Origin: an uncultured Oscillospiraceae bacterium
GTDB lineage: Bacteria; Bacillota; Clostridia; Oscillospirales; Acutalibacteraceae
Assembly: GCA_900546785.1 (NCBI GenBank)
Contig: URED01000023.1
Span: 1-34,329 of the forward strand
Length of the DNA stretch: 34,329 bases
Direction: 5' to 3'
Positions 1-34,329 of the stretch are shown here, in pieces. Numbering within the stretch: the first letter of the stretch is position 1; the number at the start of each line of letters is the position of its first letter. The notes beneath the pieces were generated by a model. It ran no database searches. It saw only the letters and a program-made list of their open reading frames with translations, and was not told the origin of the DNA. A program made the position numbers and the translations under genes.

Positions 1-111
1 GAATGCCGCAATCAGAAGGACAATAACAACCAGCAGTATATTGAGAAAATACCTTTTTGTAAGCCCGTCTATTCTGAAACTATGTAATTTTTTAGCAAGC
101 TTTTTCTTCAT
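1..111 (-). CDS. Sensor histidine kinase, N-terminal fragment (runs off the left edge)
   Basis: Only the first 37 codons are in the window. They encode a basic N-terminus (MKKKLAKKLHSFRIDG) followed by one hydrophobic stretch at about residues 21-37 that looks like a first transmembrane helix. No kinase domain is visible. The call rests on position: the ATG lies 12 bases after the stop of an OmpR-type response regulator on the same strand, the usual arrangement of a two-component pair. The kinase would sense a signal at the membrane and phosphorylate the regulator. It appears to be the last visible gene of a lipoprotein-regulator-kinase unit. Another membrane protein in this slot cannot be excluded. 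Confidence 0.6.
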   Translation of the reverse strand, partial: MKKKLAKKLHSFRIDGLTKRYFLNILLVVIVLLIAAF

Positions 112-123
112 TTATAACTCTTC

Positions 124-843
124 TTACGATTTATTATCCGATGTTATCCACTTATATCCGAGACCCCATATGGTTACGAGCCTTACGGGTGAGGAGGGAT
201 TATCCTCTATTTTCATTCTTAACCGGCGGATATTTACGTCTACGATCTTTTCATCGCCGTAATAATTCTCGCCCCACACGTGTTTTAAAATATTGGTTCT
301 GCTCAGAGCGGCGTTTGGATTCTTGAAAAAATACTCCACGATCTGGAACTCTACCTGCGTAAGCTCTACCGGCTTGCCGGCTTTGGAAAGGGTACGGTTT
401 CTCAGATTCAGTTCAAATTCATCAAGACGGATAATATCCTGCGAATAATCCACTTTTCTGAATCCGCGCATCATTTCTACCCTGCGGTAAACTGCGTCTA
501 CCCTCGCCATGAGTTCGCTTGGTGAAAAAGGCTTTGTGACATAATCGTCCGCGCCGACAAGCAGACCGGTGACCTTATCCATCTCTTGCGTTTTGGCAGA
601 GAGCATGATTATGCCGAGATCGGAGGATCTTTTGCGAAGCTCCTTGCAGACGGTAAGCCCGTCCACCTCAGGCATCATGATATCAAGGATAGCAACGTCA
701 AACGCAGCCTCATCCTTTGAAAAAAGGTCAAGGGCTACGGCGCCGTTTTCCGCCTGCTCCACGTCATATCCGCTTCTTGTTAGATTGATAACGATAAATT
801 CGCGGATGGATTCCTCGTCTTCCGCAACAAGAACTTTTTTCAT
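124..843 (-). CDS. OmpR/PhoB-family response regulator
   Basis: This is a 239-residue DNA-binding response regulator. The receiver domain (about 1-120) has the acidic pair at E8/D9, the phosphoacceptor D54 in the ILDIMMPE context, S82 in place of the usual Thr, and K104 in the YVTKPFSP motif. The C-terminal half (about 140-235) is a winged helix ending in the typical RLVTIWGLGYKW segment. Length and order are normal for the family. The ATG starts three bases after the stop of the upstream lipoprotein gene, and the kinase gene follows 12 bases downstream, so all three are probably one transcript. The regulated genes are not evident from the sequence. Phosphorylation by the neighbouring kinase is inferred. 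Confidence 0.93.
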   Translation of the reverse strand: MKKVLVAEDEESIREFIVINLTRSGYDVEQAENGAVALDLFSKDEAAFDVAILDIMMPEVDGLTVCKELRKRSSDLGIIMLSAKTQEMDKVTGLLVGADDYVTKPFSPSELMARVDAVYRRVEMMRGFRKVDYSQDIIRLDEFELNLRNRTLSKAGKPVELTQVEFQIVEYFFKNPNAALSRTNILKHVWGENYYGDEKIVDVNIRRLRMKIEDNPSSPVRLVTIWGLGYKWITSDNKS

Positions 844-846
844 AAA

Positions 847-2157
847 CTATTCTCCTTTATCGGTTCTGAGCATTGTTTTAACGGCGTCTGCCGAAAAATC
901 GGCCTCACCGCTTTCCCCGGTCTGAACAAGATAAACATAGCCGGAGCTTTCCTGCACAGGCGTATAGCCGCTGTACTGCGCAGAGGTTTCATTATAATGC
1001 GCCTTGAGCACGCACATTACCGAAAACAGCATATTATCAGCCCCGTCCGAAACGGTAAGCAATGAGCTTTCGGGTGAATAAGAAACCTGTATATCATCAA
1101 AGAATTCATCAGGAATGATCAGCTGATATTGATCCTTTATTACAACCAGTGAACTGCAGGCGTCTACCAGAACGGAGGAATCGTATTTTTTCCAGTCAAC
1201 GGCATAGACGTCTGACGGCATGGAGTCTTTTTGAGAATCGGCAGGTATTTCAATAATACCGTCTTCGTCCACATCCTCGCAGCCGAGCATAACGGAGCGG
1301 GAGGTTTCGTTTGTGACACCGTTTGAGTAGCTGTAAAACGGCGAAACTATGGTGTTGTAATAATCAGACCAATAGATCACCTCGGTAAGCATCTGGGTAC
1401 CGTCTGACTTCACGGCGTCGGCATAAATATAAACGCGGTCATCATCCACGTCGTACCGGATCATGTCATAATAGATGATATGCCCGTCCAGCCGGGTTCT
1501 TCCAAGCGTTTCCCTGCCGTTTTCAGAATATCCGTAAAGCGTGGCGTACGCAGAAACCGAATCGCCGGAATCGATCGTAAAGACCAGCATTTCGTTTACG
1601 GAATCAAGATCCATATCCACGGCTATGCAGTTATTGACCGTCATATCCGCGCCGAGCGGCGCAAGTGAAAACGAGCCGGAAGAAGACTGCTGATATACGG
1701 AAAGAACATGATTTACGGAATTACTGATCACGTCCCAAAGCACAACGAACTCATAAACGCCGTCACCCGTGAGATCGGAAAAAGAAAGCGAGTAAACATC
1801 AGAGCATTCGCTGCTTATATTGCAGACCACAGACCAGCCGTCCTCCGTTTTATCAATGACCGCCATACTGATCCTGCCGGGCGTTGTTTCCGGTTCATAG
1901 AAAACAACGGATTCTTCCTGAGAATCGCCGTCAAAATCAAAAAAGCTGAAAGCCGTTGTAAAATCTCCTCCGGAGGGCGTTTTCAGCGAATAGCCGCCGC
2001 TTATGTATGACGAAAGCGCCTTTTGAATATCCGCGTCATCGCCCTGGGGCGAAACGGGCGAGATCAGCTCGTCCACCGAAGATGCAAGCCTGAAAGAACA
2101 GCCGCTGAGCAGCAATGCCGTAAGCAAAACAACTGCTGTCAATTTAAACCATTTCAA
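847..2157 (-). CDS. Lipoprotein with DxDxDG-like repeats, linked to a two-component system
   Basis: This 436-residue protein has a lipoprotein signal peptide, with a hydrophobic stretch ending in the lipobox LLSGC and the Cys at about residue 20. The mature part repeats short acidic loops such as FDFDGDSQEE, DLTGDGVYEF, DMDLDSVNEM and EDVDEDGIIEI. These resemble the calcium-binding loops of FG-GAP/integrin-like beta-propeller blades. The start is TTG at 2157, supported by a full GGAGGTGA ribosome site five to seven bases upstream; no in-frame ATG lies nearby. It is the first gene of the unit with the response regulator and kinase, so it may feed an extracytoplasmic signal to the kinase. That role is inference; no enzyme motif was seen. 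Confidence 0.75.
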   Translation of the reverse strand: MKWFKLTAVVLLTALLLSGCSFRLASSVDELISPVSPQGDDADIQKALSSYISGGYSLKTPSGGDFTTAFSFFDFDGDSQEESVVFYEPETTPGRISMAVIDKTEDGWSVVCNISSECSDVYSLSFSDLTGDGVYEFVVLWDVISNSVNHVLSVYQQSSSGSFSLAPLGADMTVNNCIAVDMDLDSVNEMLVFTIDSGDSVSAYATLYGYSENGRETLGRTRLDGHIIYYDMIRYDVDDDRVYIYADAVKSDGTQMLTEVIYWSDYYNTIVSPFYSYSNGVTNETSRSVMLGCEDVDEDGIIEIPADSQKDSMPSDVYAVDWKKYDSSVLVDACSSLVVIKDQYQLIIPDEFFDDIQVSYSPESSLLTVSDGADNMLFSVMCVLKAHYNETSAQYSGYTPVQESSGYVYLVQTGESGEADFSADAVKTMLRTDKGE

Positions 2158-2214
2158 GCCGTCACCTCCCCTGCATGATGCGCGATACGCCTAATGAGCC
2201 ATTTTATTTGTAAT

Positions 2215-2243
2215 ATTATATCATTTAATAATTACAAAATAAA
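2215..2243 (-). promoter_or_regulatory. Candidate promoter of the lipoprotein/two-component unit
   Basis: The minus strand shows TATAAT at 2215-2220 preceded by TGA, an extended -10. The -35 is weak (TTTATT at 2238-2243, 17-base spacer) within a very A+T-rich stretch. About 58 bases of leader would precede the TTG start. The -10 is convincing and the -35 is not. Confidence 0.45.
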
Positions 2244-2327
2244 CAACTTTTTTTATATTTTTAAAATAAATATTACAAAATCGAGTATGAAATAATATGA
2301 ATTTTTACCAAAAAATTAAAAAACGGT

Positions 2328-2363
2328 AAAAAAAACGCCCTGCCCGAAGCAATCCGGGCAGGG
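2328..2363 (-). terminator. Rho-independent terminator after hpt
   Basis: A perfect nine-base-pair stem (CCCTGCCCG with CGGGCAGGG, 2338-2346 and 2355-2363) with an eight-base loop is followed on the minus strand by a run of eight T (2328-2335). It lies 15 bases after the hpt stop and should end the purine salvage operon. Confidence 0.93.
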
Positions 2364-2378
2364 ATAAGGCAAAACATC

Positions 2379-2915
2379 TTATTCGTAAATACTGCGCTTC
2401 AAAGCGCCGATATAGGGCAGATTCCGGTATTTCTGATCATAATCAAGACCGTAGCCGACAACAAATTCATCCGGAACGCTGCAGCCGACATAATCCGGAG
2501 AAATATCCGCAACGCGTCTTTCCGGCTTATCCAGCAGCGTAACGATGCTGATCGATTTTGCGCCGCGTGTTTTTAAAATATCGGAAACGTATTTCAGCGT
2601 TCTGCCGCTGTCTAAAATATCTTCCACGATAAGCACATCAAGACCGTTCAGATCTATATCGATATCCTTGGTGATCTTGACGCGGCCGGTGGATTCCGTG
2701 CCGCTGCCGTAAGAGGAAACAGACATAAAATCAATTCCCATAGGCAATTCGATCCTGCGCACAAGATCCGTCATAAAAAACACGCAGCCCTTTAATATGC
2801 CGAGCACGAGCAGATCTTTGCCCTGAAAATCCTTGGTTATCTGCCTGCCGAGGCGTTCATTGATCTGCCTGAGCTCTTCTTCGGAAACAAGGATCCGTTC
2901 AACATCTTTGTGCAT
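2379..2915 (-). CDS. hpt: Hypoxanthine phosphoribosyltransferase
   Basis: This 178-residue enzyme joins hypoxanthine or guanine to PRPP, giving IMP or GMP in the cytosol. The PRPP-binding signature VEDILDSG lies at residues 97-104, and length and N-terminus match bacterial Hpt. The KGCVFFMTDLVRR segment (about 42-54) is the usual pyrophosphate-loop region, and KPERRVADISPDYVG follows the base-binding loop. The ribosome site (GAGGAAAG) lies in the last codons of the upstream permease gene, so the two are translationally close. It is the last gene of the xpt-transporter-hpt operon, which fits salvage of imported purines. Confidence 0.95.
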   Translation of the reverse strand: MHKDVERILVSEEELRQINERLGRQITKDFQGKDLLVLGILKGCVFFMTDLVRRIELPMGIDFMSVSSYGSGTESTGRVKITKDIDIDLNGLDVLIVEDILDSGRTLKYVSDILKTRGAKSISIVTLLDKPERRVADISPDYVGCSVPDEFVVGYGLDYDQKYRNLPYIGALKRSIYE

Positions 2916-2918
2916 AGA

Positions 2919-3908
2919 CTATCTTTCCTCTCTGAAATATGAAAGGCCGAGAGACGCAGGCCCCTGATTTTCCTTTTTATTTCTTACGCTGACCATAATA
3001 AGAACAATGATCGTAACCAGGTAGGGAATGGTTTTATAAAGCTCCTGCGTTCTTAAGGCGCCGGGAACATAGAGATAAACGATATAAAGGCCGCCGAAAA
3101 CGATGGAGCCGAGTATGCCCAGATTCGGCCGCCAAATGGCAAAGATAACAAGCGCTATCGCAAGCCAGCCTCTGTCTCCGAAGCCGTCGTTAGACCAAAC
3201 GCCGCAGGCGTAATCCATTACATAGTACAGACCGCCGAGGCCGGCTATTACAGAGCCTATACAGGTTGCCGCATATTTTGAACGCTCTACATTGATTCCT
3301 GCGGCATCTGCCGTTGCAGGATTTTCGCCTACCGCGCGAAGATGCAGGCCTTTTTTTGTGTGATTCAAAAAGAAGGAACACAAAAGCGCAATGATGATCG
3401 CCGCATAGGCAAGAAAACCGTAAGAAAGGAAGAGCTCGCCGAACCAGCCGGTGCTTTCCGCACCGGGGAGCGTCGTTCTGAAATAATTGCTTGTAGTTGT
3501 AAGTGCAACGGAGGGAACGTCGGCACCCGTGATCTTTATAAGCGAACCGCCGAAGAAATTACCGAATCCGGTGCCGAAGGTCGTAAGCGCAAGGCCGGTG
3601 ACGTTCTGATTCGCTCTTAATGTAACCGTAAGGAAGCAGTAGATCAATCCGGCCAAAAGGGAGCCTAACGCACAGCTTAAAAGCGGAATGATAACAGCAA
3701 GGAAGCCGTTTGCGTCTGCGGGGGAATCCAAGGAATTCTCATAGAAAAACGCCCCGATAACGCCGCTCATGCCGCCGATATACATAACACCGGGAATACC
3801 GAGATTCAGGTTTCCCGATTTTTCAGTAAGGATCTCGCCGGTGGAGCCGTAAAGCAGCGGAATTCCCTGCACGATCGCCCTGTGGAGAAAAGTAATCAAG
3901 GTTTCCAT
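2919..3908 (-). CDS. nupQ: Purine nucleoside ABC transporter permease (NupQ/YufQ type)
   Basis: This 329-residue polytopic membrane protein belongs to the BPD_transp_2 permease family, which serves branched-chain amino acid, ribose and BMP-type nucleoside importers. Recognisable stretches are the N-terminal PLLYGSTGEILTEKSGNLNLGIPG segment, typical of the second permease of nucleoside importers, and the cytoplasmic coupling segment LRAVGENPATADAAGINV (about 191-208). Several hydrophobic helices fill the rest. AGGAGGT lies just upstream of the ATG. It follows the partner permease by six bases and precedes hpt by three, so it belongs to the purine operon. The substrate, a purine nucleoside or base, is inferred from the neighbours. 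Confidence 0.88.
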   Translation of the reverse strand: METLITFLHRAIVQGIPLLYGSTGEILTEKSGNLNLGIPGVMYIGGMSGVIGAFFYENSLDSPADANGFLAVIIPLLSCALGSLLAGLIYCFLTVTLRANQNVTGLALTTFGTGFGNFFGGSLIKITGADVPSVALTTTSNYFRTTLPGAESTGWFGELFLSYGFLAYAAIIIALLCSFFLNHTKKGLHLRAVGENPATADAAGINVERSKYAATCIGSVIAGLGGLYYVMDYACGVWSNDGFGDRGWLAIALVIFAIWRPNLGILGSIVFGGLYIVYLYVPGALRTQELYKTIPYLVTIIVLIMVSVRNKKENQGPASLGLSYFREER

Positions 3909-3914
3909 ATCGCT

Positions 3915-5015
3915 TTACCTCCTTTTCGTGTGACGGAATTTGAGCTGATAATTTATAAAGAATTCGCTGCCGATGATAAAGAACAGTATGATGCCCGTAA
4001 TAATATCGGAAAACGATTCATTGAGCCCAAACACCATGGAGATCTGACCTGCGCCCGCATCCAGAAAAACGAGGAGAAATGCGGTCAGTATCATATAAAT
4101 CGGGTTGAATTTGGCAAGCCATGAAACCATGATGGCGGTAAAGCCCCTGCCGTCCGCAGTGGTTGTGCTGATCGTATGATTGGTGCCGCCGACCAGCAGC
4201 AGACCGGCTATACCGCATATGGCGCCGGAAAGAAACATCGTTCTGAGGATAACTTTTTTAACGTTGATACCCACATATTTCGCGGTGTTTTCGCTTTCGC
4301 CGACGACGGCGATCTCATAGCCATGCTTGCTGTATTTGAGATAGACATACATGGCAACCGTAATAAGTAAAACGATGATGATATTGAGCAGGTAATCATA
4401 TTCGCCGATGGTGGGAAGCCAGCCTATATGTGTTTCTCTGTTGATAATGCCGATCTTGCCGGAGCCCTTGGGATTTTCCCAATACATACAAAAATAGGAC
4501 ACGAGCTGAATACCGACATAATTCATCATAAGTGTAAACAGTGTTTCATTCGTATTGAATTTTGCCTTAAAAAACGCGGGGATAAGCGCCCATAAGGCGC
4601 CCGCCAAAATGCTGCACACAAGCATAATGATAAGCAAAAGCGCATTGGGAACTTTGCCGCCGAGGCATATCATACACGCTGCGGTGGCAAGGCCGCCGAT
4701 GAGCACCTGCCCCTCTGCGCCGATATTCCAAAACCGCATTTTAAACGCAGGGGTAACGGCAAGGGAAATGCACAAAAGCATTGCCAGATTTTGCAGCAGA
4801 CTCCAGATTTTTCTTTCACTGCCGAATGCGCCTTCAACCATGGTGGAATAGACGCTGAGGGGATTTTCGCCCGTCAGCAGCATGGTGACGACCGCGCAAA
4901 CGATCAGCGCCGCAACGATTGATCCGATTCGAATGAGCCAAGATCTTTTGCCGGAGAGGGCATCTCTTTTGGCAACATGAAAAAGCGGCTCATGTGTTGT
5001 TTTGCTTTTACCCAT
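3915..5015 (-). CDS. nupP: Purine nucleoside ABC transporter permease (NupP/YufP type)
   Basis: This 366-residue membrane protein is the first of two permeases. It has a basic cytoplasmic N-terminus, about eight to ten hydrophobic helices, and the FWNIGAEGQVLIGGLA segment (about 91-106) typical of BMP-family nucleoside permeases. The cytoplasmic coupling segment EIAVVGESENTAKYVGINV parallels the partner permease. The ATG overlaps the stop of the ATPase gene by one base (TGATG), indicating translational coupling. With the ATPase and second permease it would form an importer whose ligand is delivered by the BMP lipoprotein encoded upstream. Confidence 0.88.
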   Translation of the reverse strand: MGKSKTTHEPLFHVAKRDALSGKRSWLIRIGSIVAALIVCAVVTMLLTGENPLSVYSTMVEGAFGSERKIWSLLQNLAMLLCISLAVTPAFKMRFWNIGAEGQVLIGGLATAACMICLGGKVPNALLLIIMLVCSILAGALWALIPAFFKAKFNTNETLFTLMMNYVGIQLVSYFCMYWENPKGSGKIGIINRETHIGWLPTIGEYDYLLNIIIVLLITVAMYVYLKYSKHGYEIAVVGESENTAKYVGINVKKVILRTMFLSGAICGIAGLLLVGGTNHTISTTTADGRGFTAIMVSWLAKFNPIYMILTAFLLVFLDAGAGQISMVFGLNESFSDIITGIILFFIIGSEFFINYQLKFRHTKRR

Positions 5016-6550
5016 CAGGCGCCCTCCTCCATTATACTCTTAGTCATTAAAAGTCCTATCTCCTCTTTCGTTGCCGTTCTTGCGTCAACGATACCGGTTA
5101 CTCTTCCGCTGTTGAGAACCATGATCCTGTCGCAAAGCTCCAGCAGAACATCAAGATCCTCGCCGACGAAGATAACGGCGGTGCCTGCTTTTTTCTGCTC
5201 ATTGAGCAGATTATAGATCGTATAGGACGAATTGATATCGAGCCCTCTGACCGGGTAGGCGACCATAAGCACCTTGGGGTTGGAAGCGATCTCCCTGCCG
5301 ACAAGCACTTTTTGCACATTGCCGCCCGAAAGCCTTCTTACCGGCGTCGTCGGCCCCGGGGTAACTACCTCTAATTTATCGATAATTCTGTCCGCCAGCT
5401 GCTTCGGCCCTTTTCTGTCCAGAAAAACCGAGCGTCCGTCTCTGTAGGAACGAAGCATCATATTGTCTATAATATCCATATCGCCGACGAGGCCCATACC
5501 GAGCCGGTCTTCCGGCACAAAGGAAAGCGCAATGCCGAGCTTTCTTATCTCCTCCGGCGTTTTGCCCACAAGCTGCTGGGGGCCGAGTTCATCCGGCTTG
5601 TAAAGCACGCTTGATTTTTTCGTTGCCTCCTGCAGCCCGGCAATGGACTCAAGAAGTTCCTTTTGACCGCAGCCGGAAATGCCGGCAACACCGAGTATCT
5701 CGCCGCCGTACGCCTTAAAGGCTACATTCTCAAGGGCGAAGGAACCGTCATCCTTCATCACGCAAAGATCCTGAACCTCCAGCCTTTCCTTAGGAGAGAC
5801 CGGCATCTCACGGTGGATATTCAGATCGACCTTTTCACCGACCATCATCTCCGTAAGCAACTGTTCGTCAGCATCCGCAGTGTTCACTGCGCCGGCATAC
5901 TTACCCTTTCTGAGTGTGGTAACGCGGTCGGAGATCTCCAAGACCTCATTCAGCTTGTGCGTGATGATGATTATGGATTTGTTATCCTGTTTCATCTTGC
6001 GCAAAACGGCAAAAAGCTTTTGCGTTTCCTGCGGGGTCAGAACTGCCGTAGGCTCATCGAGGATCAGGATATCGGCGCCCCTGTAAAGCACTTTAATGAT
6101 CTCAACGGTCTGCTTTTCCGAAACGGACATCTCATAAACTTTTTTCTTCAGATCAATGGAAAAGCCGTATTTTTCCGTGATCTCCTTAACTCGTTTTTCC
6201 GCTTCCTTGATTTTAAATCTCTTTTTTTCTTCAACGCCGAGAACGATATTTTCCGTAGCCGTAAACACATCAACAAGCTTAAAGTGCTGATGGATCATGC
6301 CGATCTTATATTTAAAAGCATCTTTGGGAGATCTGATGATGACTTCCCTGCCGTTCACAAAGATCTGGCCTTCATCCGGGTAATAGATGCCGGACACCAT
6401 ATTCATAAGCGTTGTTTTGCCGGAGCCGTTTTCACCGAGGATCGCAAGGATCTCTCCCCTTTTCACGGAAAGGCTTATATCCTTGTTGGCAACAACATCG
6501 CCGAAATATTTTGAAATGCCTTTTAATTCAATAGCTAAAGCTTCGCTCAT
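5015..6550 (-). CDS. nupO: Purine nucleoside ABC transporter ATP-binding protein (NupO/YufO type)
   Basis: This protein has two tandem ABC cassettes in 511 residues, the normal size for sugar/nucleoside importers with fused ATPases. The first cassette has Walker A GENGSGKTT, signature-region MSVSEKQ and Walker B ILILDEP. The second has the degenerate Walker A region GISGCGQKE, signature RLSGGNVQK and the degenerate Walker B VLMVAYPVRGLD. One weakened cassette is usual in this subfamily. ATG at 6550 is preferred over the in-frame TTG at 6562 because GGAG sits six bases upstream of it. An intercistronic hairpin separates it from the binding-protein gene. It powers uptake through the two downstream permeases. 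Confidence 0.9.
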   Translation of the reverse strand: MSEALAIELKGISKYFGDVVANKDISLSVKRGEILAILGENGSGKTTLMNMVSGIYYPDEGQIFVNGREVIIRSPKDAFKYKIGMIHQHFKLVDVFTATENIVLGVEEKKRFKIKEAEKRVKEITEKYGFSIDLKKKVYEMSVSEKQTVEIIKVLYRGADILILDEPTAVLTPQETQKLFAVLRKMKQDNKSIIIITHKLNEVLEISDRVTTLRKGKYAGAVNTADADEQLLTEMMVGEKVDLNIHREMPVSPKERLEVQDLCVMKDDGSFALENVAFKAYGGEILGVAGISGCGQKELLESIAGLQEATKKSSVLYKPDELGPQQLVGKTPEEIRKLGIALSFVPEDRLGMGLVGDMDIIDNMMLRSYRDGRSVFLDRKGPKQLADRIIDKLEVVTPGPTTPVRRLSGGNVQKVLVGREIASNPKVLMVAYPVRGLDINSSYTIYNLLNEQKKAGTAVIFVGEDLDVLLELCDRIMVLNSGRVTGIVDARTATKEEIGLLMTKSIMEEGA

Positions 6551-6560
6551 TATTGTCTCC

Positions 6561-6597
6561 AAAAAACATTACACCGTGACCGCCGAAACGGCCACGG
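6561..6597 (-). promoter_or_regulatory. Intercistronic hairpin between the binding-protein and ATPase genes
   Basis: The minus-strand RNA can form a nine-pair stem with one G-U pair (6574-6582 with 6589-6597) and a six-base loop. A T6 run (6561-6566) follows after a short gap and touches the ATPase ribosome site. It could protect the upstream message or act as a weak terminator, giving more binding protein than ATPase. That role is inferred. Confidence 0.5.
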
Positions 6598-6628
6598 GTA
6601 AAGTGATTCACAATGATTGTTATTAGGA

Positions 6629-7876
6629 TCAGAACGCAGTATCCAGAAGATCGATACCGTCGATCTGAATGTCAAAATACGGAGCCGAACGATATTCGGA
6701 CTCATGGAAATATCCGTCTGCAACGACCTCTGTATCCGGCGTATAGGCAGCGTCCGTATCCACATCCGCCATATAGCTTGTAAGGTGACCGTTTTCATCA
6801 ACGGTAGCGTTTACATTCTTGTCCTCCGTAACGGTTACGGTAAAGGTTGAGGTGTCAAATACATGAAGCGTACCGGCTTCAAGCTCAGCTTTTACCTCGT
6901 CTATCTTTTCCTGCGTGCCCTCGGCAGCAGCGGCAGTATTTACATCGGTAAGGACAACGGAGCCAGTATCCAGTGTACCGGTCCAGTCATAGCCGATCTC
7001 CGTGCCGTCCATTACGCACTGGATGGCGTATTCCAGGTACGGTGCCCAATCGATTCTTGAGGAAACGATGAACGTATTGGGGCATGCCGAGATGGTGGAG
7101 CCGTTATAGGAAACATTGGGAACACCTGCATTCTCGCAAGCTGTGGGCGCGCCCATGGAATCCGCATGCTGAGAAATAAGTACGCAGCCGTCGTTTATCA
7201 GCTTTTCAGCGCCTTCTTTTTCAGCCGTTTCATCATACCAGGAGCCTGTAAAGGTAACTTCCATCGTTACGGACGGGCAAACGCTCTTTGCACCGAGATA
7301 GAAGGAGGTGTAGCCGGAAATAACTTCTGCGTAAGTATAGGCGCCGACGTAGCCCATCTTTGCCTGATCTTCCGTGATCTCGCCGGCAGCGATCATCTCA
7401 TTGAGCTTCATGCCGGCTGCAACGCCTGCAAGATATCTGCCCTCATAGATAGAGGCGAACGCGTTATGGAAGTTGCTGAGGTTTTCCGTATGCGCTTTGG
7501 TTCCGGTAGCGTGCAGGAACTGCACATCCGGGAAATCCGTGGCAGCCTGGATCATATAATCCTCGTGGCCGAAGCTGTCTGCAAAAATAATATCGCAGCC
7601 CTCGTCAACAAGCTCTGCGGCGGCAGTGTAACAAGCATCATCTTCATTGATGTTGGTTCTGCTGAGCATTTCAACGCCCATAGCCTCGCAGGCTTCCTCG
7701 GCTGCGGTAATAAAGTTCTTATCATAGGTTGAGTTTTCATCATGCAGGAAAATAAATCCTACTTTCATTGCGCTATTATCCCCTTCGCCTTCCGGTGCTG
7801 CCGAGCATCCGGCAAAGCAAGCCGCAACAAGCAGGGCGGAAAGGACAATCGCCATGATCTTTTTTGCCAATTTCAT
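6629..7876 (-). CDS. nupN: BMP-family substrate-binding lipoprotein (nucleoside/purine importer)
   Basis: This 415-residue protein belongs to the basic membrane protein (BMP/PnrA/NupN) family of purine nucleoside receptors. It has a lipoprotein signal with possible lipobox cysteines at residues 20 and 24. The periplasmic-binding-protein fold follows, with family-typical stretches VGFIFLHDENSTYDKNF, DIIFADSFGHEDYMIQAA, KMGYVGAYTYAEVISGYTSF and VLISQHADSMGAPTACENAG. ATG at 7876 was chosen because GGAGGT lies seven bases upstream; the longer reading frame starts in the leader. It lies between xpt and the ATPase gene, which points to import of a purine nucleoside or base for Xpt and Hpt. The exact ligand cannot be read from the sequence. 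Confidence 0.9.
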   Translation of the reverse strand: MKLAKKIMAIVLSALLVAACFAGCSAAPEGEGDNSAMKVGFIFLHDENSTYDKNFITAAEEACEAMGVEMLSRTNINEDDACYTAAAELVDEGCDIIFADSFGHEDYMIQAATDFPDVQFLHATGTKAHTENLSNFHNAFASIYEGRYLAGVAAGMKLNEMIAAGEITEDQAKMGYVGAYTYAEVISGYTSFYLGAKSVCPSVTMEVTFTGSWYDETAEKEGAEKLINDGCVLISQHADSMGAPTACENAGVPNVSYNGSTISACPNTFIVSSRIDWAPYLEYAIQCVMDGTEIGYDWTGTLDTGSVVLTDVNTAAAAEGTQEKIDEVKAELEAGTLHVFDTSTFTVTVTEDKNVNATVDENGHLTSYMADVDTDAAYTPDTEVVADGYFHESEYRSAPYFDIQIDGIDLLDTAF

Positions 7877-7947
7877 TTTTCTACCTCCGAAAAAAATTTT
7901 AATTATTAAAAGGCACAAGCCTGATAACCCGATTTATATTTAACCGA

Positions 7948-8523
7948 TCAACGGAAGATGATCTCTCCCGTTTTGGAATCCATGCTTTCTATGACGGCAA
8001 GGCTTTCCACGCGCACGCCGCTTTTGCGGATCTCGTCGCCCCCGTGCTGGTAACCCTTTTCTATTACGGCGCCGCAGCCGGCAAGATAGGCGCCGCTGTC
8101 CTTAACGATCTGAATCAGACCGCGCATGGCGTTTCCGATAGCAAGGAAATCATCCACGATAAGCACTCTGTCCCCCTCGCCGAGGAAACGCTTGGACACC
8201 ATAACGTTATACGTTGTTCCGTGGGTAAAGGACTCAACAGGCGTTTCATAAACATCGCCCGCGATATTTTTGGTCTTGTTCTTTTTTGCAAAAACAAGCG
8301 GGCATTCAAATTCCTGCGCAACCATGGAGCCTATAGCGATGCCGGAGGCTTCAATGGTAAGTATCTTATTTATTTTATCATCCTTGAAAAGGCGGTGAAA
8401 TTCCCTGCCCACCTCGCGCAGGAAAGGAATATCTATCTGGTGGTTCAAAAAGCAATCCACTTTTAGGATATTGCCCTCATATACCTCGCCCTCATCTTTG
8501 ATCTTCTGCTTCAAAAGCTCCAT
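7948..8523 (-). CDS. xpt: Xanthine phosphoribosyltransferase
   Basis: This 191-residue enzyme converts xanthine, with some guanine activity in relatives, and PRPP to the nucleotide. The PRPP loop VDDFLAIGNA lies at residues 123-132. The N-terminal region DCFLNHQIDIPFLREVGREF and the LTIEASGIAIG segment are characteristic of Xpt and distinguish it from other PRTases. ATG at 8523 has GGAG six bases upstream; the in-frame TTG at 8538 has none. It is the first gene of the purine transport and salvage operon and has its own promoter at 8568-8596. No purine riboswitch was found in its short leader. Confidence 0.95.
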   Translation of the reverse strand: MELLKQKIKDEGEVYEGNILKVDCFLNHQIDIPFLREVGREFHRLFKDDKINKILTIEASGIAIGSMVAQEFECPLVFAKKNKTKNIAGDVYETPVESFTHGTTYNVMVSKRFLGEGDRVLIVDDFLAIGNAMRGLIQIVKDSGAYLAGCGAVIEKGYQHGGDEIRKSGVRVESLAVIESMDSKTGEIIFR

Positions 8524-8567
8524 AAAATTCTCCAACAAACTGCCGCAAATTCATTTATTACAGATAT

Positions 8568-8596
8568 AATATACTCTATGATAAAGATGTTTGCAA
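8568..8596 (-). promoter_or_regulatory. Promoter of the xpt operon
   Basis: On the minus strand TTGCAA (8591-8596) and TATATT (8568-8573) are separated by exactly 17 bases. The transcript would have a leader of only about 40 bases before the xpt ATG. It is arranged back-to-back with the plus-strand promoter at 8611-8638. Confidence 0.65.
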
Positions 8597-8610
8597 TAAT
8601 ATGACGAAAT

Positions 8611-8638
8611 TTGACACCAAATTTTAACCTTTTATTAT
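8611..8638 (+). promoter_or_regulatory. Promoter of the DUF2974-type hydrolase gene
   Basis: TTGACA at 8611-8616 and TATTAT at 8633-8638 are spaced by 16 bases. The start codon of the plus-strand gene is about 100 bases downstream. Confidence 0.55.
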
Positions 8639-8738
8639 TTCTGTAATAGAATGATACCGGGATATTTAAAAATGAGCAAAATATATTGTGAATCAGCAGA
8701 AAATGATTTACAATACTGATACGGAGAGCGGTGATAAC

Positions 8739-9890
8739 ATGAATCCCTTAACTGAATATGTTAAAAAATTCGGCTCTTTCCGTTTCGGAAACATGGGAAT
8801 GACCGAGGCGGATAACGCAGTATTCTGCCGCCTTGCCTATCTTGAGCTTGCACGGTTTACGGGAAAAACACTGGGAGAGGCAGCGGAAGAATACCCCCTG
8901 CCCGAAAACGCGAATGATATTTTGAAGGATACCGTATACCTGCTGAGAGAAGCGGGGAAAACGATCCGCTTCGGCTACATAACGGTTGAAAACTGCCGGG
9001 AGATCACGAGCAACAATCTGGAGACCGCCTTTTATGCAGTTACGTTTGCGGTGGATATAGACACATTTTTTATTGCTTTTCGAGGAACGGACGACAAAAT
9101 ACTCAGCTTTTATGATGACGCAAAGCTTGCGTATTCCTTTCCCATAGCAAGCCAGACAACGGCAATGGGATATGTTACAGAAAGGCTCAGCGAGCATAAC
9201 GGGAATTTCTTTTTGGGCGGTCATTCCAAAGGCGGGAATCTGGCGCTGTTTGCATATATGTTTCTGCGGGATGATGAGAAGATCCGGATACTGCGTGTGT
9301 ATAATAACGACGGCCCCGGTTTTCCGCAGGAGATCGCCGATATACTGTTTACGCCCGCGAACTGCGAAAAGGTATATAACCTGTTACCCGAGGACTCCAT
9401 AATCGGCAGGATGCTGACGGACGGCGGGAAGATCAAGATCGTGAAAAGCACTGCCTCCGGCGTTGCGCAGCATAATATGTTTACCTGGGAGCTGAACGGA
9501 AGCGCATTTAAAGCCGTAAAAAGATTCAGCGCGCTTTCCGAATACATGGAGGATACGCTGACGCAAAGCCTGGAGACGCTTCCGCCCGAGCGTATGAAAA
9601 ACGTCGCAAATGCGGTTTTTGAGATAGCAAAAGCAAGCGGTATCAGATCCCTAAAAGACATCAGCGTAAAAAATTACAAGAGCCTTTTGCCGGCAGTATT
9701 GCAACTCAAAACGCTTGTAGACGAAAATGACGACGACATACCCGTGATCGTTCGTATTCTTGCCAAAAACCTTGTTGAAGCGGCAAGCGCCGATAAAATT
9801 ATTGAGCGTTCCATGCCTGAAATCAGAGAGAAGATCGGAGAGATCACTGAGAAATTAAGAAAAAAGCAAGAAGAAAGCGGAGAAAAATAG
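8739..9890 (+). CDS. Mbeg1-like (DUF2974) alpha/beta-hydrolase
   Basis: This 383-residue cytosolic protein has the lipase-like fold of the DUF2974/Mbeg1 family. The nucleophile elbow GGHSKGG places the catalytic Ser at residue 163. FIAFRGTDD (about 111-119) is the oxyanion-side strand seen in class 3 lipases. D191 in VYNNDGPGF and H245 in AQHNMFTW are good candidates for the rest of the triad. The C-terminal third is helical and charged and may be a coiled coil. I chose ATG 8739 over the longer frame because the segment before it has no ribosome site, though the site here (GGTG) is also weak. It stands alone between a promoter and a terminator. The substrate is unknown; a lipid or ester is likely. 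Confidence 0.78.
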   Translation: MNPLTEYVKKFGSFRFGNMGMTEADNAVFCRLAYLELARFTGKTLGEAAEEYPLPENANDILKDTVYLLREAGKTIRFGYITVENCREITSNNLETAFYAVTFAVDIDTFFIAFRGTDDKILSFYDDAKLAYSFPIASQTTAMGYVTERLSEHNGNFFLGGHSKGGNLALFAYMFLRDDEKIRILRVYNNDGPGFPQEIADILFTPANCEKVYNLLPEDSIIGRMLTDGGKIKIVKSTASGVAQHNMFTWELNGSAFKAVKRFSALSEYMEDTLTQSLETLPPERMKNVANAVFEIAKASGIRSLKDISVKNYKSLLPAVLQLKTLVDENDDDIPVIVRILAKNLVEAASADKIIERSMPEIREKIGEITEKLRKKQEESGEK

Positions 9891-9906
9891 AACAGGATAC
9901 AACAAA

Positions 9907-9945
9907 CGGCTGCCTCGGTTCTTACCGGGACAGCCGCTCGTTTTT
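9907..9945 (+). terminator. Rho-independent terminator of the DUF2974 gene
   Basis: A 13-pair stem with one mismatch and one G-U (CGGCTGCCTCGGT with ACCGGGACAGCCG, 9907-9936) is followed by CTCG and T5. It lies in the convergent gap between the hydrolase gene and upp. Confidence 0.85.
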
Positions 9946-9971
9946 ACATATAAAGGAAAGCAAGTTTCGGC

Positions 9972-10604
9972 TCACTTCGTGCCGAAGATCCTGTCTCCCG
10001 CATCGCCGAGACCGGGAACGATATAGCCGTTCTCATTGAGATGATCGTCCAGCCCGGCGGCAAATATATCCACATCCGGGTGCGCTTTTTCAAGCGCCTC
10101 AAGACCCTCCGGGGCTGCAATGATGCACAGGAATTTAACGGACTGCGGATTTCTTTTTTTGATCTGGCTGATCGCGTCAATAGCCGAACCGCCCGTTGCA
10201 AGCATTGGATCCAGCACAAAAACATCTCTTTTTTCAATATCCTTGGGGAGTTTGCAGTAATACTCGACCGGCTCCAGCGTCTCCTCGTTTCTGTAAAGGC
10301 CGATATGCCCTACCCTGGCGGACGGAACAAGGACGAGCGCACCCTCCACCATACCGAGTCCGGCGCGGAGAATAGGCACGAAAGCAAGCTTTCTGCCCGC
10401 TATATTCTTGCAGTGCGCAACGCCGCAGGGAGTCTGGACATCTTTATCCTTAAGCGGCAGATCCCTTGTTGCGTCATAGATCATAAGCATAGCGATCTCG
10501 TTGACAAGATCACGGAATTCTTTGGTGCTTGTGTTCACATCACGCAGAATAGACAGCTTATGCTGGATAAGCGGATGATCCATAATAATAACTTTTCTTT
10601 CCAT
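9972..10604 (-). CDS. upp: Uracil phosphoribosyltransferase
   Basis: This 210-residue enzyme converts uracil and PRPP to UMP in pyrimidine salvage. The PRPP motif [10 protein letters not shown] lies at 132-141 and the uracil-binding C-terminal motif [13 protein letters not shown] at 193-205. [12 protein letters not shown] (about 77-88) is also characteristic. ATG at 10604 has AGGAGC seven bases upstream; the longer frame begins inside the leader. It is a single-gene unit with its own promoter at 10649-10677, downstream of and separated by a terminator from the alcohol dehydrogenase gene. A 45-base leader is too short for a complex riboswitch, and no PyrR-type anti-terminator was seen. Confidence 0.96.
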
Positions 10605-10648
10605 AAAAAAGCTCCTTTCGCGCAAAAAAAACATTTCATATTTTTATT

Positions 10649-10677
10649 ACCATAGCACAAGAAATGATTTTATTCAA
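10649..10677 (-). promoter_or_regulatory. Promoter of upp
   Basis: On the minus strand TTGAAT (10672-10677) and TATGGT (10649-10654) are separated by 17 bases, with a TGC extension directly before the -10. Confidence 0.65.
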
Positions 10678-10723
10678 CAAAATGCGCCTTACAAATAGTT
10701 ACAAAACGGTAAACGCGGTCAAC

Positions 10724-10753
10724 AAAAAAACTCCCTCAGTAAGAGGGAGTTTT
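10724..10753 (-). terminator. Rho-independent terminator after the alcohol dehydrogenase gene
   Basis: A seven-pair stem, CTCCCTC (10731-10737) with GAGGGAG (10743-10749), has a five-base loop and is followed on the minus strand by T7 (10724-10730). Flanking A/T bases extend the stem. Confidence 0.9.
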
Positions 10754-10767
10754 AAAGATTGCAAAAC

Positions 10768-11916
10768 TTACATAAGGGAGCGGTAAAGCGCTTTGATCTC
10801 CTCAACGGATGTATCACGCGGATTGCCGGGACGGCAGGCATCGTCATATGCGCTTTGCGCAAGGAAATCGACATCTTCGTCCTTTACGATCTCTTTGAGA
10901 TCGGCGGGAATTCCAACGTCCGCGCCGAGCTGCCTTACGGCGTCAACCGCCGCTTTTCTGGCTTCAGCAAGGCTCATATCATCCACGCCGTCAACGCCCA
11001 TGGCTTTCGCTATATCACGATATTTCTCGCCGGTTGCAGGCGCGTTATACTCCATAACCGTAGGCAGAATGATGGCGTTTGCAACACCATGCGGCGTATC
11101 ATAAACAGCGCCGAGCGGATGCGCCATGGAGTGAACGAGACCGAGACCTACGTTAGAGAAGCCCATGCCGGCAACATACTGACCGAGCGCCATTTTCTCC
11201 CTGCCCTCCGGCGTGTTTTCAACAGCACCGCGCAGGCCGGAAGCAATGATCTCTATCGCTTTAAGATGGAACATATCCGAAAGTTCCCATGCGCCTTTCG
11301 TGATATAGCCCTCAATAGCATGCGTAAGTGCGTCCATACCCGTTGCCGCGGTCAGGCCTTTCGGCATTGTGGACATCATATCGGGATCCACAACCGCGAT
11401 AACCGGTATATCTTTCGGATCGACACACACCATTTTTCTGTTGTTTTCCGTATCCGTAATAACATAGTTGATCGTTACCTCGGCTGCAGTGCCGGCGGTT
11501 GTGGGAACCGCTATGATGGGTACGCATTTATTCTTTGTGGGGGCGACGCCCTCAAGCGAAACGACATCCTCAAACTCAGGATTTTCAATAATGATGCCGA
11601 TCGCCTTTGCCGTATCCATTGATGAGCCGCCGCCTACGGCAACAATGCAGTCCGCGCCGGACGCTTTGAACGCCGCTACGCCGGATTTAACATTTTCTAC
11701 GGTGGGATTCGGCTTGATCTCGCTGTAGATATCATAGGGTATGCCGGCACCGTCAAGCACATCGGTAACCTTTTTCGTTACGCCGAATTTTAGAAGATCG
11801 GGATCGGAGCATACAAAGCATTTTTTGAAGCCCCTGCCCTTTATCTCAGGTGCGATCTCCTGAATCGCGCCGGAACCGTGATAACTTGTTTCATTCAATA
11901 CAAAACGATTTGCCAT
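10768..11916 (-). CDS. fucO: Iron-containing alcohol dehydrogenase, lactaldehyde reductase (FucO-like)
   Basis: This 382-residue protein has the same length as Escherichia coli FucO and is closely similar along its whole length, for example MANRFVLNET at the start, VPTTAGTAAEVTINYVITD and GMGFSNVGLGLVHSMAHPLGA. The family reduces lactaldehyde to 1,2-propanediol with NADH. The dinucleotide-binding GGGS is at 95-98. The metal ligands align to D195, H199, H262 and H276. A strong GGAGG precedes the ATG. It has its own promoter, with a Rex-like operator over the -35, and its own terminator. No fucose or rhamnose genes are nearby, so the physiological substrate may be another short aldehyde or alcohol used to dispose of NADH. 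Confidence 0.9.
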   Translation of the reverse strand: MANRFVLNETSYHGSGAIQEIAPEIKGRGFKKCFVCSDPDLLKFGVTKKVTDVLDGAGIPYDIYSEIKPNPTVENVKSGVAAFKASGADCIVAVGGGSSMDTAKAIGIIIENPEFEDVVSLEGVAPTKNKCVPIIAVPTTAGTAAEVTINYVITDTENNRKMVCVDPKDIPVIAVVDPDMMSTMPKGLTAATGMDALTHAIEGYITKGAWELSDMFHLKAIEIIASGLRGAVENTPEGREKMALGQYVAGMGFSNVGLGLVHSMAHPLGAVYDTPHGVANAIILPTVMEYNAPATGEKYRDIAKAMGVDGVDDMSLAEARKAAVDAVRQLGADVGIPADLKEIVKDEDVDFLAQSAYDDACRPGNPRDTSVEEIKALYRSLM

Positions 11917-11939
11917 AAATAATTACCTCCATTCCTATT

Positions 11940-11953
11940 AAGCCTTTCGGCTT
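11940..11953 (-). other. Small 5'-UTR hairpin of fucO
   Basis: The leader contains AAGCC-GAAA-GGCTT, a five-pair stem closed by a GNRA-type tetraloop, close to the transcription start. It may stabilise the 5' end of the message. Confidence 0.4.
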
Positions 11954-11963
11954 TTTCAAAAAT

Positions 11964-11993
11964 ATTATAATCCAAGCAAACAATGATTGTCAA
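11964..11993 (-). promoter_or_regulatory. Promoter of fucO
   Basis: The minus strand has consensus TTGACA (11988-11993) and consensus TATAAT (11964-11969) with an 18-base spacer. Its -35 lies inside the Rex-like palindrome. Confidence 0.8.
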
Positions 11994-12004
11994 TTATTTA
12001 ACAA
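11987..12004 (-). promoter_or_regulatory. Rex-like redox operator
   Basis: The minus-strand 18-mer TTGTTAAATAATTGACAA matches the clostridial Rex pattern TTGTTAA-N4-TTAACAA with one mismatch. It covers the -35 of the fucO promoter. Rex represses alcohol dehydrogenase and fermentation genes when NADH is low relative to NAD, so the placement fits. The rex gene is not in this window. Confidence 0.65.
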
Positions 12005-12009
12005 TAAAT

Positions 12010-12693
12010 TCATTTATTTTTTAGAACTGCGTCATATTCTTTCCACCGGGGCATAACCGAACCGAGCAGAGCGTAAAAATCCTTTGAATGATTTTGATAT
12101 GTGAAGTGGCAGAATTCATGACATATAACAAATTTGATGATTTGTTCATCAAATGCGGCAAGGCGTGAATTGAGCGTTACAACATTTTTTGCCGCGCGGC
12201 AGTTTCCCCACTGTGACTTCATTTTTCGTATCTTTATCAAAGGCGGATCGTTTGTTTTCTGCGCAAAGAGCGGCAGGCATTCTCTTGCAAGGCGGGGGAA
12301 CAGTTCTTCTGCCGTATCGCGCAGCAGTTTATCGTAAACCACCTGCGGCTGTGTTCCCTCCGAAAGACAAAACAGGATATCCGAACCGGTAACAGCATAG
12401 GCGTTTTTTTCGCCGCGCACGATCTTAAGGCGGTATATCCTGCCCATTAGGCTGATATTCGCGCCGTCTGAAAGCTTAGGCCTGCGGCGCTCGGCAGCGG
12501 CAAAACGCTCTTCGGCTGCAATTATTTTGGAAGCATTTTTCAGCAGGAAGTCCTCAATCACGCTTTGCGGCACACGGAGCGGTGCGGAAACGCATACCGA
12601 GCCGTCAGCATATATGCGGAGATTAATATTTTTTACTTTCTTGCGGAACAGCGAATACTCGATGACCCTGCCGTTATAGTTGATACTGTTCAT
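12010..12693 (-). CDS. YgjP-like (DUF45) zinc metallopeptidase-domain protein
   Basis: This 227-residue protein has the C-terminal signature of the YgjP/DUF45 family: KMKSQWGNC (about 158-166), the zinc helix HEFCH at 192-196 and NHSKDFY at 201-207, which supplies a further His. The N-terminal half is beta-rich, with the usual N-L-R-I-Y-A-D-G-S-V pattern. It is probably cytosolic; the family's physiological substrate is not known. Two starts are possible: TTG at 12720, which overlaps the stop of the upstream methyltransferase gene, and ATG at 12693. I prefer the ATG, although its ribosome site (GGCGGC) is weak. The gene forms a pair with the methyltransferase and ends next to the fucO operator. 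Confidence 0.8.
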   Translation of the reverse strand: MNSINYNGRVIEYSLFRKKVKNINLRIYADGSVCVSAPLRVPQSVIEDFLLKNASKIIAAEERFAAAERRRPKLSDGANISLMGRIYRLKIVRGEKNAYAVTGSDILFCLSEGTQPQVVYDKLLRDTAEELFPRLARECLPLFAQKTNDPPLIKIRKMKSQWGNCRAAKNVVTLNSRLAAFDEQIIKFVICHEFCHFTYQNHSKDFYALLGSVMPRWKEYDAVLKNK

Positions 12694-12716
12694 TTTTTCG
12701 CTTTTGCCGCCGATGA

Positions 12717-13370
12717 TCAACGCGCATCCGGGTCATAAGTCCAAACGGAATAGCCCTGCGGACTGCCCGCAACATGCAGACCATACATCTTATACACCGT
12801 TTCCCTGTAATTCATAGTCCAGCCCTTACGTTCTTTAAGCAGAAAACCGCTTTGCTGATCCACCCAATAGATCAAAGTGATCCTATGCGTAATCTCGTTT
12901 TCAAATTTTTCAATAAACAGCAAAAATGTTTTAGGCAAAAAAGGCCTGCCCATAAAAAACACGGTATAATCGTTATACCCTATGTTGAAAGCGTCATCAA
13001 CGATGATATTCACATTATCATACTTTTTTGACCATTCGGCCGCAAGCGCACCTACGGATTCATTCAGCTCTATTCCGGTAAGGCTGCACGGCGCTTTCTT
13101 ATGGATAAGGTACGCCAGCACCCTGCCCTTGCCGCAGCCTATATCTATAAAACTGTCTGTTTCTTTCAACTCAACATGTGAAAACATGCGGCTTAAAATG
13201 AAGTAATGCGTTGACTGTGAGCCGGTAGAGCCAACGCCGTTTTTATCATCTCTGAAAACACTGGGCACATATTTGATAAGGCTTGTGCCGCAGACCTTTT
13301 TATCAATACTGTAATCATATAGATCCAGAATCGTGTCATTCATTTTTGAAGCAATTTTTTTGATAAGCAT
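12717..13370 (-). CDS. Class I SAM-dependent methyltransferase
   Basis: This 217-residue protein has a Rossmann-type SAM-binding motif FIDIGCGKGRVLAYL (about 74-88), followed by an acidic motif II in TGIELNES. The preceding TGSQSTHYFILSRMF segment resembles small bacterial methyltransferases often labelled DOT1-like or generic class I. No N-terminal signal or membrane helix is present. GGAGGTTGCT precedes the ATG. It is followed without a gap by the YgjP-like gene and they are likely co-transcribed. The methyl acceptor cannot be assigned from the sequence. Confidence 0.75.
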   Translation of the reverse strand: MLIKKIASKMNDTILDLYDYSIDKKVCGTSLIKYVPSVFRDDKNGVGSTGSQSTHYFILSRMFSHVELKETDSFIDIGCGKGRVLAYLIHKKAPCSLTGIELNESVGALAAEWSKKYDNVNIIVDDAFNIGYNDYTVFFMGRPFLPKTFLLFIEKFENEITHRITLIYWVDQQSGFLLKERKGWTMNYRETVYKMYGLHVAGSPQGYSVWTYDPDAR

Positions 13371-13425
13371 AGCAACCTCCGCGCAATATATGAAAAAGAA
13401 CCAACATCCTGTTTAATTATAAAAT

Positions 13426-13474
13426 AAAGCACGGCATTTATCAAGCGTACTTTTACAGAACCTTGCCGTGCTTT
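13426..13474. repeat. Long-loop inverted repeat in the leader region of the methyltransferase gene
   Basis: AAAGCACGGCA (13426-13436) and its exact complement TGCCGTGCTTT (13464-13474) flank a 27-base loop. T-rich sequence lies on both sides, so it could be a bidirectional terminator or an RNA leader structure. It sits between the tRNA operon terminator and the methyltransferase start. Confidence 0.55.
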
Positions 13475-13545
13475 TATTGCTGAATTACACCTTGTTTTCT
13501 GATAAAAAACAAGCGGGACCGTTTTCTTTACGTGCAGACCCTCAC

Positions 13546-13560
13546 GGGTTCGATTCCCCG
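13546..13560 (+). repeat. Orphan tRNA T-arm-like fragment, inverted copy of the tRNA-Lys T-arm
   Basis: Fifteen bases (GGGTTCGATTCCCCG) on the plus strand are identical to part of the T-arm of the neighbouring minus-strand tRNA-Lys (its complement lies at 13613-13627). No acceptor, D-arm or anticodon arm can be folded around the copy, so it is not a tRNA gene. It may be a relic of a tRNA 3' end or of an att site. Confidence 0.6.
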
Positions 13561-13564
13561 TTAT

Positions 13565-13599
13565 AAAAAAACAGCATCCACCAAAAGGTGAATGCTGTT
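13565..13599 (-). terminator. Rho-independent terminator of the tRNA operon
   Basis: The minus strand forms a 13-position stem with one mismatch (13570-13582 with 13587-13599) and a four-base loop, followed by T7 (13565-13571). It starts immediately after the CCA end of tRNA-Lys. Confidence 0.93.
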
Positions 13600-13601
13600 T
13601 T

Positions 13602-13677
13602 TGGTGGCTCATCGGGGAATCGAACCCCGGACACCTTGATTAAAAGTCAAGTGCTCTGCCATCTGAGCTAATGAACC
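13602..13677 (-). tRNA. tRNA-Lys (anticodon TTT)
   Basis: The cloverleaf folds with acceptor GGTTCAT/ATGAGCC (one G-U), anticodon stem CTTGA/TCAAG around loop CTTTTAA, T-loop TTCGATT, discriminator A and an encoded CCA. It is the last gene of the operon. Confidence 0.97.
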
Positions 13678-13682
13678 GTATT

Positions 13683-13702
13683 CGCCCTTATGATTAAGGG
13701 CG
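13683..13702 (-). other. Spacer hairpin between tRNA-Gln and tRNA-Lys
   Basis: CGCCCTTA (13683-13690) and TAAGGGCG (13695-13702) form a perfect eight-pair stem with a four-base loop. No T-run follows, so it is probably a processing hairpin rather than a terminator. Confidence 0.5.
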
Positions 13703-13704
13703 CT

Positions 13705-13779
13705 TGGCTGGGGAGGCAGGATTCGAACCTACGCATGAGGGAGTCAAAGTCCCTTGCCTTACCGCTTGGCGACACCCCA
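13705..13779 (-). tRNA. tRNA-Gln (anticodon TTG)
   Basis: The gene folds with acceptor TGGGGTG/CTCCCCA (one internal T-T mismatch), anticodon stem AGGGA/TCCCT around loop CTTTGAC, T-loop TTCGAAT, discriminator G and an encoded CCA. Confidence 0.96.
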
Positions 13780-13799
13780 ATACAAGGGTTTAAAAAAAG

Positions 13800-13877
13800 T
13801 GGGGTGGGATGTGGGATTCGAACCCACGACCTCCAGTGCCACAAACTGGCGCTCTAACCAACTGAACTAATCCCACC
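13800..13877 (-). tRNA. tRNA-His (anticodon GTG)
   Basis: The gene folds with acceptor GTGGGAT/ATCCCAC, an encoded extra 5' G (the G-1 identity element), anticodon stem CCAGT/ACTGG around TTGTGGC, T-loop TTCGAAT, discriminator C and an encoded CCA. Confidence 0.97.
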
Positions 13878-13906
13878 GTATTTGCGCCCGAATGCTCAGG
13901 CGCTTT

Positions 13907-13983
<77 letters not shown>

Positions 13984-13987
13984 ATCA

Positions 13988-14061
13988 TGGAGCGGGTGAA
14001 GGGAATCGAACCCTCGTGTTCAGCTTGGAAGGCTGACATTCTACCATTGAACTACACCCGC
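13988..14061 (-). tRNA. tRNA-Gly (anticodon TCC)
   Basis: The gene folds with acceptor GCGGGTG/CACCCGC, anticodon stem TCAGC/GCTGA around CTTCCAA, T-loop TTCGATT, discriminator T and an encoded CCA. It is the first gene of the operon, 15 bases downstream of the promoter -10. Confidence 0.97.
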
Positions 14062-14067
14062 ACGGCG

Positions 14068-14094
14068 ACGCTCATTATTATAATAAATGAGCGT
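14068..14094. repeat. Perfect 9-bp inverted repeat around the tRNA promoter -10
   Basis: ACGCTCATT (14068-14076) and AATGAGCGT (14086-14094) flank a nine-base centre that contains the -10 hexamer. No T-run follows on the minus strand, so it is not a terminator of the upstream gene. It may be an operator or an accidental dyad. Confidence 0.6.
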
Positions 14095-14105
14095 GCAACT
14101 GTCAA
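14077..14105 (-). promoter_or_regulatory. Consensus promoter of the tRNA operon
   Basis: The minus strand has a perfect TTGACA (14100-14105), a 17-base spacer and a perfect TATAAT (14077-14082), as expected for a strong stable-RNA promoter. Confidence 0.92.
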
Positions 14106-14119
14106 GTACTTTTTTTAAT

Positions 14120-16429
14120 TTAATTAACGGAAGCCTCAATTTTTTCTGCGGCAGTTACCGTGAATTTTGTTATATTTTTATCCTGATTATAGACGATAAG
14201 CTCGGCAAGCAGATCCTCTACATCCCGGCGAACGCAATCCCTTATGCCCCTTGCGTTTTTCTTGGAGCCGTAAGTCTTTCTTGCGATATAGACCGGAACG
14301 GTATCGTCCCACACCAGCTCTATCGCTTTATCCTTAAGGCCTTCCTTAAGCTCATCCAGCATGATCGCCGCGATCTTTTCAAAATCACTGAAGGAAAGGG
14401 CATTAAAGGTGATGATCTCATCTACCCTGCCTAAAAATTCGGGGCGCAGGAAACGCTCCAGCGCTTTCATGGTTACGTCTTTATTGATCTCATTTTCAGA
14501 CCTGCCGAAGCCGAGCGACGCCGTATCCGTTGAGCCGGCATTGGAGGTCATAACGATAATGGTGTTCTCAAAATTGACCGTTCTGCCCTGCGCGTCCGTT
14601 ATTCTGCCCTCATCCAGTATCTGGAGCAGGATATTAAGCACGTCTTTATGCGCCTTTTCGATTTCATCAAAAAGGATAACGCTGTAAGGCTTTCTTCTTA
14701 CTTTTTCCGTAAGCTGGCCGGCATCGTCATAACCCACATAGCCGGGAGGCGAGCCGATGATCCTTGAAACGCTGAATTTTTCCATAAATTCGCTCATATC
14801 AAGCCGTATCAGACTATCCGGCGAATCAAAAAGATAATTTGCAAGCTGTTTTACAAGCTCTGTTTTTCCTACGCCGGTCGGCCCGACGAATATAAACGAC
14901 TGCGGCCTTTTGCGCGGGCTGATCTGCACTCTGCCCCTGCGCACGGCGGCGGCGAGCTTTGCGATAGCCTCGTCCTGACCCACTATGTGCTTTTTGAGTT
15001 CGTCTTCAAGGGAAGCGAGCTTCTTTATATCCCCTGCTTCTATTTTGGACGCGGGAATACCCGTCCACAGGGAAACGACCTTGGCGAGATCCGCCTCTAT
15101 GACCTGATTATCCTTTGCTTTTTCCGCAAGAGCGGGCAAGACCTCATCAAGCTTCATCGTCTGCGCCTTAAGATTTGAGATCAGCTCATAATCTATGGTT
15201 TCATTCTCCTCGGTAGGCTCGGACAGTGTATCGATGCGCTCAAGCAGGGAGTTCTTTTCCTGAAGCTTGAGCTGATACTCGGAAATAGCCGGATTTCTGA
15301 GGTTTGCCGCAGTACACGCTTCATCAAGCAGATCGATTGCCTTATCCGGCAGATACCTGTCCGTAACAAAACGCTCCGACATCGTGACGGCTTTATATAC
15401 AAGGCTGTCGGATATCTGCACCTTATGATAGTTTTCATAATATGCCTTGATGCCGAGCAGCATTCTGTATGCCTCTTCAACAGACGGCTCTTCCACCTTG
15501 ATAGGCTGGAAACGGCGTTCAAGAGCGGCGTCTTTTTCTATATATTTCCTGTATTCATTAAAAGTGGTTGCACCGATGACCTGTATCTCTCCCCTGGAAA
15601 GGGCGGGTTTGAGGATATTTGCGGCATTCATAGTGCCTTCGCTGTCTCCCGTGCCGACAAGATTATGAACCTCGTCAATAAACAGGATAATATTACCCTC
15701 GCTCTTCACCTCATCAACAAGGCCTTTTATCCTGCCCTCAAACTGACCGCGGAACTGCGTGCCGGCTACAAGCGCGGTGAGATCAAGCAGATAGATCTCC
15801 TTATCTGCAAGGCGGGCGGGAACCTCACCCTTAGCGATCTTGATGGCAAGCCCCTCTGCAATAGCCGTTTTGCCCACGCCCGGCTCGCCGATCAGGCAGG
15901 GATTGTTCTTGGTACGGCGGCAAAGTATCTGTATCGCGCGGGCGATCTCCTTTTCTCTGCCTATAATGGCGTCGATCTGTCCTTTTTTTGCTTTGTCGGT
16001 CAGATTGGAGCAATAATTGCTGAGGAATTTTCTGGGATCCTCCTGCCTGCCCTTTTTGCCGCGTTTCTTTTGCTTTTTACCGTCTGCTTTTGGGGCTGAA
16101 GGATCGTTATTGCTGCCGTCATTATCAAACAGGCTGGCAAAAGGCAGAGTCTGCGCGCCGTCCATATTATCCTGATTGAACATCTCGCCCAGCGAACCGA
16201 AATCAAAATCCTGCATATTCTCCATAAACTGGCTCATCTGCTCGCTTGCCTGCTCCAATTCTTCATCCGAAAGCCCGAGCTGATCTATCATCTGATTGAT
16301 CGAGCCTACATTGAGTTCCCTGGCGCATTTGATGCAAAGGCCCTCCGGCACGACCTTATCATTTTCCATTTTCTGAATGAATACCACGGCGGGGCGCTCG
16401 TGGCACCTGCTGCACATCTGCTGTTTCAT
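14120..16429 (-). CDS. clpE: ClpE-like AAA+ unfoldase, ATP-binding subunit of Clp protease
   Basis: This 769-residue protein feeds unfolded proteins to ClpP. It begins with a zinc-finger-like pair of cysteine motifs (C6/C9 and C32/C35), as in ClpE, and lacks the two Clp_N repeats of ClpC. A low-complexity acidic and then Lys-rich linker (about 60-130) follows. The first AAA+ module has Walker A GEPGVGKT at 181-188 and Walker B ILFIDE at 248-253. A short middle region (about 385-440) precedes the second module, with Walker A GPTGVGKT at 516-523 and Walker B VILFDE. The LGF tripeptide at 639-641 sits where the ClpP-docking loop is expected. No CtsR-like operator was recognised. It follows pgsA by 43 bases and may share its transcript. 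Confidence 0.88.
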
Positions 16430-16472
16430 TAATTAAATAGTTCTCCTTAATAATTTGTTTTCCTATTAAAAA

Positions 16473-17096
16473 TCAATTATTCTTTTTACTTTTATTTTCT
16501 TTTATCTGGCGGATGAATCCGGGTGCATACCCCAAAAGGGATATGAGGGTGCATACAGCCGATATTGAAACGAGTATCCACGTAACCGTATTCGGCAGCG
16601 TAAAGCCGGTGAGCTCGCAAAGCGCGCCGTTCTGCCCGAAGGCAAGAATAAAGATCATGCCGATATAAAACACGTTTGTGGCAATCTTGCCCCAGATCTC
16701 TGCCGCTGTGGGACGCATACCGAGAGAGAGCAGTATGGCGCCGCCGACAATCATGATGACTTCTTTTGCGATAAAGAACATAAAGAGATACTTTATAGCA
16801 TTATCCCAATATGTAACAATAAGCACGATCACGATCGCCATCTGCGAAAGTTTATCGGCGATAGGGTCAAGCAGCTTGCCGAGGTTTGAAACCTGATTGA
16901 ACTTACGGGCTATCTTGCCGTCCACAAGATCAGTAAGCGCGGCGCATATCATGATGATTACCGCGGCAAGGACATAGCCTTTGAGGAAAAGCACCATGAA
17001 TACGGGTATGAGTGCGATCCTTATAAACGAGAGCCAGTTTGGAATCGTATTCCAGCCCTTAAACAGATCTTTTATATTACTTTCCAGCTTGCTCAT
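16473..17096 (-). CDS. pgsA: CDP-diacylglycerol--glycerol-3-phosphate 3-phosphatidyltransferase
   Basis: This 207-residue membrane enzyme makes phosphatidylglycerol phosphate. The CDP-alcohol phosphotransferase signature is complete: D56, D59, G60, A63, R64, G73, D77 and D81 fall in the D-x2-DG-x2-AR-x8-G-x3-D-x3-D pattern. Several hydrophobic helices surround it. The N-terminal NIPNWLSFIRI-like stretch (TIPNWLSFIRIALIPVF) is typical of PgsA. GGAGGATGTT precedes the ATG. It follows cvpA by nine bases, so the two are co-transcribed. The C-terminus is short, Lys-rich and cytoplasmic. Confidence 0.92.
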   Translation of the reverse strand: MSKLESNIKDLFKGWNTIPNWLSFIRIALIPVFMVLFLKGYVLAAVIIMICAALTDLVDGKIARKFNQVSNLGKLLDPIADKLSQMAIVIVLIVTYWDNAIKYLFMFFIAKEVIMIVGGAILLSLGMRPTAAEIWGKIATNVFYIGMIFILAFGQNGALCELTGFTLPNTVTWILVSISAVCTLISLLGYAPGFIRQIKENKSKKNN

Positions 17097-17105
17097 AACA
17101 TCCTC

Positions 17106-17789
17106 CTATATCAAATGCAAAAACGGATTGATCTTATTTATAAACTCAACCACTACGCTTGAATCCGCCTGAGAAACAAACGCCTCTGACGAAGAAAACA
17201 GAAAATCACGCAGAAACGCGATGACGGCGCAAAGCGCGGCGAGAGTGAGTATTCCTTTCAGCGCACCGAAAACGGCGCCGAGAAATTTATTTGTGTGTTT
17301 GAGCGGCGCATGTTTGCTGTTCATAAGGCGCCTGATCAGTTTGGAAACGAGCCACACGGCAACGGAGAACAGCACAAGTGTTACTACAAAGATAACGATC
17401 TTGATGATTGCCAGCGCAACCGGCTCAACGATATTTTGAAGCACGGCTGACGCCGCCGCATCATTAGAAATCCCGTTTAAAAATGAAAGATCCACAGCAC
17501 TGCCGAGGCCGAAAGGAAGCTCCCCTACGGCTTCGCGCACGGAGGAAACGAAGGAATCAATATCCGCCGAGCCCGCAAGCCCCGCAGAAATCCTCTCAAG
17601 CGCCGCCTGACTGACATACTTTTCATAAAAGGGAACGCTGAGATCGCTTGCAGCCCAAAACGCAAGAGGAACACCGACGATATATTTTGCAAACGAGATA
17701 AGCGAAAGTAAAAATCCCCTTGAATATCCGCCGGCAATACAAGCTGCAAAGATCACAAACAGAATAATATCAATAAAATTAATACTCAA
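17106..17789 (-). CDS. cvpA: CvpA-family membrane protein
   Basis: This 227-residue protein has an N-terminal hairpin of two helices containing GGYSRGF (about 21-27), the family hallmark. A soluble extracytoplasmic segment (about 50-120) follows, and then two further helices with RLMNSKHAPLKHTNKFLGAVFGALKG, the conserved second-half motif. CvpA proteins are linked to colicin V production in Escherichia coli and to envelope homeostasis; no exact biochemical role is known. The start is TTG at 17789: there is no nearby in-frame ATG and GGAG lies about 11 bases upstream. It lies between the DUF5711 gene and pgsA with gaps of only six and nine bases. Confidence 0.82.
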   Translation of the reverse strand: MSINFIDIILFVIFAACIAGGYSRGFLLSLISFAKYIVGVPLAFWAASDLSVPFYEKYVSQAALERISAGLAGSADIDSFVSSVREAVGELPFGLGSAVDLSFLNGISNDAAASAVLQNIVEPVALAIIKIVIFVVTLVLFSVAVWLVSKLIRRLMNSKHAPLKHTNKFLGAVFGALKGILTLAALCAVIAFLRDFLFSSSEAFVSQADSSVVVEFINKINPFLHLI

Positions 17790-17795
17790 AAAAGA

Positions 17796-18962
17796 CTACT
17801 CCTGTTCATCAGAAAGGCGCTCCACAGACGCCTGATGCCTTGCATAAACATCTGATGAGACCTGCACGATAGAAGAGTAGGAATCATCGACCGGATACGT
17901 GCAAAGCACCTCTGAATTAGAAATTTTATAGGTGATAACGCTGTCTGCCGTAAGGACGCTGACGCGCGATGAAGTGCCCGTTATATCTTTCACGGCGGAG
18001 CTGACGGACGCCACCTGCGCGACCCTTCCGGACGGCTTCACAACAGAAATAATATTATCCGCAGAGCCGGAATATGCTGTATAGGCGTAAACAAGGCTGC
18101 CGTTTGAAGAAAAAGAATAGGAGACCGTATTTACCGTGCCCTGCTCAAAGACAGTATTTATATCTTTAAGCGACGAAATGACGCTTACGAAATCACTGCC
18201 CACAACAAAAAGATCTGTTGATGAAAAGCGAAGCGTTAAAACGGAGGAGCCGATAAACTCGAACTGTGCGCGCGGCTCTGTATCATCCACATTCATTGTG
18301 TATACCACGGTCTTCAGCCTTGCATTCTCTGACGACACAACGGCAAAAGCAACGCGGCTGCCGCGTGAATCAACGGCAACATTCGTTACATATCCGTTTA
18401 CGTCATAAGAAAACTTTTGGTTCAGCGACTTGCCGTACACCGATACCGTGCTGAGCGAATCCGTGCCCGTTTGGGCAATGGCAACGGCGCCGGAATCGGA
18501 CACATCGGCGCAAAGAACGGTCTGCGAAGCCTTTTCCTGATAGATATTTTTTGAATCGCTGTCCAGCCGGTAGGAAACGCCGCCCTGATCATATAAAAGC
18601 GAATAGCTGCCTGCGGTGACGATAACGGGATTTGAATACCCGTGATCCGCCGTAAAAATCACATTTCCGTTTGAAGAATCCAGCACCGTGTAGGCGGTAT
18701 CTTCAAGCACGGCAATCTCGCTGCCGACGGCGCCGAAATACAGATCCGAGCCGGAAGAAAGACTGTAAGGATAACCCGAGCTTTGCACGGATGCCGTATT
18801 GGAATCCGTATTCCCGATAGACGAAAAATCGATCTCCGCTATGCGCATAACAAGCAGCACGGCAACGATAACGCCTATGACCGCCCATGCTATTATACGT
18901 CTTTTTTTATTCTTTTTTTCTTTTCTTTCCAAGCGCTCTTTTTCTCTTTGTTCCAAAGCCAT
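17796..18962 (-). CDS. DUF5711-type membrane-anchored beta-propeller-like protein
   Basis: This 388-residue protein has a highly charged cytoplasmic N-terminus (about 1-22, Lys/Glu/Arg-rich), a single transmembrane helix (IIAWAVIGVIVAVLLVM, about 23-39) and a large extracytoplasmic Ser/Val-rich domain. Repeating patterns such as DLYFGAVGSEIAVLEDTAYTV and GAVAIAQTGT recall PQQ- or WD-like blades, as in DUF5711 proteins of clostridia. No catalytic motif is visible. It is the first gene of the cvpA-pgsA-clpE cluster, starting 77 bases after truA. A clear promoter in that gap was not identified. A role at the cell surface is inferred. Confidence 0.65.
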   Translation of the reverse strand: MALEQREKERLERKEKKNKKRRIIAWAVIGVIVAVLLVMRIAEIDFSSIGNTDSNTASVQSSGYPYSLSSGSDLYFGAVGSEIAVLEDTAYTVLDSSNGNVIFTADHGYSNPVIVTAGSYSLLYDQGGVSYRLDSDSKNIYQEKASQTVLCADVSDSGAVAIAQTGTDSLSTVSVYGKSLNQKFSYDVNGYVTNVAVDSRGSRVAFAVVSSENARLKTVVYTMNVDDTEPRAQFEFIGSSVLTLRFSSTDLFVVGSDFVSVISSLKDINTVFEQGTVNTVSYSFSSNGSLVYAYTAYSGSADNIISVVKPSGRVAQVASVSSAVKDITGTSSRVSVLTADSVITYKISNSEVLCTYPVDDSYSSIVQVSSDVYARHQASVERLSDEQE

Positions 18963-19039
18963 ATCAAAATCGCCTTTCGGAAAATATAAACTATATTCAT
19001 TATGGAATCATGAAATAATAATAAATTTATTCTTAATTT

Positions 19040-19774
19040 TTAATAATTTACCTTATTCAGATAAAGTCCGTGTGCCGGAGCCGTTTTACCCGCAAGCGTA
19101 CGGTTTTTGGAATTGATTACGTCTGCAAGCTCTCCGGGCTTTATTTTGCCCTCGTTCACAAAAAGCAGCGTGCCGACCATGATGCGCACCATATTATAAA
19201 GGAAACCGTCCGCCTCCACCTTAAACAGGACTTCGCTGCCGCGCCTTTCAACAGAAAACGCATAAACGGTGCGCACAGTATCTTCCACGTCGCTTCGCGC
19301 GCTGCAAAAGCCGGCAAAATCGTGCGTGCCGACGAATGCCTGTGCCTCAGTATCAAGCAGCTGCTCGTTGATCCTGTATCTGTAATGGAACGCACGGTCT
19401 TTCAGGAAAGGATCTCTGATCTGTTCGTTATAAACACGGTAAACGTATTGCTTTGACCTGACGCTGTAGCGGGCGTGAAAATCCGGAGCGGCCTCTATAC
19501 AGTCCAGCACGGCAATATCCTTCGGAAGATAAGTATTGAGACCCGAAATGATATTTTTACAGGGTATATTTGAATTTGTTTTAAAGGACACGCAGTACAT
19601 ATTTGCGTGAACGCCGCTGTCCGTTCTGCTGCAGCCCTTAATATCCGTTTTTGCGCAGAGCAGTTTTTCAACCGCGCGCTGAAAGACCTGCTGGACCGTT
19701 ACGGCGTTTTTCTGCACCTGCCAGCCGTGATAGGCTGAACCGTCATAGCTTATCGTTAAAAGAAGATTTCTCAT
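19040..19774 (-). CDS. truA: tRNA pseudouridine(38-40) synthase TruA
   Basis: This 244-residue enzyme isomerises uridines 38-40 in the anticodon arm of tRNAs. The catalytic Asp is D52 in the conserved GCSRTDSGVHA motif. The start ISYDGSAYHGWQVQ and the later FLYNMVRIMVGTLL are also diagnostic. Its ATG overlaps the ecfT stop by four bases (ATGA). The ecfA1-ecfA2-ecfT-truA order is widely conserved in Firmicutes, where it often continues into ribosomal protein genes; here it ends with truA. Confidence 0.96.
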   Translation of the reverse strand: MRNLLLTISYDGSAYHGWQVQKNAVTVQQVFQRAVEKLLCAKTDIKGCSRTDSGVHANMYCVSFKTNSNIPCKNIISGLNTYLPKDIAVLDCIEAAPDFHARYSVRSKQYVYRVYNEQIRDPFLKDRAFHYRYRINEQLLDTEAQAFVGTHDFAGFCSARSDVEDTVRTVYAFSVERRGSEVLFKVEADGFLYNMVRIMVGTLLFVNEGKIKPGELADVINSKNRTLAGKTAPAHGLYLNKVNY

Positions 19775-20589
19775 ATTACCGCCGCCGCAAGTGTGTTCAC
19801 AAAAATGATGAGCGCAAAGAGCGCAACTACTGCTATAAGAGCGGCAATATCTCTTGCCGTTATCCTGACCTGCTTCATTTTCGTTCTGCCCTTACCGCCC
19901 CTGTAACAGCGGCAGTCCATGGCATAGGCAAGATCGTTTGCACGGCGGAACGAGGATATGAACAGCGGGATTAGAATCGGCACGAGTGCCTTTGCGCGGC
20001 GGATGATCCCGCCGGATTCCATATCGGCGCCGCGTGATTTCTGCGCCGCCATGATCTTTTGTATCTCTTCCGTTAAAGTGGGAATGAATCTTAATGCGAT
20101 GGTCATGGTCATGGCTATAGTATGGATATAATTATCAAGTTTAAATATCTTAAGCGGGGAAAACAGTCTTTCGATCGCGTCCGTAAGATCGGTAGGCGTG
20201 GTCGTATAGGTAAGCATAGAGCCAGCTACCACCAAAAGGATGATACGCACCGCCATGAATATTGCCGTATAGATGCCGTCCAGCGTTATGCTGAGCCTGC
20301 CGAAAAGCGTTACAAGCGGCTCCCCCTGCCCGTAAAACAGATTTAAAAGAGAGGTGATTACAATAATAACGCCCAGCGGCTTTATGCTCTTAAAGACGGT
20401 TTTAAAAGAGATCCCGCCAACAAGAACGATAAGCAAAGTAAACGCAACGCTGATAAGCAAGGAATAAAAGTTTTTGCATATAAAAAGGGAAATGATAACC
20501 GCAAGTGTTAAAATGATCTTTACTCTTGCATCAAGCTTATGAACAAAGGAATTTCCCGGGAAATACTGACCAATGGTAATATCGCCCAT
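19771..20589 (-). CDS. ecfT: Energy-coupling factor transporter transmembrane protein EcfT
   Basis: This 272-residue membrane component of ECF vitamin/metal importers couples the two ATPases to exchangeable S components. It has about five or six hydrophobic helices and the two cytoplasmic Ala-Arg-Gly-type coupling motifs, SRGAD (about 183-187) and the CRCYRGG region (about 225-231). The N-terminal FVHKLDARVKIIL is the usual EcfT opening. GGAGGGG precedes the ATG. It lies two bases after ecfA2 and overlaps truA. No S component gene is in the window, consistent with a shared (group II) module. Confidence 0.94.
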   Translation of the reverse strand: MGDITIGQYFPGNSFVHKLDARVKIILTLAVIISLFICKNFYSLLISVAFTLLIVLVGGISFKTVFKSIKPLGVIIVITSLLNLFYGQGEPLVTLFGRLSITLDGIYTAIFMAVRIILLVVAGSMLTYTTTPTDLTDAIERLFSPLKIFKLDNYIHTIAMTMTIALRFIPTLTEEIQKIMAAQKSRGADMESGGIIRRAKALVPILIPLFISSFRRANDLAYAMDCRCYRGGKGRTKMKQVRITARDIAALIAVVALFALIIFVNTLAAAVI

Positions 20590-20590
20590 A

Positions 20591-21457
20591 TCACGACCCC
20601 TCCTTATTCAAAAGACGTTGAAGCTCCGCTCTGCCCTCTTTCACGGTAAAAATATCCGTGCGGCAATCGACGCCGCTTTTGCGCAGTTCAAGGAATATCT
20701 GTGTTATCTGCGGGACGTTTAGCCCCATTTCACGCAGCTGAGCCGCGTGAGAATAGACCTGCTCCACCGTGCCGGACATGGCTACCCTGCCCTGATTCAT
20801 AACAACTACCTTGGAGCAGAGCTTGGCAACATCCTCCATAGAGTGGGAAACGATAATAACGGTGCTGCCGGTCTTGCGCTGATAGTCTTTAATAAGATTC
20901 AGGATCGTTTCACGCCCGCGCGGATCAAGGCCGGCGCAGGGCTCGTCAAGGATAAGCACCTTGGGGCGCATTGCAAGGATAGAAGCGATCGCCACGCGCC
21001 TTTTCTGCCCGCCGGACATATCAAAAGGAGATTTATCATCATAACTCTTTTTAAGGCCGACGAATTCCATGCTTTCATAGACACGTGTTTTGATCTCTTC
21101 ATCGGAAAGCCCCATCTGCTTAGGGCCGAAAGCGATCTCTTTAAAAACATTTTCTTCAAATATCTGATACTCGGGGTACTGAAAGCAAAGGCCTACGGCA
21201 AAGCGCACATCTCTTATCTTTTTACGGTTTTCCTTTGCCCAGATATTTCTGCCGTCCAGTATTACCACGCCGCTGCTTGGCTCCAAAAGCCCGTTAAAAT
21301 GCTGGATAAGCGTGGATTTGCCGCTGCCCGTATGGCCGATGATACCGATAAGTTCGCCTGCCTCAGCGGTAAAATCAACATTTTCTATTGCGGCGGTCTC
21401 AAAAGGCGTGCCCGCGCTGTAAAGATAATTCAGTTTTTCGCAAACGAGTACAGCCAC
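20591..21457 (-). CDS. ecfA2: Energy-coupling factor transporter ATPase EcfA2
   Basis: This 288-residue ABC ATPase has Walker A GHTGSGKS at 41-48, Q-loop region GLCFQYPEYQIFEE, signature MSGGQKRR and Walker B VLILDEPCAGLDP. The C-terminal extension typical of EcfA is present. GTG at 21457 was chosen as the start: it lies two bases after the ecfA1 stop, with GGAGGG inside the end of ecfA1 as ribosome site, whereas the longer frame would begin inside ecfA1. It forms a heterodimer with EcfA1 and drives EcfT. Confidence 0.94.
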   Translation of the reverse strand: MAVLVCEKLNYLYSAGTPFETAAIENVDFTAEAGELIGIIGHTGSGKSTLIQHFNGLLEPSSGVVILDGRNIWAKENRKKIRDVRFAVGLCFQYPEYQIFEENVFKEIAFGPKQMGLSDEEIKTRVYESMEFVGLKKSYDDKSPFDMSGGQKRRVAIASILAMRPKVLILDEPCAGLDPRGRETILNLIKDYQRKTGSTVIIVSHSMEDVAKLCSKVVVMNQGRVAMSGTVEQVYSHAAQLREMGLNVPQITQIFLELRKSGVDCRTDIFTVKEGRAELQRLLNKEGS

Positions 21458-21459
21458 CG

Positions 21460-22296
21460 TCAGCCCTCCAGAACGGATATAATGTAATCCACGCATTCCT
21501 GCGTATTAAGAATCGTTTGTGGCGGGGTAAGCCCGCTCTCATAGATAAGCTCTGTTGCCTGGGGAACATCAAGGCCGAGCTTTTTAATCTCCTCAACATG
21601 GGAAAAAACATTTGCGGGCGTATCGTCCATTTTAACGACGCCGCTGTCCATAACGATAACGCGGTCCGCCTGCACGGCTTCGTCCATATAATGCGTTATA
21701 AGAACGATCGTTATGCCCTCCTCGCGGTTGAGGCGCTTTATGGTCTGTATGACCTCTGCCCTGCCGCTGGGATCAAGCATGGCAGTAGGCTCATCAAGCA
21801 CGATGCACTGCGGGCGCATTGCGATGATGCCGGCAACGGCAACACGCTGCTTCTGCCCGCCGGAAAGCTTATGGGGTGCTTTTTCCCGAAGCTCGTACAT
21901 ACCCACTGTTTTGAGCGCTTCATCCACTCTGCGGCGGCATTCCGCGGGCGGCACGCCCAAATTCTCTACGCCGAAAGCCACATCCTCCTCAACGATCGAA
22001 GCGACGATCTGATTATCGGGATTCTGAAAGACCATACCGACTTTTTTGCGGATATCGTAAATACTGTCGTCCGGCTTGGTTTCCATCCCGTCCACAAACA
22101 CCTTGCCGTGCTGGGGGAACAGTATACCGTTCGTCAGCTTTGCAAGGGTGGATTTGCCGGAGCCGTTGTGGCCGAGCACGGCAACGAAGCTGCCCTTTTC
22201 TATATTCAGATTTAAGTTTTCAAGAACGTCCACTTTTTCCTCGCCCTCTTCGGTGCCGTAGGAAAAGCTGACGTTGTGAAACTCAATTAAGCTCAT
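21460..22296 (-). CDS. ecfA1: Energy-coupling factor transporter ATPase EcfA1
   Basis: This 278-residue ABC ATPase has Walker A GHNGSGKS at 42-49, Q-loop segment VFQNPDNQIVASIVEEDVAF, signature LSGGQKQR and Walker B CIVLDEPTAMLDP. The QNPDNQ box marks EcfA1 rather than EcfA2. The ATG at 22296 overlaps the stop of the upstream methyltransferase gene by four bases (ATGA). An in-frame TTG four codons earlier has no better ribosome site. It pairs with EcfA2. Confidence 0.94.
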   Translation of the reverse strand: MSLIEFHNVSFSYGTEEGEEKVDVLENLNLNIEKGSFVAVLGHNGSGKSTLAKLTNGILFPQHGKVFVDGMETKPDDSIYDIRKKVGMVFQNPDNQIVASIVEEDVAFGVENLGVPPAECRRRVDEALKTVGMYELREKAPHKLSGGQKQRVAVAGIIAMRPQCIVLDEPTAMLDPSGRAEVIQTIKRLNREEGITIVLITHYMDEAVQADRVIVMDSGVVKMDDTPANVFSHVEEIKKLGLDVPQATELIYESGLTPPQTILNTQECVDYIISVLEG

Positions 22297-23162
22297 TTTT
22301 TCATCCAAACAGCCGTAGCGCCGCAGGGCAACACCTCTGCATTTGAGGATACGGGAAGCCCTATCTCGTCTGCGGTTACACAGCCGCCCTTTTCTTTTAC
22401 CAAAATATCATCAAGTATATATTTCATAACGGAAGCGGAAAGCCCCGTTGTATACGAATTAAGAAGCACGGCAAGCGGCTGATCAGAAAGCACCTGCGCG
22501 ATCAGCTCAATAAATTCGTAAAGCGAATCCTCAAGCCGCCATATCTCTCCCTTTGGGCCTCTGCCGTAGGACGGCGGATCAAGAATTATAATATCATATC
22601 TGTTGCCGCGGCGTATCTCTCGCTGAACAAACTTTATGCAATCATCAACGATCCACCTAACGCTGCCGCCGTCCACGCCGCTTGAGCGCGCGTTCTCCTT
22701 AGCCCACTGCGTCATGCCCTTGGAGGCGTCCACATGGACTACGCTTGCCCCCTCTTTAAGACAGGCGACCGTTGCGCCGCCGGTATAGGCAAAAAGGTTC
22801 AGAACTTTAATATCTTTTCTGCCGCTGTTTCTGATTATTTCCCTGGTGAAATCCCAGTTGACCGCCTGCTCCGGGAAAAGCCCCGTGTGCTTGAAGCCCA
22901 TGGTTTTTACATTAAAGGTAAGATCCTTATATCTGATCTCCCACTGCGGCGGGAGCTTGCCGAACACCTGCCACTCGCCGCCGCCAGAGCGGGAGCGCTG
23001 GTACCTTGCGTTCGCGCTGTTCCAGCGGCTGTCGTTCGGTTTGCTTTTCCAAATCACCTGCGGATCGGGGCGAATGAGGAGTACATCTCCCCAGCGTTCA
23101 AGCTTTTCACCGCTTTTGCAGTCTATAAGCTCATAATCCTGCCAATCTTTAGTATATCTCAT
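22293..23162 (-). CDS. Class I SAM-dependent methyltransferase, RlmI-like
   Basis: This 289-residue protein resembles the catalytic part of RlmI/RlmK-type rRNA cytosine methyltransferases. The SAM motif LNLFAYTGG is at 121-129, an acidic residue at the end of the next strand in VVHVDASKG, and the catalytic-loop motif DPPSYG at 195-200. The N-terminal segment with WKSKPNDSRWNSANARYQ is characteristic of a firmicute subgroup. No PUA domain is seen. Its ATG overlaps the glmM stop by one base, and its own end overlaps ecfA1. The RNA target is not certain. Confidence 0.83.
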   Translation of the reverse strand: MRYTKDWQDYELIDCKSGEKLERWGDVLLIRPDPQVIWKSKPNDSRWNSANARYQRSRSGGGEWQVFGKLPPQWEIRYKDLTFNVKTMGFKHTGLFPEQAVNWDFTREIIRNSGRKDIKVLNLFAYTGGATVACLKEGASVVHVDASKGMTQWAKENARSSGVDGGSVRWIVDDCIKFVQREIRRGNRYDIIILDPPSYGRGPKGEIWRLEDSLYEFIELIAQVLSDQPLAVLLNSYTTGLSASVMKYILDDILVKEKGGCVTADEIGLPVSSNAEVLPCGATAVWMKK

Positions 23163-24514
23163 CAGCTGAGTCTTTCTTTTACAACATCTGCAATATAATT
23201 TCCGAGGCGGGTGATCTGCTCGATATCTTTACCCTCCAGCATTACCCTTACAAGCGGTTCCGTACCCGAAACACGCACAAGCACACGTCCGTCGCCGTGG
23301 AGCTCCATTTCGGCCTCCTGCACGGCGGAAATTATATATTCATCGTTATTGTATTTCATTTTACCCTCGTCCGTAACCGGAACGTTGATCAGCACCTGCG
23401 GATAGACCGTCATGACCTTTGAAAGCTGTGCCAGTGAAGCGCCGCTCTTTACGACCGTTTCCAGAAGCTTAACGGCGGAAAGTTCGCCGTCACCCGTAGT
23501 GGCGTGGTCAAGAAAGATCACGTGACCGCTCTGCTCACCGCCGATATTATAGCCGTCCTTCAGCATTTTTTCAAGCACATATCTGTCTCCGACGGCGGTA
23601 CGCGCGCATTTGATATCGTTTGCCTCGCAGAATTTGAAGAAGCCCATATTGCTCATAACGGTAACGACCGCCGTATTTTTGGCAAGGGTGCCGTCCTGCT
23701 TCATCTGCGTGGCGCAAATGGCGATGATCTTATCTCCGTCAATGATTTCACCGTTTTCATCTACGGCAAGCATTCTGTCTGCATCGCCGTCAAACGCGAT
23801 GCCGAGATCGAGCTGATTTGCCTTAACGAAATCGGAGAGCTCCTGCATATGCGTGGAGCCGCAGTTCAGATTTATATTCACGCCGTTCGGCGTATCGGAA
23901 AGCATATGGCATTTTGCGCCGAGGCGGGTAAATATTTCTTTGGCGCAGACGCTTGCAGAGCCGTTTGCCGTATCTATGGCGATATTAAAGCCATCAAAGC
24001 TTACATTGCAGACGGAAACGATATGCTCTATATAATCTTCAACAGCCGTTTTGCAGTACGTTCTTCTGCCCACTTCCCCGCCTGTTTTAAGCTCTATCTT
24101 ATCCGGCGAATCAAGTATGATAGACTCTATCTCATCTTCAACCGCATCCGGCAGCTTATAGCCTGTTGACTGAAAGATCTTTATACCGTTATATTCACAC
24201 GGGTTATGTGACGCGGAGATCATTACGCCCGCCTCGCATCCGTATTTACCAACAAGATAAGCGATTGCAGGCGTGGGAACGACGCCGACGGAAAGCACGT
24301 TTACGCCCACAGAGCAAAAGCCGGCGGTGAGCGCAGCCTCAAGCATATCGCCGGAGGCTCTTGTATCGCGCCCGATCATAACCGTGGGGCGTTTATCGGC
24401 GGATTTTTTAAGCAGTATCTCTGCCGCCGCCATACCGATCTTCATGGCAAGCTCATTTGTGAGGTCCTGATTTGCAACACCTCTTACACCGTCTGTACCA
24501 AAAAGTCTACCCAT
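23162..24514 (-). CDS. glmM: Phosphoglucosamine mutase
   Basis: This 450-residue enzyme interconverts glucosamine-6-phosphate and glucosamine-1-phosphate for UDP-GlcNAc and peptidoglycan synthesis. The phosphorylated Ser is S102 in the ISASHNP motif. The metal-binding DGDADR motif follows at about 240-245, and the sugar-binding GGEQSGHVI and phosphate-binding RVSGTEPLVRVM segments are intact. MGRLFGTDGVRG is the standard start. It sits 32 bases after ruvB within the ruvCAB-to-truA operon, an uncommon but plausible housekeeping grouping. Confidence 0.96.
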   Translation of the reverse strand: MGRLFGTDGVRGVANQDLTNELAMKIGMAAAEILLKKSADKRPTVMIGRDTRASGDMLEAALTAGFCSVGVNVLSVGVVPTPAIAYLVGKYGCEAGVMISASHNPCEYNGIKIFQSTGYKLPDAVEDEIESIILDSPDKIELKTGGEVGRRTYCKTAVEDYIEHIVSVCNVSFDGFNIAIDTANGSASVCAKEIFTRLGAKCHMLSDTPNGVNINLNCGSTHMQELSDFVKANQLDLGIAFDGDADRMLAVDENGEIIDGDKIIAICATQMKQDGTLAKNTAVVTVMSNMGFFKFCEANDIKCARTAVGDRYVLEKMLKDGYNIGGEQSGHVIFLDHATTGDGELSAVKLLETVVKSGASLAQLSKVMTVYPQVLINVPVTDEGKMKYNNDEYIISAVQEAEMELHGDGRVLVRVSGTEPLVRVMLEGKDIEQITRLGNYIADVVKERLS

Positions 24515-24546
24515 AAAATCAATCCCTTAATAAATTATTTCAAATA

Positions 24547-25575
24547 CTACAGCAAGGACTGCTGACCGTCCTGCTCTATGCCGAGATGTCTGTATGCCGC
24601 AGGAGAAACGCATCTGCCGCGCGGCGTTCTGCTCAAAAAACCGATCTGCATAAGATACGGTTCATAAACATCCTCTATCGTAACGGCCTCCTCGCCGATT
24701 GCAGCGGCAATGGTCTCCAACCCTACCGGGCCGCCGTTATAATTCTTTATCATCGTTTCAAGGAGTCGCCTGTCAACAGCGTCCAGCCCCAGATCGTCCA
24801 CTTCCATTCTGGAAAGCGCGTCATCGGCAGCCGCCTCGTTGATCACGCCGTTATACCTGACCTCGGCAAAATCACGGCTTCTTTTTAACAGCCTGTTTGC
24901 AATACGCGGTGTTCCGCGCGAACGGGAAGCGATCATGGCGGCGCCCTTATCATCAATATCGATACCGAGAATACCTGCGCTGCGCTTTACGATGACGGCA
25001 AGCTCCTGCGGCGTATATAATTCCAAACGGAAAATGACGCCGAATCTGTCTCTGAGCGGCGCGGAGAGCTGCCCTGCTCTTGTAGTGGCGCCGACAAGAG
25101 TAAAATTCGGAAGATCAAGGCGTATCGACCTTGCGGAAGGACCTTTTCCTATGATGATATCGAGCGCTTTATCCTCCATAGCGGGGTACAGCACCTCTTC
25201 AACGCTTCTGTTGAGGCGGTGTATCTCGTCAATAAAGAGAACGTCGCCCTCCTGAAGATTGGTGAGCAGTGCGGCAAGATCGCCCTGCTTTTCTATAGCC
25301 GGCCCGCTCGTTATTCTTATATTTACGCCCATTTCGTTTGCAATTATACCTGCAAGCGTAGTTTTTCCAAGGCCGGGAGGGCCGTAGAGCAAAACATGAT
25401 CCAGCGCTTCGCCCCTGCCCTTTGCCGCCTGAATATAAACGGAAAGGTTTTCTTTTACTTTATCCTGCCCGATATAATCGGCAAGCTGCTTTGGGCGCAG
25501 GCTGTTTTCAAGATCACCGTCCGCCGGGGAAAATTCGGTGGAAACTATTCTGTTTTCATAATCCATTTCCTGCAT
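24547..25575 (-). CDS. ruvB: Holliday junction branch migration ATPase RuvB
   Basis: This 342-residue AAA+ motor drives branch migration of Holliday junctions. Walker A GPPGLGKT lies at 65-72, Walker B LFIDEIHR at 113-120, sensor 1 in the GATTRAG segment, and the C-terminal winged helix with [12 protein letters not shown] and the FLSRTPRGR motif. GAGG lies eight bases upstream of the ATG. It follows ruvA by 17 bases. Confidence 0.97.
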
Positions 25576-25592
25576 TCTGTTTGCCTCTTAAA

Positions 25593-26198
25593 TCATAAAT
25601 TTCCCGCAAGCTGGCGCAAGCCCTGCCTGATCAACTCATCTGCGGGCAATGAACTGTCCATAGCGCCGACCACTGCGGCGGCTTCGCTTTTGCCGTAGCC
25701 AAGCGCAACAAGAGCTGCAACCGCCTCGCCCGCCGGGGATTCATCGCTGACAGACGCGGCGGCAGCAATTCCCGAGTCTGCGCCGGACAGCGATATTCCC
25801 GCCATTTTATCCTTTAATTCAAGCACGATGCGCTCCGCGATTTTTTTACCTACGCCGTTTGCTTTTGTAATTGCCTTGACGTCGCCGGCTGCGACGGCAA
25901 GTGCAAGCTTATCCGCATTCATTTCGGAAAGCACGGAAACTGCCGCTTTGGGCCCAACGCCGGAAACCGAGATCAGAAGCTTAAACGCATCAAGCTCCGC
26001 CTGTGTTTTAAAGCCGTAAAGATCGAGCGCATCCTCTTTTACCGAAAGATATGTGAAAAGGCGTATCTGTTCGCCGAGTCTGCCGGCATTTGCCGCAGTG
26101 GAAAGCGAGGTAAAGCATTTAAACCCGACTCCTCCGCAATCAATAACTACAAACTGATCGCCTATATAAGTTAATTCACCCGTTAAACTGTAGATCAT
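25593..26198 (-). CDS. ruvA: Holliday junction branch migration subunit RuvA
   Basis: This 201-residue DNA-binding subunit holds the junction for RuvB. The N-terminal OB-fold opens with MIYSLTGELTYIG. Two helix-hairpin-helix motifs follow, around SGVGPKAA (about 82-89) and NGVGKKIA (about 117-124). The C-terminal RuvB-binding three-helix domain contains EAVAALVALGYGKSEA. ATG at 26198 has GAGGAAG upstream; the longer frame extends into the end of ruvC. It lies 23 bases after ruvC. Confidence 0.96.
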   Translation of the reverse strand: MIYSLTGELTYIGDQFVVIDCGGVGFKCFTSLSTAANAGRLGEQIRLFTYLSVKEDALDLYGFKTQAELDAFKLLISVSGVGPKAAVSVLSEMNADKLALAVAAGDVKAITKANGVGKKIAERIVLELKDKMAGISLSGADSGIAAAASVSDESPAGEAVAALVALGYGKSEAAAVVGAMDSSLPADELIRQGLRQLAGNL

Positions 26199-26221
26199 AA
26201 AATTCTTCCTCTGTCTGAATT

Positions 26222-26725
26222 TTAACCGATATCTTGTGAAAGCTCTCCGAGCAGGCTGCCGCTGCAATGCGCATGGCAGATCGCCATTGCAAGCGCATCC
26301 GCAGTGTCGTCCGGCTTAGGGATCTTTTCAAGGTTTAAAATGATCCTTGTCATTTCCTGCACCTGCTTTTTGACGGCTCTGCCGTAACCGGTTACGGATT
26401 GCTTAACCTGAAGCGGAGTGTATTCCGCAATTTTCAGTCCGTTTTGCTGCGCGGCAAGCGTGATCACACCTCTTGCCTGTGCAACGTCTATTACCGTTTT
26501 GGCATTGTTGTTATAAAACAGTTTTTCCATACTGAGGTACTGCGGCTCATGCTTTTTGATGATCTCCGTTATGCCGTTATAAATATCGCAAAGCCTTAGC
26601 GGAAACGGCGTCTTTGCCTGCGTGGTAACTGCGCCGTAATCGATCACCCTAAACTTATTTGCCTTATATTCAATTACGCCCCATCCCACTATGGCATAGC
26701 CGGGATCGATGCCTAAAATCACCAT
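26222..26725 (-). CDS. ruvC: Holliday junction resolvase RuvC
   Basis: This 167-residue endonuclease has an RNase H-like fold. Catalytic acidic residues are D7 in LGIDPG, E67 in SMEKLFY, and D140/D143 in the DDTADALA segment. GYGRAVKKQVQEM is the DNA-binding region. ATG at 26725 fits the family length, and GGAGC lies about ten bases upstream; the longer frame reads through the promoter. It is the first gene of the long operon ending at truA, with a good extended -10 promoter. Confidence 0.96.
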   Translation of the reverse strand: MVILGIDPGYAIVGWGVIEYKANKFRVIDYGAVTTQAKTPFPLRLCDIYNGITEIIKKHEPQYLSMEKLFYNNNAKTVIDVAQARGVITLAAQQNGLKIAEYTPLQVKQSVTGYGRAVKKQVQEMTRIILNLEKIPKPDDTADALAMAICHAHCSGSLLGELSQDIG

Positions 26726-26755
26726 AGTACACACTGCTCCATAATAATTTAAACA

Positions 26756-26784
26756 ATTATAGCATATTGCTTTTTGATTATCAA
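26756..26784 (-). promoter_or_regulatory. Promoter of the ruvC operon
   Basis: On the minus strand TTGATA (26779-26784) and TATAAT (26756-26761) have a 17-base spacer and a TGC extension. No LexA-type box was recognised near it. Confidence 0.82.
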
Positions 26785-26830
26785 TAAAAATAATATTAAA
26801 CTTAATATGAAAACTACAGCAACGCCGGCC

Positions 26831-26863
26831 AAAAAATAAACGGCCGAAACAGAACGACCGTTT
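26831..26863 (-). terminator. Rho-independent terminator after the flavoprotein gene
   Basis: The minus strand has AAACGGTCG paired with CGGCCGTTT (26855-26863 and 26838-26846), nine pairs with one G-U and an eight-base loop, followed by ATTTTTT (26831-26837). Confidence 0.85.
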
Positions 26864-26868
26864 AAACA

Positions 26869-27438
26869 TCATAAAAGCGGGTTTTTGGAAAGCCCTTTGA
26901 GCTGGTGTATAAATTTTTGCAATTCAACCACATTGAAGGTATACATGCCGAGATCGGTATTCGGTATAAAATATCTTGCGCACACATCACCGTTGAGAAC
27001 CTCAAAAGCCTGTTTGAGCGTTTTGGTCATATAATCGGCGCTGGAGCGCGCATTGGAGCCGGAAACGATGACGACGCCGACCTTTTTGCGTTTTTCAATA
27101 GGCGGGTTAGCGCCGCGTTTAAACCTTGCGCTGAAATAGCGCTGAAACCTATCTATCACCGCCTTTAAAGGCGCCGGAAAGAAATTATTGTATACAGGTG
27201 TAAAGAACGCGATAAAATCCGCTCTTTCAAAATCCTCAAAGAAAATATCCAGATCCGGATTGGAGCACCCGTCATGATACTCGCAATACTTACAGTCTAT
27301 ACAAGGCGCGGGAGAAAGATCATACACATTATATTCTTTGATTTCGCAATCAAGGAAATACGGCTTCACCTGCTTTGCGAGCTCGGAAGAAACGCCGTCT
27401 TTCCTGGGCGAACCGTTAATTATCAAAAAAGTCTTCAT
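26869..27438 (-). CDS. Flavodoxin-fold NAD(P)H reductase, iron-sulfur flavoprotein-like
   Basis: This 189-residue protein has the FMN-binding opening IINGSPRKDGVSSELA (phosphate loop at about 9-17) of the NADPH-dependent FMN reductase superfamily. A compact cysteine cluster follows: C46, C49, C52 and C58, spacing CX2CX2CX5C. This matches the 4Fe-4S motif of archaeal and clostridial iron-sulfur flavoproteins. The second flavin loop is FFTPVYNNFFPAPLKAVIDRF. It likely shuttles electrons, perhaps to peroxide or oxygen as in relatives; the donor is unknown. It is a single gene with its own promoter and terminator, divergent from the CDF exporter. Confidence 0.82.
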   Translation of the reverse strand: MKTFLIINGSPRKDGVSSELAKQVKPYFLDCEIKEYNVYDLSPAPCIDCKYCEYHDGCSNPDLDIFFEDFERADFIAFFTPVYNNFFPAPLKAVIDRFQRYFSARFKRGANPPIEKRKKVGVVIVSGSNARSSADYMTKTLKQAFEVLNGDVCARYFIPNTDLGMYTFNVVELQKFIHQLKGLSKNPLL

Positions 27439-27453
27439 TTCATCACCGTTTTT

Positions 27454-27482
27454 ATTATAGCACTTTTTCCTATTGAGTTAAA
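27454..27482 (-). promoter_or_regulatory. Promoter of the flavoprotein gene
   Basis: The minus strand has TATAAT (27454-27459) with TGC before it, and TTTAAC (27477-27482) 17 bases upstream. The -35 overlaps the -35 of the divergent promoter. Confidence 0.65.
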
Positions 27483-27501
27483 TACCGAAATGTGGTATAA
27501 A
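27473..27501 (+). promoter_or_regulatory. Promoter of the CDF exporter gene
   Basis: TTGAGT (27473-27478) and TATAAA (27496-27501) have a 17-base spacer with a TGG extension. It shares bases 27477-27478 with the opposite -35. Confidence 0.65.
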
Positions 27502-27535
27502 TTAAATAATACACGAAAAATCAGGGTGAAAAAGC

Positions 27536-28702
27536 ATGAGCAAGCTGCTTATTAAGCTATTTATAACAAACAAACGCCTGTCTTCATCACAGGAAAGGGA
27601 ACGCTACGGCGTGCTTTCCGGCGCAGTGGGAATCGTTTGCAACCTGCTGCTGTGCGCATTTAAATTTGCTGTCGGCGCATTTACGAATTCCGTTTCCATA
27701 ACGGCAGACGCGGTAAACAACCTTTCGGACGCAAGTTCAAACATAGTTACCATAGTGGGCGCAAAGCTTTCCGGAAAACCGGTTGACGATGAACATCCGT
27801 TCGGTCACGGCAGAATAGAATATATCAGCGCGCTGATCATCTCCTTTTTGATCTTCATGATGAGTTTTGAACTACTTAAAAGCAGCGTTGAAAAACTGAT
27901 AGACCCGCAGGAAGTCAAGTTCAGCATTGTTTCCGTAATCATTCTGATAGCGGCTATACTTGTTAAACTGTGGATGGCTTATTTCAACAATATTATTTAC
28001 AAGAAGACGGAAAACGTCAATGCAAAGGCCGTAAAGCAGGACTGTCTGAACGACTGCATTGCAACAGCGGCTACCGTAGCCGCTTTGCTGATTGCGCATT
28101 TTACCCCGTTCAGACATGCGGACGGGATCATGGGCATCATCGTTGCCGTCATGATATTTGCCTCCGGCGTAGAGATCGTAAAAGACATTTCAAGCAGGCT
28201 GCTCGGAAGCGCACCCTCCCCCGAGCTTGTCAAGGAAATAGAGGATATCATGCTGTCGCAGGACTGCATTTACGGCGTACATGATCTGATCGTGCATGAT
28301 TACGGCCCGGGGCGCAGGATAGCCTCCGCGCACGCGGAAGTGCCTTGCGATGCGGATATACTTCAGGTTCACGATATCATTGATATCACGGAAAAGATCA
28401 TCAGCAAAAAGCTGGGCATCATGATGTGTATACACATGGATCCGATTGCAGTTAACGACGAAACCGTAAACAAATACCGCGAATTTATGGCGCAGATCAT
28501 CAGGGAATATGACGAAAGCTTTACTTTCCATGACTTCAGGGTAGTAGACGGACGGATAAAAACGAATTTCGTTTTTGACCTTGTCATACCGCACCAGTAC
28601 CCAAAGAAAAAGCAGGAGATCATCACCGATCTCCAAAAAGCCGTTAACGCGAAAAAAGATAGTATCTTTCTTGTTATCACCGTGGAACACAGTTTTGTTT
28701 AA
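27536..28702 (+). CDS. Cation diffusion facilitator (CDF) metal exporter
   Basis: This 388-residue membrane protein has about six transmembrane helices and a C-terminal cytoplasmic ferredoxin-like domain. The helix 2 metal site lies in ADAVNNLSDA (D58, N62) and the helix 5 site in DCLND (D169, D173). The loop motif HPFGHGRIEY at 87-96 is typical. An Asp-rich site without the Zn-type His suggests Mn or Fe rather than Zn export, but this is inference. About 100 extra residues follow the usual CTD (about 210-290), a longer tail than FieF or CzcD. The gene has its own promoter and terminator; AGGGTG precedes the ATG. Confidence 0.9.
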   Translation: MSKLLIKLFITNKRLSSSQERERYGVLSGAVGIVCNLLLCAFKFAVGAFTNSVSITADAVNNLSDASSNIVTIVGAKLSGKPVDDEHPFGHGRIEYISALIISFLIFMMSFELLKSSVEKLIDPQEVKFSIVSVIILIAAILVKLWMAYFNNIIYKKTENVNAKAVKQDCLNDCIATAATVAALLIAHFTPFRHADGIMGIIVAVMIFASGVEIVKDISSRLLGSAPSPELVKEIEDIMLSQDCIYGVHDLIVHDYGPGRRIASAHAEVPCDADILQVHDIIDITEKIISKKLGIMMCIHMDPIAVNDETVNKYREFMAQIIREYDESFTFHDFRVVDGRIKTNFVFDLVIPHQYPKKKQEIITDLQKAVNAKKDSIFLVITVEHSFV

Positions 28703-28710
28703 CAAATAAC

Positions 28711-28754
28711 CCCCCGTTCAAATGCCTGTCCGGCAAATGAGCGGGGGCATTTTA
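28711..28754 (+). terminator. Rho-independent terminator after the CDF gene
   Basis: CCCCCGTTCA (28711-28720) pairs with TGAGCGGGGG (28738-28747), ten pairs with one G-U, enclosing an inner GCC/GGC stem. It is followed by CATTTT. Confidence 0.9.
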
Positions 28755-28773
28755 TATATTGATAAATTTGCTC

Positions 28774-28800
28774 AATATTGTTGAGTAATAAGGTGATAAA
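28774..28800 (+). promoter_or_regulatory. Possible SigE-type promoter of sigK
   Basis: AATATT (28774-28779) resembles a SigE -35, and GATAAA (28795-28800), 15 bases later, partly resembles CATACA. In Bacillus sigK is transcribed by SigE. The -10 match is weak, so this is only a candidate. Confidence 0.28.
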
Positions 28801-28851
28801 GAAACGTGCATTTTGGATAGCCGAAAATCATAGTAATTACAGGTGATGAAA

Positions 28852-29199
28852 ATGATTTCGGCAATACTTTCTTTTTTGAGTGCAAATTTTTTATACTTCA
28901 TACTGCACATCAACAACACATCAAGCTTTCCGAAACCGCTGGACAGGAAAGAGGAAAAGGAGGCTATCCGAAGACTTCAGGCGGGCGACAAAGACGCACG
29001 CGCATTGCTGATTGAGCGAAACCTGCGCTTAGTAAGCCACATCGTTAAAAAATACTATTCAAAAACAAATGACAATGACGACCTGATCTCAATCGGCACG
29101 ATAGGGCTTATCAAAGCGATTGACAGCTTCAATCCGGAAAAATGCACGCACCTTGCTACATATGCAAGCAAATGTATTGAAAATGCTATGCTAACATAA
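28852..29199 (+). CDS. sigK: Sporulation sigma factor SigK, N-terminal half (interrupted gene)
   Basis: These 115 residues match the N-terminal half of pro-SigK, the late mother-cell sigma factor. A hydrophobic pro-sequence (about 1-20) is followed by SSFPKPLDRKEEKEAI, which parallels the cleavage-site region and the FPQPLS stretch of Bacillus SigK. Then come sigma region 2 elements: ALLIERNLRLVSHIVKKY, DDLISIGTIGLIKAIDSF and LATYASKCIEN. Family similarity stops abruptly after CIEN (residue 111), and the frame ends four codons later (A-M-L-T-stop). The rest of region 2, region 3 and region 4 are absent, so this half cannot act alone. AGGTG six bases before ATG 28852 favours that start over ATG 28846 or GTG 28843. 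The break matches the site split by the skin element in B. subtilis. Confidence 0.9.
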   Translation: MISAILSFLSANFLYFILHINNTSSFPKPLDRKEEKEAIRRLQAGDKDARALLIERNLRLVSHIVKKYYSKTNDNDDLISIGTIGLIKAIDSFNPEKCTHLATYASKCIENAMLT

Positions 29200-29264
29200 C
29201 AGCAACAATTTGTGCCTTAAAGCCGCAAAATATATGCATTATTCCGAAAATTAACAAATGGAAT

Positions 29265-29798
29265 GTGTATAGATCATTGTCTAACGCGTATATTTTGCAC
29301 AGGATAAAGAACGGTGCAGTTGAGTACGCACCCCTGTTTTGTGTGAAACTCAAAGTGAATAACTACAAGCACTATTCGTTCAATGCTTTTAATGAAATTG
29401 ATGATTCCACTTGTGGCGGCGCAGTCAAAAAGAGAAGGATAGAAAAGCACCTGACCATCAAACAAGTAGCCGGCGAAGTCGGTGTCAGTGTTGATACAAT
29501 AATGCGCATTGAAAAGAACGAGTATACCATGCATAAACAGGACAAGTTGAATAAACTATGCGAAATCTTAGAAATACAAGCAGAAAAAATCTGCTCACCT
29601 TATCAGTTGTTCCTGCTGAATAACCAAGGTGAGCAGATTTTAAAATATCGTAAGGAAAATCATTTATCGCAAAGCGCACTTGCCGATATGCTCGGCACAT
29701 CACGCCAGCGCATAGGCGCTTGGGAGAAAAACAAAAACCATATGCCATATGAGGCGTGGAGAAAATTAAGCACTCTGCCGAATCACCAAACGCCGTAA
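29265..29798 (+). CDS. Double helix-turn-helix (XRE-type) regulator, start uncertain
   Basis: The frame encodes two Cro/C1-type HTH domains. The first is at about 51-109 (AVKKRRIEKHLTIKQVAGEVG, then SVDTIMRIEKNEYT) and the second at about 123-171 (ILKYRKENHLSQSALADMLG, then SRQRIGAWEKNK). A 50-residue N-terminal segment has no recognised domain. No ATG lies upstream of the first HTH. GTG 29265 is the first reasonable start, but it lacks a ribosome site, and the frame is open back to the sigK junction at 29181. The gene may be 5'-truncated or start at a later GTG. Its end overlaps the convergent phosphoesterase gene by 16 bases. It is a likely repressor of the element. Confidence 0.68.
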   Translation: MYRSLSNAYILHRIKNGAVEYAPLFCVKLKVNNYKHYSFNAFNEIDDSTCGGAVKKRRIEKHLTIKQVAGEVGVSVDTIMRIEKNEYTMHKQDKLNKLCEILEIQAEKICSPYQLFLLNNQGEQILKYRKENHLSQSALADMLGTSRQRIGAWEKNKNHMPYEAWRKLSTLPNHQTP

Positions 29799-30505
29799 AA
29801 ATATTTTTTGATGTTGCCGGCGTCAGGATAATTTAACTGATCGATCCTATCAACTACAAGATTTGCTTCATACTGAACATCTATCGTCTGAACTTCAATA
29901 TTTTCAAGTGTAATATTAACAACACTTGCCCACGCTATGTTTCTGCTTTGAGCGGGGCAACCAAGCGAGTCAACATTGATGTAAAGTTTGTTGCCTTTAC
30001 AAATATTTCGTTGGTGGTCATGTCCGTATAAAACGATTTCACTTGCTACATTTGAAAACATCCGTTTCAGATCATCTTCAGACGGATTCGGTCTGTAGTT
30101 GATATAGTGACCGTCGCGATCCATACAATAATGCAAAACGGACACAGTATGACCTTCACACACCGTATCTATCCGATACGGCAGACTTTTAAGAAAATCG
30201 ACCGAACCGAGCGACAATAAACTGTACTCCCATTTATGATGTTTCATCTCTTCAACGCTCATTCGCTCTTCGTTCGGATATTCGCTCGGCATTCCCTCGA
30301 GCAGATACTTTTCGTGATTGCCGCGAACGGCTATCAAATTCGGAATATTCATTACAAACTGCACAGTTTCTTCCGGATACGGACCTATCCCGATCATATC
30401 GCCGCAGCAAATGATCTGATTGCTATTCAATTCATCCAATCTTTCCATAACCGCTTTAAGCGCCGGCAGATTGCTGTGTATATCTGTTATAACGCCGATT
30501 TTCAT
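29783..30505 (-). CDS. YfcE/MJ0936-type metallophosphoesterase
   Basis: This 240-residue calcineurin-like phosphoesterase has the complete metal-binding set: D8 and H10 in VITDIHSN, D36 in CGDMIG, N63-H64 in RGNHEKY, and GHDH near residue 165. ATG at 30505 has AGGTGA directly upstream; the longer frame has no site. It has its own promoter at 30544-30571 and is separated from the operon upstream by 92 bases. Relatives hydrolyse phosphodiesters or phosphoproteins. Its substrate is unknown. It sits in the sigK-interrupting element. Confidence 0.85.
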   Translation of the reverse strand: MKIGVITDIHSNLPALKAVMERLDELNSNQIICCGDMIGIGPYPEETVQFVMNIPNLIAVRGNHEKYLLEGMPSEYPNEERMSVEEMKHHKWEYSLLSLGSVDFLKSLPYRIDTVCEGHTVSVLHYCMDRDGHYINYRPNPSEDDLKRMFSNVASEIVLYGHDHQRNICKGNKLYINVDSLGCPAQSRNIAWASVVNITLENIEVQTIDVQYEANLVVDRIDQLNYPDAGNIKKYFYGVW

Positions 30506-30543
30506 AATTTCACCTGCAAAAACAAACACAAAATATCTGTTTT

Positions 30544-30571
30544 ATTATAGCAAATAAATCATTCAATGCAA
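30544..30571 (-). promoter_or_regulatory. Promoter of the YfcE-like phosphoesterase gene
   Basis: The minus strand has TTGCAT (30566-30571), a 16-base spacer and TATAAT (30544-30549) preceded by TGC. Confidence 0.65.
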
Positions 30572-30597
30572 AGTAAATTAAGTGTTCATATTCCGAA

Positions 30598-31626
30598 TTA
30601 TTTCAAGTCTCCTATTTCGGCACTTAAATATTTATAAACACTGTCATATATATACTGATTTTTTATCGCGTCTTGACCGGCATTCAGCCACAATGGCCGA
30701 GTCATAAAAACATTTATAACAACAACATAATGATGTGGATCATCTGTTTTTAATACGTCATTTATCGCATCAATAACTTTACCATACTTATGATTTTTGT
30801 AATTACAGTACGCTTCTATAACATTTTTGCCATTACTGCTTTTGTCAACTGCAATTCTGATCTCAGCCTCGCTCTGGACCTGCTCCGTTTCTGATGATTC
30901 ACATTGAAATACCAAGTTTGAAGCACCACTGCATTTATATTTTTGATTTATGTATTCCGCAAGCGAACCGTAACAAAATGTTGCTGATTTACCGTCTGAA
31001 TTTTCGGTATGGACATTTATTTTACTGCCGGGAAAGAACATTGCGCACATCTGCGCAATGTCTTCAAAATCAGAATATGAAAAGTTTGAGTCATCCGTAC
31101 CTGCATTATGTAAGACTTCGTCATCAATCCTAAATTCAATATCTGTCTCTTTAGCCTTTGATTCACAAAATTCTTTTGAGTATTTTACAAAATCCCCATC
31201 AGCAAATTCCGCTCTATACATTATGCCGTCCTGCTTGATAGAAACTTTAAAATATTTCATAAGCATCTGAGATACGGCTAAATAATTAAGGCCTATATCA
31301 TCTCGGTCTTTAATGACGTCAGTTAATGTTAAATTCGGCTGCTTAAAATTGAAATTCGCCGTTTTATCAGACAGCTCACAAAATTCTCTTTCCCAAGCAG
31401 ATATATTGTCTTTAAGAACTGCCCAGTGATTTAAAGAATTGGTTTTAAAAATGAAGGAACCGTCTGAGCACATCGAAAAATCGAACTGGCGCACACCGTC
31501 AAAATAAAATTGAACAACAAACTGTCTCATAAATTTATGAATAAGATTGTATTTTAATGAGTGATAAGTATCTGATAACAGGACATCGGGTCTGTTGCGA
31601 ACCTTGTCTTTTAATGACATCTTCAT
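30598..31626 (-). CDS. GyrB/ParE N-terminal-like protein without ATPase motifs (candidate pseudo-enzyme)
   Basis: This 342-residue protein has no membrane helix. Aligned by eye to the GyrB ATPase and transducer region, the order is kept. VRNRPDVLLSDT (9-20) corresponds to GyrB VRKRPGMYIGDT. The segment at 111-144, ending KQDGIMYRAEFADG, corresponds to GyrB QREGKIHRQIYEHG. FEDIAQMCAMFFPGSKINV (187-205) corresponds to its RLRELSFLNSGVSI region, and FCYGSLAEYINQKY (217-230) to FHYEGGIKAFVEYLNK. VVVINVFMTRPLW (301-313) corresponds to the last transducer strand. The catalytic Glu-Asn helix, DGRGIP and the GGLHGVG ATP lid are all replaced, and no TOPRIM domain follows. AGGAGA precedes the ATG. It ends the element operon. 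The relation is distant and needs a profile search. Confidence 0.5.
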   Translation of the reverse strand: MKMSLKDKVRNRPDVLLSDTYHSLKYNLIHKFMRQFVVQFYFDGVRQFDFSMCSDGSFIFKTNSLNHWAVLKDNISAWEREFCELSDKTANFNFKQPNLTLTDVIKDRDDIGLNYLAVSQMLMKYFKVSIKQDGIMYRAEFADGDFVKYSKEFCESKAKETDIEFRIDDEVLHNAGTDDSNFSYSDFEDIAQMCAMFFPGSKINVHTENSDGKSATFCYGSLAEYINQKYKCSGASNLVFQCESSETEQVQSEAEIRIAVDKSSNGKNVIEAYCNYKNHKYGKVIDAINDVLKTDDPHHYVVVINVFMTRPLWLNAGQDAIKNQYIYDSVYKYLSAEIGDLK

Positions 31627-31637
31627 AATGTTGTCTC

Positions 31638-32489
31638 CTATAAACCTATTTTTTCATTTTGGCAGAAAGTCGCAAAGATGTGATCATATGCCTCTGCATA
31701 CATTTTAGTATTTCCACCATTGTTTATTTCTTCCAAATCGGATTCTTCGCCTAGCAAACCATGATAATACTGATCTGTATCAACATTACGATAGATAACA
31801 TGATTGGTTTGCTCAAATCGATACATACATACAATATACAGAGGCTCTATATATTCGTCAACATTTTTATCATCCGATTGAACAGGAAGATCAAAATGCT
31901 GAAAATAGAAAGCCGATTTCAATGTTACAAAATAGTATGAATAAACCATCATTGCAATAACATATAAAGCGGTTGCTGTGTTTACATCGGGTATTACCGC
32001 ATTTGGCGAATCCAAAAACATATATGCATAAAATGCGATGTATGCAGAGCCGAAAAGGAAAATTGTAATTTTAGATGAATATTTAATATTTGACAAATAA
32101 AGGCTGATATAAAAAGCTGCCTGAAGGCCTGTGTATATTAACTCGATATACTCATCCATTGCATATGTATTCAGAAAAGACCAAAAACCTATAAAAACAT
32201 CACCAATGGTTAAAAACATACATAAGAGCAGGGTTGCATTAATATAAGAACGAGTTTTTCTACCGTCAGTAAATATACCGACCTTCAATTTATCTGGAAT
32301 AGTCATAAATATAAAATAAATCATCTGAAAAAAGCATAAAACCATATTTATTATATCCATCGCACTATCCGATATTGCAGATGCTCCAAAATCATATGTA
32401 ATCAATGAATAAATAATAATTGCCAATCCGGCAATAACGGCAACCGGTCCGGCGGAATATTTCGCAACTAAACAAGTTTCCCTATCCAT
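31638..32489 (-). CDS. Polytopic membrane protein with a cytosolic tail, unknown function
   Basis: I do not recognise this 283-residue protein. Six hydrophobic helices can be placed at about 15-34, 44-64, 81-108, 113-133, 139-160 and 172-196. A hydrophilic C-terminal region of about 85 residues follows, rich in Asp, Glu, Asn and Tyr. No catalytic motif was seen. Its ATG overlaps the stop of the preceding membrane protein gene by one base (TAATG), and the GyrB-like gene follows after 11 bases, so the three are translationally linked. The pairing suggests a membrane complex. Confidence 0.6.
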   Translation of the reverse strand: MDRETCLVAKYSAGPVAVIAGLAIIIYSLITYDFGASAISDSAMDIINMVLCFFQMIYFIFMTIPDKLKVGIFTDGRKTRSYINATLLLCMFLTIGDVFIGFWSFLNTYAMDEYIELIYTGLQAAFYISLYLSNIKYSSKITIFLFGSAYIAFYAYMFLDSPNAVIPDVNTATALYVIAMMVYSYYFVTLKSAFYFQHFDLPVQSDDKNVDEYIEPLYIVCMYRFEQTNHVIYRNVDTDQYYHGLLGEESDLEEINNGGNTKMYAEAYDHIFATFCQNEKIGL

Positions 32490-33040
32490 TACTTATCCTC
32501 CTTAAATCTATCATTTGTCATATAAAGCCAATCCGCAATGTATACCAACAGCAATGATGAGCAAAGTGCAATTGTCAGCCAAATCCCGTTTACTACAACT
32601 ATAATGGTACACAGCGCCAAGATTACGGTACCGATCTCTTTTACCGTTTTATTAAATGTGAAAAATGCATTTCGTTTAAAGAGCGGTGCAACAGAATTGA
32701 CAAAAAGCACTGCGGACATGATAATTACCGCGCCGGTCTCAGGCACAAAAGGCACATTGAAACGATAAAGCACAAACGCGTGTATCACAGAAAATACAAG
32801 TATGCCAAGAGATACAGAACCAAAAAAGATATTATATCCCGTTTCTATGTAACGGAACTTTTCTTTAAGGACCATTATAAGCATCATTAACGAGTATATG
32901 GCTGAAAAGACAAGCGACACAATATTGCCTTTACCCAAATGCATGGTAACAGCAAAATATGCTGCCACTGCTGAAACGACAAGCGACAAAAGGCACAAAA
33001 ATACACTGAGATTTTTTAAAGAATTTACTTTATTTTTCAT
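32489..33040 (-). CDS. Small polytopic membrane protein, unknown function
   Basis: I do not recognise this 183-residue protein. It is almost entirely hydrophobic, with about six candidate helices (for example about 11-33, 41-62, 71-95, 105-123 and a long double stretch 134-172) and short charged ends. ATG at 33040 has GGAGG six bases upstream; the in-frame GTG two codons earlier would leave no spacing. It follows a metallophosphoesterase gene by 17 bases and is coupled to the next membrane gene. Confidence 0.6.
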   Translation of the reverse strand: MKNKVNSLKNLSVFLCLLSLVVSAVAAYFAVTMHLGKGNIVSLVFSAIYSLMMLIMVLKEKFRYIETGYNIFFGSVSLGILVFSVIHAFVLYRFNVPFVPETGAVIIMSAVLFVNSVAPLFKRNAFFTFNKTVKEIGTVILALCTIIVVVNGIWLTIALCSSLLLVYIADWLYMTNDRFKEDK

Positions 33041-33057
33041 ATACACCCTCCTATTTT

Positions 33058-33777
33058 TCAGACTTGTTTAACGTCATAAAACAGCGCATTAAACATTTTC
33101 TCTTTTCCATGAATAATAAATGATTTACTTTCGTCGGTATGCCAATGGCCAAAATACCACTGCTTAAACTCTGTTTCGTGCATAATCCAATCGAAAAATC
33201 CGTTAAGTTCATATTCTTCAGGAGATGGGATCTTGTGCAGCATAAGTTTCACTATTTCGCCCGGACAAGTATGAGTGATTACATAATCCACTTTATTACC
33301 TACCGTCTTTAATGACTCGATAGCGCGTTTATACTCCTCATCATTCGGCAATTCCTGCGGCCACCAGGATATATCCTGAGTTCTGTAAGCTTTATCGACG
33401 CTGTATGCGCCGCCGAAGGTAAAAAAAGTCTTGCCTTCAATGTTGTATATTCTTCCCCGTTCGAGATGGTAGATATTATCACGAATCTTATGGGCAGGAG
33501 CGCCGTATTTCTCAATTTCAGGATAGGAATACAGTTCATTAAAGTTTTCGTGGTTACCGTCTACGAACAGAATCTCATACGGCTTCTTTGACAGTTCATC
33601 CAACTGTAAATTATCTGCTGTTTTGCCGGTATGATCTCTACTGTTATACCATATAAATCCGAAATCACCGCAAACGATAAGTTTATCATGCTCACTCAGG
33701 TTGCTTTCAGAGTCAAGGCAGATTTCGCTGAATCTGCCTATATCACCATGCATGTCACCCGTAATATAAATGCTCAT
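33058..33777 (-). CDS. Calcineurin-like metallophosphoesterase
   Basis: This 239-residue phosphoesterase has a full set of metal-site motifs: D8 and H10 in TGDMHGD, D38 in CGDFGF, N75-H76 in DGNHENF, H in VITHTCPGE (about 170) and GHWH near residue 212. It differs clearly from the YfcE-like protein at 29783-30505 and resembles phage- or plasmid-borne metallophosphatases. It lies 17 bases after the DUF1292-like gene and 17 before the first membrane gene, in one apparent operon. The substrate is unknown. Confidence 0.85.
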   Translation of the reverse strand: MSIYITGDMHGDIGRFSEICLDSESNLSEHDKLIVCGDFGFIWYNSRDHTGKTADNLQLDELSKKPYEILFVDGNHENFNELYSYPEIEKYGAPAHKIRDNIYHLERGRIYNIEGKTFFTFGGAYSVDKAYRTQDISWWPQELPNDEEYKRAIESLKTVGNKVDYVITHTCPGEIVKLMLHKIPSPEEYELNGFFDWIMHETEFKQWYFGHWHTDESKSFIIHGKEKMFNALFYDVKQV

Positions 33778-33794
33778 TATAACACCCCTTTAAA

Positions 33795-34049
33795 TTAAAA
33801 TTTTCTATAATAAGTTTCTTTGACGTCTTTCCACTCCTGAAGAGAGTTGATCGCACGCAAACACAGATCATCCGATTCGGCGTTATAGATAGAAATATAT
33901 GTTTTTCTACGCCCAGCATGATCCGGTATATTGTCCGTAAAAGCGATATAAGTTCTGCCATAACTTTTAATGCTAAATACGGCGAGGCATTCATATTTTT
34001 TCTTTTTGCCGTTTGCGTCAAAGGCGTAAAAAGTATCGTGTTTTTTCAT
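33795..34049 (-). CDS. DUF1292-like small protein
   Basis: This 84-residue protein shows the pattern of DUF1292 (YrzB-like) proteins: a short beta start (TFYAFDANGKKKKYECLAVF), then SYGRTYIAFTDN, and a late ISIYNAESDDLCLRAI. The C-terminal EWKDVKETYYRKF fits the family end. ATG at 34049 has AAGGGGAA upstream. Function is unknown. It begins a run of closely spaced minus-strand genes. Confidence 0.55.
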   Translation of the reverse strand: MKKHDTFYAFDANGKKKKYECLAVFSIKSYGRTYIAFTDNIPDHAGRRKTYISIYNAESDDLCLRAINSLQEWKDVKETYYRKF

Positions 34050-34151
34050 AAAAATTCCCCTTTGCCAAATCATATAAGAAAGAAAAATCTTTCTATATAG
34101 ATGATATCACCGATTCGCAGAAAAATAGAATTTATGGTTTGGATGTAATAA

Positions 34152-34328
34152 TTAATCACTTTCACAGAGTGAAAGCATCTTGTTAAAATCCAATACATCA
34201 TCGAGCAATCGATTTTCATATAACGATCTAAATATTGCGGCTGATTTTGCCTGACAATTTAAACTTTTACGGGGTGTAAATATAATATCAGTAAATGCTG
34301 AATACTGTAACAATTCTCTGGATAAATC
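34152..34328 (-). CDS. C-terminal end of an unrecognised protein (runs off the right edge)
   Basis: An open frame enters from the right edge and gives 58 residues, beginning DLSRELLQYS and ending CESD before a TAA. It looks helical and cytosolic. The fragment is too short to identify. It is on the same strand as the element operon, 102 bases before the DUF1292-like start. Confidence 0.5.
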   Translation of the reverse strand, partial: DLSRELLQYSAFTDIIFTPRKSLNCQAKSAAIFRSLYENRLLDDVLDFNKMLSLCESD

Positions 34329-34329
34329 C

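Follow-up and report, generated by a model that had tools for sequence, protein, structure and literature searches.

Among cultured Bacilli and Clostridia, programmed excision from sigK has been described in a few. In Bacillus subtilis, the skin element lies within sigK, contains a large serine recombinase (LSR; SpoIVCA) and is excised in the mother cell (PMC10745906, PMC5025042); its recombinase adjoins the 5′ half of sigK and points in the opposite direction, as described in PMC10745906. The Clostridioides difficile element skinCd, which undergoes recombinase-driven excision in sporulation (CD1231 with CD1234, a separate 72-aa protein), has the opposite orientation to B. subtilis skin, occupies a different site and is associated with a SigK that has no pro-sequence, according to PMC5025042.

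We analysed a 34,329-nucleotide stretch of DNA (the window) from an uncultured Oscillospiraceae bacterium, in which a first-pass annotation had proposed that sigK is split at the skin site. The open reading frame (ORF) at 28852–29199 on the forward strand matches NCBIfam spore_sigmaK (TIGR02846, E = 3e-45) over profile positions 1–114 of 227 and, on this match and on comparison with relatives, represents the sigK 5′ half. It includes the pro-sequence region, in contrast to SigK of C. difficile. SigK coding occupies positions 28852–29181, through C-I-E-N; the ORF is shared with the family until codon 111 (29184), diverges from it inside GAAAATG (29179–29185) and ends as C-I-E-N-A-M-L-T-stop, the stop codon (29197–29199) following four codons later. 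The attL core, AAATG, is placed at 29181–29185 on the forward strand, within the GAAAATG motif, by comparing the attL, attB and attR sites of relatives. The DNA beyond the junction is foreign and more A+T-rich, as had been stated: the GC content drops from 0.478 (1–29181) to 0.367 (29182–34329). The sigK 3′ half was not found within positions 1–34329, and no recombinase was present among the eight ORFs scanned in the last 5.5 kb, in agreement with its reported absence from the first 5 kb of the element.

A window holding neither an LSR nor the sigK C-terminal half could in principle carry a dead piece of sigK, or a false join of the assembly at about 29185, and a decayed LSR adjoining a second, damaged sigK C-terminal half does exist in one relative (G002). 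We consider this explanation highly improbable. The same joint to the sigK N-terminal half recurs in six other genomes (G006, G007, G008, G009, G010 and G012), where the first 457–514 bases to the right of the site are 75–87% identical; the junction is therefore not an assembly join. For the group, a dead fragment is likewise rejected, as split and intact sigK halves show the same constraint (pN/pS of 0.184 versus 0.181, and of 0.166 versus 0.172). This equality across both halves hints, but only suggests, that the split gene is used.

The split recurs among relatives, beyond what chance would give. When 79 relatives were fetched using the sigK N-terminal half, 13 left the SigK family at the same codon, including one contig end and one remnant, and the remaining 66 read through the site, providing the uninterrupted genes whose existence the first-pass annotation had proposed to check. 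In a genus sample of 80 genomes, 59 had a sigK that continued past the site (with internal stops in G448 and G431), 11 had a split gene and one a remnant; in the other nine, sigK was not recognised. Among the best 120 short homologues in a protein database, 99 depart at the site, 16 read through it, four are without the site and one ends there; because the search admitted only proteins of 0.55–1.75 times the query length, thereby excluding full-length SigK, 99 of 120 is not a frequency. The SigK N-terminal half was not found in viral contigs.

The expectation that the recombinase would lie at the far end of the element is borne out in relatives: in all ten right ends first examined, the gene immediately 5′ of the sigK 3′ half is an LSR of that strand, and the complete order of sigK N-terminal half, cargo, LSR and sigK C-terminal half is present on a single contig in five genomes. 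The resemblance to B. subtilis skin lies in the interruption of sigK and in the LSR inside the element, here seen in relatives. The arrangement differs, however, in that the recombinase adjoins the 3′ rather than the 5′ half and is encoded on the sigK strand, an orientation opposite to that of B. subtilis and in this respect like that of skinCd. A contig with a Bacillus-like SigK (L185) has the same arrangement and is split after the same C-I-E-N, but its LSR has its own stop ahead of the core. The order in relatives, together with the equal constraint, therefore points to a skin-type element in the window, with the recombinase expected beyond position 34329. A quick LSR tree did not place the sigK-adjacent LSRs in one clade, and feoB-adjacent LSRs nest among them; for this reason we do not claim a single origin.

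As far as scanned, the cargo is unrelated to that of B. subtilis skin, as previously noted. All cargo ORFs in the window lie on the reverse strand: a calcineurin-like phosphoesterase (29783–30529; PF12850, E = 6e-19; PF00149, E = 2e-15), a 342-aa protein of unknown function (30598–31626; weak GyrB-like NCBIfam matches far under the cut-off), two ORFs of 283 and 185 aa that matched no family in profile scans (31638–32489 and 32489–33046), a second calcineurin-like phosphoesterase (33058–33777; PF00149, E = 7.5e-11) and a 92-aa ORF (33795–34073) with a weak DUF1292-like match under the cut-off. Defence-system models run on this cargo gave weak matches only, and no relaxase or mobilization protein was found in the window part of the element. 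A search of the genus sample for the element's right end by means of the cargo returned just the conserved left end and separate phosphoesterase homologues. Among relatives, the cargo ranges from barely more than the recombinase to sugar-utilisation genes and an FtsK/SpoIIIE-FHA locus; the elements of G012 and G007 carry a relaxase (PF03432), G012 with a MobC/NikA-like protein as well, and seven other elements measure merely 1.6–2.9 kb.

In relatives, the attachment core lies inside the recombinase reading frame. In 37 of 43 right ends, the LSR frame is open up to the crossover core and is then stopped by a TGA of the host sigK DNA; the exceptions are three LSRs that stop ahead of the core (L244, L297 and L300) and three right ends with an AACGA core but without the TGA (L250, L258 and L296). 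The integrated LSR of L085 has complete Resolvase, Recombinase and zinc-ribbon domains. At the opposite end of the element, a frame in the phase of the LSR is open from the core and encodes a double helix-turn-helix (HTH) domain over 164–215 codons in 20 of 22 left ends, including the window, which contributes a left end only; L033 and L047 are without an open extension, and at the family level the extension was not found in six of 18 genomes that have an LSR beside sigK. The LSR phase is also kept in the inverted element of G140. In the window, this extension is the element's first ORF (29184–29798, forward strand, 204 codons plus stop), missed by the first-pass annotation and assigned here from its frame, alignment and model, with HTH_19 and HTH_3 each matching two stretches; its phase is that of the recombinase at the other end.

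Since the LSR is open to the core and the extension continues in the same phase, excision should rebuild both sigK and an LSR–HTH fusion. We therefore regard the interruption of the window sigK as the probable work of a skin-type integrative element whose excision would have these two products. Alternatively, the element could be an ordinary skin-type element whose HTH ORF is an independent gene expressed while integrated, the phase shared with the LSR being inherited and functionless. Class B extensions do contain a GTG or TTG at codon 28 in six of seven sequences, and an ATG is present at codon 5 or 6 in six of the 22 left ends, where separate translation is therefore possible. Furthermore, fused LSR–HTH proteins were sought in a protein database and none was found, and a scan for the extension in phages L289 and L211 revealed an HTH ORF 3′ of the LSR but in a different frame. 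Related plasmid and phage LSRs (C. difficile, P. sordellii, R. albus and Terrisporobacter) are annotated as self-contained genes. However, no start codon is conserved, the first appearing no earlier than codon 96 in L019, 94 in L268 and 64 in L077, and the open frame and its phase are retained in nearly all left ends as well as in the inverted element. Protein-level constraint is confined to the LSR-phase frame and begins upstream of the HTH domains, being weak over the first codons (class B codons 1–27, 0.52 versus 0.72 and 1.52; class A codons 1–35, 0.45 versus 1.41 and 0.62). Moreover, a natural fusion exists: L214 encodes an LSR of 701 aa whose C-terminal part is a double HTH. An independent HTH gene thus seems quite unlikely to us.

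Slightly less unlikely is that the mother cell translates the HTH part off its sigK mRNA, through re-initiation or a −1 slip at the core, and that this part works in trans with the short LSR, as the directionality factor setting off excision. Overlapping the end of the sigK N-terminal ORF, the HTH ORF lies on the sigK transcript. As reported in PMC5025042, C. difficile excision requires a mother-cell-specific directionality factor whereas the LSR is constitutive, and fused integrase–recombination directionality factor (RDF) proteins recombine attL with attR (PMC5737554). Yet no start codon preceded by a clear ribosome site was seen near the core, and the extension is absent from all five minimal elements with a co-directional LSR (among the 1.6–2.9 kb set), even though both sigK halves remain in frame to the site in them.

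According to the favoured explanation, excision building an LSR–HTH fusion, the LSR of the sporulating mother cell would recombine attL with attR, releasing the element as a circle and making sigK continuous. The same step would join the LSR frame to the double-HTH ORF. The fusion would then be encoded by the circle, and the integrated copy would encode only a short, catalytically complete LSR, presumably sufficient for excision. The long form most likely serves the circle, for transfer and re-integration, where it may alter site preference or direction, or repress its own gene. The element would be a mobile element at a site where insertion does no harm, since the cell requiring sigK reverses it. 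The relaxase of G012 and G007 and the missing extension of the five minimal elements also speak for this explanation.

This arrangement invites comparison with the suicidal (SSV-type) integrases, in which the recombination site lies inside the recombinase gene and integration divides it, a kind that PMC8371274 calls exclusively archaeal. The site inside the recombinase frame and, as proposed here, its splitting on integration are shared features. The archaeal enzymes are tyrosine recombinases and have their catalytic gene disrupted; the enzyme here is a serine recombinase with its catalytic part whole, and only an HTH domain is separated. In mycobacteriophage BPs, attP lies inside a regulatory gene and the prophage protein is shorter than that of the free phage (PMC4557955); integration would likewise shorten a protein here, but in BPs it is the repressor and here the recombinase. 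A further difference from skinCd is that CD1234 is a separate protein. Engineered integrase–RDF fusions take their direction from a domain attached to the C-terminal end of a serine integrase (PMC5737554). Those fusions are man-made; the one proposed here would occur naturally, with recombination making or undoing it, and its HTH part is only a candidate RDF.

Two regulatory features were considered and are not claimed. Inverted repeats with perfect 8-base arms before the LSR of L085, L087, L093 and L089 could have been a palindromic operator for the HTH part, but they were matched by 4 to 16 of 200 mononucleotide shuffles, and at this arm length the repeats of L084, L088, L080 and L082 were no better than chance. 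A CATA-like box, suggestive of a sigma-E/K promoter, is common by eye before sigK, but it is too close to the start codon for a normal leader.

The splitting of sigK described here recurs, as a polymorphic trait, in Clostridia that are mostly uncultured; one genus sample has it in 11 of 80 genomes. Whether a bacterial LSR reversibly splits its own gene on integration, with the short form for excision in the integrated state and the long double-HTH form in the circle alone, seems to us evenly balanced. Direction or self-regulation would then be set by the rearrangement itself, in one-to-one correspondence with the state of sigK, and in elements giving up mobility the extension would be lost and the size would fall to about 1.6 kb. 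If true, such self-shortening of a recombinase upon integration would carry a kind described as archaeal only (PMC8371274) over to bacterial serine recombinases, and would give an element a simple, testable means of distinguishing its integrated state from the circular one. Elements still under selection for circular life could also be recognised by the extension as a sequence marker.

The open reading frame at 28852-29199 matches the SigK profile TIGR02846 (E 3e-45) over positions 1-114 of 227. It is family-like up to C-I-E-N and then reads A-M-L-T before a stop, and the GC content falls from 0.478 to 0.367 across the split site. No sigK 3′ half was found within the window, and no recombinase was found among the eight open reading frames scanned in its last 5.5 kb; the remainder of the element was examined through relatives. 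A CATA-like box lies 5′ of sigK at 28829-28837, very near the start codon, and several relatives have one likewise.

Elements that split sigK are already known. Using the 5′ half as a query against genome contigs, we recovered 79 loci: 66 read through the site, and 13 depart from the family at the codon where the window does (L004, L011, L019, L022, L031, L032, L033, L041, L042, L045, L047, L063 and L077, of which L022 is the end of a contig and L011 is a remnant). Among the best 120 short homologues in the protein database, searched with length limits that exclude full-length SigK, 99 depart at the site and 16 continue through it; four lack the site and one ends there. In a sample of 80 genomes from the genus of the genome carrying locus L002, sigK matches extend across the site in 59 (including G448 and G431, which have internal stops), the gene is split in 11 and one genome has a remnant (G002); sigK was unrecognised in nine, among the matches listed (the single match of G450 fell outside those listed). 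An assembly error at the junction is ruled out, because the first 457-514 bases to the right of the site recur in six split genomes, at 75-87% identity to the window.

In one of the 11 split genomes, G004, the split is a contig break exactly at the crossover core: one contig (L022) ends with GAAAATG of sigK, and another (L232) opens with AAATGA and the 3′ half. Such a break is what a mixture of intact and split templates would give. In the G002 remnant, sigK has lost a short stretch at the site (L011, 10330); about 40 kb away on the same contig, a decayed large serine recombinase (LSR) gene adjoins a second, damaged sigK 3′ half (L231, 1392-2092). In a close relative, a stretch about 1.6 kb upstream of an uninterrupted sigK (L001, 7694-8386) is 75% identical to the second phosphoesterase gene of the window (32987-33689).

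Five elements are complete on one contig: those at loci L019 and L031 (about 8 kb) and L077 (9 kb), and those of genomes G007 (29 kb) and G012 (34 kb). All five have the order sigK 5′ half, cargo, LSR, sigK 3′ half, with the LSR on the sigK strand; the LSR also adjoins the 3′ half in G001, G008, G009, G010 and G011. The genus has two main LSR classes, A (578 aa) and B, which is 46-47% identical to A. Judged by its left end, the window belongs to class B; the G011 LSR is 67% identical to B. The attB site is GAAAATGA, around codons E-N-E, and its comparison with class A left ends (GAAAAAGC) and right ends (GCGAATGA) gives AA as the bases common to all three. In class B (the window, L084 and L087) the common bases are AAATG, and right ends with GATAGAAAATGA share a few more. 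The first-pass annotation had placed the break at the same position, within GAAAATG.

Both halves of the split genes are constrained as in intact sigK, with a pN/pS of 0.184 (11 split sequences) versus 0.181 (12 intact) for the 5′ half and 0.166 (9) versus 0.172 (12) for the 3′ half; the split genes therefore appear to be in use. The G012 cargo contains a relaxase, a MobC/NikA-like protein, an AAA_25 ATPase, glycoside hydrolases and an FGGY sugar kinase, and the G007 cargo a relaxase, an FtsK/SpoIIIE-FHA protein and a WXG100 match below cut-off. Because of this cargo, both elements look mobilizable.

In all ten right ends analysed first, the LSR frame stays open into the core and is closed at the following codon by a TGA that belongs to sigK DNA and lies outside the sigK reading frame. 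This arrangement holds in 37 of 43 right ends overall: the first ten, 20 from a family sample and viral contigs (L235-L250, L258 and L182-L184), and 13 from a class sample (29 loci fetched, 22 with sigK, minus seven minimal elements and two where the LSR points towards the sigK 5′ half). The LSR stop lies ahead of the core in L244, L297 and L300, and L250, L258 and L296 carry AACGA, so that the LSR frame continues into host DNA. On contig L185, which has a Bacillus-like SigK and the B. subtilis orientation, the LSR ends at its own stop ahead of the core.

At the left ends, a frame in LSR phase opens from the core. In the window this extension (29184-29798, 204 codons and a stop) encodes two Cro/cI-type helix-turn-helix (HTH) domains (HTH_19 and HTH_3). 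Of 22 distinct left ends, 20, the window among them, keep this frame open over 164-215 codons; in L033 a stop comes at codon 2, and in L047 the frame spans 57 codons. Twelve left ends were reached via the sigK 5′ half and ten via an extension-profile search of 25 genomes; in those ten the extension is present by construction, and the tests concern open frame and phase only. G140 carries an inverted element, in which the LSR points towards the 5′ half and the extension lies beside the 3′ half; even so, the two frames meet in phase. Of 18 family-level genomes in which an LSR adjoins sigK, six yielded no extension. It can be aligned across class A, class B and L077, with 21-24% identity to the window between classes. 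The AlphaFold model of the window extension, with a mean pLDDT of 75.6, gave no hit in the PDB at E < 0.001; its best matches, XRE-type regulators that include SinR, reach E 4e-3.

The first ATG, GTG or TTG of the extension comes no earlier than codon 96 in L019, 94 in L268 and 64 in L077; in class B, six of seven sequences carry a GTG or TTG at codon 28, and in six family members an ATG occupies codon 5 or 6. Ahead of the HTH domains, pN/pS is 0.20 in frame versus 1.09 and 1.71 in the other frames for class B (codons 1-83), and 0.33 versus 1.41 and 0.94 for class A (codons 1-67), values that indicate constraint as protein. The signal is weak in the earliest codons (class B 1-27, 0.52 versus 0.72 and 1.52; class A 1-35, 0.45 versus 1.41 and 0.62). 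The simplest reading is that, once the circle is excised, the codons preceding the HTH domains would be translated as a C-terminal part of the LSR.

Related arrangements occur elsewhere. On viral contig L214, an LSR of 701 aa ends in a double HTH, which matches the extension profile at E 1.4e-9, and the linker contains a candidate palindrome. The packaged Terrisporobacter phage TPELB_ph1 has an HTH open reading frame directly after its LSR, in a different frame (E 2e-5). No fused LSR-HTH form was found in the protein database. One contig of G155 (G155:C88) starts with an apparent LSR tail in frame with an extension (L287, 1-165), with a stop 25 codons on; its own LSR lies about 14 kb further along, and the contig start is perhaps the joint of two tandem sigK elements. 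G009 has a second class B element outside sigK (L223 on G009:C89, about 1855; L224 on G009:C13, 2382-4181), whose LSR is 96% identical to that of G012 and has a frame that continues 12 codons into flanking DNA. A related LSR group (L148, L150, L090, L094, L095, L096 and L152) adjoins an open reading frame that in L148 matches Gate and FeoB_C, and probably interrupts or borders feoB; in a quick tree, these LSRs form one clade with L251, L253, L254 and L256.

Attachment sites within a regulatory gene are known from mycobacteriophage BPs (PMC4557955), and those within archaeal tyrosine integrases are described in a review as exclusively archaeal (PMC8371274). In the open-access literature (most subscription papers and bioRxiv lying outside this scope), the matches listed contained no report of a self-splitting bacterial serine recombinase and no survey of gut Clostridia for sigK elements. 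The sequences themselves show the split, the cores of the att sites, the reading frames and the constraint. By extrapolation from B. subtilis and C. difficile, excision would be driven by the LSR in the mother cell (PMC5025042, PMC10745906). The short LSR would act in the integrated state and the long LSR-HTH in the circle. In fused integrase-RDF proteins, a tethered domain can set direction (PMC5737554); the long form may favour integration, prevent it or repress its own gene. Seven minimal elements of 1634-2945 bases from the class sample (L309, L311, L312, L313, L314, L318 and L320) have both sigK halves and contain scarcely more than an LSR, with one more open reading frame of about 200 aa in L318 and L320. 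Five of the seven have a co-directional LSR; in these, the extension phase runs only 8-12 codons before it closes, which fits an extension that would serve the circle and transfer and be dispensable for excision.
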